A DNA stretch of 64,000 nucleotides from an uncultured Pseudomonadales bacterium. GTDB lineage: Bacteria; Pseudomonadota; Gammaproteobacteria; Pseudomonadales; Azotimanducaceae. The notes beneath the pieces were generated by a model. That model was given only the letters and a program-made list of their open reading frames with translations. It ran no database searches and was not told where the DNA came from. The DNA is taken from the NCBI GenBank assembly GCA_958296195.1, contig OY282455.1, forward strand, positions 2,852,001 to 2,916,000, read 5' to 3'. The translations under genes and the position numbers were made by a program. Numbering within the stretch: position 1 is the stretch's first letter; every line of letters begins with the position of its first letter. This document shows, in pieces, positions 1 through 64,000 of the stretch.

Positions 1-1298
1 TACCTTTCCCGGTCGAGTTGCTCGATGACGACAGCCATGTCCGCCTTAACCCGCAACAGGTGCTCGCGGGTCTCGTCAATGCGCTGCCCCGTAACCTCGA
101 ACTGCTCGCGCAAGGTTTCGGCCACTTGCTGCTGCAGGTTGTCCAAGCCGGCGGCGCCGTCCTCACGCACCTGGTCAATGCGCCGGCCGCTCTCGTCGAA
201 CTGCTCGCGCAGGGTTTCGGTCACCTGCCGCTGCAGGTCGTCCAAGCCGGCGGTGCCGTCCTCACGCACCTGGTCAATGCGCCGGCCACTCTCGTCGAAC
301 TGCTCGCGCAGGGTTTCGGCCACCTGTTCACGGAGGCTGTTCAGGTCGGTAGCGCTGCTTTCTGCCAACTGAGCTAATTGGCCCTCGAGTTCGCGCCGGC
401 TGCTTTCGCTGATGGACGATGCGTCCACAAGGGGCGAGATTGCCGCGAACATCGCCGCCTCCTGGCGGATGTCACGCCACTCAGCCAGAAAGGCCCGGTC
501 TTTTAGGAATCCCTCGTTCTCGGCTAGGCTTCCTAAAGCGCCGTAGGCTCGGTCCGCAACCCGCTCCGCTCCGGTTCGGAGCGACTCGGCGCCAGGCTGA
601 TCAAAGTGCTTTAAGCCAGTGTCCAGAAAGTCGTTGATGAATGCATCGACAACCGAACCATCGGCCGGTTCGAGCGCCAATGCTTCGCCGATGCGCGTAA
701 TCTCCCGCCGCGGCTGGCTGAGCAATCGATCGTAGTCGATCAGCACATGCTGACTGGCGGTGATGTCCTCGAACGGGTTCAGATTGTGGTTCAGCCACAG
801 CAGATGGGACTTCAAGGAACCGAAACCATCGCGGCGGGCGAGGGACTGGGCAACCGCCCAAGGATGCCTGATGACCCAAACAAAACTGGTGTGGAAGTGG
901 TTTTCCTCGAGCAGCACCCGTCGCCAAAACGGCCACAGCCGCGCTGTCCTGGGGTCCTTGAACGCCCAAATTGGATGCTTGGCGGTTTTCGCCTGCAGGA
1001 GTGCTTGACCTCGTTCAACCAAGGGCGTTAGGCCGGCGGCGCCCATGAGCGCCTCGTCGTTGGCGCCGACCAGGTCCCATTGCAGCGCCAAGGCCGACAG
1101 CACCTGTTTGTTCAGTTCGATGACATCCCGATCCTCCCAATGGCCCTTGGCGTTGTCCGGCGCCGGCTCCACGGCGAGGTTGTCGCCCAAGGCCACGCCT
1201 AGGGCGTGCAGGGCGCGAGTGGCCAAGCTGGTTCCGGACCTGTGCATGCCGATGACCGCGATCACGCGGCTTTTGGGCGCTTGGCTGCTATGGCCCAC
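1..1298 (-). CDS. Sulfotransferase with C-terminal coiled-coil repeats (runs off window)
   Basis: The protein starts at GTG 1298, 6 bases after the glycosyltransferase stop, and is still open at base 1, so its C-terminus is missing. Near the N-terminus is the PAPS-binding P-loop-like motif VIAVIGMHRSGTSLATRAL, followed by the KDPR motif of bacterial Sulfotransfer_3-type enzymes. These transfer sulfate from PAPS to a glycan or lipid. The part encoded by bases 1-400 is a long charged helix holding consecutive 33-residue repeats (99-bp period, core TLREQFDESGRRIDQVRED), predicted as coiled coil. It lies downstream of a glycosyltransferase and a 2-epimerase gene, which suggests glycan sulfation. 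The acceptor is unknown. A downstream in-frame GTG at 1265 is a possible alternative start. Confidence 0.8.
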   Translation of the reverse strand, partial: MGHSSQAPKSRVIAVIGMHRSGTSLATRALHALGVALGDNLAVEPAPDNAKGHWEDRDVIELNKQVLSALALQWDLVGANDEALMGAAGLTPLVERGQALLQAKTAKHPIWAFKDPRTARLWPFWRRVLLEENHFHTSFVWVIRHPWAVAQSLARRDGFGSLKSHLLWLNHNLNPFEDITASQHVLIDYDRLLSQPRREITRIGEALALEPADGSVVDAFINDFLDTGLKHFDQPGAESLRTGAERVADRAYGALGSLAENEGFLKDRAFLAEWRDIRQEAAMFAAISPLVDASSISESSRRELEGQLAQLAESSATDLNSLREQVAETLREQFDESGRRIDQVREDGTAGLDDLQRQVTETLREQFDESGRRIDQVREDGAAGLDNLQQQVAETLREQFEVTGQRIDETREHLLRVKADMAVVIEQLDRER

Positions 1299-1303
1299 GC
1301 TGG

Positions 1304-2437
1304 TTAGCCCTCGGCATTTTGCGGACCGGCAAGCCGGCTGCGAAGAAAGGAGGACTGCTCGAATCTTGACCGCCAGGAGTTCGCCATGCGGAAGCGCTCA
1401 AGCGCTTGCGGCGAACTAGGCGAAAGTGCTTCAAGGCGTTTCAAAACGGCGCGAAAGTCCGTGCATCGGTTAACTAGGCAGATCCTTGGGTCGGCCCTGC
1501 GTTGGCGCATCTCGCCGAACTCCGTGGAAATCACCGGCAGCCCCGCTGCTCGGTACTCATAGTACTTTATGGGATCGACCGCCGCCGTGAGGCGGTTCAC
1601 CTTGAAGGGAATGAGTCCTGCGCTGAAGCGCCGCAGCCTTGCCGGCACTGCTTCGCTGGCGCATTCTCCCAGGCAGCGCACGTTGGCGGGTAGAGACGCC
1701 TTCGGGGGCGCCATTGCCGGGCCGATCAGGTCAAAACGCACTTCGGGAAGGGTACGCGCCATTGCCGCGACCAACGCCCAGTCGAACCAGTCCCCGATGG
1801 TGCCGACGTAGCCAAAAACCCGCTCAGCGCCGACCTGTCCCGCCGACGGCTGCTGACTTGGGTCCAGTCCGTTGCGCAGCAACTCCGCGCCAAGGCCAAG
1901 ACGGTTGAACTTTTCGTGCAGGAAGGTGGAGGAGACGATGATCTGGTCAACCCGCCGAGCTATCTTGGCCTCGATTCGACAACTCAGCGCACGGGCGCCA
2001 CCACGTTGGAATTCTGGAAAGTCGTCCATGGCGTCGTAGCAGCTCGCCTTGTGTTCGGCGCGTTCCAGCAACAGTAGGGCGAGAAGGCTTGGGCGGCCTA
2101 TGGCCAGCAGCCAATCCTCCCCTTGGGTGGAGGCGGCGACGCACTTCAAGATCGGCCGCCAAACCACCCGCCTGAACCAACGCGGGCGCATTGCAGGGTC
2201 GGCGCACCAGGTGGGAGGCGAGAGCTCCTCGACCGCTGCGTCGGCCCGACAGTGGGTGCGCAAGCGGTTGCGCCGCAGGTCGCCAAGGCGGGGAAATCGG
2301 CTTGGGTAGGGATTAATCCACAGGGTGCGCCCGCCGCTAGCGTTGTTGCAGAAGGCCACGAAGTGGTGCGCCCGTTGGGTGAAACTGGAGTAGGGCACCG
2401 GCGCTGCATAGACCAGATTCACCGCCAATCGTCCCAT
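1304..2437 (-). CDS. Glycosyltransferase, GT-B fold type
   Basis: This 377-residue protein looks like a family 4/group 1-type glycosyltransferase. It has an N-terminal half with a DAMDDFPEF segment and a C-terminal nucleotide-sugar half containing the linker FGYVGTIGDWFDW and the segment PIKYYEYRAAGLPVISTEFGE, which is typical of the donor-binding loop in this class. It would transfer a sugar from a nucleotide donor during polysaccharide assembly at the inner face of the membrane. It overlaps the 3' end of the 2-epimerase gene by 19 bases and is followed 6 bases later by a sulfotransferase gene, so the three are probably one operon. Donor and acceptor cannot be read from sequence. Confidence 0.8.
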   Translation of the reverse strand: MGRLAVNLVYAAPVPYSSFTQRAHHFVAFCNNASGGRTLWINPYPSRFPRLGDLRRNRLRTHCRADAAVEELSPPTWCADPAMRPRWFRRVVWRPILKCVAASTQGEDWLLAIGRPSLLALLLLERAEHKASCYDAMDDFPEFQRGGARALSCRIEAKIARRVDQIIVSSTFLHEKFNRLGLGAELLRNGLDPSQQPSAGQVGAERVFGYVGTIGDWFDWALVAAMARTLPEVRFDLIGPAMAPPKASLPANVRCLGECASEAVPARLRRFSAGLIPFKVNRLTAAVDPIKYYEYRAAGLPVISTEFGEMRQRRADPRICLVNRCTDFRAVLKRLEALSPSSPQALERFRMANSWRSRFEQSSFLRSRLAGPQNAEG

Positions 2438-3540
2438 TGCGCCAAATGTTCGACGATGCGCTGCGCCGCCTTGCCGTCCCCATAGGGGGAACTGCCCTTG
2501 GCCATGCGGCGGTACGCCGCCTCGTCGTCAAGCAGCGCCGCCACGCGGCCGACGATGCGCCGCCGCTCGGTTCCCACCAATTCGACCACGCCCTCCTGCA
2601 CGGCCTCCGGGCGCTCGGTTTCGTTCCTGAGCACCAGCACGGGCTTGCCGAGCGCCGGGGCCTCCTCTTGAACGCCACCTGAATCCGTCAGTATCAGCCA
2701 CGCCCTTTTCATGGCGGTGACGAACGGGCCGTAGTCCAGCGGTTCGCACAGCGTTACTTGGGGCTCAGCGCCCAGAATACGCTGCGCCACCTTGCGGACG
2801 TTAGGGTTGCGGTGAACGGGGAACAGAAAGTGCAGATTCGGGCGCCGCTGCGCCAATTCACCGACGGCTTTGCACACCGCAAGCATCGGCGCCCCAAAAT
2901 TCTCCCGACGATGGGCCGTCACCAAGACCAACCGCTGCTTCGCCGGCAGTTCGACGCCCAAGGGAAAGTCCCGCTCGGCCATCATGTGCAGGGCGTCGAT
3001 TACGGTGTTGCCGGTGATGTGAATGCGCTCGGTTAGCACCCCTTCGCGCAGTAGGTTGTCCCGGGCGCTCTGCGTGGGGGCGAAGTTAAGGGTCGCCAAG
3101 CGCCCGGCCAGCACGCGGTTCATTTCCTCCGGCCACGGATAGTCGAGATTACGAGTGCGCAACCCGGCCTCCACATGACCGAACGGAATCTTGCGGTAGA
3201 AGCTGGCCAAGGCGGCCGCCATGACCGTGGTGGTGTCCCCCTGGGCGAGCACCAAGGCGGGCTGATGCCGCCCCAGGCAAGCGTCCAGCCCGGTCAGCAG
3301 GCGGGAGGTCAGGGCGGCAAGCGCTTGGTTCGGCTGCATGACGTCAAGGTCCGCATCCGGCCTGATGCCGAACAGGCGCAGGGTTTGGTCCAGCATCTCC
3401 CGGTGCTGGGCCGTGGCCAGCACCTTGACGTCCCAGTTGCCGGAGCGGCGCAGGGCCAGCACCACCGGCGCCATCTTGATGGCCTCCGGTCTAGTGCCGA
3501 CCACGCATAAAACTCTCGGCAATGTTCGGCTCGCGGCCAA
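2419..3540 (-). CDS. wecB: UDP-N-acetylglucosamine 2-epimerase (non-hydrolysing)
   Basis: It interconverts UDP-GlcNAc and UDP-ManNAc, supplying ManNAc-type sugars for surface polysaccharide. Recognisable segments are VLCVVGTRPEAIKMAPV at the N-terminus, GDTTTVMA, GHVEAGLRT, EEMNRVL and the C-terminal TDSGGVQEEAP. I place the start at TTG 3540 because GGAGG lies 6 bases upstream and this gives 373 residues, the usual family length; the frame stays open to 3627 but the extra 29 residues do not look like this family. It is the first gene of a minus-strand operon with the glycosyltransferase and sulfotransferase genes, divergent from the GMC oxidoreductase gene. Confidence 0.88.
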   Translation of the reverse strand: MAASRTLPRVLCVVGTRPEAIKMAPVVLALRRSGNWDVKVLATAQHREMLDQTLRLFGIRPDADLDVMQPNQALAALTSRLLTGLDACLGRHQPALVLAQGDTTTVMAAALASFYRKIPFGHVEAGLRTRNLDYPWPEEMNRVLAGRLATLNFAPTQSARDNLLREGVLTERIHITGNTVIDALHMMAERDFPLGVELPAKQRLVLVTAHRRENFGAPMLAVCKAVGELAQRRPNLHFLFPVHRNPNVRKVAQRILGAEPQVTLCEPLDYGPFVTAMKRAWLILTDSGGVQEEAPALGKPVLVLRNETERPEAVQEGVVELVGTERRRIVGRVAALLDDEAAYRRMAKGSSPYGDGKAAQRIVEHLAQWDDWR

Positions 3541-3721
3541 CGGACGCCTCCACCAAGGGATAGGAGGCCATTCTAGCCCCCATGCTCCGTCAAGGCTCGT
3601 TGATGATCGGCAAGCTCCGCATGTCATCCTGGAGGTTGATGCGTTTTACGCAAGCGGAAAAGCGGTTTGGTGAGCATGAGCTATACTGGCTTCGCTTCCG
3701 GTCCGAAGTCAGAGTGCATTC

Positions 3722-5176
3722 TTGATTCTTTCCAATGTCGGCCCAAACTGGCCAAGGCTGTCTTACGACGTGGCGATTTACGGCGGCGGCCCGGCTGGCA
3801 TATCCCTCGCGTTGGCGCTGTCCGGCGCCGGCCTGCGCATCGGCCTGTTCGAGGCGGGCGGGCTGGACCCGCAGACGGTCGGGCCTGACCACCCCTATCG
3901 GGGCGAGAACCTAGGCCGCCCCTATGACTTGGCGAGCACCCGCCTGCGTTACCTTGGAGGGACCAGCAACCATTGGGGCGGCTGGTGCCGGCCCTTGGAT
4001 GCGCTGGATTTCTCCATCCGCCCCCATATTCCCCTAAGCGGCTGGCCGCTTGGCCGGGAGGCGTTGAACCCCTATCTGGAAGCGGCCTTGGAAGTCTGCG
4101 AAGTCCCTTCCGGCGGCCTAGGCTTGGCGGCCTTCGAGCATGATTTCGGCTACCAGGGGTTCATTCACCATGCCCATCCGGCGTTGCAAGTGAAGAATTT
4201 CCTGTTCAGCCCGCCGACGCGGTTCGGTATGCGCTATCGCCAGGACCTTGAGGACGCGAAGGACATCGAGTGCTTTTTGGATGCTACGCTTGTCCGGTTG
4301 ACGACCACCGAAGGCGCTGTTGACCAAGCCTCTTTGATGTCCTCGGATGGCGTCCGACTCCAAGTCAGTGCCGATTTCCACGTTCTGGCGATGGGAGCGG
4401 TGGAGAACGCCCGCACCCTGCTGCATTCGGAAATCGCCAACAGCAGCGACTTTGTTGGGCGATGTTTCTCGGACCATCTAGGGCGCACCGTTGGCAAGGC
4501 GCTGCTAAGATTCGAGAATCGCTACTTTCAGCATGCTGTCCGCAACGGCGACCGCCAAGTGCGGGCGTTGCCGCATTTGTCGCTCACCAAGCAGACGCTG
4601 CAGGAATTTGAGTTGCCGAACCTGGGCATTGTGATGCCCCGAATAAGCAGCATGTCCCTAAATGTTTACGGCCAAGGCGTAAAACGACAGTTGGACAGCC
4701 TGCTGCAAAGCAACACCCAGTATTGCTGGGTGACTGCCCGCATCGAGAACACGCCGAATCCGGACAGCCGCATTACCCTAACCAACGAATCAGATGGTTA
4801 CGGTGTGCCCCGCGTGGCTTTGAATTGGCGCGTCAATGCCTTTGACGTGGAGTCCCTGCGGCGCCTGTGCGCCGTGCTTGGCCCGTTGGTTGGGCAAGCC
4901 GGCGGCAGAATGAACATCGACTATCAGGTTGCCGAGGGGGCGCATCCCCCAGGTTCCCACCAAGCCCACCAAATGGGCACTACGCGGATGAGCGCGGAAG
5001 CGGACAGCGGTGTGGTGAATGCCGACTTGCGCTGCCATGATCTCGCCAACCTGTATGTGGCCGGCTCCTCCGTTTTTCCGACATTCGGCTTCGCCAACCC
5101 AACCTTGACCATCGTTGCCTTGAGCCTGCGTCTAGCCGAGCACCTTCGTAGGCTGGCGGGGGTGGCCGATGCTTAA
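3722..5176 (+). CDS. GMC-family FAD-dependent oxidoreductase
   Basis: The protein of 484 residues begins at TTG 3722. It has an N-terminal FAD-binding Rossmann motif (YDVAIYGGGPAGISLALAL), a GGTSNHWGGW segment, and the C-terminal GMC signature region with HQMGTTRM, VAGSSVFPTFGFANPT and a final helix. Such enzymes oxidise alcohols or sugars using FAD. Its stop overlaps the start of a Tat-signal protein gene, an arrangement that recalls membrane sugar dehydrogenases, where a GMC subunit is exported with a Tat-carrying partner; that is inference. A TATACT at 3682-3687 could be the -10 element. The substrate may be a sugar of the local glycan pathway. Confidence 0.82.
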   Translation: MILSNVGPNWPRLSYDVAIYGGGPAGISLALALSGAGLRIGLFEAGGLDPQTVGPDHPYRGENLGRPYDLASTRLRYLGGTSNHWGGWCRPLDALDFSIRPHIPLSGWPLGREALNPYLEAALEVCEVPSGGLGLAAFEHDFGYQGFIHHAHPALQVKNFLFSPPTRFGMRYRQDLEDAKDIECFLDATLVRLTTTEGAVDQASLMSSDGVRLQVSADFHVLAMGAVENARTLLHSEIANSSDFVGRCFSDHLGRTVGKALLRFENRYFQHAVRNGDRQVRALPHLSLTKQTLQEFELPNLGIVMPRISSMSLNVYGQGVKRQLDSLLQSNTQYCWVTARIENTPNPDSRITLTNESDGYGVPRVALNWRVNAFDVESLRRLCAVLGPLVGQAGGRMNIDYQVAEGAHPPGSHQAHQMGTTRMSAEADSGVVNADLRCHDLANLYVAGSSVFPTFGFANPTLTIVALSLRLAEHLRRLAGVADA

Positions 5177-5987
5177 GGCGAGCCGCCGCCGGTTCCTGCA
5201 GTCGGCCGGTGGCGTTGCGGCGGCAGCCGCCGGCTTTGCTGTTTACCGATTCATTTGCAGCGGTGGCGCGGTCGTCTTCAACCCGCAGCTTGAAGCCTTG
5301 ATCGCGGAGGGCAATTTCTCTGCAGATCTTGGGGAAAAGGTTCTGCAGGACCAGGCCCCACGCTCAGGTGCGACTTTTGACGCCCTACACGCCGAGGTGA
5401 TGAACGGGCTCTCCGAACGCGGCGCCGACTTGCGCGTCGAAATAGGGAAAAAGGTGGAACGCGACTTCGCCGAAGGCCGAACATGCCGGGTTGACGGCTG
5501 GCAGCTATCCGCCACCGAGTGCCACTTAGCCGCTTTGGCGTTTCTTTTCCAAGAGGGCGGCGGCCACATTGAAGCGCCGGCGGCTGGGAGCGACAGCCCG
5601 ATCAGCGGGTTGCCTGAAAAACCCATTGCCGAGCTTGAAAACTGGGGTCCGCGTTTTGGCACCGTAGGCGAGGGCTTCAACGTGCAGCCTAGCGGCGATT
5701 CAGCCCTATGGTTCCTTTTTTCGGAAATGGACCAGCAGCCTTATGAGATCTATTTTGGCGGGCGTCCCCTCAGGACGTCCGTGGTTGGCGGCCGGAATTT
5801 GATTACAGCGACGGTGACTAAAGGGCAGATGCGGCGGCTCGCGTCGAAACCTGACGAAATTCCGGTTCATTTAGTGAATTCAGTTCAGGGCAGCAAGCAG
5901 TTGCTCGGCCATTTCAGCGTTCGATCCAAGGGCGTTGAACCGAGGCGCGGCGGTCTGGAACAGGGTGATCCACAGGGAACTCCATGA
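5169..5987 (+). CDS. Tat-signal protein of unknown function, partner of the GMC oxidoreductase
   Basis: This 272-residue protein opens with a twin-arginine signal (SRRRFLQSAGG, then an Ala-rich hydrophobic stretch to about residue 28), so it should be exported folded. The middle contains a charged helical part and a Cys-containing segment. The last third (from about residue 175) looks beta-rich and could be an Ig-like or IPT-like domain; this is a guess from residue pattern. It overlaps the upstream oxidoreductase gene by 8 bases and the downstream sulfotransferase gene by 4, so the three are translationally coupled. By analogy with gluconate dehydrogenase-type systems it may be the small subunit that carries the oxidoreductase through the Tat pore. 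Confidence 0.6.
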   Translation: MLKASRRRFLQSAGGVAAAAAGFAVYRFICSGGAVVFNPQLEALIAEGNFSADLGEKVLQDQAPRSGATFDALHAEVMNGLSERGADLRVEIGKKVERDFAEGRTCRVDGWQLSATECHLAALAFLFQEGGGHIEAPAAGSDSPISGLPEKPIAELENWGPRFGTVGEGFNVQPSGDSALWFLFSEMDQQPYEIYFGGRPLRTSVVGGRNLITATVTKGQMRRLASKPDEIPVHLVNSVQGSKQLLGHFSVRSKGVEPRRGGLEQGDPQGTP

Positions 5988-7717
5988 TGCAGATTGTTGT
6001 GCTGGGCATGCATGAATCCGGCGCCGAGGAAGTGGCTTGCCTAATCAATTCGATGGTCGCCTGCAAAGGACAGGCGGCGGTTGATTCGGAGGTGAGTGGC
6101 TCGCGCATCGCCGCTGGCGCCTGGGGGCAATCGGACGTCGTGCGCTTGAACGACCGGGCCTTGACGGCTCTCGGCAAAAGTTGGGTTGACTGTGGCGCGT
6201 TGGACCTCAATGAAATGCCTGAAGCTGAGTTGAGCAATCTGCAACGAGTTGCGAACCGTATCATCAATTCGCTTAACGTGTTCACTCCTTGGACAGTGTC
6301 TGATCCTCGCATGTCCTTGCTTCTTGAGCTTTGGCGGCCGCTTTTTGTAAGGCCGCTGTATGTCATCGCACATCGTTCGGCATCGGCATCGGCGTTGCGG
6401 GTGAAGGAGCGCTACGGCTTGCCCGCGGCGCTCGGCCTCGCCTTGTGGGAGCGCTACAATCTCGCTGCGCTGGCGAACACGGCGAATTTTCCTAGAACGC
6501 TGGTGGACTATGACCGACTGCTGAGCGACCCTCAGGCGACCGCGCAGCAACTGCGCTCCGAACTTCTTGAATTAGGCGTCGAGCGGCTGGGAGCGCCTCC
6601 AAGGGCCGCTTTGCAGGCCATTGCAACAATGGCCTCGGAAGGTTCAGAGGTGCTAGGCGACAGGGCGATCGCCAATCAGGCGCAACGCCAATTGGAGGCC
6701 TGCCTGCAGGATCGCTCCGCTTTGCAGATCCGCCCGCTGGCCATTTCAGCTCCAGCCGCCGCCATTCTTGCGCAGGCCGGGGAGCGGTGGGTCGGCCAAC
6801 GCTGGCTGCTACGGCTGTTGCGCAAGCGCAACGAGGAACTGCGCTTGCGCCGCAGCAAGCTGAAGGCTCTGCGCACCCAGACCATCGCCGCGGACCGAAA
6901 CCCCGCCGCGCTTCCGAATTCGCCAACCGCTGATAGATCGAGGGGTGTGTTTGTGATTGGCTGCCCACGCTCCGGAACCAGCATTCTTTCTTGGGCCTTG
7001 GCAAGGCATCCAAATTTCTGGACTTCGAGAGAGTCCGACTATCTGTTGCAGCTTTTCGGAGAAGGACGTGTTGAGATGATTTACAGGCAGGCCTACGAAC
7101 GCCCCGATCAAGGCTGGTTGCATAAGGAGGAAGTCGGCTTCACCGAATTTGCGGCCGCGCTGGGACTTGGCGCGGAGCGGCTGTTTGACAGCCGTTCCGG
7201 CGGGCGGCGTTGGGTGGAGGCTACGCCCAGCTACACCCTGATGACGGAGGGCTTGCTCGATCTTTTTCCTGCTGCGAGTTTTCTCCACATCGTCCGTGAC
7301 GGGCGGGCCGTGGTGAACTCAATGCTGTCCAGTGGGTTCGACATTGATTGGGCGTCCGATTTCGATGCGGCTTGCCGAACTTGGGTGCATTATGCGTCCT
7401 TGGGGCGCAAGGCGGTTGAAGATCATGCCGACCGCATAATTGAAGTTCGGCATGACGACCTGAGCCAGAAACCTTGGGACGAATTGGCGCGAGTTTTTGA
7501 ATTTCTTGGTGAGCGGATTGCCCACAGCTCCATCGACATCATCCTGACGCGGCGCATTAACTCAAGCTATGGCAACGTCGCAGCGGATGACATTCGAATG
7601 CCCAAAGACCCTGCGGCGGTGCCGCAGCGGCCTTGGGAGGCGTGGACCGATGCACAGAGGGCAACCTTTACTGAAATTGCCGGCGAAACCATGCGCGAGC
7701 TGGGTTATGGTGACTAG
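5984..7717 (+). CDS. Two-domain sulfotransferase fusion
   Basis: In this 577-residue protein the C-terminal half (from about residue 320) is a canonical sulfotransferase, with the PAPS-binding loop GVFVIGCPRSGTSILSWAL and the segment LHIVRDGRAVVNSML. The N-terminal half resembles a second sulfotransferase (VVLGMHESGAEEVACL, later VSDPRMSLLLELW and LVDYDRLLSDP) but its P-loop has lost the usual R-SGTS residues, so it is probably not catalytic. The halves are joined by a basic helix around residues 265-300. It overlaps the Tat-protein gene by 4 bases. With the gene at 1-1298 it makes this a sulfation locus; the APS reductase gene beside it shares the sulfate-activation pathway. Confidence 0.8.
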   Translation: MMQIVVLGMHESGAEEVACLINSMVACKGQAAVDSEVSGSRIAAGAWGQSDVVRLNDRALTALGKSWVDCGALDLNEMPEAELSNLQRVANRIINSLNVFTPWTVSDPRMSLLLELWRPLFVRPLYVIAHRSASASALRVKERYGLPAALGLALWERYNLAALANTANFPRTLVDYDRLLSDPQATAQQLRSELLELGVERLGAPPRAALQAIATMASEGSEVLGDRAIANQAQRQLEACLQDRSALQIRPLAISAPAAAILAQAGERWVGQRWLLRLLRKRNEELRLRRSKLKALRTQTIAADRNPAALPNSPTADRSRGVFVIGCPRSGTSILSWALARHPNFWTSRESDYLLQLFGEGRVEMIYRQAYERPDQGWLHKEEVGFTEFAAALGLGAERLFDSRSGGRRWVEATPSYTLMTEGLLDLFPAASFLHIVRDGRAVVNSMLSSGFDIDWASDFDAACRTWVHYASLGRKAVEDHADRIIEVRHDDLSQKPWDELARVFEFLGERIAHSSIDIILTRRINSSYGNVAADDIRMPKDPAAVPQRPWEAWTDAQRATFTEIAGETMRELGYGD

Positions 7718-7750
7718 GCGGAGTTGGGCCGACCCTCGACAGCCCAGCCG

Positions 7751-8467
7751 TCAACTCAAGATCCTGACCACGTTTTGCGAATGCAGCCCGCATTCCTTGT
7801 GGGTGGCCTCCTCCCACCACCAGCGCCCGCTGCGTTCATGCTCGTGGGGACCGACGGCGCGGGTGCAGGGCTGGCAGCCGATGGATACGAAGCCGCGGTC
7901 GTGCAGTTCGTTGTACGGCACCTCCTGAGCCCGAATGTAGGCCCAGACGTCCTGTGAGGACCAGTCGGAAAGGGGGTTGAACTTGAGCAGCGGATGCTCC
8001 TTGGTGGAGAAGGCGCGATCCTCATGCTCCAATAGGATGTTCGTCCGGGTGACGCTTTGGTCTTTGCGCTGGCCGGTGATCCAAGCGTCCAGTGTGCGCA
8101 GCTTGCGACGCAGCGGCTCAATTTTGCGCACACCGCAGCATTCACCGTGGCCGTCCTTGTAGAAGCTGAACAGCCCCTTTTCCTGCACCAAGTCCGCCAC
8201 TGCTTGGGGCTGCGGCATCAGCAGTTCGATGGCGACGCCGTAGTGCTCCCGCACACGCTCGAGGTAGGCGTAGGTTTCCGGGTGCAGGCGCCCGGTGTCC
8301 AAGGAGAAGATGTTGAATTGCAGCCCGGCGCGCTGGGCCATGTCGATCAACACCACGTCTTCGGCCCCGCTGAAGGAGATGGCCACCCGCGCTGGGTCGA
8401 ATCTCGCGGCGATCTCTTGCAGCAGGTGCTGTGGTTTGTGGTAGGCGCTGGCCCTGCGAAAGTCCAT
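7751..8467 (-). CDS. cysH: Adenosine phosphosulfate reductase (assimilatory)
   Basis: It reduces activated sulfate to sulfite in cysteine biosynthesis. The 238-residue protein has the PP-loop SFSGAEDVV (31-39), a cysteine pair at 110-111, a CxxC at 198-201 and the catalytic C-terminal KECGLH cysteine at 226. The two cysteine pairs bind a [4Fe-4S] cluster and mark the APS-using type rather than the cluster-free PAPS reductase. It is divergent from thrH, with a 108-bp shared upstream region. Its convergence with the sulfotransferase operon is probably chance, although both pathways draw on APS. Confidence 0.9.
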
Positions 8468-8575
8468 CGGCTGTTCCCATCGGCAGTTTGGGCGGGAGTC
8501 TAGCCATCGGCGCCATGCCCCGGAAATATCCTCTTGCTATATGCTTAACCCCAAAAAAACCATCCACAAAACCTT

Positions 8576-9190
8576 ATGAATAGCGGGGTCTTGCCCTTGG
8601 ACATCTTGTGTTTGGACTTGGAGGGAGTGCTCATCCCGGAAATTTGGCAGGCGGTGGCGGAGCGCACCGGCATTGAGGAATTGCGGAAGACCACCCGGGA
8701 CATTCCCGACTATGAGGAACTGATGCACTTCCGGCTGCAGGTCATGAGCCGCCAGGACCTGCGCTTTTCCCTGATTCGGGAAGTGGCGGAGGGCCTTGAA
8801 CCACTGCCCGGCGCCCGGTCGTTTCTTGACGAAGTGCGCCGCACTTGGCAGGTGGTGATCGTCTCGGACACCTTCTATGAATTCGCCGCCCCCTTGATGG
8901 CCAAGCTGGGCCGGCCGACACTCCTGTGCCACCGCCTCGTGGTGGAGGGCGACCGCATCGTCGAGTGCAAAATTCGCCAACCGGACCCCAAGCGCAGCGT
9001 GGTCAAGGCGTTCAAGTCCTTGCACTTCCGAGTGGCGGCTGCCGGGGATTCGTACAACGACATCCCCATGCTGGAGGAGGCGCACCAGAGCGTGCTGTTT
9101 CGCGCTCCGGCCAAGGTGCGCAGCCAGTACCCCCAATACGCCGCCGCAGAGAGCTACGAGGAGCTAACCCACCTGCTTGCGCGTTCCTGA
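8576..9190 (+). CDS. thrH: Phosphoserine phosphatase / homoserine phosphotransferase ThrH
   Basis: This is a HAD-superfamily enzyme of 204 residues. Motif I is DLEGVLIP with the nucleophile at Asp14 (Glu replaces the second Asp, as in ThrH), motif II is VSDTFYEF, and the metal-binding motif is GDSYNDIPML (157-166). In Pseudomonas ThrH dephosphorylates phosphoserine and can pass the phosphate to homoserine. The gene stands alone, divergent from cysH. A TATATG at 8538-8543 is a weak -10 candidate. Confidence 0.87.
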   Translation: MNSGVLPLDILCLDLEGVLIPEIWQAVAERTGIEELRKTTRDIPDYEELMHFRLQVMSRQDLRFSLIREVAEGLEPLPGARSFLDEVRRTWQVVIVSDTFYEFAAPLMAKLGRPTLLCHRLVVEGDRIVECKIRQPDPKRSVVKAFKSLHFRVAAAGDSYNDIPMLEEAHQSVLFRAPAKVRSQYPQYAAAESYEELTHLLARS

Positions 9191-9276
9191 CCACGCCTTC
9201 ACCCAAGGGCCGCCGCCGGCGCCGCTCGCTTCCCACGCGGCTTGGAGGTGCGTCGGAACGGCGCGAAACACGTGCG

Positions 9277-10890
9277 CTAGAACTGGTTCATCGTGTTCGC
9301 CGCGCCGCCGGCCAACAGCGCCTTCTCGCCTAGGAAGTACTCCTTGTGGTCATCGCCGATGTTGGAACCGGCGAGGTCCTGGTGCTTGACCGCCGCCAAC
9401 TCACGGCGGATCTCCCGGCGTTGCACGCCTTTGACGTAGGCGAGCATGCCAAGGTCGCCGAAGTAGCCCTCCGCCAGCACATCCGTGCCCAAGGCCGTTT
9501 CGTGGTAGGTAGGCAGGGTGATCAGGTGGTGGAAGATGCCGGCTTGCTGGGCCGCATCCTTCTGGAAGTGGGCGATCAGTTCGTCCGCCGCCTCCGCCAA
9601 GGGCGTGCCGTCGTATTCCGCCGCCATCAACCCCTTGGTGAAAACGGCCGGGTCGGGATAGGCCGACAGATCCTTGCCGCCCGCCCGCCACTCGGCATAG
9701 ACCTGCTCCCGGAACGCCAAGGTCCAGTTGAAGGAGGGCGAGTTGTTGTAAACCAGTTTGGCCTGGGGCATCTGCTCGCGCACCGCGTTGACCAAGCCGC
9801 TGATCTGTTCGAGGTTGGGTCGCTCGGTTTCGATCCACAGCAGGTCGGCGCCGTGCTCTAGGCTGGTGACGCAATCCAGCACGACGCGGTCTGCGCCGGT
9901 GCCCTCGCGGAAGGCGTACAGGCCGTTGTCCAGCCGTAGCGGACGGCACAGCTTGCCGTTTTGATGGATGGTGACGTCGCCGTCGCGCAGCTCCTCCAAA
10001 TCATGCACTTGGGTGGCCTCCAGAAAGCTGCAATAGCGGTCGCCCAAGTCTCCGGGCGTCTTGGACACCGGAATCTTCATGGTCAGCCCGGCGCCGAGGG
10101 AGTCCGTTCTGGCCACGATGATGCCGTTCTCCACGCCCAGCTCAAGGAAGGCGTAACGGATGGCGTTCAGCTTGGAGACGAAGTCCTCGTGGGGCACGGT
10201 GACCTTGCCGGCTTGGTGCCCGCACTGCTTGGCGTCCGAAACTTGGTTTTCGATCTGAATGGCGCAGGCGCCGGCCTCGATCATGCGCTTGGCCAGCAGG
10301 TAGGTGGCCTCCTCGTTGCCGAAGCCGGCGTCGATGTCGGCGATCATCGGCACCACATGGGTCTCAAAGTTGTCGATCCGGGAAATGACCCCGGCCAAGT
10401 TGCTGCCCTTGGCGCGGGCCTCGTCAAGCTCCGCGAACAGGTGCCGCAGTTCCCTAGCGTCCGCTTGGCGCAGGAAGGTGTAGATCTCCTCGATGAGGTC
10501 CGGCACCGTGGTCTTCTCGTGCATGCTCTGGTCCGGCAGGGGGCCGAACTTCGAGCGCAGCGCCGCCACCATCCAGCCGCTCAGATAGATGTAGGACTTG
10601 TTGGTGGTGCGGCGGTGCTTCTTCACGGACATCATCACCTGCTGCGCGGTGAAGCCGTGCCAGCAGCCCAAGGACTGGGTGTAGTTGCTGGGGTCCGCAT
10701 CGTACTCCGCCATGTCCCGGCGCATGATGTCGGCGGTGTAGCGGGCGATGTCGAGGCCCGTGCGGAAACGGTTCTGCAGGCGCATCCGCACGACATATTC
10801 GGGGTTGACCGCCTGCCAGTTCGGCTGCTTGCGCAGTTCTCGAGCGGCCTCTTCAATCTGTTGCAGGTAGTTGGAAAGATGGGTGGACAT
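9277..10890 (-). CDS. aceA: Isocitrate lyase (long form)
   Basis: It cleaves isocitrate to glyoxylate and succinate, the first step of the glyoxylate shunt. The 537-residue protein is the Pseudomonas-type long form. The catalytic cysteine lies in SDAKQCGHQ (Cys223), and IADIDAGFGN carries metal-binding residues. The signal RRTTNKSYIYLSGWM near residue 100 belongs to the extended N-terminal part. It is transcribed alone, with an AT-rich upstream region containing an inverted repeat. Icd, the enzyme competing for isocitrate, is encoded at 16.7 kb. Confidence 0.95.
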   Translation of the reverse strand: MSTHLSNYLQQIEEAARELRKQPNWQAVNPEYVVRMRLQNRFRTGLDIARYTADIMRRDMAEYDADPSNYTQSLGCWHGFTAQQVMMSVKKHRRTTNKSYIYLSGWMVAALRSKFGPLPDQSMHEKTTVPDLIEEIYTFLRQADARELRHLFAELDEARAKGSNLAGVISRIDNFETHVVPMIADIDAGFGNEEATYLLAKRMIEAGACAIQIENQVSDAKQCGHQAGKVTVPHEDFVSKLNAIRYAFLELGVENGIIVARTDSLGAGLTMKIPVSKTPGDLGDRYCSFLEATQVHDLEELRDGDVTIHQNGKLCRPLRLDNGLYAFREGTGADRVVLDCVTSLEHGADLLWIETERPNLEQISGLVNAVREQMPQAKLVYNNSPSFNWTLAFREQVYAEWRAGGKDLSAYPDPAVFTKGLMAAEYDGTPLAEAADELIAHFQKDAAQQAGIFHHLITLPTYHETALGTDVLAEGYFGDLGMLAYVKGVQRREIRRELAAVKHQDLAGSNIGDDHKEYFLGEKALLAGGAANTMNQF

Positions 10891-10967
10891 TGGGGTTCCT
10901 CGCTTGGGCTGGGTGCAATGGCGACGGCACCTTATACAAAAAATTATGGAATGTATGGATACTAATA

Positions 10968-10992
10968 ATTTCTTTTTTGGAATAAAAGAAAT
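10968..10992. repeat. AT-rich inverted repeat upstream of aceA
   Basis: A perfect 9-bp inverted repeat (ATTTCTTTT / AAAAGAAAT) with a 7-base loop lies 78 bp upstream of the aceA start and 40 bp after the acetyltransferase stop. It could be an operator for aceA or part of a terminator for the upstream gene; there is no GC-rich stem, which argues against a classical terminator. Confidence 0.35.
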
Positions 10993-11031
10993 CGACTTGC
11001 CCCGGCGCGTTGCCGGTGTCTGGAAGCTGGG

Positions 11032-11451
11032 CTAGGGCCGCTCCATTTCGATATGCTCAATGCCGGCGTCCATGAACGTCTCGCCTTGGGGGATGAAGCC
11101 GGCCCGTCGGTAAAACGCCTCTGCATTGATCTGCGCATGGAGGAAGCATCTAAGGCAGCCCGCCGCCTCGGCCGCGGCGATGGCGGCCTGCAGCAGCAGT
11201 GCGCCGACGCCGCAACGCCGATGCGCCGGCAGCACCGCCATGCGGCCGATCTGGCCGCTGGGCAGCAGCCGTGCGCAGCCGATGTCCTCGCCGGCTGCTG
11301 ACAGGGCCAGAAAGTGGCGAGCGGATTCGTCCTCCCCGTCCAACTCCAGATGCTCCGGCACACCTTGCTCGACCACGAACACCGCGCTGCGGATTGCCGT
11401 CAGCCGCTCCCGGTGGGAGGCCCAAGGCACTGATTCAATCCTAGCCTGCAT
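11032..11451 (-). CDS. GNAT-family N-acetyltransferase
   Basis: This 139-residue protein is a compact GNAT enzyme, which transfers acetyl from acetyl-CoA to an amine. It shows VFVVEQGVP early on, the acetyl-CoA pyrophosphate-binding motif RRCGVGALLL, and NAEAFYRRAGF near the C-terminus, as in ElaA/YjcF-like acetyltransferases. I chose the ATG at 11451 because homology-like sequence begins there (MQARIESVPW); the frame is open to 11550. The substrate is unknown. Confidence 0.8.
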   Translation of the reverse strand: MQARIESVPWASHRERLTAIRSAVFVVEQGVPEHLELDGEDESARHFLALSAAGEDIGCARLLPSGQIGRMAVLPAHRRCGVGALLLQAAIAAAEAAGCLRCFLHAQINAEAFYRRAGFIPQGETFMDAGIEHIEMERP

Positions 11452-11613
11452 GTTCAGATGCTCCGCCGCGCTGCGCCGCCAAGCTGCCTTTGTCCGTTCA
11501 CAGCCCCGATGCCAGGGCCGGCTGTGGGGTTGCGCCGGCGCGTTTGGCAAAACGCCGCCAATCGAGACTCGGGGGAGGGGGGAGAGTCACTGCGGGGTGT
11601 TGGCCCCACTCCT

Positions 11614-12990
11614 TCAGTCCCCGTGCGGCCGCGCCAGCCGCTCGGCCAGGCCGGTGTAGCCCTCCGGCGCGAGGCCGCTGAGTTGGCGGCGGGCGTCCTC
11701 CGGCAAGTCGAGTTCGTCCAGCAGTTCGGCGAAGCCGGCCGCGTCCAAGCGCCGCCCGCGGGTGGCCTCCTTGAGCCTTTCGTAGGGTTCGGCGAGGCCG
11801 TGCTTGCGCATCAGGGTTTGCACCGCCTCGGCCAGCACCTCCCAGTTGCCGTCCAGGTCCGCGCGGATGCGGCTGCGGTTTATGGAAAGACGGGACAGCC
11901 CCTTGAGCGCGGACTGATAGGCGAGGCTGCAATGGGCCAAGGCGGTGCCCATGTTGCGCAGCACGGTGGAGTCCGATAAGTCCCGCTGCCAGCGGGACAC
12001 GGGCAGCTTTTCGGCCATGTGGCCCAGCAAGGCATTGGCGATGCCGAGGTTGCCCTCGGCGTTCTCGAAGTCGATGGGGTTCACCTTGTGCGGCATGGTC
12101 GAGGAGCCGGTTTCGCCGGCTACGGGGCGTTGGCCGAAATAGTCGATGGCGATGTAGCCCCAGAGGTCCCGGCAGAAATCCAGAAGCACTTGGTTGCAGC
12201 GCATGTAGGCGTGGAACAGCTCCGCCATCTGGTCATGGGGCTCGATTTGAGTGGTCAAGGGATTTGGGGTGAGGCCAAGGCTGGTGATGAACTCTGCGCT
12301 TACGGCCGGCCAGTCCACGTTCGGATAGGCAACGACATGGGCGTTGAAGTTGCCCACGGCGCCGTTCAGCTTGCCGGCCAGGGGTGTGGCGTCAACCGGC
12401 TGTAGCCGTCGCGCCAAGCGTTCGCTGAAAACGCGCAGCTCCTTGGCCAAGGTGGTGGGGGAGGCCGGTTGGCCGTGGGTGCGGGCCAACATGGGCAGCT
12501 GGCCGGCGTCCTTGGCCAAGGCGTTTACGGCGTCAATGAGCCGCTGCATCTGCCCGCGCAGAACTCGCCGGCCGGCCTGGAGCATAAGGCCGTGGGCGAG
12601 GTTGTTGATGTCCTCCGAAGTGCAGGCGAAGTGGACGAATTCCACGCAGGGCGCTAGGCCCGCAACGCCGCGGATAGCCTCCTTGACGAAGTATTCCACC
12701 GCCTTGACGTCATGGTTGGTGGTCGCTTCAAGAGTCTTTATCTGGGCGGCGTCCGCCAGCGTGAAATCCGTGTGGATGCGGCGCACCGCCTGCATTTGCG
12801 CCTCCGTCAGCGGCGGCAGTTCGGGCGCATCGGGCAGAGCCGCCAAGGCCAGAAACCACTCGCACTCCACCCGAACGCGGCAACGAATGAGTCCGTATTC
12901 GCTGAATATCGGCGCCAGCGCTTCGGCCTTGCCGCGGTAGCGCCCATCCACCGCGGTGATTGCCGTCAAGGGGTCAAGACTGAGCGTCAT
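11614..12990 (-). CDS. purB: Adenylosuccinate lyase
   Basis: It catalyses two fumarate-releasing steps of purine synthesis: SAICAR to AICAR, and adenylosuccinate to AMP. The 458-residue protein carries the fumarase/aspartase-superfamily signature GSSTMPHKVNPIDFE, the N-terminal DGRYRGK segment typical of the gammaproteobacterial type, and TSEDINN. The start is ATG 12990, overlapping hflD by 4 bases; the same frame is open further upstream but that part is only the shadow of hflD. Gene order mnmA-hflD-purB is as in Escherichia coli. Confidence 0.95.
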   Translation of the reverse strand: MTLSLDPLTAITAVDGRYRGKAEALAPIFSEYGLIRCRVRVECEWFLALAALPDAPELPPLTEAQMQAVRRIHTDFTLADAAQIKTLEATTNHDVKAVEYFVKEAIRGVAGLAPCVEFVHFACTSEDINNLAHGLMLQAGRRVLRGQMQRLIDAVNALAKDAGQLPMLARTHGQPASPTTLAKELRVFSERLARRLQPVDATPLAGKLNGAVGNFNAHVVAYPNVDWPAVSAEFITSLGLTPNPLTTQIEPHDQMAELFHAYMRCNQVLLDFCRDLWGYIAIDYFGQRPVAGETGSSTMPHKVNPIDFENAEGNLGIANALLGHMAEKLPVSRWQRDLSDSTVLRNMGTALAHCSLAYQSALKGLSRLSINRSRIRADLDGNWEVLAEAVQTLMRKHGLAEPYERLKEATRGRRLDAAGFAELLDELDLPEDARRQLSGLAPEGYTGLAERLARPHGD

Positions 12991-13595
12991 GCTAGCTGCG
13001 CCTCCAGCCCGTCCAGGCCCGCCAGCAGCCGCCGGCGCTGCAGCAGAAATTGCCAGCGCCGCCCGCCCAACTGCCCCCAGAGCCAGGCGAAGCGGACCGC
13101 CGCCAACAACAGGGCGCGAATGCGGGCGGCGGTGGTCGGCTGCTGCAACGAGGCTGCATCGCCGACGACCTGAATGCGCTTGCCGAGGCTGCTGACGGTC
13201 TTTTGGTAGATTTCGTCCAGCGTCAGCATCAGGCTGGCGTCGCACCTTGCGCCGGCCAATGGCGGCAGCAGCCGGCCAAGGCGTTCGGCCACCTCGGCGT
13301 CGCGCTTTAGCTGCGCCGCCAACTCCATGACGACAAAGGCGTACTTGATGACTGGAAGCTGCCGCCGTTCGCCGGCAATGGCGCCCTTGGCCGTTTCCAC
13401 GCCGGAACGATACAGATCGGGGCGTGGAAAGACCTCCGACAAGCTCTGGGCGTCGCCGGTGAAGAGCGGTGCCAGGATGTGGTCGATGCTATGGTGGTCG
13501 CGTCCGTGGGCGCTGGCGTGAACTTCGGCTAAGGCCTCAAAGGTTGCGGCCAAGGACAGGGAGCGGTAGTCCAAATCGTCCTCGGGCTTACCCAC
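12987..13595 (-). CDS. hflD: High frequency lysogenization protein HflD homologue
   Basis: HflD is a peripheral membrane protein that in E. coli binds phage lambda CII; its general cell role is unclear. The 202-residue protein has the family pattern [38 protein letters not shown] and a hydrophobic [17 protein letters not shown] segment. I chose GTG 13595 because a GGAGGGAGG ribosome-binding site lies 5 bases upstream. The frame is open to 13823 but that is mnmA shadow. It overlaps mnmA by 8 bases and purB by 4. Confidence 0.85.
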
Positions 13596-14739
13596 GGCGA
13601 CCTCCCTCCACAGCGCCATTCGCCGCCAAGCCCTGATTGCCGGCGCCAACCCTTGCGGGCCGCTCCCCGAAGCGCTCGATGACGCCGCCGCCGAGGCAGA
13701 CATCGCCATCATAGAAGCAGACGTACTGGCCTGGAGCGATGGCCCTTTGCGGCTCGTCAAAGGCGACGGAGACGCCGCCTTCAGTTTGGGCCTGAACCAC
13801 AACCGCTTGGTCGGGCTGGCCATGCCTGATCTTCGCCGTGCAGCGCAAGGGCAGTTGCGGCGCGGCTGTCAGCCAATTCAGGCGGCCGGCGCTCAGCCAG
13901 TCGTTCAGCAGCGCCGCAGGGTTTTGGGTGACGATGAGCTGGTTGCGCTCCGAGTCCTTGTCGAGGACGTACCAAGGCGCTTCGGGACGCCCCGCCAAGC
14001 CGCCGATGGCCAATCCCTGCCGTTGCCCTCGGGTGTAGTAGGCGAGACCCGGATGTTCGCCGAGCACCGCTCCCGACTCGTCCGTGACGGCGCCCGGATT
14101 GTGGGGCAGATAGCGTTGCAGGAAGTCCCGGAAGCGCCGCTCGCCGATGAAGCAGATGCCGGTGGAGTCCTTCTTATCGTGGTTGTGCAAGCCGGCGCGG
14201 CGGGCGATGCGCCGCACTTCCGCCTTGGTCAGTTCGCCCACCGGAAAGAGCGCCGCCGTCAATTGTTGGGCGGTCAACGCCTGCAGGAAGTAGGTTTGGT
14301 CCTTGGCGGCGTCCCGGCCCTTCAACAACTGCACACCGGCGCCGGTGTGGTGCAGGCGCGCGTAGTGGCCCGTGGCGGTGCGGTCCGCGCCCAAGGCTTC
14401 GGCGTAGCGGCTGAACTGCTTGAACTTGATTTCCCGGTTGCACAGCACGTCCGGGTTGGGCGTACGCCCGGCGCGGCATTCGTCCAAAAAGGCGGTGAAC
14501 ACGTCGTCCCAGTACTCGGCGGCGAAATTGGCGCTGTGCAGCTCAATGCCGAGTTTGTCGCAGACCCTGGCGGCGTCCTCGTAGTCCGCTTGGGCGGTGC
14601 AGAATTCCGAGCCGTCGTCCTCGTCCCAGTTCTTCATGAACAGGCCGGCAACGTCCCGTCCCTCCCGGCGCAGCAGCAGCGCGGCGACGGATGAGTCCAC
14701 CCCTCCAGACATTCCCACTATGACGCGGTCCGCATTCAC
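13588..14739 (-). CDS. mnmA: tRNA-specific 2-thiouridylase
   Basis: MnmA adds sulfur to uridine 34 of Lys, Glu and Gln tRNAs, taking it from the TusE persulfide. The 383-residue protein starts at GTG 14739. It shows the PP-loop GMSGGVDSS (9-17), the nucleophilic cysteine in PNPDVLC (Cys100) and the persulfide cysteine in STGICFIG (Cys196). A TATAAT-type -10 sequence (reverse complement at 14773-14778) lies upstream. The Tus relay proteins that feed it are encoded at 31.5-33 kb in this window. Confidence 0.95.
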
Positions 14740-14910
14740 GAAAGCGTTCTCGACGTTGACGGCAAGACGTTCATTATAGCCGCGCAGCGCCTAGCGCATT
14801 CTGGACGGATGCCGTGCTTGTCTCAGCCGATGTCGCTACCCCTAGCTCGCCTACTGCACCAAGGGTCGAGACGGCGCCACTGCCCAAGCAAAGCGGGGGA
14901 AGCCGCTATA

Positions 14911-15405
14911 ATGCCCGCCATGAGCGAGTTGACCCACATCAATAGGCACGGCGAAGCGACCATGGTGGACGTCGCCGACAAGGCGGAGACCCGCCGCGTC
15001 GCCGTGGCCGAGGCGCGGCTGCGGATGCAGCCGCCCACCTTGAACCAGATCTTGGACGGCGGCTTGGCCAAGGGCGATGCGTTGGCGGTGGCCCGGGTGG
15101 CCGGCATTCAGGCGGCGAAGCGCTGCGCCGATTTGATCCCCCTCTGCCATCCCTTGCCGCTGAATCTCGTGTCCGTGGACTTCCAAGCGGCGCCGCCGGA
15201 CGCCTTGGCCATCACCGCGGAATGCCGCGTCACCGGCCGCACCGGCGTGGAGATGGAGGCCATGACCGCAGCCAGCATCGCTGCCCTAACCATCTACGAC
15301 CTGTGCAAAGCCATCGACCGCAGCATGGCGGTGGAGCAAGTGCGCCTGCTGCGCAAGGAGGGCGGGCGCAGCGGCCTGTGGCGACGCCCGGAGGGAGCTG
15401 GCTGA
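14911..15405 (+). CDS. moaC: Cyclic pyranopterin monophosphate synthase
   Basis: MoaC makes cyclic pyranopterin monophosphate from the MoaA product in molybdenum-cofactor synthesis. Signature segments are [21 protein letters not shown] and the catalytic KAIDRSM. Two starts are close: ATG 14911, with GGGGGA 10 bases upstream, and ATG 14920, which gives the family-typical beginning [14 protein letters not shown] at 14907-14912 overlaps the first ATG; if it is the -10 element the mRNA would begin at about the second ATG and be nearly leaderless. MoaA is not encoded nearby. The stop overlaps a short downstream ORF. Confidence 0.92.
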
Positions 15406-15605
15406 TGGCCGCCGTGGCCAAATCCCCCTTGATTCGGCGACCAAGGCGGGGCACCCAAAAAGTCAGACCTAGCCGCGCTCCGTTCGGCAAACCGAGGCCA
15501 TTGCCTTGGATGAGGCGGCGGGCAACCACCCTATTTGACGGCGGTTTAGGGAAAATCGCCGAGGGCGGCAACCCTAATCGACGGCGTTGGGGTGCAAGGC
15601 GGTGA
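15405..15605 (+). CDS. Possible small basic protein between moaC and moaD
   Basis: An ORF of 66 codons starts at the ATG overlapping the moaC stop (TGATG) and ends overlapping the moaD start (GTGA), so it would be coupled to both. The product would be very basic (many Arg, Lys and Pro) with no domain I recognise. The overlaps are the only argument for it; the composition is also what random GC-rich sequence gives. It may be spacer rather than a gene. Confidence 0.22.
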   Translation: MAAVAKSPLIRRPRRGTQKVRPSRAPFGKPRPLPWMRRRATTLFDGGLGKIAEGGNPNRRRWGARR

Positions 15606-15862
15606 TCCGGGTCCTCTTTTTCGCCTCCCTCAAGGAGGCCGTTGGCTTGGACTGCTGGGAGTGCGGGGTTCCTCAAGGCGGCGCCATGCGCTTGGATGCT
15701 TTGCTGGCGGCGCTGCGGCAACAGTTGGGCGCGGCCGGCTACGCGGCCTTGACCGCCGAGAACGTGCGCATTGCCGTGAACCAGGAATTCATTGACGGCG
15801 AGGCAACAGAGCTTCGTTCCGGCGACGAAGTGGCCTTTCTGCCTCCGGTCACCGGCGGCTGA
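15602..15862 (+). CDS. moaD: Molybdopterin synthase sulfur-carrier subunit
   Basis: MoaD is a ubiquitin-fold sulfur carrier; its C-terminal Gly-Gly is thiocarboxylated and donates sulfur to make molybdopterin. This 86-residue protein begins VIRVLFFASLKEAVG and ends PPVTGG, the required Gly-Gly tail. I use GTG 15602 because the family-like sequence begins there; a TTG at 15587 in the same frame is an alternative. moaE follows after 147 bp. Confidence 0.9.
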   Translation: MIRVLFFASLKEAVGLDCWECGVPQGGAMRLDALLAALRQQLGAAGYAALTAENVRIAVNQEFIDGEATELRSGDEVAFLPPVTGG

Positions 15863-16009
15863 AAGAGCAGGGACGCTGCCGGACTAGCGGGGGCAGGCAC
15901 CGTGGCGGAAGTTGCAGGCACCGTTCGCAAGGCGTTTGCGGACCGATGGGGAAAGGCCGGCTGGCGGGACAGCCGACTTGACGGAACGGCGGGTTGAAGA
16001 TGCCGGGCT

Positions 16010-16504
16010 ATGGCTGCATCCATGAATGACATCAGGGTTCAGGCGGAGGATTTCTCCATGCCGGCGGAGTGGGACCGGCTCCGCGCCCGCCTAGGCACGG
16101 ACGCCGGCGCCGTCGCCGCCTTCATAGGGTTGGTGCGGGACGTTCAGGAAAGTGCGTCAACCGTCCTGACCTTGGAGCACTATCCCGGCATGACGGAGAG
16201 AAGCATCGCCGCCATCGTCAAAGAGGCCGAACGCCGTTGGTCTTTGGCCGCGGCTACCGTCATCCACCGTGTTGGTAGGCTGCGCCCGGCGGACCAGATC
16301 GTGCTGGTGCTCGCCGCCTCTCGGCATCGGGCGGAGGCTTTGGCGGCCTGCGCCTTCATCATCGACTGCCTGAAGACGGATGCGGTCTTCTGGAAGAAGG
16401 AGGCCGCCGGCGAAGCCGCCCGCTGGGTGGAGGCCACCGGCGGCGACCTGGAGCGAGCCGCCCAGCAAAGAGCGGTTGGCGGCGCGTCGCCGCAGACCAA
16501 CTGA
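16010..16504 (+). CDS. moaE: Molybdopterin synthase catalytic subunit
   Basis: MoaE pairs with MoaD to insert the dithiolene sulfurs of molybdopterin. This 164-residue protein shows AFIGLVRD near the N-terminus, LEHYPGMTE, IHRVGRLRPADQIVLVL, and the active-site region DCLKTDAVFWKKE with the conserved lysines. ATG 16010 or 16022 could be used; both keep the conserved core. The 147 bp between moaD and moaE hold no ORF that I would call. Confidence 0.92.
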   Translation: MAASMNDIRVQAEDFSMPAEWDRLRARLGTDAGAVAAFIGLVRDVQESASTVLTLEHYPGMTERSIAAIVKEAERRWSLAAATVIHRVGRLRPADQIVLVLAASRHRAEALAACAFIIDCLKTDAVFWKKEAAGEAARWVEATGGDLERAAQQRAVGGASPQTN

Positions 16505-16678
16505 ATGTGGCCCACTAAAGCTGGGTTGGCGCCGTTGCGGGGCAACCCTCTGCCTATTTGGCTGCGCTGCTTTGGCTGCGTTACGCCCGCTGGGGTTGCT
16601 CGGCCGGCAGCTTAGCCGCGCCTTGCGCTATACTTACCGGTTTTCCCCCACCCGCCGCTTGGTTTTGGAGCGAACTGC

Positions 16679-17938
<1,260 letters not shown>

Positions 17939-18022
17939 GCCCCGCCAATGCCGCCGGGGTTGACTCCGCCGAGAGCCGCGGTCGTCAACAGATCCTAAAC
18001 TGGCGGCAAAGAGACCCTAGCG

Positions 18023-18241
18023 CTAAGGCTCGTCCTCCGCCACCGCACGGATGTTCACGGCTTGCAGCCCCTTGGCGCCGGGCACTGCGTCAAAGGACAC
18101 TTTCTGCCCGGCGTTGAGGGTCTTGTAGCCGTCCATCTGAATGGCCGAATAGTGGGCGAAGAGGTCCTCGCCGCCCTCATCCGGCAGGATGAAGCCGTAG
18201 CCCTTGGCGTTGTTGAACCACTTGACGCTTCCCGTAGCGAT
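18023..18241 (-). CDS. Cold-shock domain protein, probable ATC start
   Basis: This is a CspA-family single-stranded nucleic-acid-binding protein with [14 protein letters not shown] (RNP1) and DLFAHYSAI (RNP2-like). Family members start MATGxVKWFN. Here the matching position is an ATC codon, with a perfect AGGAGG eight bases upstream, giving 72 residues, the normal size. The frame is open upstream to a TTG at 18313, but that start has no ribosome-binding site and would add 24 atypical residues; no ATG or GTG lies between. I therefore infer initiation at ATC, which is rare in bacteria. A sequencing error at this codon is the alternative. Confidence 0.8.
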
Positions 18242-18683
18242 TGCGGCATCCTCCTGTTCTTCCCGACTTGCGCCATCCGGCTCCCCAACGCACTTTCCTA
18301 CCGATTCCGCCAATCGTCAAGTGGCAACCGCTCCGCCTGCTCTTGCGCCCCTCCCGTATTTTTATTGACGGGTTGATTGCGACCGTTGTGAATCCGGCAA
18401 CCACAGCGGGTTAAGGGAGTGTTCTCCAATGGTGCAAGCCAGTCGATTCGTCATTGTGGCAGTCCGTCGGCTGGTCTTGCCGGTGCCGTTGGGTGCCTCT
18501 GCAATGATGGGCCTTTAGCTGGGAAGCGTGTGGGGAACTCCCGCAGGAAAATATCCACCGCCCTGTGCGCCAATTCCCGCAGGCATGGGGATGAATTGCT
18601 GCGGCCTCAGTGTGGCGAAGGCCTACGCGAACTGGGGATATCCGCCGTATCCAAGCGCTGCGGACGAGGCCAAGCTGGGCGCC

Positions 18684-19904
18684 ATGGACCAGCAGCCGCC
18701 CCAAGGAAGGCCCGGCGCGGGGGCGAAAGGGGATGTTTCCCGCCCGAAGCACGACCCCGGCCAGAAGCGCCTGTTCTCGCACCGGCGCATGGTCGCCGAT
18801 CTGTTGCGCCTGCTGCCGGAGGGCCTAGCCGGGAGCCTTGACCTCAAAACCCTGCGCCGCCTGCCGGCCGAGCACGTCGGCGATGCCCTGCGCAGCCGCC
18901 GCAGCGACATGCCCTGGCGCATCGACTTCCTGCCGCCCCGCGAACCGCTGTTCGCCGCGGGAGGCGCAACACCGTTTGAGGCCGCTGGGTTCCAAGCGGA
19001 GGGGGCTTTCCCACATGACTCCATTTCCCTAAGTCATTCGGTGCCGGAACATCCGGGAGTCTGCCTACTGGTGATCGAATTTCAATCCACAGTGGATCCC
19101 CGCATGGCGGAGCGGATGCAGGAGTACGCAGCGATGCTGCGCGGCGACTTGGCCCGGGAGGGCAGGGTGCGGGGTCCGGGCGGCGGGCCGCCGCCCCTGC
19201 TGCCACTGGTGGTTTACAACGGTAGGCGGCCTTGGACGGCACCAGTTGACTTGGGTGGTGGATTGGGAGACCTGCCGGCGAGGTTGGCGGACATACAGCC
19301 GAAGTTTGAGTACATGCTGCTGGAGGTGCGGCGCTTCGACCGGGACGCCTTGGCGTTGGGGTTGCAGGAGGGTGCCTCCGGCGTAAACTTCGCCTTGGCG
19401 CAGTTTGCTTTGGAGAACGCCTCGGCGGAAAGCCTGCCGGAGGCCATGTCCGCCGTCGCTCGGCTGCTGAGGGCGGAGGGCGAGTTGGACTTGGCGGAGT
19501 CGTTCGAAATGTGGGTTGAGGGTGTGCTGGAGCCCAGATTGGGCGTTCGGCTGCCGTCTTTGGCAAGGATGATGGAGGAGCCACCGATGCTGGCGGAGAC
19601 ATTGGACGAATGGGCCGAGGAGAAGTATCGGCTGGGGCAAACCGAAGGCATGGAGCGGGGCCGCGCCGAGGGCTTGCGGCGAGGCGTGGAGCAAGGCCGC
19701 TTTGAAGGCCGGGCCGAGGGAATGGAGCGGGAGCGGGCGTTGCTGCTCCGTCAGGCGAGGCGGCGGTTCGGCGCGGATGTCGCGGAGGCGTTGTCGAAGC
19801 TGATTGAGGGAGTGGACGATCCCGACCGTCTTGCCGAGGTGGGGGATTTGGTTGTGGATTGCGCCACCGGGAGTGACCTGCTGGCCCGCGCCGGCCACGC
19901 CTGA
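18684..19904 (+). CDS. Rpn/YhgA-like PD-(D/E)xK family protein
   Basis: This protein of about 406 residues resembles the recombination-promoting nuclease (Rpn, formerly transposase_31) family. The N-terminal region HDPGQKRLFSHRRMVADLLR is the family opening. MPWRIDF and LLVIEFQS (about residues 76-82 and 128-135) are the likely catalytic Asp and Glu-x-Gln of the nuclease core. LLPLVVYNG follows, and the C-terminal third is a charged helix with repeated EGMERGR-like segments. Rpn proteins cut DNA and are often in many paralogous copies. A broken relative lies at 53.7 kb. The start is uncertain: ATG 18684 gives the family-like length, while the frame is open back to GTG 18528. Confidence 0.75.
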   Translation: MDQQPPQGRPGAGAKGDVSRPKHDPGQKRLFSHRRMVADLLRLLPEGLAGSLDLKTLRRLPAEHVGDALRSRRSDMPWRIDFLPPREPLFAAGGATPFEAAGFQAEGAFPHDSISLSHSVPEHPGVCLLVIEFQSTVDPRMAERMQEYAAMLRGDLAREGRVRGPGGGPPPLLPLVVYNGRRPWTAPVDLGGGLGDLPARLADIQPKFEYMLLEVRRFDRDALALGLQEGASGVNFALAQFALENASAESLPEAMSAVARLLRAEGELDLAESFEMWVEGVLEPRLGVRLPSLARMMEEPPMLAETLDEWAEEKYRLGQTEGMERGRAEGLRRGVEQGRFEGRAEGMERERALLLRQARRRFGADVAEALSKLIEGVDDPDRLAEVGDLVVDCATGSDLLARAGHA

Positions 19905-19963
19905 ACGTCCCGGCGCTGTCCGGCTGCGCGGGGACAATGCGCCGCTTGATATTCCGGCGCATC

Positions 19964-19999
19964 TATTGCGCACTCCGCGTGTATTGCGCACTCCGCGTG
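19964..19999. repeat. 18-bp tandem duplication upstream of clpS
   Basis: The 18-base unit TATTGCGCACTCCGCGTG occurs twice without a gap, 69 bp before the clpS start. A third TGCGC-containing partial resemblance lies nearby (AGTGCGCGTTCC at 20041). It could be a promoter-proximal binding site or simple slippage. Confidence 0.6.
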
Positions 20000-20067
20000 G
20001 GCAAGTATCATAAGGCTGCTTGGTCGGCGCTCCCGCGCACAGTGCGCGTTCCGGCTGCGGCAGCTTT

Positions 20068-20415
20068 ATGAACGAACCTTGGCGCGCTCAACACGGCGAT
20101 GACTTCGACAGCGGCGAAGGCCAGGGCGTCGCTACGGCTGAAGCCAAGCCGGAGCTCAAGCACCCGCCCATGTACAAGGTGTTGCTGCTGAATGACGACT
20201 ACACGCCCATGGAGTTCGTGGTGCATGTGCTGGAGGTTTTCTTCGCCATGGACCGCGAGAAGGCCACTCAGGTGATGCTGGCGGTGCATACCCAAGGCAG
20301 CGCCGCAGTCGGCATCTTTCCCCGAGACATCGCGGAGACCAAGTCCGAACAGGTTAACCTCTACGCTCAGGAGAACCAGCATCCCTTGGTTTCCCGGGTG
20401 GAAATGACGGACTGA
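20068..20415 (+). CDS. clpS: ATP-dependent Clp protease adaptor ClpS
   Basis: ClpS delivers N-degron substrates to ClpAP. The 115-residue protein has a flexible acidic N-terminus, then the conserved core [20 protein letters not shown], in which NDD-TPMEFV binds ClpA and the N-degron, and a C-terminal [14 protein letters not shown] 20068 is the family-like start; the frame is open a little upstream. clpA follows after 82 bp. The window also holds aat, which makes one class of the N-degrons that ClpS recognises. Confidence 0.93.
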
Positions 20416-20460
20416 TGGTTTTGCCTTGCATCCCGAAACGGTAAAAATCAGAATCACCCC

Positions 20461-20490
20461 TTGGGAATGACGAATCAACGGGCTTATTAT
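20461..20490 (+). promoter_or_regulatory. Candidate sigma-70 promoter of clpA
   Basis: TTGGGA at 20461-20466 and TATTAT at 20485-20490 are separated by 18 bp. The -10 ends only 7 bases before the clpA ATG, so transcription from it would give an almost leaderless message. This is pattern matching only. Confidence 0.35.
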
Positions 20491-20497
20491 TCACGCC

Positions 20498-22762
<2,265 letters not shown>

Positions 22763-22778
22763 TGCAGGCGCCCGGCGC

Positions 22779-22994
22779 CTACTTCCGGAACGTGATGCGG
22801 CCCTTGCTCAGGTCGTAGGGCGTCAGCTCCACCTTCACCTTGTCCCCCGTTAGGATGCGGATGTAGTTCTTGCGCATCTTGCCGGAGATGTGGGCGGTGA
22901 CCCGGTGGCCGTTGTCCAGCTCCACGCGGAACATCGTGTTGGGAAGGGTGTCCACCACGGTGCCCTCCATTTCGATCTGTTCTTCCTTGGCCAT
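22779..22994 (-). CDS. infA: Translation initiation factor IF-1
   Basis: IF-1 is a 71-residue OB-fold protein that binds the A site of the 30S subunit during initiation. The sequence begins [11 protein letters not shown] and includes [20 protein letters not shown] and the C-terminal [12 protein letters not shown], all near-invariant. It lies between clpA and aat, the usual gammaproteobacterial order, and converges with clpA with 16 bp between the stops. Confidence 0.98.
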
Positions 22995-23039
22995 GTTCGC
23001 CCAGTTCAGTAAAGCGGCGGCATTCTGCCCTTGCAGCCG

Positions 23040-23765
23040 TCAGGAATCAACTAGAACCTGCGTCGCTTGGGCATCGATGGTCGCACCCCAGTTGCCGCGG
23101 CGAGTCTGCGACTCGTCATTGGCGGCGAGCAGCGCCAGAAACTCGGTGCGGGGCATGGATTGAACGCCAAGCGAACGCAGATGATCGTTGGGAATTTGGC
23201 AGTCGATCAGCCTGAAGCCCCAGAGCAGGAGGCGTTGGCATAGGTGGTGCAGCGCGATTTTGGAGGCGTCGGCGATGCGGCTGAACATGGATTCGGCGAA
23301 GAACAGGTCACCCAAGGAAAGCCCGTACAGGCCGCCGACCAAGCGGCTGCCCCGCCAGACCTCCACCGAGTGGGCGTAGCCCAGGTCGTGCAGACGGCCG
23401 TAGGCGAGTTGCATGTGCGGCGTGATCCAGGTGCCGGACCGCCCCCGACGGGGAGCGGCGCAGCCGCTGACCACCTCGCTGAACGCGCTGTCCCAGGATA
23501 TGCGGACTCCCGCCTTGCGCAGCCGCTTGCGCAGGCTGCGGCTGACATGCATGGCGCCTGGCCGCAGCACGGCGCGGGGTTCCGGGCTCCACCACAAAAT
23601 CGGCGCTTTATCGTCCTCAAACCAAGGAAAGGCGCCGGCCCGGTAAGCGGCCAGCAGCCGCTCGGAAGAAAGGTCGCCACCGACCGCGAGCAGGCCACCG
23701 ACGGCGTCGTCCGCCGACTGGGCGTTGGGGAAAGGCGTTTGGTTGCGGATGAACGACACGGCCAT
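23040..23765 (-). CDS. aat: Leucyl/phenylalanyl-tRNA-protein transferase
   Basis: Aat adds Leu or Phe to proteins with N-terminal Arg or Lys, creating N-degrons for ClpS-ClpAP. The 241-residue protein has the signature segments FPWFEDD, LWWSPEPRAVL, GGLYGLSLGDLFFAESMFS and the C-terminal FRLIDCQIPNDHL. It is 7 bp downstream of a small PA4642-like gene and probably cotranscribed with it, and perhaps with infA downstream. Confidence 0.95.
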   Translation of the reverse strand: MAVSFIRNQTPFPNAQSADDAVGGLLAVGGDLSSERLLAAYRAGAFPWFEDDKAPILWWSPEPRAVLRPGAMHVSRSLRKRLRKAGVRISWDSAFSEVVSGCAAPRRGRSGTWITPHMQLAYGRLHDLGYAHSVEVWRGSRLVGGLYGLSLGDLFFAESMFSRIADASKIALHHLCQRLLLWGFRLIDCQIPNDHLRSLGVQSMPRTEFLALLAANDESQTRRGNWGATIDAQATQVLVDS

Positions 23766-23772
23766 GCGGCCC

Positions 23773-24069
23773 TCAGCGCTCGGCGCCGGCGTTCAGCATG
23801 GCTTGCCTGAAGGGCTCCGCCAGCCGATGGGAGGCGATGACTTGCAGCAGGGTTTCGCCTTGGTCATTTTCGGCCTCCAAGTTACGGCCGGCGGCGCGGA
23901 AGTGGCCGATGAAGGTGCGGAAGTCCTCGGGCCTCATGCTGCGGTAGGCGTACAGCAGGGCGCTGAAGTCCGGGTCCAGGCCGGCCGCTAGCGGGGCTTT
24001 GCGCAGAAAGGCGCGAATCCGCTCGTCATCCCAGACTTCATCCACAACTTTTGGTTTGTCAGGACGCAT
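23773..24069 (-). CDS. PA4642-like conserved small protein
   Basis: This 98-residue protein resembles the Pseudomonas PA4642 family of unknown function. It has the opening MRPDKPKVVDEVWDDERIRAFL, a middle YRSMRPEDFRTFIGHF and a final HRLAEPFRQAMLNAG. I use ATG 24069 because family-like sequence begins there; the frame extends seven codons upstream. No catalytic motif is visible. It lies immediately before aat. Confidence 0.72.
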   Translation of the reverse strand: MRPDKPKVVDEVWDDERIRAFLRKAPLAAGLDPDFSALLYAYRSMRPEDFRTFIGHFRAAGRNLEAENDQGETLLQVIASHRLAEPFRQAMLNAGAER

Positions 24070-24232
24070 CCCCAGCCTCGCCGCGCTCAAAGCTCCTGTT
24101 GCCCATCATCATAATATGAATGAGGGTTGACCTTGAGGTCACTCCACTAACGACTTGCAAGGCCCGGAATTTGTTGTGGCGGCGGATTGCGGCTAAACTG
24201 CGCCGCCATCCATCGGAACGCGGTGCCTCGCC

Positions 24233-26485
24233 TTGACCACCTACCGTGCGCCCCTGCGCGAGCTTGGCTTGATCGGCTTTGGGGTTGTCGCCCTGTACCT
24301 GCTGCTCGCCGTCGCCACCCACTCCCCCTCGGATCCTTCGTTCAGCCTCAGCGTCGATGTGGAGGCCGGGCAAGTGCGCAATTGGGCGGGCAGCAGCGGC
24401 GCATACGTTTCGGACCTGCTGCTGGTCGTGTTCGGCTTGGTGGCCTACCTGCTGCCGCTGGCCGTTCTGATGCTGGGCGCTTGGCTGATCTACAGGCCCT
24501 TGAGCCGCCCGGCCTGGTTCACGGCTGCCGTGCGCAGCACCGGCTGGCTGGCGGTGACGCTTTGCGCCTGCGTCCTCATGCAAAACCATGTGCCCACGGC
24601 CGGCGGCTTGCCGGCCAGCACTGGCGGCGTGTTGGGCTTGTCGCTGGTCGAGGTCGGTTTGCCGGTGCTAGGCAAGGCTGGTTTGACGCTGCTGGGCGTC
24701 GCTGGGGTTTTGGCCGGCGCCCAAGCGGCGCTGGGCTTCTCGTGGCTGGACATTGCGGAGTGGGTGGGGCGCGGGATTCACCGGCTGTCCGCGGCGGTCA
24801 TTGGCGTCATTGCTCGGCGCATCGAACTTTGGCGGCAGCGGCGGGCGGCGCGGGCGGCGGCCCGCAGCGCCGTGGCGGAGCGAGGCGAGAAGCGGGCCCA
24901 GGAAAGCAAGCGGCGCAAAGCCCGCAAGCCCCCGCGCATAGAGCCTCGAACCGAGAAGAAGCCCAAGGTGAAGCAGGACGAAATGTTCGAAATGGCCGGC
25001 GTCGGCCGCGTTCCGCACATGGACTTGCTTGACGACAAGCCGCTCGATGAGGCGAGCGGCTATTCGGCGGCGTCCTTGGAGACCATGTCGCGGCAACTGG
25101 AGCTGAAGCTCAAGGAATTCGGCGTTGACGTGGAGGTCGTTTCGGTGCTGCCGGGACCCGTCGTGACGCGCTTCGAGGTGCAGCCGGCGGCGGGGGTGCG
25201 GGCGCAGAAGATAACGACCTTGGCCAAGGACTTGGCCCGCTCCTTGACCGTCATCAGTGTCCGCGTGGTCGAAGTGATTCCCGGCAAGTCCGTCGTCGGC
25301 ATTGAAATTCCCAATGAGAATCGGGAGATGGTGCGGCTGAAGGACATCTTCGCCTCCCCCGAATATGAAAAGTCCAAGTCGCCGCTGACCTTGGCCCTTG
25401 GCAAGGACGTGGCCGGCGCCCCAGCGGTCACGGACATAGGCCGTATGCCGCACCTGTTGATCGCCGGAACCACCGGCTCCGGCAAATCAGTCGGGGTCAA
25501 CGCCATGCTGATGAGCATCCTCTACAAAGCGGGCCCTGAAGACGTGCGCTTGATTCTCGTGGACCCGAAAATGCTGGAGCTTTCCGTTTACGAGGGCATT
25601 CCCCATCTGCTGACGCCGGTGGTCACCGACGTCACCCAAGCCGGCCATGCGCTGAATTGGTGCGTTGGCGAAATGGAGCGACGCTATCAGTTGATGGCGG
25701 CCTTGGGCGTGCGCAATTTGGCCGGCTACAACCGCCATGTGCGAGACGCCGAGAAGAGCGGGGAGCCAATTGCGAACCCGCTGCTGAAGAGCGACGGCGG
25801 CGATGAGGCGCCGGCCTTGGCGCCGCTGCCGTTCATTCTGGTGGTGATCGACGAATTCGCGGACATGATGATGGTGGTGGGCAAGCAGGTCGAGCAGCTC
25901 ATCGCCCGCATCGCCCAGAAGGCGCGGGCCGCCGGCATTCATTTGGTATTGGCGACCCAGCGGCCCTCGGTGAACGTCATCACCGGGCTCATCAAGGCCA
26001 ACATCCCCGCCCGCATCAGCTTTCAGGTCTCCTCCAGGGTGGACTCCCGCACCATCCTGGACCAAGGCGGCGCGGAGCAGTTGCTCGGCCACGGGGACTT
26101 GCTGTTCCTGCCACCGGGCACCAGTGTGCCGTCCCGGGTGCATGGCGCCTTCGTCGCCGATGAGGAGGTGCATCGAGTGGTGGAGGATTGGAAACTGCGC
26201 GGCGAGCCAAACTACCTGAGCGAAGTGCTGACTGGGGGCAGCACACCGCCCTTTGTTGAAATTGAACCGGAGGCCGGCGGCGCCGAGCAGGAGGATTCGC
26301 TGTACGACGAAGCGGTGGACTTCGTCATTCAATCCCGTCGCGCGTCCATATCCTCGGTGCAGCGCAAGCTGCGCATCGGCTACAACCGCGCCGCCCGGTT
26401 GATAGAAGCCATGGAGGAGGCCGGCGTAGTTTCGCCGATGAACAGCAACGGCAACCGTGACGTCTTGGTTCCGCCGCGGGACTAG
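24233..26485 (+). CDS. ftsK: DNA translocase FtsK
   Basis: FtsK is anchored at the division septum and pumps chromosome DNA, activating XerCD recombination at dif. The 750-residue protein begins at TTG 24233. It has N-terminal membrane segments within about residues 10-175, a basic linker, the RecA-like motor with Walker [16 protein letters not shown] and the Walker B-type [13 protein letters not shown], and the C-terminal winged-helix gamma domain ([20 protein letters not shown]) that reads KOPS. It overlaps lolA by 29 bases. In Pseudomonas trxB lies between aat and ftsK; here it is absent. Confidence 0.95.
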
Positions 26486-27110
26486 CAGGACCGACCGGCC
26501 GCTGCTGGTTCGCAGCCTGTGCTTGTGCGGTGCCCTCCTTCTCGGCCCGCCACCTGTTCGGGCGGACGCCGGGGCTGAACTGCTCGAGCGGCTCGCCGCC
26601 TTGGGCCACTTGGCGGCGGACTTCACTCAGGCTCAATATGGGCCGGGCGGCAAACTGCTGGAGCAGGCGACCGGCCATGTGCGCCTGCTGAGGCCCAAGT
26701 TCCGCTGGGAGGTGGCTTCCCCCTATCCGCAGATCATCGTCGCCGATGGAGACGAGCTCAGCGTTTATGACCCGGACTTGGAGCAGGTCGTCGTGCGCCC
26801 CATTGACGAGGCGCTGGCGGATACGCCCTTGGCGCTGCTCACCAGCTCCACCTTGGCCCTGAACGCGGACTATCGGGTCAGCAGGCTGGGCGAGGGCGCG
26901 TTCAGCTTGCGGCCAAGATCCGACGACGCCCTGATCGCGGAGGTGGTCTTGGCCTTTGGCGGGAACCAACTGCGGGAACTGATCATCCGGGACTCTCTGG
27001 GCCACCGAACGGACATCGCCTTCAACCGGTTCCAGGATGCCTCAGTGATAGAATCCGCGGATTTCAACTTGGACCTGCCTCCAGGGGTGGAGTTCCATCA
27101 GGGGCGTTAG
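26457..27110 (+). CDS. lolA: Outer-membrane lipoprotein carrier LolA
   Basis: LolA is the periplasmic chaperone that carries lipoproteins from LolCDE to LolB. The 217-residue protein starts at GTG 26457, inside the ftsK 3' end, and has a signal peptide ([23 protein letters not shown]). The mature part has the LolA features ADFTQAQY, a RPKFRWEV segment and [14 protein letters not shown]. The order ftsK-lolA-rarA supports the call. Confidence 0.9.
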
Positions 27111-27123
27111 TGCGCATCCCACC

Positions 27124-28452
27124 ATGCGGCCGGCAAAAGGACAGCAAGCGCGGGCTGGCGAACTTGGGCGCCGCAGCTTGGAAGACAACGACGGGCGGCC
27201 GTTGGCGGACCGCTTGCGCCCAGCCGCGTTGGCGGAGTTCGCCGGCCAAGAGCATTTAGTGGGGGAGGGCGCCCCCCTAGCCGGCCTGGCGGCCGATGGC
27301 CATCTCCACTCCATGATTCTGTGGGGGCCGCCGGGTTCGGGCAAGACCACTTTGGCCAAGCTGCTGGCGGACTGCGCCGGTCAACGCTGGATGTCCTTGA
27401 GTGCGGTCTTGGCCGGCGTGAAGGATGTGCGGGAGGCCGTGCGGGCCGCCGAAGCGGCGCGGCGGCTCGGCGAGGGCTCCGTGCTGTTTGTGGATGAGGT
27501 GCATCGCTTCAACAAGGCCCAGCAGGACGCTTTTCTGCCCCATGTGGAGAAGGGGGTGGTGACCTTCATCGGCGCAACCACGGAAAATCCCTCCTTTGAA
27601 GTCAACTCCGCCTTGCTGTCCCGCGCCCGCATCTATGTGCTCAAGCCCTTGGACGAAGCGGCTCTGCGCAGCATTCTGAGTCGGGCCGCAACGGCCTTGG
27701 ACGTGGCTGTGGAGGAGGGCGCCGCGGTGTATTTGCTGGCGCTGGCCGACGGCGACGCCCGCCGCCTGCTGAACGTGCTGGAGACGGTGGCGCAGCTAGC
27801 GGACGGAACCGTTGACGCGGCCTTGGTCGAACGCGCCGCCGGCACCCGCAAACGCCGCTTCGACAAGGGCGGAGACCTCTTCTACGAGCAGATCTCGGCG
27901 TTGCACAAGGCGGTGCGCGGCAGCGCCGTCGATGCGGCCCTGTATTGGTGTTGCCGCATGCTGGACGGCGGCTGCGACCCGGCCTACATCGCCCGGCGGC
28001 TGGTGCGCATGGCCAGCGAGGACATCGGCAACGCCGACCCCCGCGCCGTGCAACTGGCCTTGGCCGCTTGGGAGGCCCATCACCGCTTGGGCTCGCCGGA
28101 GGGGGACTTGGCCATAGCCCAAGCCGTGATCTACTTGGCAAGCACACCCAAGAGCAACGCCGCTTACAAAGCCTTTGGCGCGGCCATGGCCCATGTGGGC
28201 GAAACGCCTTCCTATGAAGTGCCCATGCATCTGCGCAACGCGCCCACCCGCGTTATGCGCACACTCGGCTACGGCAAGGGCTACCGTTACGCCCATGATG
28301 AGGCCGAAGCCTACGCCGCCGGGGAGAACTACTTTCCAGACGAGCTTGAACCGCAGCGCTACTATCGCCCAACCGACCAGGGGCTGGAGGCGAAGATCAA
28401 GACGCGGCTGGAGCGTTTGCGGGCGCTCGACCAACAGGCTCGCACACCCTGA
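27124..28452 (+). CDS. rarA: Replication-associated recombination protein RarA (MgsA)
   Basis: RarA is a AAA+ ATPase related to clamp-loader subunits and acts at stalled replication forks. The 442-residue protein has the opening PLADRLRPAALAEFAGQEHL, Walker A GPPGSGKTTLAKLL, Walker B SVLFVDEVHRFNKAQQDAFL and sensor 1 FIGATTENPSFEVN. The C-terminal tetramerisation region includes YDEAEAYA-like residues (HDEAEAYAAGENYFPDEL). It overlaps crcB by one base. Confidence 0.95.
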   Translation: MRPAKGQQARAGELGRRSLEDNDGRPLADRLRPAALAEFAGQEHLVGEGAPLAGLAADGHLHSMILWGPPGSGKTTLAKLLADCAGQRWMSLSAVLAGVKDVREAVRAAEAARRLGEGSVLFVDEVHRFNKAQQDAFLPHVEKGVVTFIGATTENPSFEVNSALLSRARIYVLKPLDEAALRSILSRAATALDVAVEEGAAVYLLALADGDARRLLNVLETVAQLADGTVDAALVERAAGTRKRRFDKGGDLFYEQISALHKAVRGSAVDAALYWCCRMLDGGCDPAYIARRLVRMASEDIGNADPRAVQLALAAWEAHHRLGSPEGDLAIAQAVIYLASTPKSNAAYKAFGAAMAHVGETPSYEVPMHLRNAPTRVMRTLGYGKGYRYAHDEAEAYAAGENYFPDELEPQRYYRPTDQGLEAKIKTRLERLRALDQQARTP

Positions 28453-28820
28453 TGGCCGGGTTGGCGGCGGTGGCGCTCGGCGGTGGCTTGGGGGCGGCGG
28501 CCCGCTACCTCGTTTCCGTCCTTCTGTCCGGTGGGTCGGCCGGCTTTCCTTGGGCGACCCTGACGGTCAACTTGGCCGGCTGCCTCGGCATCGGCTTGCT
28601 TTGGGGAAGCTGGTCGCAGGCGAGCTGGTTCCAGGAGTGGGGCAGGGCGTTCTTGGTGGTGGGCGTGCTCGGCGGCTTCACCACCTTCTCCGCCTTTTCC
28701 TTGGAAACCCTTTTGTTGGTCGCCGCCGACCGGCTGGCGGCCGCCGCGGCCTATGTGGGCGGCAGCTTGGTCGGATGCATTGCGATGACCTGGCTCGGCC
28801 TGCGCTTGGCTGAAGGTTGA
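28452..28820 (+). CDS. crcB: Fluoride efflux channel CrcB (Fluc)
   Basis: CrcB forms a dual-topology dimeric channel that expels fluoride. The 122-residue protein has four hydrophobic segments, the N-terminal GGGLGAAARYL, the central TLTVNLAGCLGIGLLWG with the channel Asn, and GGFTTFSAFSLE, the Phe-box region lining the fluoride path. The start ATG overlaps the rarA stop (TGATG). Only one copy is visible, as expected for a homodimer. I see no fluoride riboswitch upstream. Confidence 0.93.
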   Translation: MAGLAAVALGGGLGAAARYLVSVLLSGGSAGFPWATLTVNLAGCLGIGLLWGSWSQASWFQEWGRAFLVVGVLGGFTTFSAFSLETLLLVAADRLAAAAAYVGGSLVGCIAMTWLGLRLAEG

Positions 28821-28823
28821 CCC

Positions 28824-30128
28824 ATGCTGGATGTAAAACTGCTCCGTCAGCAGCCCGATATTTTTGCGCAATGCCTTAAGGTCAAGAACTATGTCCTTGA
28901 TGTAAATGAATTTCTTTTTTTGGAGGCTGAGCGCAAAGCCGCTCAAACGGAGACCGAGCGCCTGCAGCGTGAACGCAACGCTCGCTCCAAGCGAATCGGC
29001 GCGGCCAAAGCCCGCGGGGAGGACATCGCCCCCTTGGTGGCGGAGGTCGGCGACCTTGGTGCCCGGCTGGACGCCGCCAAAGAGCGCCTTGGTCAAGTGC
29101 AGGCGCGCCTGCATGACTTCCTGCAGCAGATTCCCAACCTGCCCGACGCCTCCGTGCCGGAGGGCCGTGACGAGGCCGACAATGTTGAGATCAGGGCTTG
29201 GGGGCGGATTCCGAAATTCAACTTTGAACCCTTGGACCATGTTGACCTCGGCGTCGCCGGTGCCTTGGACTTCGCCGCCGCAGCCAAGGTCAGCGGCGCC
29301 CGCTTTGTGGTCATGAAGGGAGCGGTGGCGCGTCTGCATCGGGCGCTGACCCAGTTCATGCTCGACATCCATGTCGCCGAACACGGCTACACGGAGGTCT
29401 ATGCACCCTACCTAGTCAATTCGGCCTCGCTCTATGGCACCGGGCAGTTGCCGAAGTTCGCCGAGGACCATTTCACCGTCGAAGGCGGCGAACTGCACCT
29501 CATTCCCACGGGTGAAGTGCCGGTCACCAACCTTTATCGGGACGTGATTCTGGGTGCCGAGACCCTGCCCATTCGCCATGTCTGCCACACCCCCTGCTTC
29601 CGCAGCGAGGCCGGCAGCTACGGCAAGGACACCCGGGGCATGATCCGTCAGCATCAGTTTGAGAAGGTGGAGCTGGTGCAGGTCGTGGCCCCGGACGCCT
29701 CCTGGGAAGGCCTCGAGGAACTGACCGCTCATGCGGAGGCCATTCTGCGGAGGCTGGAGTTGCCGTACCGGGCCGTGGTGCTCTGCGGCGGCGACCTCGG
29801 CTTCGCCGCCGCCAAAACCATAGACCTTGAAGTTTGGCTGCCGGGCCAAGGGCGCTACCGGGAGATATCCTCATGCAGCAATTTCCTGGACTTTCAGGCG
29901 CGGCGCATGATGGCTCGGTTCAGAGACCCTGACCGGGGAGCAATCGACTACGTGCATACCCTGAACGGCTCCGGCTTGGCGATCGGCCGCACTCTGGTGG
30001 CGGTGCTGGAGAACTTTCAGGACGGTGCCGGGCGCATCCATGTGCCCGATGCACTGCGGCCCTACATGGGCGGCGTCGCCACCTTGGACTTGAGTGCGGG
30101 CCTTGGACTATCTCCCCCTGCATCTTGA
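28824..30128 (+). CDS. serS: Seryl-tRNA synthetase
   Basis: SerS charges tRNA-Ser and tRNA-Sec. The 434-residue protein has the N-terminal antiparallel coiled coil (about residues 30-100) that reaches the long variable arm of tRNA-Ser, and the class II catalytic core with [32 protein letters not shown] (motif 2) and [20 protein letters not shown] (motif 3). It lies between crcB and cysG; a tRNA-Ser gene sits 3 kb downstream. Confidence 0.97.
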
Positions 30129-31524
30129 CCTGCGCGGCCGGCCCTGCCTAGTGGTGGGTGGCGGCGCGTTGGCTGAGCGCAAGATCGAACTGCTGCTGCG
30201 GGCCGGGGCGCGAGTGCGGGTGGTCGCCAAAGCCAGCGGCGCCGCGGTGCGCACCTTGGCGGCGCAAGGCGCGGTGCAGTTGCACGAGCGCGGCTATGCT
30301 CCCACCGATGTGCAGGGCCAACGGTTGGTGGTGGCCGCCACCGACGACGCAGCAGTGAACGCCCAAGTCTTTGCGGACTGCGAAGCCGCCGGAATCTGGG
30401 CCAACACGGTCGATGCGCCGGAACTGTGCTCAGCCATCTTTCCCGCCATCATCGACCGCGGATCGGTGCAGGCGTCGGTTTCGACCGGCGGGCGCTCGCC
30501 CACGCTCGCCAGAGTTCTGCGTGGCTGGCTGGAAGCCCGCTTGCCGCAAGGCGCGGGGGTGCTGGCGGCCTTTGCCGCCGAGCGCCGGGCAAGGGTCAAG
30601 GCGGCTTTGCCGGATGTGCGCCGACGGCGCCAGTTCTGGGACCGCACCCTGACCGGCGCTGTCGCCGAGCGGCTTTTCGGCGGCGACGAAGCCGGTGCTG
30701 AGCAAGCCTTCGCCGATGCTTTGGATGGCGCCAAAGCCGGCGCAGCCACCGGCCTAGTGGCCTTGGTCGGCGCCGGACCTGGTGATCCCGAACTGCTCAC
30801 CTTGCGCGGGCTGCGCTTGCTGCAGCAGGCCGACGCAGTGCTTTACGACAATCTAGTGGACAAGCGCCTGCTCGACTTCGCTCGACGCGAAGCGGAGCGC
30901 ATCTATGTGGGCCGGCGGGCGAGTGCATCGGCCGGCGCCGAAGCCGAAACGGAATTGGGCGGTGAGGCCGGCGCCGAGCGGCGTTTCCCCGGCAACCGTC
31001 AGGCCGCCATCAATGAATTGCTCTTTGCCCGCGCCAGCCAGGGCGAGTGCGTGGTGCGGCTGAAGGGTGGCGATCCCTTCATTTTCGGCAGGGGCGGAGA
31101 GGAAGTGGAGGATTTGGCGGCCAAAGGCGTTGATGTCGTCGTGGTGCCGGGCATCACCGCCGCCTTGGGCGCCGCCAGCTACGCGGGAGTGCCGCTGACG
31201 CACCGCGATGTGGCTCAATCCGTGCGCTTCATCACCGGGCATCGGGTTGACGGCGAGGTGCGCCTGGATTGGCCGGAGCTGGTCACCCCGAACCAAACCC
31301 TCGTGATTTACATGGGTCTCCTAGGTTTGCCGGAGATTGCCGCCAAGCTGGTCGCCCAAGGCATGGATCCGAAAACGCCGGCCCTTTTGGTTGAGAAAGC
31401 CACCCTACCGGAGCAGCGGGAGATCCAAGCGCCGATCGCGGACCTGCCGCAGTTCGTGGCCCGAGCACAGGTGCAAGGCCCCACTGTTGTCATCATCGGC
31501 GAAGTCGTGAATCATCGCCGTTGA
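30103..31524 (+). CDS. cysG: Siroheme synthase (trifunctional CysG)
   Basis: CysG turns uroporphyrinogen III into siroheme, the cofactor of sulfite and nitrite reductases. The protein of about 473 residues has an N-terminal dehydrogenase/ferrochelatase module with [18 protein letters not shown] and a C-terminal SUMT methyltransferase module with [20 protein letters not shown] and [17 protein letters not shown] use TTG 30103 because it gives the family-typical start MDYLPL; a GTG at 30094 is also possible. Either start lies inside the serS 3' end. It fits with cysH in sulfate assimilation. Confidence 0.92.
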
Positions 31525-31535
31525 CCATCGTTGGT

Positions 31536-31877
31536 TCAAAGGCAATTGGTTGGCCGCGGCAATCCAGCGATCTTGGCGGCGATCTTGGCCGGGTTCCCGG
31601 GAAACAGCTTCAACAAATGGAGGCTGGTGCCTGCCTCAGGGCCAAGTTCGGTGTACACCCGGCGCACTAGGGGCCGCATCGTCGGGCTTAGGTCATGGGC
31701 TGCGTAGAAGTCCCGCAGCAGACGGATGATGCGCCAGTGCTCGTCGGTGAGGGCGATGCCTTCGCGCTGGGCGATCCGTTCCGCGACTTCAGGGCTCCAA
31801 TCCGCCAGGTCCAGCAAGTAGCCCTCCTTGTCCGTAGGCGCAACCGGTCCTTTGGTTGACGGCGTCAGCATGTCCAA
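31536..31877 (-). CDS. tusE: Sulfur relay protein TusE (DsrC family)
   Basis: TusE accepts persulfide sulfur from the TusBCD complex and passes it to MnmA. The 113-residue protein ends GLPRPTNCL, so the penultimate cysteine needed for persulfide transfer is present. The second, upstream cysteine of true DsrC is replaced by Ala (KIAAKIAG), which favours TusE over a dissimilatory DsrC role. It overlaps tusB by 13 bases and is last in the minus-strand tus cluster. Confidence 0.92.
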   Translation of the reverse strand: MDMLTPSTKGPVAPTDKEGYLLDLADWSPEVAERIAQREGIALTDEHWRIIRLLRDFYAAHDLSPTMRPLVRRVYTELGPEAGTSLHLLKLFPGNPAKIAAKIAGLPRPTNCL

Positions 31878-32134
31878 GACAGAACCCGAGCATGGCCAAC
31901 CACCAACCGGACAAAGTCCTCGAACGAGGCTAGCCGAACGCTTGGCGCAAGCCGCTCGGCCAAGCCGCGGGCTTCGACGTCCGGCGCTAGGACATGCAGT
32001 TGGATGTCGGCCGGAAGCGCCTGCAACGCCGCATAGACGCCGTCCTCAATCAACAGCGCGGTGTCTTCAGGGCCAAGCAACGGCTCACAATCCGCCCAGG
32101 CTGCCGCCTTGTTTACTAGGTGCAAAGTCGCCAC
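31865..32134 (-). CDS. tusB: Sulfurtransferase complex subunit TusB
   Basis: TusB is the small DsrH-family subunit of the TusBCD hexamer. The 89-residue protein begins MATLHLVNKAA and has the LLIEDGVYAAL segment that marks this family. The 97 bp between tusC and tusB hold no clear signal. It lies between tusC and tusE. Confidence 0.85.
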   Translation of the reverse strand: MATLHLVNKAAAWADCEPLLGPEDTALLIEDGVYAALQALPADIQLHVLAPDVEARGLAERLAPSVRLASFEDFVRLVVGHARVLSWTC

Positions 32135-32231
32135 TGTTTCCGCGCCTCAAAGTCTTGGAGGTCAATGAGCCGCCGCTCGCCGCCAGCGGTCGCGGCGGGC
32201 CTGCTTTTTGCCGAAGGCAGTGCCGCCGCCA

Positions 32232-32588
32232 TTAGCCTGTCACGATGTCCTGATCGTCGATGAGGCGCCGCTGTCCTTCGTAGTCCAGCCACTTGACCGG
32301 CAAGCAGAAGTCCCTTTCCGCCAAGCCAAGGCGCTCTGCTGACGGCCGGCAGGCGAAGCAGCGTTCAACGCCGTACCCCGGCAAAGCGCTCAGCACCTTG
32401 CCCACCGTGCGTTGGCCGATGGCGGCGCCGTCCTGCCCGGTCAGCAGTTGATGCAGCCCGGTGCCCTTGAACAAAAGACTCACCCGCTGCTCAAAGGCGG
32501 CGGCGACTAGAACGGACTCCAACGCCTCAAGCGCGTAGCTTGAACCATAGGGCGCCCGGTTCAGCAAAAACAGAATCTTCTTGGACAT
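32232..32588 (-). CDS. tusC: Sulfurtransferase complex subunit TusC
   Basis: TusC is the DsrF-like subunit of TusBCD. The 118-residue protein starts at ATG 32588 (MSKKILFLLNRAPYGSSYAL) and has the characteristic RAPYG turn and the segment EQRVSLLFKGTGLHQLL. The start overlaps the tusD stop, so the two are coupled. The frame is open upstream to 32750 but that part is the tusD shadow. Confidence 0.9.
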   Translation of the reverse strand: MSKKILFLLNRAPYGSSYALEALESVLVAAAFEQRVSLLFKGTGLHQLLTGQDGAAIGQRTVGKVLSALPGYGVERCFACRPSAERLGLAERDFCLPVKWLDYEGQRRLIDDQDIVTG

Positions 32589-32980
32589 CAGGCTTGGAAG
32601 GTGACGAAGCGGTCGGAGGCGCTCATGGCCTCCACGAGCTGGCCCAAGCCAACGATGGTGAAGGCTTCGTGGACCGTGGCGGCCGGCTTGTCGTAGCGCC
32701 GCCGCTCCGCGTCGCTCAACATGCCGCGCTTGAGGGCGTTGGCGATGCACAGGGCAAGCTCAATGCCGTGGGACCTTTGCAGCCTGACCCAACCAGCTTG
32801 CACATCCTGCTCGTCCTGGGGCGCAACGCCGCCCTCGGCAGCCGTCAGCACCGCGTCATGGTAGAAGAACACCCGATGGATGCGATGCCCCAAAGCCAAG
32901 GCGCTCTCCACAAAACCAAGCGCCGTCCTAGCGGCGGAGGAAGCGTAGGGAGCGCCATGCACGGCAACGGAAATGATCAC
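32588..32980 (-). CDS. tusD: Sulfurtransferase complex subunit TusD
   Basis: TusD is the DsrE-like subunit that carries the persulfide in TusBCD. The 130-residue protein has a Rossmann-like start (MIISVAVHGAPYASSAARTA), a VFFYHDAVL segment, and the active-site cysteine in ELALCIANALKRGM. It is the first gene of the minus-strand tusDCBE cluster and is divergent from tRNA-Ser. The relay serves MnmA, encoded at 13.6-14.7 kb. Confidence 0.92.
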   Translation of the reverse strand: MIISVAVHGAPYASSAARTALGFVESALALGHRIHRVFFYHDAVLTAAEGGVAPQDEQDVQAGWVRLQRSHGIELALCIANALKRGMLSDAERRRYDKPAATVHEAFTIVGLGQLVEAMSASDRFVTFQA

Positions 32981-33030
32981 GGCAAGCAGGCCCGCTCAAC
33001 AACGGCGGCAGTATAGCAGCCCGCACGGGG

Positions 33031-33059
33031 TTGAAGACGACACCGGAAAAGGACAATAT
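33031..33059 (+). promoter_or_regulatory. Candidate promoter of tRNA-Ser
   Basis: TTGAAG at 33031-33036 and CAATAT at 33054-33059 are spaced by 17 bp and lie just upstream of the tRNA. A C-rich discriminator follows. The spacing is ideal; the -10 match is moderate. Confidence 0.5.
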
Positions 33060-33068
33060 CGCCCCCCC

Positions 33069-33159
33069 GGAGGGGTGGCTGAGCGGTCGAAAGCACTGGT
33101 CTTGAAAACCAGCGAAGCTGTCAAAGCTTCCCAGGGTTCGAATCCCTGCCCCTCCGCCA
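33069..33159 (+). tRNA. tRNA-Ser (anticodon UGA)
   Basis: The acceptor stem pairs GGAGGGG (33069-33075) with CCCCTCC (33149-33155), the discriminator is G and the CCA end is encoded (33157-33159). The anticodon stem-loop CTGGT-CTTGAAA-ACCAG carries UGA. A long variable arm (class II, as for Ser) and the T-loop GGTTCGAATCC are present. The total is 91 bases. The tandem mobile units start at the next base, and its last 10 bases (CCCTCCGCCA) recur at every unit junction. Confidence 0.97.
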
Positions 33160-33647
33160 TAGCCGTTCGTAATTTTTCGGCATTTTTGCCCGTTTTCCGC
33201 CTAGTCCGAAAACCCAAATTTCCTTAAAAATCAATCTGTTGTCCAATTGGCACCTTGGGGGTTAGAATGCCGGCTTTCCACCGATGGGCTGCTCCGCATG
33301 GCCGATTTGGCGCTGGATTCGCGTTCCGACGAGGACGTTCCGCCGCTGGCTCCGGTGCATTTGCCGGAGTTCGACCAGTCGTAGTTGGCTGATCTGCTGC
33401 AATCCGATGTACGGGGGCTTCGGGATGCCCTTTGACGGCCCCTTGCCCGTCCGCAGGGGCGCCCTTGGCTGATGACTAGGGGGTGCCTTGGCGGGCCATG
33501 CGTCCTTGGATGCGTACGTCGGCTCATTCTGGATGCGCCATTCATGGGGGCGCGAAACAGACGGCGAATTTGCGCCAGTTTAATTTTCAGGCAAGCTATT
33601 GATTTTATTTAGAAAAACGGAAAATGCCGAAAAACTGCGAACGGTTA
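33160..33647 (+). mobile_element. 488-bp mini-element nested in unit 1
   Basis: It has a complete left end (33160) and a right end whose arm finishes at 33647 (AACTGCGAACGGTTA, slightly diverged). The interior is only the conserved left region with the leader ORF and the conserved right region, like a MITE. Unlike the other right ends it is not followed by the spacer GCCCTCCGCCA, so it is not an independent junction. Confidence 0.6.
33298..33384 (+). pseudogene. Leader ORF of unit 1, frameshifted
   Basis: Twenty-eight codons start at a conserved ATG (MADLALDSRSDEDVPPLAP and on). Compared with unit 4, a 2-base loss near 33382 creates the stop. The lost continuation can still be read in another frame as SWLICCNPMYGGFGMPFDG, matching SWLMCRNPTHGRFGVPFDS of unit 4. 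An ancestral protein with a Cys-containing motif is implied. Confidence 0.5.
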
Positions 33648-34247
33648 GGCAATTCCCCCCTCTGTTGAAAACTCGGCTCATGGGCGACGGTGCAGAGTCT
33701 CTAGGGGTAGGGGACGGGATCGAACATCAGCCGCCTAACCCCCTCCGACAGCGTGGCCCAAAGCCCCTTCGGATGCGCCCCCTCGGCAGCGTCCGCGCCA
33801 ATGCGCCTGAGCGGATGCGCTCGCTCAGCCGCCCACCGCCGGCGCAAGCCGCCTAGCCTCACCCTTCGGGGCGACCTGCGGAGCAACGCTCCGAGACGGC
33901 GCTCGCCCAGACGGCGGGAAACGCCCCCAAAACACGCCCACGCCCCGCCAAGAACTGAAAACACACCCGAAACGACCCGAACCAGGCCGTTCCGCATCGC
34001 TCCGAGGACGCCAGCGAGCGCTGGCAGGGGAAAGCCTGCGGCAAAATGGGGCTGGAAAAGGCTACAGTGCAAGTCCCTCGTGTGTGAACGGTGATCTTTT
34101 GGGGAAATCGGCATATGATAGCGCCGTGGTTATGAAACTTGTTTGGAAGTTATCCGGCTTGGGGTATGGCCCCGAAGTCCGGTGGCGGTCTGTGTTAAGC
34201 CATCACCTTTGTGGGATGGTTTGTTTGTGAGGAATTAGGAGGGACAC
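33648..34247. other. 600-bp interval without a confident gene
   Basis: The first two thirds are very GC-rich; a 137-codon minus-strand ORF (33701-34114) rich in Arg, Gly and Leu crosses it but has no motif I recognise and I do not call it. From about 34075 the composition turns AT-richer, matching the following gene. AGGAGG at 34237-34242 is the ribosome-binding site of that gene. Confidence 0.5.
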
Positions 34248-35000
34248 GTGCCGAATGCGGGCAAAAACAATACGACCATTGCGCACCTGTTCGATTTGTT
34301 GGATAGATGGCGGCACTTGCCAGCTTATCAACTCGAACGTCGGGCCGATATATTCTTCGCGTTGTTTCTGCCTGAAGTGTTAGGAAAGCATCTTAAAGTT
34401 GACATAAATCCAATTCTTGTCCCTGAATTTCCGATCAAAAAGGAAAGTAACAACCAGTCCAAAAAGGCTGACTACCTTGCACTGTCCAAGGATGGGGAAC
34501 GGGCTTTCCTAATTGAGCTAAAGACTGACATGAGGTCAATAGATGAAGATCAAATTAAGTTCCTAAAATGCACAGCCCGAAAAGGAATAGACGAAATAGT
34601 TGAGGGGTTGAAGTCAATTGCTAAGAGCGAAAGTGTGCGAAGGAATCCGCAAACTAGAGGGCAATACTTCCGTTTGTTTCACGAATTAGAGGAATGTGGC
34701 CTTATTAAAATACCCAATAGGGATGACTTGGAGAAGCTTCTTCCTTCTGGCCAATGCAGAACGCCCGAATACGAAAAGTGCATTGAGAAGGTTGAAATTG
34801 GCAAATGCCCCAGAAGTCTAGAAATTGTGTATATCCTGCCGGACGAGTGGGCCGAGAAAATCGAAGCCTTGAAGCGCGATATACGGAAAATATACTTCAA
34901 AGATTTTTCAGAACATGCGAAGCAACAAGGTATCATCGGCAGACGGTTTTCAAAATCCTTGGATTGCTGGAAAAAGCAGGCTGAGCTATGTCTTCCCTAG
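34248..35000 (+). CDS. PD-(D/E)xK-type protein, low GC, cargo of unit 1
   Basis: This 250-residue protein is visibly AT-richer than its neighbours, a sign of transfer. It starts at GTG 34248 with AGGAGG 5 bases upstream. The middle segment KKADYLALSKDG followed by AFLIELKTD fits the D...E-x-K core of the PD-(D/E)xK nuclease fold (about residues 78-101). The rest is charged and helical. The 3' end overlaps the start of a DUF2779-like gene by 13 bases, so the two were probably one operon. A role in DNA processing or defence is inference from the fold. Confidence 0.6.
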   Translation: MPNAGKNNTTIAHLFDLLDRWRHLPAYQLERRADIFFALFLPEVLGKHLKVDINPILVPEFPIKKESNNQSKKADYLALSKDGERAFLIELKTDMRSIDEDQIKFLKCTARKGIDEIVEGLKSIAKSESVRRNPQTRGQYFRLFHELEECGLIKIPNRDDLEKLLPSGQCRTPEYEKCIEKVEIGKCPRSLEIVYILPDEWAEKIEALKRDIRKIYFKDFSEHAKQQGIIGRRFSKSLDCWKKQAELCLP

Positions 35001-35353
35001 TCATCAATCACCCCTGCCTCTCCAAATCCACCTACCTAACCGGCAAGCAGTGCCATCTACGCCTTTGGCACGACTTCCACGCCCGCGATCTTGCCACCCC
35101 CGCCGACGAGGCGCTGCAACTCGTCTTCGACACCGGCCATGAAGTAGGCGAGCTTGCCTGCCGGCGCTATCCCGGCGGGCATCTGATCGCGCACGATCAC
35201 AAGCATGTGCCGGAGGCGCTGGAGGAGACGCGGCGGGTCATCGATGCGAACGCGGCACCGGCGCTTTTTGAGGCCGCGTTTGAGCATGAGCATGTCTTGG
35301 TCCGCGCCGATGTGCTCGATCGCCTGCCTGACGGTGATTGGCGAGGCCGTTGA
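34988..35353 (+). pseudogene. 5' fragment of a DUF2779-family gene
   Basis: The first 121 codons look like the start of a DUF2779 protein (LSKSTYLTGKQCHLRLWHDF, then FDTGHEVGELA and FEHEHVLVRADVLDRLPDGDW). Full members run to several hundred residues and are RecB/Cas4-like nuclease relatives. Here the protein is cut just where the next motif should follow, and the sequence soon passes into the conserved right region of the mobile unit. It is probably non-functional. Confidence 0.6.
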
Positions 35354-35610
35354 CTTCAGCCCCGCACCCCTGGACGCTCAGATTGACGCCCGCCAATTCC
35401 ACTTGGGCGGGCAGGTGGACGCGGGGGCGCTGGATCATGGCGAGTGTGTCCTTGGCTGTTGGTCGGGGATGCGCCCTGGCGGGCCATGCGCCGCTGAATG
35501 CGGGCGGCGGCTCGCTCTGGAAGCGCCGTTTCATGATGGCACGAAAAAGATGGCGAATTTGTGCCAGTTTAATTTTCAGGCAAGCTGTTGATTTTATTCA
35601 GGAAAAACGG

Positions 35611-35675
35611 AAAATGCCGAAAAATTGCGAACGGCTAGCCCTCCGCCATAGCCGTTCGCAATTTTTCGGCATTTT
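35611..35675. repeat. Unit 1/unit 2 junction palindrome
   Basis: The left arm 35611-35637 and right arm 35649-35675 are perfect inverted repeats of 27 bp. The spacer 35638-35648 is GCCCTCCGCCA; its last 10 bases equal the 3' end of tRNA-Ser. Beyond 27 bp the arms continue as imperfect repeats. As single strand or RNA it would fold into a long hairpin presenting the tRNA end in the loop. Confidence 0.9.
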
Positions 35676-35786
35676 TGCCCGTTTTCCGCCTAGTCCGAAA
35701 ACCAAAATTTCCTTAAAAATCAATCTGTTGTCCAATTGGCGCCTTGGGGGTTAGAATGCCGGCTTTCCACCGATGGGCTGCTCCGC

Positions 35787-35987
35787 ATGGCCGATTCGGC
35801 GCTGGATTCGCGTTCCGACGAGAACGTTCCGCCGCTGGCTCCGGTGCATTTGCCGGAGTTCGGTCTGGACGTGGGCTGGATCATGTGCCCGAACTTCGGG
35901 GTTCACTGCGATGGGGGCGGCGCTTCGGGCAAGGGCGACGGGCGCTACCGTCTGAATTTCAGAACGGGCCGGGAAATTTGTAGTTGA
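35787..35987 (+). pseudogene. Leader ORF of unit 2, truncated
   Basis: Sixty-six codons start at the same conserved ATG as in units 1 and 4 (MADSALDSRSDENVPPLAP). They continue in frame through GWIMCPNFGVHCDGGG and DGRYRLNFRTGREICS, then stop. The pattern W-x-M-C-x-N with FGV looks like the N-terminal zinc-ribbon part of a transposase-like protein, cut short here. It is the longest version in the array with an intact motif. Confidence 0.45.
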
Positions 35988-36042
35988 GGCTCCGTATTCG
36001 GGCTATGGTGGCTGGAACGAAACGCAATTGATGGGAACAGGC

Positions 36043-36138
36043 ATGATCAAGACCCTAGAAGACGAGGGATCGAAGGCCGCCAACGGTAAGAAACCGTGGT
36101 CAAAGCCGACCGTGCGGCCAATGGACGTGATCACATGA
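36043..36138 (+). CDS. 31-codon mini-ORF resembling a lasso-peptide leader
   Basis: The ORF starts at ATG 36043 and ends at TGA 36136-36138. Its second half, GKKPWSKPTVRPMDVIT, resembles the K-x-W-x-K-P-x-(V/L)-x-x-(L/M)-(D/E) pattern of lasso-peptide leader regions, but there is no core peptide and no lasso cyclase or protease gene nearby. It may be an orphan or chance ORF; GGGAACAGG just upstream is a modest ribosome-binding site. Confidence 0.3.
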   Translation: MIKTLEDEGSKAANGKKPWSKPTVRPMDVIT

Positions 36139-36241
36139 ACGCGGTCGGGATACGGCCCTTGCACCCCCACCCAATCATCCCCATGCGAGGAAGCCGAAGG
36201 CTACGATCCCCGATGTCGTAGAAGTGGCGATAAGGGGCTTC

Positions 36242-36598
36242 TCAATTACTTTCCTCGCTCCTTCTGGACAGACAGTCCTTTTCGGCTTTCAGGGTCAGCA
36301 GTTCGGTTTCCCGTTGGGCAGCGGTTTTCTCCGCCTGTCCCTTCTCCAGCGCGTTGCCGATGCCGAAATCCCCTAGGAAGCCACCGATCGAGGCGATGTT
36401 GATCTCCGAACCTTCGGCAACTTGCCGGCGGAATTCGGCCACCTTCGCCAACTCGATCTCTATGTCCTCACAGGTGTAGCGATCCCTTTCCACACCGGAA
36501 ACGGTCTGCATCCTGCCGTATCTTTTGGTGGCGCATCCGCCGGCCACCAATGCAAGCGCGACAGTTGCGGCCAAGGCGATCTGAATTCGATTGGTCAT
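36242..36598 (-). CDS. Small lipoprotein, cargo of unit 2
   Basis: The 118-residue protein has a clear lipoprotein signal: MTNRIQIALAATVALALVAGGC, with lipobox LVAGGC and the acylated Cys at residue 22. The mature part is charged and helical, with a short Gly-rich stretch (GGFLGDFGIGNALEKGQAEK) that may be a membrane-contacting loop. ATG 36598 has AGGAGT upstream. No family recognised. Bases 36670-36712, just upstream, repeat part of its own coding sequence (36402-36443) imperfectly. Confidence 0.65.
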   Translation of the reverse strand: MTNRIQIALAATVALALVAGGCATKRYGRMQTVSGVERDRYTCEDIEIELAKVAEFRRQVAEGSEINIASIGGFLGDFGIGNALEKGQAEKTAAQRETELLTLKAEKDCLSRRSEESN

Positions 36599-36811
36599 TG
36601 AAGCACTCCTGTTGATGATTCGGATGAGTTTATGGCGGGATATGCGGCTGCACAACATCGCCCGAAGGCGATTCTCCGAACCTTCGGCAACTTGCTGACG
36701 GAATTCGGCCACCTAATGCCACTTTAGGGAAGTATATTCCTTTTTCATTTTCAATGGGTTAGGGTATATATACCTAAAAACTCGGAACGGCTAGCACAAT
36801 CAGAGGAAGCT

Positions 36812-37027
36812 ATGCAAGCAACATACTCACAAATTCGGTCTTGGGTTAGAGAACGGTACGGTTGGCAGCCCAAAACTTGTTGGATTGCTCACTGCAAGGA
36901 ATTGGCGGGCCTGCCAGTTAGTCGCGCCCCGAATCGCCAGGGCACGGGCACGGAGCGGGCAAATCCCTGTCCGCCAGATAAGCAGGAGGCCATCTTCAGT
37001 GCGTTCCGGCACTTCAAGATGCTTTAG
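36812..37027 (+). CDS. 71-residue conserved hypothetical, cargo of unit 2
   Basis: It starts at ATG 36812 with AGAGGA 3 bases before it. The sequence (YGWQPKTCWIAHCKELAGLP, then a CPPDKQEAIFSAFRHF end) strikes me as a small conserved family seen in many bacteria, but I cannot assign it a function. It stands between the lipoprotein gene and the trxB fragment and reads in the direction of the unit. Confidence 0.55.
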   Translation: MQATYSQIRSWVRERYGWQPKTCWIAHCKELAGLPVSRAPNRQGTGTERANPCPPDKQEAIFSAFRHFKML

Positions 37028-37125
37028 AATAGATAACCCCCCTGAAGCAGTTTGCGACTGCCGCTGCCGGCCGCAGGCGCAGAGCGAGCGGTTGGACATC
37101 GCCCTGAATGCGGCGGGCAAGATAG

Positions 37126-37296
<171 letters not shown>

Positions 37297-37373
37297 TGAT
37301 GACACGAAAAAGATGGCGAATTTGCGCCAGTTTAATTTTCAGGCAAGCTGTTGTTTTTATTTAGGAAAAACGG

Positions 37374-37438
37374 AAAATGCCGAAAAATTGCGAACGGCTA
37401 GCCCTCCGCCATAGCCGTTCGCAATTTTTCGGCATTTT
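37374..37438. repeat. Unit 2/unit 3 junction palindrome
   Basis: Arms 37374-37400 and 37412-37438 are perfect 27-bp inverted repeats flanking spacer GCCCTCCGCCA (37401-37411), identical to the junction at 35611-35675. Confidence 0.9.
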
Positions 37439-37546
37439 TGCCCGTTTCCCGACTAGGTCTAAAACCAGAATTTCCTTAAAAATCAATCCATTGTCAAATT
37501 GGCGCTTGGGGGTTAGAACGGAAACTTTCCCCAAGAGGCGGTTCGC

Positions 37547-37624
37547 ATGGCCGAATTGGCGCCGGATTCTCGGTCCGGCTCGGCGAAGCGTTTCCTGGCG
37601 CAAAGCCTGCCGTTCGCGGACTGA
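37547..37624 (+). pseudogene. Leader ORF of unit 3, short diverged form
   Basis: Twenty-five codons start at the conserved ATG (MAELAPDSRSGSAKRFLAQS) and stop before the Cys motif. Only the first ten residues match the other copies. Confidence 0.35.
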
Positions 37625-37836
37625 TCGGACGAGGGATGGGGAACTATGGGCGGAACGTGATCGAGCATTGGGCGCCGACCGGCGGCTAGCTCTGGATGCG
37701 CCATTCACGCTGGCACGAACAAGAGAGAGTTGCGCTAGGAGTTGAGATCCAAGATTGACAAGTATTGGGATGGAGTTAAATTGAGACACTATCGCTTTTT
37801 GCGTTTCCATCCTTCACTCTGACTGGAGATTCCTTC

Positions 37837-38634
37837 ATGACTGTTAGACTTTGGGGCTTACTCTCCATCGCTCTACTGCTGCAACCGCAGGCGCATGGGG
37901 CCTATTCGGACGTGTACAACAAGGTCAATCCGCTCATGGACGTCCATGAAACGGCTTGTAAGGCCGTCGCCCAAGCGGCGATTCTGGCTTACAAAGCGGA
38001 ACGGCGGGGAGTGCTGCGGCGCAAATGGATGCGCGGCATTGCCAGAAGCATTGGGCATCAAGCGGAGAAGGCCATAGCCGACGCGGTGGCCGTGGATGAA
38101 GCCGGCGCCGAACAGTTGACCGATGCGCTCGACATGCGGGACTTCATGGGCGAGGTTGTGCAGCGCATCTACCGCCCTGATGAGTTCTCTTGGCCCATGC
38201 GGACAGGCTACTTGTCCGGCTCAAGCGACTATCAGGAGACTGTCTGCACTTGGCTGCACACCGAGTGCGCCGCGCGCGTGGCAGCAGTGCTGACGGACCC
38301 GCAGTTTTCCGAGGAAGCACACAGGACCCGTTTTGCGCTACAAAGGTGGAGGGGCAGCGCAATTGCATCAATCGAGACTGTTCTTGAGTGGTGGGGCACT
38401 GGTTATACGTCTGACGAACCCACAGACGCCCAATGGGGAGATTTGGCGCTCTACTCCAAATGGGCGGAACCCCTTGAGAAATGCGAAGACACTCTAGAGG
38501 AACATCCCTTCAATAATGACCCCGCCACCCCGCCGCGACTTTTGGCCTTGCCAGACTCACTCATCATCCCGCCCCCTAGTGCGCATAGTCACCAGATGGA
38601 TTCGGAGGGCTCGCTGCCCACCGAGGGCGAGTGA
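37837..38634 (+). CDS. Secreted protein of unknown function, cargo of unit 3
   Basis: The 265-residue protein has a signal peptide (MTVRLWGLLSIALLLQPQAHG, cleavage about residue 21-22). The mature part is mostly helical and acidic, with four cysteines (in HETACKAV, ETVCTWLH, HTECAAR and EKCEDTL) that could form two disulfides, and a Pro/Ser-rich acidic C-terminus. GGAGATTCCTTC precedes the ATG. I recognise no family. It is the only substantial gene in the unit. Confidence 0.6.
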   Translation: MTVRLWGLLSIALLLQPQAHGAYSDVYNKVNPLMDVHETACKAVAQAAILAYKAERRGVLRRKWMRGIARSIGHQAEKAIADAVAVDEAGAEQLTDALDMRDFMGEVVQRIYRPDEFSWPMRTGYLSGSSDYQETVCTWLHTECAARVAAVLTDPQFSEEAHRTRFALQRWRGSAIASIETVLEWWGTGYTSDEPTDAQWGDLALYSKWAEPLEKCEDTLEEHPFNNDPATPPRLLALPDSLIIPPPSAHSHQMDSEGSLPTEGE

Positions 38635-38758
38635 CGGTGCCAAAGCTGTAGGTCCGCTTGAATTGAGGAGGGGGACAGCGTAACGGTCTCGAAAAAGATG
38701 GCGGATTTGCGCCAGTCTAATTTTCAGGCAACCTATTGATTTTATTCAGGAAAAATGA

Positions 38759-38823
38759 AAAATGCCGAAAAATTGCGAACGGCTAGCCCTCCGCCATAGC
38801 CGTTCGGGATTTTTCGGCATTTT
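38759..38823. repeat. Unit 3/unit 4 junction palindrome
   Basis: Arms 38759-38785 and 38797-38823 flank the spacer GCCCTCCGCCA (38786-38796). The right arm differs at a few bases (CGGGATTTTT in place of CGCAATTTTT), so it is slightly imperfect. Confidence 0.88.
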
Positions 38824-38934
38824 CGCCCGTTTCCCGCCTAGTCCGAAAACCCGAATTTCCTTAAAAATCAATCCCTTGTCAAATTGGAGCCTTGGGGGTT
38901 AGAATGCCGGCTTTCCACCGAGGGGCTGCTCCGC

Positions 38935-39189
38935 ATGGCCGATTTGGCGCTGGATGCGCGTTCCGGCGGGGACGTTCCGCCGCTGGCTCCGGTGCATTTG
39001 CCGGAGTTCGGCCAGTCGGTCAGTTGGCTGATGTGCCGCAATCCGACGCACGGTCGATTCGGGGTTCCCTTTGACAGCACTGCCCGTCGTGGAGCCGTCC
39101 GTCAGCGGCGTCATGGCGGGGCGCCCTTGGTTGTCGACGAGGGGTGCGCCCTAGCGGACCATGCGCCCTTTGTTGCTGGTGTTCAGTAA
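38935..39189 (+). pseudogene. Leader ORF of unit 4
   Basis: Eighty-four codons start at the conserved ATG (MADLALDARSGGDVPPLAP), continue through SWLMCRNPTHGRFGVPFD, then turn into Arg/Gly-rich sequence that no longer agrees with the other copies. Probably the 5' part of a once longer gene. Confidence 0.45.
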
Positions 39190-40553
39190 AGCGGGAATTG
39201 CGAACGGCTGGAGCATTTACGGCTTTTGAGGCCGTCTGCGTCTTGGTCCACCTTGGCGTTGGCGTCCACGGTGCTGTGCGGGGCGGCCTGCTCCCTGCTC
39301 GCTTCGGCGCGGCGTTCGGGCGGCAGCAGTTTCGGGTGTACGTCTGGCCACAGGGCGCGTACTCTGCGCGAAGCTGCTTGGGACAGGGTGGGGATGCCGC
39401 AGGACCAAGGGGGCACTGCGAAGGGGTCCATCTGGTCCTTGCTTTGCTCGTCCGCCCACAGGAAGCCGGCATGCACCAGTCCCTCGAAGAGTTTCTTGAC
39501 GGCCTTATGAGAGCGCGCACCCGCTCTTTTACAAGCCGCCTCGATGTCACTGTTCGTCAGGACTGCGAACCCTCCTTGCGCCTGTGCAGTCTCCGTGACG
39601 GCGCAAGCCGCCATCAGCAGGTCGTCCATCTCCAGGTCGTTCAGGCGGTCGATGTAGTAGCCGGATTTGGAGCGGGTGAAATCGGGCGTCGCCTGGCGCA
39701 CCGCGTCTGCCGTGATGGGGGTTCGGGTTGGGTGTCCGGAGTCCCATAGGGCTCGTCCCATAATCTGCAGGAAGTACGGATATCCGTGGGTCTCCTTCAT
39801 GATGAGGTCAGCGGCCTCGTCCGTGATGGCTGTCCGCATGGGCTTGGCGATCGCGTCCAGGCTGTCTGCGCGGGGAAGCAGCCCCAAGGGGCGCCTTCGG
39901 TTGTCCAGCCTGGACCAGAACGTGGCGTTCATTTTATTGAGCGCAGCCCGCAGGTTGGGGGTTCCGGCGAGGATCAGTTGGAGGTTGGCGCCTCCGGCTC
40001 GGGCGCTTTGCTCAGCGTTCAGCAGTTCCCTGCCTGTGTCAAGGGGCAGGGTGTGCGCCTCGTCGATGAGAATCAGGCAGGGCTTCCTGCCCAGTGTGCC
40101 GAGGGCGAGGGTGAGGGATGGCTCTAGGTGCTCCCTATGGGTTTCGATGGAGCCTTCGGCTTCAGCGAGTCCGGGCACGCCGGCGGTGCCGCCGACCAGT
40201 CGGGTTTCACTGGTTTGGATGCTTTTGGATTGGTTCGCCAGCGCGGTCAGGTGCTTGGCGAGCTTCTCCGGCGTTTTAAGCTCCGATATCTCCAGTTTGA
40301 CCACTTGCGCACCGCGCACCGCAGCCGCCGAGGCCATGTGCAGCATCAGTGCAGTCTTGCCGTTGCCGCGGGGTCCGAATAGCGCCATGGGGCCTTTGGC
40401 GTAATTTTTCGGATCGGCCATGCAGTCCAGGCAATCCTGAAAAACATTCAGCTCCTCTTCGCGCCCAGCCAAATACGGCGGCACCACGCCGGAGGTGGGT
40501 TGGAAGGGGTTCGTTTTTTTAGGCTTCTTGAGCTTGCCCATGCTGCTGTGCAT
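39183..40553 (-). CDS. AAA ATPase, cargo of unit 4
   Basis: The protein of about 456 residues has Walker A LFGPRGNGKTALML, Walker B PCLILIDEAHTL, and a sensor-1-like LQLILAGTPNLRAAL, then YPYFLQIMGRALWD, as in ATPases of the Orc/Cdc6-STAND neighbourhood. The C-terminal part (about residues 320-400) looks like a winged helix. A DNA- or partner-binding regulatory ATPase is plausible. I use ATG 40553; ATG 40541 is possible, and the frame is open to 40691. The 3' end runs over a remnant of the element right arm, so the last residues may be altered. It points against the unit direction. Confidence 0.7.
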   Translation of the reverse strand: MHSSMGKLKKPKKTNPFQPTSGVVPPYLAGREEELNVFQDCLDCMADPKNYAKGPMALFGPRGNGKTALMLHMASAAAVRGAQVVKLEISELKTPEKLAKHLTALANQSKSIQTSETRLVGGTAGVPGLAEAEGSIETHREHLEPSLTLALGTLGRKPCLILIDEAHTLPLDTGRELLNAEQSARAGGANLQLILAGTPNLRAALNKMNATFWSRLDNRRRPLGLLPRADSLDAIAKPMRTAITDEAADLIMKETHGYPYFLQIMGRALWDSGHPTRTPITADAVRQATPDFTRSKSGYYIDRLNDLEMDDLLMAACAVTETAQAQGGFAVLTNSDIEAACKRAGARSHKAVKKLFEGLVHAGFLWADEQSKDQMDPFAVPPWSCGIPTLSQAASRRVRALWPDVHPKLLPPERRAEASREQAAPHSTVDANAKVDQDADGLKSRKCSSRSQFPLY

Positions 40554-40846
40554 CAAACCAGTCGTTTCGATGTCAGCATTATGCCTTGTGAATTGGCCTG
40601 CAGCAACCCGGACCGACGGCTGTCGTTGCCTGCAGTGGCGCTTGCGTCCACGTCTGTTTCGGGGTGCCTTTGCCTTGGGCCGCATCGGCATCTACGGGCC
40701 GATCGGGCGGCTTTCGGGACGGTGCCGCTTTAGGCGGCAACCAGTTCTGCCCCTCTGTCGCCGCTATTCGTGATGGCGCGGAAACACAGTGAATTTGCGC
40801 CAGTTTAATTTTCATGCAAGATGTTGATTTTATTTAGGAAAAACGA

Positions 40847-40884
40847 AAAATGCCGAAAAATTTCGAACGACTAGCCCTCCGCCA
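40847..40884. repeat. Outer right end of the array with final spacer
   Basis: The right arm (40847-40873) ends with CGAACGACTA and is followed by GCCCTCCGCCA (40874-40884). The next bases (AATTCAAAGCC) do not match a left end, so this is where the array meets the chromosome. The repeated 10 bases CCCTCCGCCA bracket everything from the tRNA to here. Confidence 0.85.
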
Positions 40885-41081
40885 AATTCAAAGCCGGAGC
40901 ACGGTGCCGCCGGGTTCAAGAAGCCGGCGACAGCCGGCTTGGACGGGCGCAGCCCGCCCCGAAGGGGCTGCGGCGCCCAAGGGCGGCGCAGTCAATCCCC
41001 GCCCCGCCAAAAAACATTCGTGTTTGACGGTTTTTCCATTACAATCCATTTTGAATTCATTCAGCTAGGGAGGCATGCGCA
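40885..41081. other. Interval between the array and the TonB receptor gene
   Basis: There are no genes. Two GC-rich hairpins are visible: GCCGGC-gaca-GCCGGC near 40922 and a longer one around 40950-40990. TACAAT at about 41040 may be the -10 for the receptor gene, whose ribosome-binding site is GGGAGG at 41068. Confidence 0.4.
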
Positions 41082-43409
41082 ATGAAATTCAGGTCTTTTG
41101 TGTTCCCCACCGCGTTTCTGGGTCTGTCGGCTTTGCTGTTGGGCGCGGCTGCGCCGGCCGCGGCACAGGATGAAGACGATCTCGAGGCCCGCTACGGCGT
41201 CCTGGAGGAAGTGGTCAGCACCGCCCGCAAGCGGGAGGAGCCGCTGCAGGAGACGCCGGTGGCCTCCACCGTGCTGTCGGGAGAGCGGCTGGATCGGGCT
41301 TTTGCGCCGAATCTGGCGGCCATGCCCTTTCTGGCGCCGAACGTCAACCTGTCCAACGGCCTGCTGACCTCGGTTTTGTATCCCTCCATCCGCGGCTACA
41401 CGCTGACGGACGTGGACTCCACTTTCGACCCGCCGGTGGCCATCATGGTCAACGGCATCTACTACTCCCGCCCGATCATGAACAACCTGGACATGTTCGA
41501 CGTGGAGCAACTGGAGATTCTACGCGGCCCGCAGGGCACCCTATTCGGACGCAACACCGCCGCCGGCGCCATTCAACTGCGCACCAAGCGGCCCACGGAC
41601 GAATATGCAACCTCCGGCAAGCTAACGCTGGGCAGCTACGGCACACGGAACGTGCGCGCTGCGGTGAACGTCCCATTGGTGGAGGGCCGGGTCAACGCCA
41701 GACTCGCCGCCTACTCCCTGAATTCGGACGGTTGGTACAAGAGTGCGATCACCGGCAGCAGTTCGCAGCGCAAGCTGGGCAAGGAGGACAAGCTAAGCGT
41801 CCGCCCGACCTTGCAGTTCATCCTGAGCGACGCCATGGAACTGACACTGATCGGCGAGTATCACCGGGACAGCTCCCACATCAAGCCGCAGAAGAACTAC
41901 TCCGGGCCAGCCCGCTCCCTGTGCGGCAACCACGGCTATTGCGGCGTTCCCTTCGATCAAGGCGGCAAGCGGGACGACTACCAGGCGGACATCATCGAAC
42001 CCGGCTTCGTCGATGTGGAGATCATCTCCATCACCAAGGAGTTCAACTGGGACATTGAAAAGGGCACCGTCACTTGGCTGAGCAACTTCCGGGACACAGA
42101 CGAACTTTGGGTCTATGACGCGGACGGCGTGGGCACCTACGACATGTTTCTGGTCGATAGACGCCAGCCCCACCAGCAATGGTCCACCGAACTGCGCTTC
42201 GCCTCCGATGGCTTTGACCGCATCGACTTCATCGGTGGATTGTTCTACTTCCATCAGGAGTACGACTTGGAGCGCAGAACCGGCATCGGCTCCGACCGCT
42301 TGTCGCCGCCGAACCCGAACGCATTTGTAATTCCCCTGTTCAGCGTCACGGGCCAGGAGCACGACGCTTGGTCCGTGTTCGGCGAACTGAACTACGACCT
42401 CACCGAGCAGCTCACCGTCACCGTCGGTGGGCGCTACACGGATGAAAAGAAGGACTTCTACCAGCGCACCTTCGCGGTGTATCCCAATACCGGGCCAAGA
42501 AGGGACATATCCGAATCCTGGAGCGACGCTGGCCCCAAGTTCGGGCTGCGCTATCAGGTTAATCCAGAGATAATGGCCTACGCCAGCTATCAAAAGGGTT
42601 TCAAGAGCGGCGGGTTCAACGGCCGTTGTGGGCAGAGCGCCACCTGCGATCGCTCCTTTGATCCGGAGGAGGTGAACGGTTACGAGTTGGGGCTGAAGGC
42701 GGACCTGTTCGACAATCGGGTGCGCACCAACCTCGCCCTGTTCCTGACCCAAATTGACGGCTTGCAGCGCGGCCGCTTGGTGCCCTTGCCGCCGGGCGCC
42801 ACCAACCCCCAGGAGACGGTGACCGATAACGCCGCCAAAGCGGAGATGAAGGGCATCGAACTGGAGGTGTCCGCTTGGGTCACGCCGGATTTGCGGCTTG
42901 ACTTCACCTTGGGCGTTCTGGATGCCGAGTACAAGGACTTCTGCGCCGACATCAACGGTGCCGGGCTCTATGACGCAGTGCCCACTTCGGACTGCGGCGG
43001 CGAAGTGGTCCTTGCCATCGACAATCCGGAAGGGCCGGACGCCTACATCGTCGATGAGGACAACTCCGACAACGAGGTTCAGTTGGCGCCCAAGTTCAAC
43101 GCCTCGGTTTCCGGCAGCTACAACATCGCCCTGCAGAACGGCGGCGTTGTATCCCTGAACGCCACCTACAGCTATGTGGATGAATTGTTCACGGACTTAA
43201 CAGAGGCCAGCTACCGCCCGTCGGTGAGTTTCGTCGATGCCAGCGTCACCTACGAAGCGCCCAGCCGCAACTACAAGGTCAGCGTTTACGGCAAGAACCT
43301 AACCGATGAGATCTATGTGGTTACCCGCACCATCGTGCCGCCGCTGTTCGACTACCGCAACGTCAGCCCGCCACGCATGTGGGGCGTCGAGTTCATGTGG
43401 GACCTTTAG
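41082..43409 (+). CDS. TonB-dependent outer-membrane receptor
   Basis: This 775-residue protein has a signal peptide to about residue 28 (ALLLGAAAPAAAQDE). The plug domain has VVSTARKREEPLQETPV near the TonB box, ILRGPQGTLFGRNTAAGAI, and PSIRGYT. The C-terminal barrel repeats FGLRYQVNPEIMAYASYQKGFKSGGFN, typical of receptors for organic substrates. It ends WDL rather than the usual Phe. The ligand cannot be read. A terminator-like hairpin follows, then an oxidoreductase gene. Confidence 0.9.
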   Translation: MKFRSFVFPTAFLGLSALLLGAAAPAAAQDEDDLEARYGVLEEVVSTARKREEPLQETPVASTVLSGERLDRAFAPNLAAMPFLAPNVNLSNGLLTSVLYPSIRGYTLTDVDSTFDPPVAIMVNGIYYSRPIMNNLDMFDVEQLEILRGPQGTLFGRNTAAGAIQLRTKRPTDEYATSGKLTLGSYGTRNVRAAVNVPLVEGRVNARLAAYSLNSDGWYKSAITGSSSQRKLGKEDKLSVRPTLQFILSDAMELTLIGEYHRDSSHIKPQKNYSGPARSLCGNHGYCGVPFDQGGKRDDYQADIIEPGFVDVEIISITKEFNWDIEKGTVTWLSNFRDTDELWVYDADGVGTYDMFLVDRRQPHQQWSTELRFASDGFDRIDFIGGLFYFHQEYDLERRTGIGSDRLSPPNPNAFVIPLFSVTGQEHDAWSVFGELNYDLTEQLTVTVGGRYTDEKKDFYQRTFAVYPNTGPRRDISESWSDAGPKFGLRYQVNPEIMAYASYQKGFKSGGFNGRCGQSATCDRSFDPEEVNGYELGLKADLFDNRVRTNLALFLTQIDGLQRGRLVPLPPGATNPQETVTDNAAKAEMKGIELEVSAWVTPDLRLDFTLGVLDAEYKDFCADINGAGLYDAVPTSDCGGEVVLAIDNPEGPDAYIVDEDNSDNEVQLAPKFNASVSGSYNIALQNGGVVSLNATYSYVDELFTDLTEASYRPSVSFVDASVTYEAPSRNYKVSVYGKNLTDEIYVVTRTIVPPLFDYRNVSPPRMWGVEFMWDL

Positions 43410-43432
43410 GGGCCAATGTCCTCCATTGATGG

Positions 43433-43466
43433 CAAGCGCATCCGCCACACCGGTTGGATGCGCTTG
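43433..43466 (+). terminator. Hairpin after the TonB receptor gene
   Basis: An 11-bp perfect stem CAAGCGCATCC / GGATGCGCTTG with a 12-base loop begins 24 bp after the stop. It is followed by TTCCTG rather than a long T run, so Rho-independent termination would be weak. Confidence 0.5.
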
Positions 43467-43539
43467 TTCCTGTGGCGTCCACGGCTAGGCGGAGTGCGGG
43501 GTTGATTCCCTTTAAGCGCTTGCAGCCACGGATGCCGGC

Positions 43540-44550
43540 ATGAATCGCAAATGGGTGGTCGCCTCAAGGCCCGAAGTGGAGGTGCAGGCGCACAACTTTG
43601 AGCTGAAGCAGGAGCTCGTCCCTGTCGTTCCACCCGGCGCCGTGCTGGTGAAGACCCGCTACCTTGTGGTCAGCCCGCCGGCCCGCATGGCCTTGGTTTC
43701 CGGCGGCATCGCTGGCCGGCCCATCCCCATCGGCGCCACCATGCGCGGCAGCGGCTTGGGGGAGGTGGTGGAGTCCCGCCACGCGGACTTCGCCGCCGGG
43801 GACTTGGTGGCCGGCGAGCTCGGCTGGCAGCAATACGCCGTCTCCGACGGGGCAAGGCGCCGTCCGGTGCGCAAGGTGCAAGGCCGCTCTGGATTGGCGG
43901 ACAGCACCTTGCTGCACGTCATGGGCAGTGGCGGCGCCACCGCCTACTTCGGCATGACGGTCTATTGCCGGCCGCGCCCTGGCGACACCTTGGTGGTGTC
44001 CGCCGCCGCCGGCAACGTCGGCATGCTCGTCTGCCAGCTTGGCCGCCTGCAGGGCTGCCGGGTGGTGGGCATCGCCGGCAGCCGTGGGAAGTGCGATTGG
44101 CTAGTGAATGAATTGGGCTGCGCCGCCGCCATCGACTACAAAGCGGAGGACGTGGGCGAACGGCTAAACCAAACCTGCCCGGACGGCATCGACATCTACT
44201 TCGACAATGTGGGCGGCGCCACTCTGGACGCCGCCTTGGCGCGGATTGCCCAGGGTGCCCGGGTGGTGCTGTGCGGTGGCACCTCCCAATACAACAACGA
44301 TTTGGACTGGTACGGCCCCAAGAACTACTTCAATTTGGTCTATAAGCAGGCGGAGATGGCCGGCTTCTATGTTTTCAACTTCGCGGACCGCTTTGAGGAG
44401 GCCCACTCGCGCCTAGCGGCGTTGCTCGAGAACGGCAGCCTCATCTACAAGGAGGATGTGCTGGAAGGCATCGAACAAGCCCCGGAGGCGCTGATGCGCA
44501 TTTTCCGCGGCGACAACTTCGGCGTGCAGTTAGTGAAGGTGGCGGACTAG
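43540..44550 (+). CDS. NADP-dependent MDR oxidoreductase (CurA/prostaglandin reductase-like)
   Basis: The 336-residue protein belongs to the medium-chain dehydrogenase/reductase branch without zinc, which reduces alpha,beta-unsaturated ketones with NADPH. It starts MNRKWVVASRPEVEVQAHNF, a typical opening of the CurA/YncB group, has the Rossmann segment TLVVSAAAGNVGMLVCQLGRL (about residues 151-171), and the segment GIDIYFDNVGGATLDAAL. The substrate is unknown. It stands alone after the TonB receptor gene. Confidence 0.85.
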   Translation: MNRKWVVASRPEVEVQAHNFELKQELVPVVPPGAVLVKTRYLVVSPPARMALVSGGIAGRPIPIGATMRGSGLGEVVESRHADFAAGDLVAGELGWQQYAVSDGARRRPVRKVQGRSGLADSTLLHVMGSGGATAYFGMTVYCRPRPGDTLVVSAAAGNVGMLVCQLGRLQGCRVVGIAGSRGKCDWLVNELGCAAAIDYKAEDVGERLNQTCPDGIDIYFDNVGGATLDAALARIAQGARVVLCGGTSQYNNDLDWYGPKNYFNLVYKQAEMAGFYVFNFADRFEEAHSRLAALLENGSLIYKEDVLEGIEQAPEALMRIFRGDNFGVQLVKVAD

Positions 44551-44579
44551 CCGCACTCCGCGGAACTTGCTCTGGGGTG

Positions 44580-44915
44580 CTACACGAAGGTTCTAACCAG
44601 CGCGATGACAACGCTGGCCAAGGCCGCGCTGGTGATGCCGAGCAGCCAGCGCTGCATGGAGGACTCGCGCTCCGAGATCAGCGTTTTCAGGTCCGCAATG
44701 GAAGTGCGCAGTTCGGCCTTCACATCGGCGATTGAGGCCCCAACCTCCGCCTTTGTGTCCACGACTTCCCGGCGCGCCAAGGCGATGTCCTCCCGGGTGG
44801 CCATGAACTCGATCCTCGCTTCGATTCGAGCTAGACGCTCACCGAAGATCCCTCCGCCGACATCTTCATTCCGGGGCGTGGCGGAGGGGTTGGGATTGCT
44901 GTTTTCGGGTTTCAT
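44580..44915 (-). CDS. Small coiled-coil protein with C-terminal membrane anchor
   Basis: This 111-residue protein has a polar N-terminus and heptad-like repeats over residues 30-85 (ADVKAELRTSIADLKTLISE). A single C-terminal hydrophobic segment (LLGITSAALASVVIALVRTF) would anchor it in the membrane as a tail. The type is common next to mobile or accessory genes and is called DUF1640-like or unnamed; I assign no function. It converges with the oxidoreductase gene. Confidence 0.6.
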   Translation of the reverse strand: MKPENSNPNPSATPRNEDVGGGIFGERLARIEARIEFMATREDIALARREVVDTKAEVGASIADVKAELRTSIADLKTLISERESSMQRWLLGITSAALASVVIALVRTFV

Positions 44916-45124
44916 GAAGCCTTGCCCTTTGGGGATTACATGCTTGAAAAGCCATGCTAATGCCCCTGACCGCTGCCCGCAACGCCGTTTTGGATGGAAA
45001 ACTTGTAGGAGAATCGCCCGCCATTGCCGCGCAGCACTTGCGCGTGAACAGGTCGGCGATTATTGTTCGCATCTGACCGCAGCCTCGTTTTCCCTTGCAG
45101 TCCATCCAACCGAAAGGAGACATT

Positions 45125-45592
45125 GTGGGCGCTGAGTTGGGCATCGTCAATGAAGCCGCCGGCCAGAACCTCTGGCCGTTGCTCATCTACGCCCTGTGCG
45201 TGGCAGCGGTGCTGGCCGTCTCCATTGGCGGCTCCTGGTTGTTGGGCGCCCGCACCCGCCGGCGCAAGGCCACGGACATGCCGTTTGAGTCCGGCATCAT
45301 CGCAGTCGGCGAGGCGGAGCAAACCCGGCTGTCCATAGAGTTTTACCTCATCGCCATGTTCTTCGTGATTTTTGACTTGGAGACCATCTTCATCTTCGGC
45401 TGGGCGGTCGCCTTCTTCGAACTCGGCTGGCGCGGCTATGTCGGCGCCGCAGTGTTCATCCTCATTCTGCTGGTCGCCTTGGTTTACGAGTGGCGCAGCG
45501 GCGCCTTGGACTGGGGCGTCAAGCAGCGGCTTGTGCGCCGGGACTACGCGCGTTCCCCCTCGGTGCCGGCGGCAACGGCCGAGGGCGCCTAG
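45125..45592 (+). CDS. nuoA: NADH-quinone oxidoreductase subunit A
   Basis: NuoA is a small membrane subunit of complex I near the quinone site. The 155-residue protein has three hydrophobic segments and the conserved DMPFESGI and [21 protein letters not shown] start at GTG 45125, where AAGGAG lies 5 bases upstream; a TTG at 45095 is less likely. First gene of the nuo operon. Confidence 0.95.
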
Positions 45593-45593
45593 G

Positions 45594-46310
45594 ATGCAGT
45601 GGCGGCTGGTCAAGGCGGAGCCGGATGCACCCATGGCCGCACCGGACGCGGTCTATGATGAGCAGGTGGCCAAGGGCTTCCTCACCGCCAAGCTGGACGA
45701 TTTGGTGGCTTGGGGCCGCGCCAACTCCATGTGGCCGTTCAACTTCGGCCTGTCCTGCTGCTATGTGGAGATGGCCACCGCCCTGACGCCCCGGCACGAC
45801 TTGGCCCGCTTCGGCGCGGAGGTCATTCGCGCCACGCCGCGCCAGGCGGACCTCATCGTCATTTCCGGCACCGTGTTCCGCAAGATGGCGCCGGTGTTGC
45901 AGCATCTCTACGATCAGTTGCTGGAGCCGAAGTGGGTTATCTCCATGGGCTCCTGCGCCAACTCCGGCGGTATGTTCGACATTTACAGCGTCGTTCAGGG
46001 AGTGGACAAGTTTCTGCCGGTCGATGTGTACGTACCCGGCTGCCCGCCCCGCCCGGAAGCGCTGCTGCAGGGGTTGACCTTGCTGCAGGAAGCGGTCAAG
46101 AACCGGCCGCGCCCATACAGTTGGCTGGTGGGTGAGGACGGCGCGGTCAGCAAATACCAGCCCAGCCAGCGGGATGCGCATACGCCGCAGCGCATGCGGG
46201 CCACGGTTCTCGAGGAGCCCACCAGCGTTGGGGACGCCCCCCTGTCCAAGGAATTGCTGCGCGAGAAACGCGAATCCCCGGCCGTCCGCATCGGGCGCCG
46301 GAAAGGCTGA
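45594..46310 (+). CDS. nuoB: NADH-quinone oxidoreductase subunit B
   Basis: NuoB holds cluster N2, the last Fe-S centre before quinone. The 238-residue protein has the ligands [20 protein letters not shown] and [12 protein letters not shown]. The N-terminus before MWPFNFG and the charged C-terminal tail are longer than in E. coli. It begins one base after the nuoA stop and overlaps nuoCD by one base. Confidence 0.96.
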
Positions 46311-48082
46311 TGGCGGCGGCAGCGGCAGCGCCGGCCGTCTCTGACGCACCGGGATCAAGCCCCTCACTGGATGCTGTTTGGCGGCAGCGCCTTGGTGGCG
46401 ATGTTCAAGTCCAGGAAAGCGCGGACGGCATCCCCAATCTTTGGGTGCCCCGGGAGCGCTTGCTGCAGGTGATGCGCAGCCTCAAGCCGGATTACCCCAT
46501 GCTGTTCGACCTCTCCGCTGTGGATGAGCGCGCCCGCACCCAGCGCAATGGCCTGCCGGACAGCGACTTCACGGTGTTCTACCACCTGTTGTCCCTGAAC
46601 GGCAAAGGCGACGTGCGCGTCAAGGTGGCCCTGCCGGAGGCGGACGGCAATCTGCCCAGCCTGACTCCGGTTTGGCCGGCCGCCAACTGGTACGAACGCG
46701 AAGCCTACGACATGTTCGGCCTCAACTTTGAAGGCCATCCCAACCTCTACCGCATTCTGACCCCGGCGCTTTGGGAGGGCCATCCGCTACGCAAGGAGCA
46801 TCCGGCCCGAGCCACGGAAATGGACCCCTTCCACATGACGGACGAGCTGCTGGACGCCCAGCAGGACAGCCTGCGCTTCAAGCCGGAGGAGTGGGGCATG
46901 TCCCGGGGCGCCAAGCACACGGACTTCATGTTCCTGAACCTAGGGCCGAACCATCCCAGCGTTCACGGCGTGTTCCGCATTGCCCTGCAGTTGGACGGCG
47001 AGGTGGTGGTGGATGCAGTGCCGGACATCGGCTACCACCACCGCGGTGCGGAGAAGATGGGGGAGCGGCAGTCCTGGCACACCTACATTCCCTACACGGA
47101 CCGGGTGGACTACCTAGGCGGGGTGATGAACAACCTGCCCTACGTCATGGCCGTGGAGCGCATGGCCGGCATTCAGGTGCCGGAGCGGGCGCAGGTGATC
47201 CGCGTGATGATGGCGGAGTTCTTCCGCATCGCCAGCCACCTGCTGTTCTTCGGCACCTTCGCCCAGGACGTCGGGCAGATGTCCCCGGTTTTCTACATGT
47301 TCGCGGATCGGGAGCGGCTGTTCAGCATCGTCGAGGCCATCACTGGCGGGCGCATGCATCCGGCCTGGTTCCGTATCGGCGGCGTGACGCAAGACCTGCC
47401 GGACGGCTGGGATGTCATGGTGCGGGATTTCGTCGATTACATGCCGGCGCGCATGGACCACTACGACAAGATGGCCACCACCAACAGCATCCTCAAGAAG
47501 CGCACCGTCGGCGTCGGCCAGTACGACACCGCCGAAGCCATCGAATGGGGCGTCACCGGCCCGGGGCTGCGGGCCACCGGTCTGGATTGGGACCTGCGCA
47601 AGAAGCGCCCCTACAGCGGCTACGACCAGTTCGATTTCGAGGTGCCCATCGCCAACAACGGGGACTGCTACGACCGCTGCGTGGTGCGGGTGGAGGAGAT
47701 CCGCCAAAGCCTGCGCATCATCCGCCAGTGCTTGGACAACATGCCTTCCGGTCCCTACAAGGCGGACCACCCCCAAGCGACGCCGCCGCCCAAGGAGCGG
47801 ACGATGCAGGACATCGAGACCCTCATCCAGCACTTCCTGAACGTCAGTTGGGGGCCGGTGCTGCCGCCGTCCGAATGCAGCGTCATGGTGGAGGCCACCA
47901 AGGGCCTGAACTCCTATTACCTCACCTCCGACGGCGGCACCATGTCCTACCGCACCCGCATCCGCACCCCGTCGTTCCCACACTTGCAGATGATCCCGCT
48001 GATCTCCCGGGGCTTCATGATCGCGGACCTCATCGCCATCATCGCCAGCATCGACTTCGTGATGGCGGACGTGGACCGCTAG
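46310..48082 (+). CDS. nuoCD: NADH-quinone oxidoreductase subunit C/D fusion
   Basis: The 590-residue protein joins NuoC (to about residue 175; [22 protein letters not shown]) and NuoD (from about residue 200; [25 protein letters not shown]). NuoD with NuoB forms the quinone-binding end of the peripheral arm; the conserved His and Tyr of the quinone site are in these segments. The fusion is normal for enteric and Pseudomonas-type complex I. Confidence 0.96.
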
Positions 48083-48094
48083 GGGAGGGAGGGC

Positions 48095-48583
48095 ATGGCC
48101 GAAGCAGCGCTAATCGAAGTGCTCACCGACGCGGAGGTGTGCGAAATAGAGGCGGAATGCGCCCACCTGCCGGACCGCAAGTCCGCCGCCATCGACGCCA
48201 TGATGATCGTGCAGCGACACCGCGGCTGGGTGTCCGACGAGAGCCTAGCCGCCATCGCCCGCCTGCTCGGCATGTCCACCGCTGCCTTGGACAGCATCGC
48301 CACCTTCTACAACCTGATCTACCGCCAACCGGTGGGCCGCCATGTAGTCATGGTCTGCGACAGCGTCTCCTGCTATGTGATGGGCGCGGATGGGCTGAGG
48401 AAGCAGGTGGAGGAGCATCTGGGCATCAAGCTAGGCGAAACGACGGACGATGGGCGTTTCACCTTGTTGCCGATCGTGTGCTTGGGCGCCTGCGACAAGG
48501 CACCGACGATGATGATTGGTGAAGACTTAATTGAGAACGTAGCGGCGGAGAAATTGGGGGAGATTTTTGGGGGATACGAGTGA
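48095..48583 (+). CDS. nuoE: NADH-quinone oxidoreductase subunit E
   Basis: NuoE is the thioredoxin-like [2Fe-2S] subunit of the NADH-oxidising tip. The 162-residue protein has the four ligands in CDSVSCYVMG and CLGACDKAP. In an uninterrupted operon nuoF follows directly; here 3.2 kb of other genes come first. Confidence 0.96.
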   Translation: MAEAALIEVLTDAEVCEIEAECAHLPDRKSAAIDAMMIVQRHRGWVSDESLAAIARLLGMSTAALDSIATFYNLIYRQPVGRHVVMVCDSVSCYVMGADGLRKQVEEHLGIKLGETTDDGRFTLLPIVCLGACDKAPTMMIGEDLIENVAAEKLGEIFGGYE

Positions 48584-48619
48584 TGGAACTGGGAAGGGTC
48601 GGCCGATAGTTGTGAAAAC

Positions 48620-48643
48620 ACCGATATGCGGAAGCATATCGGT
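48620..48643 (+). repeat. Perfect hairpin with GGAA tetraloop after nuoE
   Basis: A 10-bp perfect stem (ACCGATATGC / GCATATCGGT) closes a GGAA loop, which fits the stable GNRA class. It lies 37 bp after the nuoE stop and 33 bp before the ATPase start. No T run follows, so it looks like an mRNA-stability or regulatory hairpin rather than a terminator. Confidence 0.5.
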
Positions 48644-48675
48644 AAGGCTTGCCATTGTGCAGGGTTGATATTGCC

Positions 48676-49803
48676 ATGAAACTCATCGAACTTCATGCGA
48701 ATTGCTACCGCAGCCTGCGCAGTGCGCAAATCGAATTGAACAACTTCAATCTGTTCATTGGCGCCAACGCCGCGGGCAAGAGCACCATCCTTGATGCATT
48801 GCGCTTCCTGAACGAAGCTGTTCTGCGCCGTGACTTCAAGGCCCCGATGTTCTCCCGTGGCGGCATGCTTCATCTTGCGTGGAAGGGGGCAGCGGCGGAG
48901 AGCATCGAATTGGCGGTAAGCATGGAGGATTGCGATACCATCTATGAGTGGTCCATTCGACTTACCCGTAACGGCTACGAGTTTGATGTCCAAGAAGAAT
49001 TGGATAGCCGGCGACCAGGCTCTCCGCCCGTGCGCTTGTTGACCTCGGATAAGGGGGAAGGCTGGTGGTGGTCTGGAGATAAGGGTGAACAGGTCTCACT
49101 ACGACAGTCGGCTGCTTCCTGTGCATTGGCGGCCGCGGCTGCTGACGCATCCTTCCCTGCCCGCGAGACGGCTGAGTTCATCGGTCGTTGGGGCTTCTTT
49201 GATCCAAATCCCTTCCTGCTTCGTCGCGATTGGGCAAGCATTGACTCTGTTGGCCTAGACCACTATGGCCGCAATCTCGGGGAAACGCTGTACGCATTGG
49301 ATAGCGCCACTCGAATGCGAATTTTGGAAGCGACCCAAGCGATCGTCGGCCTTCCGAAAACAATTGAGCCTAGGCAGGCAAGAGACGAGGATCGATTTTA
49401 TTTCGTTCAGGCCGAACCAGGGCTTCAACATACAGTGCATCAAATGGGGGCTTCCAGTGGCACCTTGCGGGTGCTGGCGCTAATGACGGCGCTGCTCACG
49501 AGTTCCAAGGCCAAGTTGATCGGCATTGAAGAGCCAGAGAACTACATCCACCCGACAGCGTTGTCCGCGTTCATGGACTATATTCAGAATGCGCGAAAAA
49601 ATACGCAGTTCATGATAACAACCCATTCGCCGCTGGTGTTGGACGCCCTAAACGAACCTGAAGCGATCTGGGTTGTGCGTCGCGATGGCGAGAACGGCAC
49701 TGTTGTCGAGGCGGACGGCAACCCGGAAGGAGTGCGCCGGGCGCTGGATGAATCCGGCTTTGGCCTCGGTGAGTACTACGAAACGCGGGGCTTTGGCAAC
49801 TAA
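48676..49803 (+). CDS. ABC/OLD-type AAA ATPase, probable defence protein
   Basis: The 375-residue protein has Walker A FIGANAAGKST (28-38), Walker B-type LIGIEEPENYIHP (about 280-292) and the His-containing TTHSPLVLDAL, the layout of SMC/RecF-like AAA_21 ATPases. Such proteins in pairs with TOPRIM nucleases act as phage sensors (PARIS, OLD and similar). The next gene, starting 1 base after the stop, encodes a TOPRIM-like protein. The pair is placed inside the nuo operon, so transcription probably comes from it. The specific defence type is inference. Confidence 0.75.
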   Translation: MKLIELHANCYRSLRSAQIELNNFNLFIGANAAGKSTILDALRFLNEAVLRRDFKAPMFSRGGMLHLAWKGAAAESIELAVSMEDCDTIYEWSIRLTRNGYEFDVQEELDSRRPGSPPVRLLTSDKGEGWWWSGDKGEQVSLRQSAASCALAAAAADASFPARETAEFIGRWGFFDPNPFLLRRDWASIDSVGLDHYGRNLGETLYALDSATRMRILEATQAIVGLPKTIEPRQARDEDRFYFVQAEPGLQHTVHQMGASSGTLRVLALMTALLTSSKAKLIGIEEPENYIHPTALSAFMDYIQNARKNTQFMITTHSPLVLDALNEPEAIWVVRRDGENGTVVEADGNPEGVRRALDESGFGLGEYYETRGFGN

Positions 49804-49804
49804 T

Positions 49805-50410
49805 GTGACCAAGCGTGTGGTCGTCCTCGCATCTGGCGAGACGGAACGCCGGGCACTTCCCCATTTGGTTCGGCATTTGGCAGACCAAGGTGTCGTTGTG
49901 GACAGCATACGCATTCCGCCCCGCCACCGTAGGCTAGACGTTTTTATGGCAGAGCGTCTTATCAAGACAGTCTGGTATGAAGATGCAAATGCTCGTCCCC
50001 GGAAATTCGTAGTTCTTGTGGACGCCGACTACTCCGCACCCAATGAGGTTTTAGCGCCAATCCAAGCCGAACTTCCTGATCGGGTCGGCGATATAGCGAC
50101 GGAGGCGCACATTCAGGTTGTTTATGCCCAACAGCACCTCGAAGCCTGGTATTTCGCTGACAGCCAAAATTTGCGGGAGTTTATCGGTCGTGATGTAGGG
50201 AATGTCGATGCTTCACGGCCAGACCGGATATCGAACCCGAAAAACCACTTGAAGAACCTGTTGGCGCAGCGTGTTTACACTGCCGGGGTCTCCGAAGAAA
50301 TCGCCAGTAGGTTGAGCACCTCCAGAATTTCGGAGCGCAGCCCCAGCTTTCGCAGCTTTATTAGCGCCCTGTTGAATGGCGATGGGCGACCTTCCCCAAC
50401 TCCTGTTTAA
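49805..50410 (+). CDS. TOPRIM-like (DUF4276-type) partner of the ATPase
   Basis: The 201-residue protein starts at GTG 49805, one base after the ATPase stop. ASGETERRALP has the conserved Glu of a TOPRIM domain (residues 12-14) and FVVLVDADYSAPN has the DxD (73-75). The C-terminal KNHLKNLL and SFRSFISALL fit DUF4276-type proteins that accompany AAA ATPases. It would be the nuclease effector. The pairing resembles PARIS AriA/AriB in layout, though not certainly homologous. Confidence 0.65.
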   Translation: MTKRVVVLASGETERRALPHLVRHLADQGVVVDSIRIPPRHRRLDVFMAERLIKTVWYEDANARPRKFVVLVDADYSAPNEVLAPIQAELPDRVGDIATEAHIQVVYAQQHLEAWYFADSQNLREFIGRDVGNVDASRPDRISNPKNHLKNLLAQRVYTAGVSEEIASRLSTSRISERSPSFRSFISALLNGDGRPSPTPV

Positions 50411-50505
50411 GCCTCAGAGGCTTTTCAAGTTATGCTACTGCTTTCGGCAATTGTCACGCGGCAACCCCGTGGGCAAACGGGCCTCGAACAGCACTTGGAG
50501 ACTTC

Positions 50506-51423
50506 GTGAGCGACAATAGCGGGACTGGTGGGGCAGGGCGGGCCGTCGCCTTCGTGGGCCTTGGGGTGATGGGCTATCCGATGGCTGGTCACTTGGCTGC
50601 GGCTGGCCACCGTGTGCGGGTGTACAACCGTACCCAGGCGCGCGCCGATGCCTGGCTCGGCGAGCATCGCGGTGAGGCCGCCCGGACGCCGCGGCAAGCC
50701 GCCGAGAGTGCGGACCTGGTGTTCATGTGCGTAGGCAACGACGACGACGTGCGCCAAGTCGCGCTTGGCGATGCTGGGGTGTTGGCCGGGGCGCGGAAGG
50801 GTGCCGTCGTGGTCGATCATACGACGGCGTCGGCGGTGCTCGCCCGGGAATTGGCGGGCGTCGCCGGGGACGCCGGCATCGGCTTTGTCGATGCGCCGGT
50901 CAGCGGTGGTCAGGCGGGAGCGGAGAACGGCCAGTTAACGGTGATGGCCGGCGGCGCCGCAGAGGACTTCCAGCGGGCGGCGCCGGTGATCGAAGCCTAC
51001 GCTAAAACCGTCAAACTGATGGGTGGCGTTGGTTGCGGCCAGCTCACCAAGATGGTCAACCAGGTGTGCATCGCTGGGGTTTTGCAGGGCTTGGCGGAAG
51101 GTTTGCACTTCGCCGAAAAGGCGGGGCTCGATGTGGAAGCGGTGGTGGAAGTCATCTCCAAGGGCGCTGCCCAGTCCTGGCAGATGGACAACCGAGCCGC
51201 CACCATGTCGCGGCGGGAGTTCGAGTTCGGCTTCGCGGTGAACTGGATGCGCAAGGACTTGGACATGACGCTAGCCGCCGCACGGGAACTGGGCGCCCGT
51301 ATGCCACTCGCGGCGCTAGTGGACCAATTCTACGCCGATGTGCAAGCGCTGGGCGGCGGGCGCTGGGACACCTCCAGCCTGATTGAGAGGCTGCGGCGGA
51401 TGGACGACGCTGCCTCTTCATGA
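50506..51423 (+). CDS. NAD(P)-dependent beta-hydroxyacid dehydrogenase
   Basis: The 305-residue protein has the dinucleotide motif VAFVGLGVMGYPMAGHL near the N-terminus, the substrate-binding VDAPVSGGQAGAENGQL, and the catalytic lysine in GCGQLTKMVNQ. This is the 3-hydroxyisobutyrate dehydrogenase/tartronate semialdehyde reductase group. It starts at GTG 50506. The substrate is not known; the gene is an odd insert between the ATPase pair and nuoF. Confidence 0.85.
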   Translation: MSDNSGTGGAGRAVAFVGLGVMGYPMAGHLAAAGHRVRVYNRTQARADAWLGEHRGEAARTPRQAAESADLVFMCVGNDDDVRQVALGDAGVLAGARKGAVVVDHTTASAVLARELAGVAGDAGIGFVDAPVSGGQAGAENGQLTVMAGGAAEDFQRAAPVIEAYAKTVKLMGGVGCGQLTKMVNQVCIAGVLQGLAEGLHFAEKAGLDVEAVVEVISKGAAQSWQMDNRAATMSRREFEFGFAVNWMRKDLDMTLAAARELGARMPLAALVDQFYADVQALGGGRWDTSSLIERLRRMDDAASS

Positions 51424-51747
51424 CGCGCTTTTGCTGGGCATCGCATCCTTGCCCGATGGTGTCCCTTACGGACCGGGACAAGCTCATCCCGGAACGCCTC
51501 GGCGCCCACATGCGCTACGCCAAGGTCGCGACTTGGGAACGGCGAATGGCGCGGTCCCGGGTGGGCAACGGCGCCTCGGCTCAACCTTGCGGACTGTGAG
51601 CGCTGTCCATTGTCTTGGCAGTCCGCATGGTGTAGCGTTCGCCCGCCCTGTGCTGCTGCGGTTTTTGGGGCGGAAGACCCTGCCCAGAGGCTGCGCAGTT
51701 GCCAACCATCGAACAAAGCTAAGTGTCCAACTGAGGTGCTTGAACAA
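51424..51747. other. 324-bp interval before nuoF
   Basis: There is no ORF that I would call and no element end. TGAGCGCTGTCCATTGTC (51597-51614) and a CCCGGAACG region show no strong hairpin. It may hold a promoter allowing nuoF-nuoN to be transcribed independently of the insert, but no good -10/-35 pair is visible. Confidence 0.4.
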
Positions 51748-53067
51748 ATGACCCGTAGTGAAAGGCCGCTTATCGGCATGGTTGATGACGTAGGCGGTCC
51801 GGTGGGCATGTCCGCCTATGAGGCCCATGACGGTTATGCAGGTGCCCGCAACGCGCTCACGTCCATGACGCCCGACGAGGTGATTGCCTTGGTCAAGGAC
51901 GCCAATCTGCGGGGCAGGGGCGGGGCTGGTTTCCCCACCGGCCTGAAGTGGAGCTTCGTGCCCCAAGGGGAGAAGGCGGATGGCGGCGTGAAGTACTTGG
52001 TCTGCAACGGCGACGAAATGGAGCCGGGCACCTTCAAGGACCGTTACCTGCTGGAGTACAACCCGCACCTGCTGGTGGAGGGCATGATCATCGGCGCCTG
52101 GGCCATCGGCGCCGAACAGGGCTACGTCTTCCTGCGCGGGGAGTACCACCTGCCGTATCGCCGTCTGCAGGCCGCCATTGACGAAGCCTACGCCAAGGGC
52201 TACCTCGGCGAAAACCTATTTGGCGGCGGCTTTAAGTTTGACCTGCGCATCCACCGCAGTGCGGGACGCTACATCTGCGGCGAGGAAACCGCCCTGCTGA
52301 ACGCTTTGGAGGGCAAGCGCGGCCAGCCCCGCACCAAGCCGCCGTTCCCGCCGGCCAGCGGCGCTTGGGGGCGGCCCACCATCGTCAACAACGTGGAGAC
52401 CTTCTGCAACGTCCCGGCCATTCTGCGCAACGGCGCGGAGTGGTATCAGGAACTTGGGCTCGGCGATGACGCCGGCACCAAGCTCTACGGCGTTTCGGGC
52501 AGGGTCAACAAACCCGGCCTGTGGGAGTTGCCCATCGGCACCCCCATCCGCGAGATCATCGACCAGCACGCCGGCGGCATGCAGGAAGGCTACCAGCTGC
52601 GCGGCCTGCTGCCGGGTGGGGCCTCCACGGACTTCCTGGTGGAGCAGCACTTCGACCTCGCCATGGACTACGGCACCATTCAGGCAGCCGGCAGCCGCAT
52701 GGGTACCGGCACCATGATCCTCATGGACGACTCCATCTGCCCAGTCGATATGTGCCGCAACCTGGAGCACTTCTTCGCCCAGGAATCCTGCGGCTTCTGC
52801 ACCCCCTGCCGGGAGGGCCTCCCTTGGGTGGAGCAACTGCTGACGGACATTGAGGAAGGCCGCGGCCGGGAGGGGGACCTGGAGATGCTGGACCGCAACG
52901 CCGCCTTCATCGGCGGCGTGACGAACACTTTTTGCCTACATGCGCCAGGAGCGATTGAGCCGCTGTCAAGCGCGTTGAAATATTTCCGGGAGGATTTCGA
53001 GGAGCATGTGCGGACGGGGGAGTGCCGGTATAGTGCTAGGGTAGATTATCTTCAAGCGAGGGCCTAA
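51748..53067 (+). CDS. nuoF: NADH-quinone oxidoreductase subunit F
   Basis: NuoF binds NADH and FMN and one [4Fe-4S] cluster. The 439-residue protein has the FMN/NADH-binding GRGGAGFPTGLKWSF, YICGEETALLNALEGKRGQP, and the cluster ligands ESCGFCTPCREG with a last Cys in NTFCLHAPGA. The start is ATG 51748 (MTRSERPLIG); the frame is open to 51610. It is separated from nuoE and nuoG by non-nuo genes. Confidence 0.95.
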   Translation: MTRSERPLIGMVDDVGGPVGMSAYEAHDGYAGARNALTSMTPDEVIALVKDANLRGRGGAGFPTGLKWSFVPQGEKADGGVKYLVCNGDEMEPGTFKDRYLLEYNPHLLVEGMIIGAWAIGAEQGYVFLRGEYHLPYRRLQAAIDEAYAKGYLGENLFGGGFKFDLRIHRSAGRYICGEETALLNALEGKRGQPRTKPPFPPASGAWGRPTIVNNVETFCNVPAILRNGAEWYQELGLGDDAGTKLYGVSGRVNKPGLWELPIGTPIREIIDQHAGGMQEGYQLRGLLPGGASTDFLVEQHFDLAMDYGTIQAAGSRMGTGTMILMDDSICPVDMCRNLEHFFAQESCGFCTPCREGLPWVEQLLTDIEEGRGREGDLEMLDRNAAFIGGVTNTFCLHAPGAIEPLSSALKYFREDFEEHVRTGECRYSARVDYLQARA

Positions 53068-53069
53068 GA

Positions 53070-53696
53070 ATGTCGCAGAGATATTACACATGTCACCAGC
53101 GAGGGATTTTTTCCATTGAAACAAACTGGTACCAATCTGAATGCGGGCAGGAGGACGCTACTTCGATCCGTCCAATACTTCAGCTATTGAGGGACGGGTA
53201 CTGGAGGGTTCCTTTTATTTCGCGTGATGCGGGGACTTCCGGTGAATTGTTCCACTACATAGACAAATGGATCAACATAGACAAGCAGAAGGACGTTAGC
53301 TTTCCTATTCTCTATCTTGGTTTCCATGGCTCCAAGCAGGGAGAAATGTGGCTCGAAACCGAAAGTGGGAAACAGAATATGGTGAATTATGAGGTGTTGG
53401 AAGATCACCTGTGGGATTCATGCGCCAATAAAGTCGTTCACTTTGCAGGATGCAGCGTAGTGAAGGATATGGACGTCAAGAAATTCTTGAAGTCAACCGG
53501 GGCCATGGCGGTAAGTGGATACACTGAGGACGTGGACTGCGACGCTTATGCCTTTGAGTATCTGTATTTGCAGTATCTACAGTATTTTGGTCAAAAAAAC
53601 CTTACGAAAAATGTTGTCGAGAACGTCCGTGACGAGTTAAAGGAGCGCTATAAGAAATTCTATGAATACTTTGGTTTCAGACTGCATATTGCGTAG
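53070..53696 (+). CDS. Caspase-like (clan CD) putative peptidase, low GC
   Basis: The 208-residue protein starts 2 bases after the nuoF stop and is AT-rich against its surroundings, so it is likely acquired. ILYLGFHGSKQGEMWL and VVHFAGCSVV place a His (86) after a strand and a Cys (128) after the next, as in the caspase/CHAT catalytic dyad, and GAMAVSGYTEDVDCDAYAFE follows as the substrate-pocket region. Such proteases serve as death effectors in bacterial defence, but no sensor gene adjoins. I am fairly sure of the fold, not of the role. Confidence 0.65.
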   Translation: MSQRYYTCHQRGIFSIETNWYQSECGQEDATSIRPILQLLRDGYWRVPFISRDAGTSGELFHYIDKWINIDKQKDVSFPILYLGFHGSKQGEMWLETESGKQNMVNYEVLEDHLWDSCANKVVHFAGCSVVKDMDVKKFLKSTGAMAVSGYTEDVDCDAYAFEYLYLQYLQYFGQKNLTKNVVENVRDELKERYKKFYEYFGFRLHIA

Positions 53697-53740
53697 GCAA
53701 GCGCCTCTTCGCGTTTGGTGCTAGATCACTTTCGACTCGG

Positions 53741-54328
53741 TCAGCGCCGCAGCAACTCCGGCCCAGTTTCGCAGCGCACGATGGCTTCGCCCACTTCATC
53801 GAGGCGCTCCGGGTCTGACACCCCCTCCAACGCCGCCGCTAGTCGGCCAGCCGTCTCCGCATCGAACTTTGAACTAGCTTGTCGATGCGGCAGGGCGTCC
53901 ACCACCAGCTTGAAGTCCGCTTCCGAACGGCTCTGCTCCAAGCGGACCACGGCCCTTTTCAAGTCGCTCAAGTGCGGACTGTCCGCCGCCATGTGGCACT
54001 CGTCCAGCACCAAGAAGCGCTGCGATGGCTGCAAGGCTGCCAACGCCGGCCCCGTCGGCGCAATCAACTCCCGGATGTTCGTCACCGCCGCCCAAGGCGA
54101 CTCGCCGTTGTACACCACCACCGGCAGCGCCGACGGAAGCAAACCGCCAGGCTCCAGGGTCTTGTTGCGCCGCAGTTCCCGGTACGGCAGGGTATTGTAC
54201 TTCAGGATGCGCAGCAGCTCCTCCACCATAGCTGGGGATGCGCAGAGGCGTTTGTGGATGGGGTCCGGTCGGGTGCAGATTCGCCTTTGCCCTCTAGGAC
54301 AGCGGGCTGGGCAATGAATTCCGTACAA
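53741..54328 (-). pseudogene. Rpn-family gene lacking its nuclease core
   Basis: The N-terminal DPIHKRLCASPAMVEELLR matches the opening of the Rpn-like protein at 18.7 kb, but it runs straight into ILKYNTLPYRELRRNKTL and LPVVVYNGESPWAA, which belong after the nuclease domain. About 100 residues with the catalytic Asp and Glu-x-Gln are missing, in frame. The rest continues to a normal C-terminus. So it is an internal-deletion derivative and probably inactive. Upstream of MVEELL the start is uncertain (ATG 54229 or 54328). Confidence 0.6.
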
Positions 54329-54361
54329 ATGATTGACAGCTAGCAGCCAAGTTGCTTAGCT

Positions 54362-54556
54362 ATGAAGGTGAACGTTCGTGAACTGCAAAGGTGGCTCAAG
54401 AAACGTGGTTGCACTTTCCATAACCATAAAGGCGGTAGTGGCCACGTTACCGTTCGCCGGGGGGAGCGCACTTCGCAGTTGCCCATGCACGGCACCCGCA
54501 AGGAACTTGGGCCAAAGCTGGTGGCCAAGATCAAGAAGGACTTGGGGTTGAACTGA
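54362..54556 (+). CDS. hicA: HicA-type mRNA interferase toxin
   Basis: HicA toxins are small double-stranded RNA-binding proteins that cut mRNA. The 64-residue protein starts MKVNVRELQRWLKKRGC and has the catalytic His in GSGHVTVRRG (His28), then LPMHGTRKELGPKLVAKI. The stop overlaps the hicB start (TGATG). Inserted between nuoF and nuoG. Confidence 0.85.
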   Translation: MKVNVRELQRWLKKRGCTFHNHKGGSGHVTVRRGERTSQLPMHGTRKELGPKLVAKIKKDLGLN

Positions 54557-54984
54557 TGTTGTCCTATCCGATTAGGTTGGAAACCGATGGCGGGATGGTG
54601 TTGGCCAGCGCCCCCGATTTCCCGGAACTAACCACGTTCGGAGAAGACAGTGACGAAGCTATGGTCCGCGCCGTTGCTGCAATGGAGGAGGCCGTTGCAG
54701 CACGCATGGAGGCTGGCCAGAATATCCCCCCATCTTCGCCGGGTCCCATCCGCGCCACGCTGCCGGCTTTAACCGCCGTCAAAGCGATTCTTTATCAGGA
54801 AATGAGGGATCAGGGCATCGGCAAGGCGGAACTAGGGCGGCGTTTGGGCTGGCGTCTGCCGCAGATAGATCGTGTACTGGATGTGCAGCACCGCTCCCGT
54901 CTTGATCAGATGGACGCCGCCTTGGCAGCCATCGGGCGACGCTTGGAAGTAGGTGCCGGGGAGGTCCCCTCAGCATCGACCTGA
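54556..54984 (+). CDS. hicB: HicB-type antitoxin with HTH domain
   Basis: The 142-residue protein has the partially degraded RNase H-like N-terminal domain (YPIRLETDGGMVLASAPDFPELTTFGEDS) that masks HicA, and a C-terminal helix-turn-helix (GKAELGRRLGWRLPQIDRVL) that would repress the operon. Toxin first, antitoxin second is the usual HicAB order. Confidence 0.85.
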   Translation: MLSYPIRLETDGGMVLASAPDFPELTTFGEDSDEAMVRAVAAMEEAVAARMEAGQNIPPSSPGPIRATLPALTAVKAILYQEMRDQGIGKAELGRRLGWRLPQIDRVLDVQHRSRLDQMDAALAAIGRRLEVGAGEVPSAST

Positions 54985-55382
54985 TGACCTACGCCAGTGG
55001 GCTCTCAGGGTGCGCACCCACCGTGCGCGAATGCAGTTTGACTGCTATGGGGCGGAACTGGACAGCATTAAGCAACGACCCCTCTTTTTCACCCGTTGCT
55101 CTTGCCCCTTACAGCCTCAATCTGTATTGTGGCGCGGTTTTCGCCCGTGCGTCCTTAAAGGTGCCGGCCCTAGGGAGTGCGGGCCGGGGTTTGGGGTTGC
55201 GGCACGGGGTCCAAAGGAGCTAGGCGCGGAACGGCGCGGCGCAAGCTGCACCAGTGTCTTCCCGTCGTTGCCCTGTTTAAGCGTCCGCCCCTTGAAGGGG
55301 CCAAGCGCTCGCAGTGAGCCGTTGGCCCCAAGAACAAGCGCAGAGGGCAGCAACAGCAGGACCGTGGAGTAGTAGCGCACAG
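54985..55382. other. 398-bp interval before nuoG
   Basis: I see no gene. Two hairpins stand out: CCGGCCC/GGGCCGG (stem 55164-55170 with 55181-55187) and GCCCCTT/AAGGGGC near 55290. They may end hicAB transcription or shield the nuoG message. No clear promoter pair. Confidence 0.4.
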
Positions 55383-58214
55383 ATGGCCCGCGTCAACATA
55401 GACGGCAAGGACTACGACCTCAAGGCAGGTCAGAACCTCCTGCACGCCGTCCTCTCCGAGCATCTTGACTTGCCTTATTTCTGCTGGCATCCGGCTATGG
55501 GCTCCGTGGGCTCCTGCCGCCTGTGCGCGGTCATTCAGTACGCCGACGACCAGGACACGCGCGGACGCCTGCAGATGGCCTGCATGATGACCGTGCAGGA
55601 CGGCATGCGGGTCGGCATTGGAGCACCGGAGCGGGAAGGTCCGGGCGCCTTCGCGGCGAGCTTCCGCAAGCAGGTGATCGAGTGGCTGATGGAGAACCAT
55701 CCGCACGATTGCCCGGTCTGCGAAGAGGGCGGCGAATGCCACCTGCAGGACATGACCGTCATGGCCGGCCACACCTCCCGCCGCTATGCAGGCACCAAGC
55801 GCACCTTCCGCAACCAGTACCTAGGCCCCTTCATCGGCCACGAGATGAACCGCTGCATCACCTGCTACCGCTGTGTGCGCTATTACCGGGATTACGCGGG
55901 CGGCAAAGACTTGGACGCCTTCGGCAGCCGCTCCCGCATGTTCTTCGGGCGCCAGGAGGACGGGGTGCTCGAAAGCGAGTTCGCCGGCAACTTGGTGGAG
56001 GTTTGCCCCACCGGGGTGTTCACGGACAAGCCCTTCAGCGCCACCTACACCCGCAAGTGGGACTTGCAGTCCGCGCCCTCCATCTGCCCCGGCTGCGCCA
56101 TCGGCTGCAACACTCTGCCGGGGGAGCGCTACGGTTCCCTCAAGCGCGTCCACAACCGCTACCATCCAGACGTCAACGGCTACTTCCTCTGCGACCGGGG
56201 GCGCTTTGGCAGCCACTTCGTCAACGCTCCCACCCGTCTGCGCCAAGCCGGTGCCAAGGCGGAGGACGGCGTGTTTGAAGCCTTGGACCAGGAAGCCGCC
56301 AGCAAGCGGCTGGCGGAGATTCTGAGGCGCGGAGACGTCATCGGCATCGGCTCCCCGCGCGCCTCCATGGAGAGCAATTTCACACTGAAGCGCTTAGTGG
56401 GCGACGAGAACTTCAGCGCCGGCGTCCCTGCCGCCGAAGCCGAGTTGAACCAGCTGGCCCTCACCATCATGCAGTCCGGCGGCGCTCGGCTGGCCACGGT
56501 CGCGGAGGCGGAGTCCGCCGATGCAGTGCTCATTCTGGGCGAGGACATTCCCAACACCGCGCCGCGCATCGCCTTGGCCCTGCGCCAGAGCGCCCGCAAC
56601 CTGTCCTTGGAGATGGCGGCGGAGGCGGGCATACCACTTTGGCAGGAAGCCGGCGTGCGCGGCCACGCGCAGCAGGCAAGCAACCCCTTCTGCATTGCGA
56701 CGCCGGCCCCCACCCGGTTGGATGATCTTGCCAGCAGCGTGCTGCGCCGCAGCCCGGAGGCCATTGCCCAAGCCGGCTTCGCCATTGCCCACGGCCTCGA
56801 CAGCTCCTTTGCGACGGGTGTCTTCGGCCCAGCGAACGCCGTCGATGCGCCGCCGCAAACGAAGCAAGCCCAGCTATCCGCTGGGGACGCCGTCAACGAT
56901 TTCATTGCCGAGGCGATCAAAGCCCTGTCGCAAGCGGAGAGACCCTTGGTCGTCACCGGAACCGCCGGCGCTTCGGCGGGCGTCCTGCAGGCCGCGGCCA
57001 ACGTCGCTTGGGCCTTGACCCAACAGGGCAAGGACGCCGGCCTGCTGATCGCCGGCAAGGAAGCCAACAGCATGGGCGTGACGCTGCTGGGTTCCGGCTT
57101 GACCTTGGAGGCGGCCATGCAGCGCCTTACGGACGGCTCGGCCAGCGCCGCCGTCGTTTTGGAGAACGACTTGCATCGCCGGCTGCCCGCGGAGCAGGTG
57201 AATCAAGCCCTGTCCGCGGCCAAGAACCTTGTGGTGCTCGATGTGCTGGAAACCGCAACCGCCGAAGCCGCCGCCTTGGTGTTGCCGGCGGCGAGCTATG
57301 CGGAAAGCACCGGCACCTTTGTCAACTACGAAGGCCGCGCCCAAAGGTTCTATCAGGTATTTGAACCGGAGAGCGGCATCGGCGCCGCTTGGCGTTGGCT
57401 GTCCGCCGCCGCGCAATCCGCCGGGCGCAACGACCTGCGCTTCGATCATGTGGACGAGGTGTCCGCCGCCTGCGCCGCCGCCCACCCAGTGCTGGCCGGC
57501 ATGGCCAAGGCGGCGCCGGACGCCAGCTACCGCAGCAGCGCCCAGCAGCGCGTTCCGCGCATGACCCATAGGGCCAGCGGGCGCACCGCCCAATACGCGG
57601 ACTTGAGCGTTCATGAGCCGAAGTCCCCCGTGGATGAGCAGACGCCTTTCGCCTACTCCATGGAGGGCGCGAACGGCGCCCAGCCCGGTGCCCTGATTCC
57701 CTACGTCTGGTCACCGGGGTGGAACTCCAATCAATCGGTGTTCAAGTTTCAGCAGGAAGTGGGCGGGCCGCTGCAGGGCGGCGATGGCGGGGTGCGCTTG
57801 ATTCAACCGAATGGAGCAGAAGTGAATGACGGCCTCGCCGACCAATTCCGCGAGCCGCCGAACTTCGCGGCTCAACCGGGCGGTCACTTGCGCCTGACGC
57901 CGCGGCATCCCATATTCGGCGCCGAGGAGCTTTCCGCCCATGCGCCGCCGATTGCCGAACGCAGCGGCATTGCGGAGGTTCTGCTGCACCCAGATGACGC
58001 CGCCGCCTTGAATCTGCAAGAGGGCGGCGGTGCTCGGATTTCCGGCGTCGGCGCCTTGGCCGTGCGCGTGGAGCAGGGCATGGCTTCGGGCTGCGCCGCG
58101 GTGGCGCTGGGGATGATGAACGGTCCGCAAGTGCTGCCTGATGCGGCGGCCGCCATCGAACCGGACCCGGACTTCAAGCGGCGCTCTGCACCGGAACTGA
58201 TTGCTAGGGGCTGA
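55383..58214 (+). CDS. nuoG: NADH-quinone oxidoreductase subunit G
   Basis: NuoG is the large Fe-S subunit of the peripheral arm. The 943-residue protein has the [2Fe-2S] ligands (CWHPAMGSVGSCRLC), the His-Cys cluster region HDCPVCEEGGECHLQD, ligands CITCYRCVRYY, CPGCAIGCN, and a long molybdopterin-oxidoreductase-like C-terminal domain. The start is ATG 55383. The frame runs further upstream without conserved sequence. Confidence 0.95.
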   Translation: MARVNIDGKDYDLKAGQNLLHAVLSEHLDLPYFCWHPAMGSVGSCRLCAVIQYADDQDTRGRLQMACMMTVQDGMRVGIGAPEREGPGAFAASFRKQVIEWLMENHPHDCPVCEEGGECHLQDMTVMAGHTSRRYAGTKRTFRNQYLGPFIGHEMNRCITCYRCVRYYRDYAGGKDLDAFGSRSRMFFGRQEDGVLESEFAGNLVEVCPTGVFTDKPFSATYTRKWDLQSAPSICPGCAIGCNTLPGERYGSLKRVHNRYHPDVNGYFLCDRGRFGSHFVNAPTRLRQAGAKAEDGVFEALDQEAASKRLAEILRRGDVIGIGSPRASMESNFTLKRLVGDENFSAGVPAAEAELNQLALTIMQSGGARLATVAEAESADAVLILGEDIPNTAPRIALALRQSARNLSLEMAAEAGIPLWQEAGVRGHAQQASNPFCIATPAPTRLDDLASSVLRRSPEAIAQAGFAIAHGLDSSFATGVFGPANAVDAPPQTKQAQLSAGDAVNDFIAEAIKALSQAERPLVVTGTAGASAGVLQAAANVAWALTQQGKDAGLLIAGKEANSMGVTLLGSGLTLEAAMQRLTDGSASAAVVLENDLHRRLPAEQVNQALSAAKNLVVLDVLETATAEAAALVLPAASYAESTGTFVNYEGRAQRFYQVFEPESGIGAAWRWLSAAAQSAGRNDLRFDHVDEVSAACAAAHPVLAGMAKAAPDASYRSSAQQRVPRMTHRASGRTAQYADLSVHEPKSPVDEQTPFAYSMEGANGAQPGALIPYVWSPGWNSNQSVFKFQQEVGGPLQGGDGGVRLIQPNGAEVNDGLADQFREPPNFAAQPGGHLRLTPRHPIFGAEELSAHAPPIAERSGIAEVLLHPDDAAALNLQEGGGARISGVGALAVRVEQGMASGCAAVALGMMNGPQVLPDAAAAIEPDPDFKRRSAPELIARG

Positions 58215-58369
58215 CCGTGACCGCGAAGATCTATGGCTTGCGCCGTTTACGGCCAAGGGGGGAGCGAGCCCATCACCCCTCCCGCTGGCGCACCACCCAT
58301 GCATCGCGCCGCGCAAGGCTTCAATGGGGCAGGGGTGCGGCCTCGCCCTTCGGTCGGGAAATCTAGGAA

Positions 58370-59335
58370 ATGGACCTGGAACTGGATATTGCCTTCATCA
58401 TGATCGCGCCGGTGCTCGGTGGGGCGCTGCTTTCCGCCGCCTTGCTCATCTGGTGGGAGCGGCGGCTGCTCGGTTTCTGGCAGGACCGCTTGGGACCGAA
58501 TCGGGTGGGTCCCTTCGGCCTGCTGCAAATCGTCGCCGACGTGGTGAAGCTGTTCACCAAGCACGACTGGGTGCCGCCTTTCTCGGATCGGGTGGTGTTC
58601 ACCTTGGCGCCCACCGCCATCGCCGCCGGCATGTTGATGGGCTTCGCCGTGGTGCCCTTCGGTCCTGGCCTCGCCGTCAGCGACATGAACATCGGTGTGC
58701 TGTTCTTCCTGGCCATGACCTCCATCGCCGTCTATGGAGTGCTGCTCGGCGGGCTGGCCAGCAACAACAAATACTCCCTGCTCGGCGGCCTGCGCAGCGG
58801 CGCCCAGATGGTCACCTACGAGGTCTTCATGGGCCTGTCGATCATGGGTGTGGTGCTTTTGACCGGCTCCTTCAACCTGAGCGAGATCGTTCGCGCCCAG
58901 GAGGACGTCTGGTTCGTGTTTCCGCAAGTGCTCGGCTTCATCGTCTTCCTCATCGCCGGCTTGGCGGAGACCCACCGCCTGCCCTTTGATCTGCCGGAGG
59001 CGGAGCACGAACTGGCGGCCGGCTTCCACACGGAGTACTCGTCGATGAAGTTCGGCCTCATCATGGTGGGCGAGTATCTGGGCGTGATCCTCACCTCCGC
59101 CATGGTCGTCACCCTGTTCTTCGGCGGCTGGCTGGGCCCCGGCTTCCTGCCGCCCATCATCTGGTTTTCCCTGAAAACCGCGTTCTTTGTCTGCGGCTTC
59201 ATCCTGCTGCGGGCGGCCATCCCCAGGCCGCGCTACGATCAGTTAATGTCCTTGGGCTGGAAGATACTGCTGCCGATCACCTTGGTGAACCTGCTGGCCA
59301 CCGGCGCCATCGCCTTGCTGCGAGCGGGGGCTTAA
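58370..59335 (+). CDS. nuoH: NADH-quinone oxidoreductase subunit H
   Basis: NuoH forms the quinone channel joint between arms. The 321-residue protein has eight or so membrane segments, [23 protein letters not shown], and [32 protein letters not shown] with the conserved acidic residues of the channel. A gap of 155 bp separates it from nuoG. Confidence 0.95.
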
Positions 59336-59338
59336 GCC

Positions 59339-59854
59339 ATGTGGAGCCATCTGCGAACCCTTTGGACCGTGCTGCAGCACACCTTCTCCCGCAACGAGAC
59401 GGTGCAGTATCCGGAGGAGATGCCTTACCTCGCGCCCCGCTACCGGGGGCGAATCGTGCTGACTCGGGACCCGGACGGCGAGGAGCGCTGCGTCGCCTGC
59501 AATCTGTGCGCCGTGGCCTGCCCGGTGGACTGCATAGCCCTGCAGAAGACCCAGGGGGAGGACGGACGCTGGTATCCCGAGTTCTTCCGCATCAACTTCT
59601 CCCGCTGCATCATGTGCGGGATGTGCGAGGAGGCTTGCCCCACCTACGCCATTCAGTTGACGCCGGATTTCGAGCTGGCCGAGTACAACCGCGACAACAT
59701 GGTCTATGAGAAGGAGCACCTGCTGATCGACGGGGTGGGCAAGTACCCGGACTACTCCTTCTGGCAGGTGGCCGGCAAGACCATAGCCGGCAAGGACAAG
59801 GGCGAGGCGCAGAACGAGCGCCCCCCTGTGGATGTGCGCGAGCTGCTGCCGTGA
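59339..59854 (+). CDS. nuoI: NADH-quinone oxidoreductase subunit I
   Basis: NuoI carries two [4Fe-4S] clusters, N6a and N6b. The 171-residue protein shows both ferredoxin motifs: [15 protein letters not shown] and [15 protein letters not shown]. It begins 3 bp after nuoH and overlaps nuoJ by 4 bases. Confidence 0.96.
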
Positions 59855-60372
59855 GCTTGGAGATCGTCCTCTTCTACTTGGCGGCGGCGGTGGCCCTGGC
59901 GGCCACCGGCCTGACCGTCACCCGCACCAACGCCTCCCACGCCTTGATCTACCTCATCATCTCCCTGCTGGCGGTGGCGGTGATTTTCTACTTGCTCGGC
60001 GCGCCCTTCGCCGCCGCCTTGGAGGTGGTGATCTACGCCGGCGCCATCATGGTGTTCTTCCTGTTCGTGGTGATGATGCTGAACCTAGGCCGGGATGCGG
60101 CGGCTCAGGAGCGCCGCTGGCTGCTGCCAAGGATGTGGATAGGCCCCGGCGTACTGACCGGCGTGCTGCTTTTGGAGATGATCTACCTGATCGCCGGCTC
60201 CCCGGCCATGAGTTCAGGAACGCCGGTGTCGCCCAAGGCCGTTGGCATCGAACTCTTCGGCCCCTACTTGCTGGCGGTGGAGCTGGCCGCCATCCTGCTG
60301 TTGGCGGCCTTGGTGGGCGCCCTCCATCTTGGGCGGCGCTACATGCGGGCGCGTCGAGAGGAAATCGCGTGA
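59851..60372 (+). CDS. nuoJ: NADH-quinone oxidoreductase subunit J
   Basis: This 173-residue membrane subunit has five hydrophobic segments, including [21 protein letters not shown], whose pi-bulge helix is conserved. It starts at GTG 59851, overlapping nuoI, and its stop overlaps nuoK (GTGA). Confidence 0.94.
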
Positions 60373-60683
60373 CCGCCGTAGCCGTGCCCATTGAGCATGT
60401 GCTTATTTTGGCCGGGGCCTTGTTCGCCGTGGGCCTCGCCGGGGTGCTGGTGCGGCGCAACATCATCTTTCTGCTGATGTCCTTGGAGATCATGATGAAC
60501 GCCTGCGGCCTCGCCTTCGTTGCCGCCGGCGCTCGTTGGGCGGAGGCTGACGGGCAAATCATGTTCATGCTAGTGCTGTCCTTGGCCGCCGCCGAGGTGG
60601 CGGTTGGCCTCGGGCTGGTGCTGCAACTGGCGCGCCGCTTCGACCACCTGGACATTGACGCCGCCAGCGAGCTTTCGGGGTAG
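60369..60683 (+). CDS. nuoK: NADH-quinone oxidoreductase subunit K
   Basis: The 104-residue protein has three membrane segments. The two glutamates of the proton path lie in [11 protein letters not shown] and [14 protein letters not shown]. The start is GTG 60369. The frame is open upstream but that is nuoJ shadow. Confidence 0.94.
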
Positions 60684-60689
60684 GCGGAA

Positions 60690-62540
60690 ATGGATTGGCT
60701 CTGGCTGGTTCCGGCGCTGCCCTTGGCGGGCTTCCTAGTGCTGTTCGTCACCGAGGGGCGGCTGCCGGACCGAGCGGCCGCTTGGGTTGGGGCCGGCTCC
60801 GTGGGCCTTGCGGCCGTGGCGGCGGCTGTCGCGGGGACCGATTTTCTGGAGCAGGGCGGCGTCCCGCAAAGCCAGCATCTGTGGACTTGGATCGGCGTTG
60901 GCGGCTTCGATGTAGCCTTCCGCCTGTATCTGGACGGCCTGTCCTTGGTGATGGTCGGCGTCATCACCGGCGTCGGCTTCCTGATCCATGTTTACGCCAC
61001 CGGCTACATGGCGGGGGAGGAGGGCTACAGCCGCTTCTTCGCCTACATGAACCTGTTCGTGTTCGCCATGCTCATGCTGGTGCTTGGCGACAACCTGCTG
61101 ACCCTGTTCCTCGGCTGGGAGGGGGTGGGGTTGTGCAGCTACTTGCTGATCGGCTTCCACCACGGGGACCCGGAGAACGGCTACGCGGCCCGCAAGGCGT
61201 TCGTGGTCACGCGGGTGGGCGACACCTTCATGGCCATCGGCCTGTTCCTGCTGTTTAGGGAGTTCGGCACCCTGGACATTCAGGCGGCGATGGACGGCGC
61301 CCAAGCCGCCTGGCCGAACGGGGCCGCGCTTTGCACCTTGATCGCCCTGTTGTTGTTGGGCGGCGCGGTGGGCAAGTCCGCCCAGGCGCCGTTGCAGACC
61401 TGGCTGCCGGACGCCATGGCCGGCCCCACGCCGGTGAGCGCCCTCATCCACGCCGCCACCATGGTGACCGCCGGGGTTTACCTCATTGCTCGCACCCACG
61501 ATCTGTTCCTGCTGTCTTCGGACGCGCAGTTCGCCGTGGCCGTGGTGGGCCTCGTCACCCTGTTCATCGCCTCCTTCACGGCGCTGAACCAAAGGGACCT
61601 CAAGCGCATTTTGGCGTACTCCACCATGAGCCAGATCGGCTACATGTTCTTCGCCTTGGGGGTCGGTGCCTGGTCGGCGGCCATCTTCCACCTGATGACC
61701 CACGCCTTCTTCAAGGCCCTGCTGTTCCTTTCCGCCGGCTCGGTCATTCTGGCGCTGCACCACGAGCAGGACATCTTCAAGATGGGCGGTCTGTGGCGAC
61801 GCCTGCCGGTGCCGTTCTGGTGCATGGCGGTCGGCTCGGCGGCGCTGGCGGCCCTGCCGCTGACCTCCGGTTACTACAGCAAGGACCTCATCCTGCTGAC
61901 CAGCTACGACTACGGCGCCATCGGCCCCTGGTTCTGGGCCGTGGCGGCCTTGGCGGCTTTCATGACCTCCCTTTACACCGCCCGGATGATCTTCATCGCC
62001 TTCTTCGGCGAAATGCGCACCGAACCGCACGAGCGCAGTGGGCTGAACATGTGGCTGCCCTTGGTGGTGTTGGCGGCGCTGGCTGTCGGTGGCGGCTGGT
62101 TTGGCTTGGCGCCGGTGGCCTCGGTGCTGCCGGACGGCGGCGTCGATGCCGCCCACCACGAAGGCGCCCTAGTTTGGGTGACCATGCTGGTGCCCATTCT
62201 TGGCTTGGCGGCCGGCTACATGGTCTTTGGCGGGAAGCAACTGTCCTTCGATGGCTTGGTCAACTCCGGCTTCGGACAGGGCTTGGCCCGCTTTTGGGCC
62301 GGCGGCTGGGGCTTTGACACCTTTTATGACCGACTGATCGTGCGTCCCTTCCTGTTCTTGGCGCGAATCAACAAGAGCGATGCAGTGGACCTGATTTACA
62401 AGCTGATCGTGGAGGTTGCCCGTCGCCTGAACGCCGTCGTGGTGCAAAGCCAAACCGGGGCGCTGCGCTGGTATGCGGCCAGCATGGCCTTGGGGCTGGC
62501 CTTAGCCCTGCTGATCCTGCTGTTGGCGCCGTCGCCATGA
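60690..62540 (+). CDS. nuoL: NADH-quinone oxidoreductase subunit L
   Basis: NuoL is the distal antiporter-like proton-pumping subunit. The 616-residue protein has LFLGWEGVGLCSYLLIGF with the key Glu, the GGAVGKSAQAPLQTWLPDAM region with Lys and Asp, and a long C-terminal lateral helix. It overlaps nuoM by 4 bases. Confidence 0.96.
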   Translation: MDWLWLVPALPLAGFLVLFVTEGRLPDRAAAWVGAGSVGLAAVAAAVAGTDFLEQGGVPQSQHLWTWIGVGGFDVAFRLYLDGLSLVMVGVITGVGFLIHVYATGYMAGEEGYSRFFAYMNLFVFAMLMLVLGDNLLTLFLGWEGVGLCSYLLIGFHHGDPENGYAARKAFVVTRVGDTFMAIGLFLLFREFGTLDIQAAMDGAQAAWPNGAALCTLIALLLLGGAVGKSAQAPLQTWLPDAMAGPTPVSALIHAATMVTAGVYLIARTHDLFLLSSDAQFAVAVVGLVTLFIASFTALNQRDLKRILAYSTMSQIGYMFFALGVGAWSAAIFHLMTHAFFKALLFLSAGSVILALHHEQDIFKMGGLWRRLPVPFWCMAVGSAALAALPLTSGYYSKDLILLTSYDYGAIGPWFWAVAALAAFMTSLYTARMIFIAFFGEMRTEPHERSGLNMWLPLVVLAALAVGGGWFGLAPVASVLPDGGVDAAHHEGALVWVTMLVPILGLAAGYMVFGGKQLSFDGLVNSGFGQGLARFWAGGWGFDTFYDRLIVRPFLFLARINKSDAVDLIYKLIVEVARRLNAVVVQSQTGALRWYAASMALGLALALLILLLAPSP

Positions 62541-63988
62541 TGCTGCTCGGCCTCATCGGCGTTTTGCTGGGCGGCGGGTTGCTGGCCGCCTTCGCTGAGC
62601 GCCTGCATCCGAACGCACCCCGCTGGGTGTCCTTGGGCGTTCTCGCCACCGCCGGGCTGTATCTGCTGGCCGTTCCCGTCGGAACTGCGGAAACCTTGGC
62701 CTGGATTCCCAGATTCGGCATCAACGTCATTCTGGCCATGGACGGGCTCAGCTTTGCCTTGGTGGCCCTGACCCTGTTTCTCGGCTTGGTTGCAGTGGTC
62801 TCCTCCTGGTCGGAAATAGAGCACAATCCGGGCTTCTTCCAGTTCAACCTGCTGTGGACCCTGGCCGGAGTGGTGGGAGTGTTCACCGCCTTGGACCTGT
62901 TCCTGTTCTTCGTGTTCTGGGAAGTGATGCTGGTGCCCATGTACTTCCTCATCGCCATTTGGGGCCATGAGGATCGAGCCTACGCGGCGATGAAGTTCTT
63001 CCTGTTCACCCAGGTCAGCGGTCTGCTGATGCTGGTGGCCATCTTGACCCTGGTTTATCTGCACTACGCCACCAGCGGGGTCGTCACCTTCGCTTACGCG
63101 GACCTATTGGGCGCGGACTTGGACCCGACCATCGCCTTCTACCTGATGCTGGGCTTTTTCGTCGCCTTTGTGGTCAAGCTGCCGGGGGTCCCTTTCCACA
63201 CTTGGCTGCCGGACGCCCACACCCAAGCGCCCACCGCCGGCAGCGTCATTCTGGCCGGCATCCTGCTGAAGACGGGCGCCTACGGCTTGCTGCGCTTCGT
63301 GGTGCCCCTGTTCCCCGAAGCGGCCCTGGACTTCCGCTGGCCGGCCATGCTGCTCGGTGCCGCCAGCGTCATCTACGGCGGCTATCTGGCCTACAGCCAA
63401 AGCGACTTCAAGCGGCTGGTGGCCTACAGCAGCATCAGCCACATGGGCTTCGTGCTGCTCGGCGCCTTCGCTTGGAACGTCGTGGCGGTGCAGGGGGCCA
63501 TCGTGCAGATGGTGGCGCATGGCTTCTCCACGGCGGCCCTGTTCATGATGGCCGGCGCCCTGCAGCAGCGGCTGCACACCCGGGAGATGGGGCGCATGGG
63601 CGGCCTCTGGCAGCGGGCGCCGCGCATGGGGGCGGTGGGGTTGTTCTTCGTCGTCGCCTCCTTGGGCATGCCGGGGCTGGGCAACTTCGTCGGCGAGTTC
63701 ATGGTGCTGCTGGGCGCCTTTCAGGTGGATGCGGTTTTGGCCATCGCCGCCGCCGTCGGCATCATCGTCGCTGCGGTTTACGCCTTGTCGCTGATGCAGC
63801 GCTCCTTCCAAGGGGCGCTTCCGGAAGGTGCGGACGGCCAAGCCGCCGCAAGGATGGCGGACTTCGGCTTCCGGGAGATGAGCGTCATGGTGCTAATGAT
63901 GCTGGCGCTGCTCTGGCTGGGGGTCTATCCCAACACCCTGCTTGATCTGTGCGCACCGGTGGTGGCCGAATTGGGGGTTGCGCCTTGA
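62537..63988 (+). CDS. nuoM: NADH-quinone oxidoreductase subunit M
   Basis: NuoM is the second antiporter-like subunit. The 483-residue protein has LFFVFWEVMLVPMYFLIAIWG with the conserved Glu, and VVKLPGVPFHTWLPDAHTQAP with the pump Lys. The start is ATG 62537, overlapping nuoL. Confidence 0.96.
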   Translation: MMLLGLIGVLLGGGLLAAFAERLHPNAPRWVSLGVLATAGLYLLAVPVGTAETLAWIPRFGINVILAMDGLSFALVALTLFLGLVAVVSSWSEIEHNPGFFQFNLLWTLAGVVGVFTALDLFLFFVFWEVMLVPMYFLIAIWGHEDRAYAAMKFFLFTQVSGLLMLVAILTLVYLHYATSGVVTFAYADLLGADLDPTIAFYLMLGFFVAFVVKLPGVPFHTWLPDAHTQAPTAGSVILAGILLKTGAYGLLRFVVPLFPEAALDFRWPAMLLGAASVIYGGYLAYSQSDFKRLVAYSSISHMGFVLLGAFAWNVVAVQGAIVQMVAHGFSTAALFMMAGALQQRLHTREMGRMGGLWQRAPRMGAVGLFFVVASLGMPGLGNFVGEFMVLLGAFQVDAVLAIAAAVGIIVAAVYALSLMQRSFQGALPEGADGQAAARMADFGFREMSVMVLMMLALLWLGVYPNTLLDLCAPVVAELGVAP

Positions 63989-64000
63989 CCGCCTTGGACT
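63985..64000 (+). CDS. nuoN: Start of nuoN (partial)
   Basis: A TTG at 63985 overlaps the nuoM stop (TTGA) and opens a frame at the window end. Its position fits NuoN, the last membrane subunit in the operon. Only five codons are visible, so the call rests on gene order. Confidence 0.5.

Follow-up and report, generated by a model that had tools for sequence, protein, structure and literature searches.

The IS256/Mutator-type and IS1-type families of insertion sequences are known to duplicate 8-9 bp of their targets. Integrases are the enzymes generally held responsible for elements found at bacterial tRNA genes, and the array described here appears instead to have been built by a DDE transposon. 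Several described systems resemble it in part. According to the available part of the source, Dada transposons are DDE elements which, like the present units, target tRNA genes, along with snRNA genes (PMC3706591). Casposons, as far as the accessible text describes them, share with the present units terminal inverted repeats (TIRs), duplications, a location at tRNA 3' ends and occasional second copies (PMC4046053), and elements of the IS1272/IS1182 group (TnSha1) are reported in the consulted portions of two papers to insert into hairpins, several of which are terminators, as does the wider family considered here (PMC4923244, PMC5678879). Judged by titles and abstracts among the matches listed, the open-access literature contained neither a DDE transposon of bacteria located at the ends of tRNA-Ser genes nor a terminator-loop transposon family with 9-bp duplications.

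The window, that is, the whole stretch of 64,000 nucleotides analysed from genome G000, contains a head-to-tail array of four units (33160-40873) directly 3' of tRNA-Ser(TGA), each with inverted ends of about 28 bp (Table 1). The two ends of a unit match at 26, 27, 28 and 24 of 28 positions in units 1 to 4, respectively, and GCCCTCCGCCA stands directly 3' of all four units. The left flank of unit 1 reads CCCCTCCGCCA, so the leading G of the 11-base junction belongs to the right end of the element and not to the tRNA, and the true target duplication is therefore 9 bp. The left 210 bp of units 1, 2 and 4 are 92-98% identical to one another, about 170 bp of the left region of unit 3 can be aligned to the other units at 83-84% identity, and the right 95 bp share 89-97% identity among units in alignments of 81-95 bp. 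The interiors were unrelated at an E value of 1e-3, except for 40 bp common to units 1 and 3 and 59 bp common to units 1 and 4. The preliminary description of this locus had listed four units with these coordinates, shared inverted ends, common 11-base junctions and conserved left and right regions around unrelated insides, and all of this holds. Units 1 and 2 look remodelled or fused, given that each has an extra internal right end; the one in unit 2 (36793) belongs to a different TIR subfamily. The 250-aa, 156-aa and 265-aa cargo ORFs matched no family above its cut-off, and PADLOC gave no match for the 250-aa ORF or the ATPase.

Table 1. Features of the array at tRNA-Ser(TGA), in window coordinates
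Feature	Coordinates	Strand	Remarks
tRNA-Ser(TGA)	33069..33159	+	target is the last 9 bp ahead of the final A, CCCTCCGCC
Unit 1	33160..35637	+	2478 bp; 250-aa ORF 34248-35000, 121-aa ORF 34988-35353; internal right end 33647
Gene A start, remnant	33298..33417	+	unit 1 left region; one stop within
Gene B start, remnant (residues 2-38)	35416..35526	-	unit 1 right end
Junction	35638..35648	+	element G, 9-bp duplication CCCTCCGCC, A
Unit 2	35649..37400	+	1752 bp; ORF 36242-36712 (-), lipoprotein-like by eye
Gene A start, remnant	35787..35909	+	unit 2
Junction	37401..37411	+	element G, 9-bp duplication CCCTCCGCC, A
Unit 3	37412..38785	+	1374 bp; 265-aa ORF 37837-38634, start signal-peptide-like by eye
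Junction	38786..38796	+	element G, 9-bp duplication CCCTCCGCC, A
Unit 4	38797..40873	+	2077 bp; AAA ATPase ORF 39183-40691 (-)
Gene A start, remnant	38935..39180	+	unit 4
Terminal junction copy	40874..40884	+	closes the array

The TIR was found 37 times in G000 at up to 3 mismatches and the reversed control pattern 0 times, so its occurrence exceeds chance. Element ends lie at other tRNA-Ser genes of this genome and at unrelated sites; no unit is present at the tRNA-Ser(CGA) gene, nor does one directly adjoin tRNA-Ser(GCT). Exact 9-bp target duplications were found at 5 of 12 left-facing ends outside tRNA genes, which represent unrelated insertions in two genomes, a sixth agrees at 8 of 9 positions, and the remaining six lack a right end that carries a matching duplication. 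The five exact duplications differ from site to site, each copying its local target. A single sequence motif common to all targets was dropped, since the exact non-tRNA duplication at 1825108-1830260 is unlike the tRNA end. The non-tRNA ends are a mixed group, some being insertions with fresh duplications and others unpaired or decayed, and several right ends in G000 are solitary. At some tRNA-type junctions extra Cs occur, as on the left side of the unit at 2558826, and the duplications are inexact there. Unit 4 has a 90% identical copy 3' of tRNA-Ser(GGA) (G000:2558826-2560879), and unit 2 is about 95% identical to an interrupted copy at G000:423730 (L023); the right-hand duplication of both copies is a version different from that of the window, and the copies at the two tRNA genes carry duplications that match locally. 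In a second genome of the same genus, G001, the orthologous tRNA-Ser(TGA) site is filled with different units, and five other genomes of the genus have no unit there; the element in G002 yielded no right end.

A copy of 30,846 bp with ends of the array type lies 1.9 Mb from the array in G000, where it interrupts an MFS gene; deleting the copy together with one duplication in silico restores the open frame of that gene. This 30.8-kb element encodes two distantly related transposases, gene A at its left end and gene B at its right end, and the array units retain the start of A, of B or of both; in the protein searches unit 3 was without a gene A start and the gene B start appeared in unit 1 only. 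Among the genomes searched, A and B are both open in one element in G000 only, and G001 has only fragments of them despite 30 of its 39 ends being of the tRNA type. These results bear on several proposals of the preliminary description. Repeated insertion of non-autonomous units at one tRNA is supported. The site is filled differently in G001 and lacks a unit in five genomes, and the tRNA-Ser loci vary within the genus, so the array is not one fixed block. An enzyme encoded elsewhere now has candidates in A and B, and the 30,846-bp copy is a unit that encodes transposases, of the kind it proposed to look for. Its concern that the ends might occur mainly outside tRNA-type junctions is borne out in G000 (32 of 51) and not in G001 (9 of 39).

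The family that includes B is widespread and has no curated name; no model is dedicated to it in Pfam, NCBIfam or PHROGs, although 26 of 47 members match one PHROGs family called transposase. Profile searches with A and B reached no family cut-off, and at E<=0.1 neither protein matched the IS1 transposase model. All 47 family members match that model weakly (E<=0.01) and 41 match the IS256 four-Cys domain; the score of the one member tabulated, covering the N-terminal zinc/HTH part, is 30 bits where the IS1 cut-off is 100, and hhalign of the family against four IS1 catalytic sequences gave no support. A PDB sequence search with the family returned zinc-finger proteins almost exclusively among the best 60 of 125 matches. 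The AlphaFold model of member L193 (pLDDT 88.8) has an RNase-H transposase fold, nearest to ISCth4, and D249 (47/47), D410 (44/47) and D538 (46/47) are assigned as its probable catalytic triad from sequence and from their position in the predicted fold. E506, present in 47/47, was set aside as third catalytic acid and is not proven in that role, since gene A has no E there and E506 lies outside the helix bearing D538. Family relatives were found inside the loops of terminator-like hairpins at 20 of 33 sites, compared with 0.6% of random positions; some elements of the wider family have a single gene, flanked by TIRs and 9-bp duplications, and 6 of 9 larger relatives scanned have methyltransferase or restriction genes. 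Among viral contigs there were 19 pattern matches and 0 relatives.

The TIRs, the 9-bp duplications of local targets at unrelated sites and the RNase-H-fold family together point to DDE transposition. Inverted ends and a duplication of fixed length at unrelated sites, as in DDE/D elements, are present, and an RNase-H-fold transposase with three acidic residues is seen in the modelled member L193 rather than in A or B themselves. We consider it probable (roughly 85%) that the four units of the array are DDE-type transposons that are non-autonomous, carry cargo and belong to an undescribed family, inserted repeatedly and presumably mobilised by A and B; undescribed is meant relative to Pfam, NCBIfam, PHROGs and the open-access literature. 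Each unit would keep the ends needed in cis, namely the TIR with the start region of gene A on the left and the start region of gene B on the right, around other DNA. We infer that A and B, supplied by the 30.8-kb element, bind these ends and recognise the tRNA-Ser 3' end, where a 9-bp staggered cut would let a unit enter with its left end facing the tRNA. The duplicated 9 bp and the A would rebuild the tRNA 3' end, and because it is restored the tRNA would stay intact, the site could be used again and units could stack head to tail. The array may later be remodelled through fusion and loss, and blocks may move as composites. The tRNA would thus be left whole while open-ended arrays of exchangeable cargo grow.

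How A and B divide the work is a more tentative matter. They may be diverged RNase-H transposases of one heteromeric system, the gene of each lying at one end, for which the protein is perhaps specific; such a system would retarget an ancestral hairpin-reading (terminator-loop) family to tRNA-Ser 3' ends and give self-renewing, cassette-like arrays with re-mobilisable units or blocks. We regard this scheme as possible and less than even in probability. It is rather unlikely that B alone, or another resident transposase, moves the units, with A being dispensable as a decaying paralogue or acting as a regulator. Single-gene elements of the family manage with one transposase gene, and A is highly diverged (end branch 7.55) and has no E at the E506 position, but A is open across 619 codons with the three aspartates kept, and in units 1, 2 and 4 its start falls within the conserved left end. 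Moreover, G078, the genome with the closest relative of B, contains a stop-free relative of A with 45-46% identity over nearly the full length; the 4.8 kb around the latter contained neither a tRNA nor a TIR, and gene A had no match in plasmids.

The cassette or integrase framing of the preliminary description is not supported. Integrase-type islands or cassettes, moved by a tyrosine or serine recombinase encoded elsewhere and attaching at an att site formed by the 3' end of the tRNA, would account for short direct repeats equal to the tRNA 3' end; one protein of the 30.8-kb element has a single match to a phage-integrase SAM-like domain, the L023 copy of unit 2 contains a large serine recombinase, and there is a phage-integrase gene close to tRNA-Ser(GCT). 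This origin is nevertheless very improbable, as the units have inverted repeats at both ends, the MFS frame reopens on removing exactly one duplication copy, and the five non-tRNA repeats vary, whereas the constant core site carried by integron or tyrosine-integrase cassettes would stay the same. The serine recombinase and an IS481-like gene of L023 were rejected as general movers, since a single copy of unit 2 contains them and the copy in the window does not. Slightly less credible is the view that one unit was duplicated in tandem long ago and that the copies then diverged or underwent gene conversion: orientation and junctions are identical, and conversion could keep the ends conserved, but the interiors are unrelated, the 90-95% copies of units 2 and 4 have another duplication version, the orthologous G001 site holds different units, and the locally matching duplications argue against such a history as the principal process. 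Casposons have TIRs and duplications, several at tRNA 3' ends (accessible part of PMC4046053), but casposon-like elements with Cas1 as the mobilising integrase can practically be dismissed, as no Cas1 or PolB match was found among ten scanned proteins of the 30.8-kb element and the genes linked to the ends are members of an RNase-H-fold transposase family.

On the DDE reading, two strategies for reaching safe sites, tRNA 3' ends and terminator-like hairpins, can be compared within one protein family; how a transposase reads either becomes a testable question, and A and B are candidate enzymes for inserting DNA at chosen targets. As compared to known systems, the likeness to IS256/Mutator-type elements (ISCth4) lies in the predicted RNase-H fold of a family member, while IS1/IS256-type insertion sequences differ from the proteins of about 600 aa, the strong target choice and the cargo found here, and the model cut-off of the IS1 family is not reached by A or B. 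IS1272/IS1182 elements, in the portions of the sources consulted, insert bluntly and delete part of the target with no duplication, whereas 9 bp are duplicated here. Casposons are described in the accessible text as having Cas1 and PolB without a DDE transposase, unlike the present family. Dada elements, in the available part of the report, are eukaryotic, duplicate 6-7 bp and insert inside the tRNA gene, while the present units are bacterial and leave the tRNA 3' end whole (PMC3706591). The dif-site hunters of the IS1202 family (ISAjo2) are, as far as the consulted part of their description goes, site-targeting DDE insertion sequences with a fixed orientation, as here, and they differ in their TnsB-like model, 5-bp duplications and dif target sites (PMC10132070).

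The four units with inverted ends behind tRNA-Ser(TGA), and the GCCCTCCGCCA junctions that recur between them, lie where the preliminary description had placed them. Its account of the repeat needs one correction: the tRNA's own copy begins with C and all others with G, so the leading G is part of the element's right end. Identical 9-bp sequences were found on both sides of the element at five sites outside tRNA genes, four in G000, the 4.31-Mb single-contig genome to which the window belongs (CTCAGCGAG, CACTCCGGG, CCCTCTGAT and CGTAATTTC), and one in the same-genus genome G001 (ATCTCGTCA). Read in the element's own direction, the non-tRNA sites have an A beyond the left end and a G beyond the right. 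These five sites set the target duplication at 9 bp and the element's span as A-TAGCC to GGCTA-G. The exact pairs came from 12 ends that face left and lack a tRNA-type flank, nine in G000 and three in G001 (two more in G001 are not counted, being opposite-strand members of the tRNA-Ser(TGA) array); one further pair, the sixth, agrees at 8 of 9 bases, and for 6 of the 12 the stretch searched contained no right end whose duplication matched.

Coordinates of the array, the large element and associated loci (window positions unless a genome or locus is named)
Feature	Position	Length	Remark
tRNA-Ser(TGA) gene	end at 33159		
Unit 1	33160-35637		
Unit 2	35649-37400		
Unit 3	37412-38785		
Unit 4	38797-40873		
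30.8-kb element	G000 925747-956592	30,846 bp	CTCAGCGAG on either flank
tRNA-Ser(GCT)-like gene	L026:7410-7498 (G000 946409-946497)		inside 30.8-kb element; changed 3' end, then partial left terminal inverted repeat
Unit 2 copy, interrupted	L023:2821-5876		interrupting DNA has IS481-like gene and large serine recombinase
tRNA-Ser(GCT) locus	L022:3420-8500		Mob_Pre relaxase and phage-integrase gene between tRNA and unit
Two-unit block	L120:4022-10349 (G001)		tRNA-type junction between units; pair enclosed by ATCTCGTCA copies
tRNA-Asp followed by units	L116:2706 (G001 689705)		3' end CGCTCCGCCA resembles tRNA-Ser end
Enterococcus plasmid relative	L065:8589-11864		inverted ends enclose transposase-like gene and trimethoprim-resistance gene

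A 27-base pattern of the terminal inverted repeat (TIR), with up to three mismatches, occurs at 37 places in G000 versus 0 for the reversed control, and a looser pattern including sub-families gave 47 matches versus 2; copies lie behind tRNA-Ser(GGA) at 2558735, behind tRNA-Ser(TGA) and at unrelated sites. In stretches picked for holding TIRs, and with one mismatch tolerated in the tRNA motif, tRNA-type flanks adjoin 19 of 51 ends in G000 and 30 of 39 in G001, against a background of 0.18% calculated for left-type flanks only. The unit beyond tRNA-Ser(GCT) at L022 may have been displaced. Of eight same-genus genomes, three have a TIR directly after tRNA-Ser(TGA), namely G000, G001 and G007 (the last with a diverged one); in G002, G004, G005, G006 and G008 no TIR directly follows it. 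The genes upstream of this tRNA agree with the window in G001, G005, G006, G007 and G008 (G004 matched at the tRNA alone, and G002 was outside the comparison). The two units at this tRNA in G001 share only the end regions with those of the window. At tRNA-Ser(CGA), G000 lacks a unit, G001 and G002 carry units and G007 has a diverged end; in G001, tRNA-Ser(GGA) and one tRNA-Asp are likewise filled. Wherever left and right can be distinguished (the window and loci L032, L119 and L124), the left end points toward the tRNA.

Several copies carry signs of transposition. Excising the 30.8-kb element with one CTCAGCGAG copy joins its flanks into an open frame of 446 codons, which reads as an MFS transporter. 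Behind tRNA-Ser(GGA) lies a copy of unit 4 at 90% identity; unit 2 recurs near 423.7 kb of G000 as an interrupted copy at 95%. In the window both units have CCCTCCGCC as their right-hand duplication, and the two copies elsewhere have CTCTCCGCC; at tRNA-Ser(GGA) this agrees with that copy's own tRNA, and the left junction there has additional Cs. The two-unit block of G001, whose sequence is like the DNA after the first unit of the G001 tRNA-Ser(CGA) array, appears to have left a tRNA array as a composite. The tRNA-Ser(GCT)-like gene within the 30.8-kb element is perhaps a captured target.

At the DNA level the ends of the 30.8-kb element match those of all four window units, and it carries two candidate transposase genes, A and B. 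The start of A lies within the left regions of units 1, 2 and 4, and its frame extends to 619 codons in the large element; B starts within the right region of unit 1, on the opposite strand, and has 654 codons. A and B share two stretches at 28% identity, and A matches the B-family profile across most of its length (probability 99.4); on sequence grounds they are distant relatives. A occurs in 3 and B in 4 of 78 genomes of relatives, G000 included, all of the same genus. Among plasmids, 121 records hold B relatives (the 30 listed comprise 26 annotated as hypothetical, one annotated as an insertion element protein and three that lack annotation), and no relative of A was found. Another genome, G078, holds a 46% relative of A, and its contig L158 the closest relative of B (56%); this MAG is labelled Chloroflexi and is possibly misbinned. 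A 55-sequence tree joins B and the L158 relative in a well-supported pair apart from the remaining family, and the position of A in it is unsure because of its very long branch.

Scanning one genome per species for B relatives gave 79 loci, of which 65 were examined automatically (14 were omitted as short matches or not chosen). By the score cut applied, 31 of the 65 have TIRs, typically beginning CAAGCCGTTC, and a duplication that matches at 8 or all 9 bases. Including two plasmid elements, there were 33 target sites. Two of these, L161 and L163, have identical flanks and are one insertion recorded both from an Alphaproteobacteria MAG and from Thiocapsa, probably through contamination or misbinning. 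At 20 of the 33 the duplication forms the centre of a stem of 7 bp or more, versus 0.64% of 6600 positions drawn at random from these loci, and 19 have a stem of at least 6 bp with a run of A or T, versus 0.35%; the remaining sites, both plasmid ones among them, fail the hairpin test. This enrichment indicates that many relatives insert in terminator-like hairpin loops. A search for predicted tRNAs up to 500 bp away gave a single case among the 33, a tRNA-Arg gene at a distance of 24 bp. ORFs were tabulated for 12 larger elements, and ten cargo proteins from nine of these were scanned; DNA methyltransferase or restriction-modification cargo (type IIG or other) lies between the TIRs in six of the nine (L164, L170, L171, L184, L186 and L193), and the scanned protein is of neither kind in L172, L181 and L185.

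We propose that the window units are cargo-bearing derivatives reduced to their ends and mobilised in trans. The 9-bp duplication together with the A would rebuild a complete tRNA 3' end at each insertion, keeping the tRNA whole and the target usable again, so that the array could grow head to tail without any integrase. Queries of the wider-family loci with A fall in their one family gene, and those elements often lie at terminator-like hairpins; in this genus A co-occurs with insertion at tRNAs, which is no more than suggestive of a role for A in the tRNA preference. Judged by title and abstract, no paper among the literature matches listed concerns a DDE transposon that uses tRNA-Ser 3' ends in bacteria, or the hairpin-loop family seen here. 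Known parallels include casposons (PMC4046053) and IS1202, which targets dif sites (PMC10132070). IS1272 resembles the wider family in hairpin targeting but is described without target duplications (PMC4923244, PMC5678879), and Dada shares the targeting of tRNA genes but is eukaryotic (PMC3706591).
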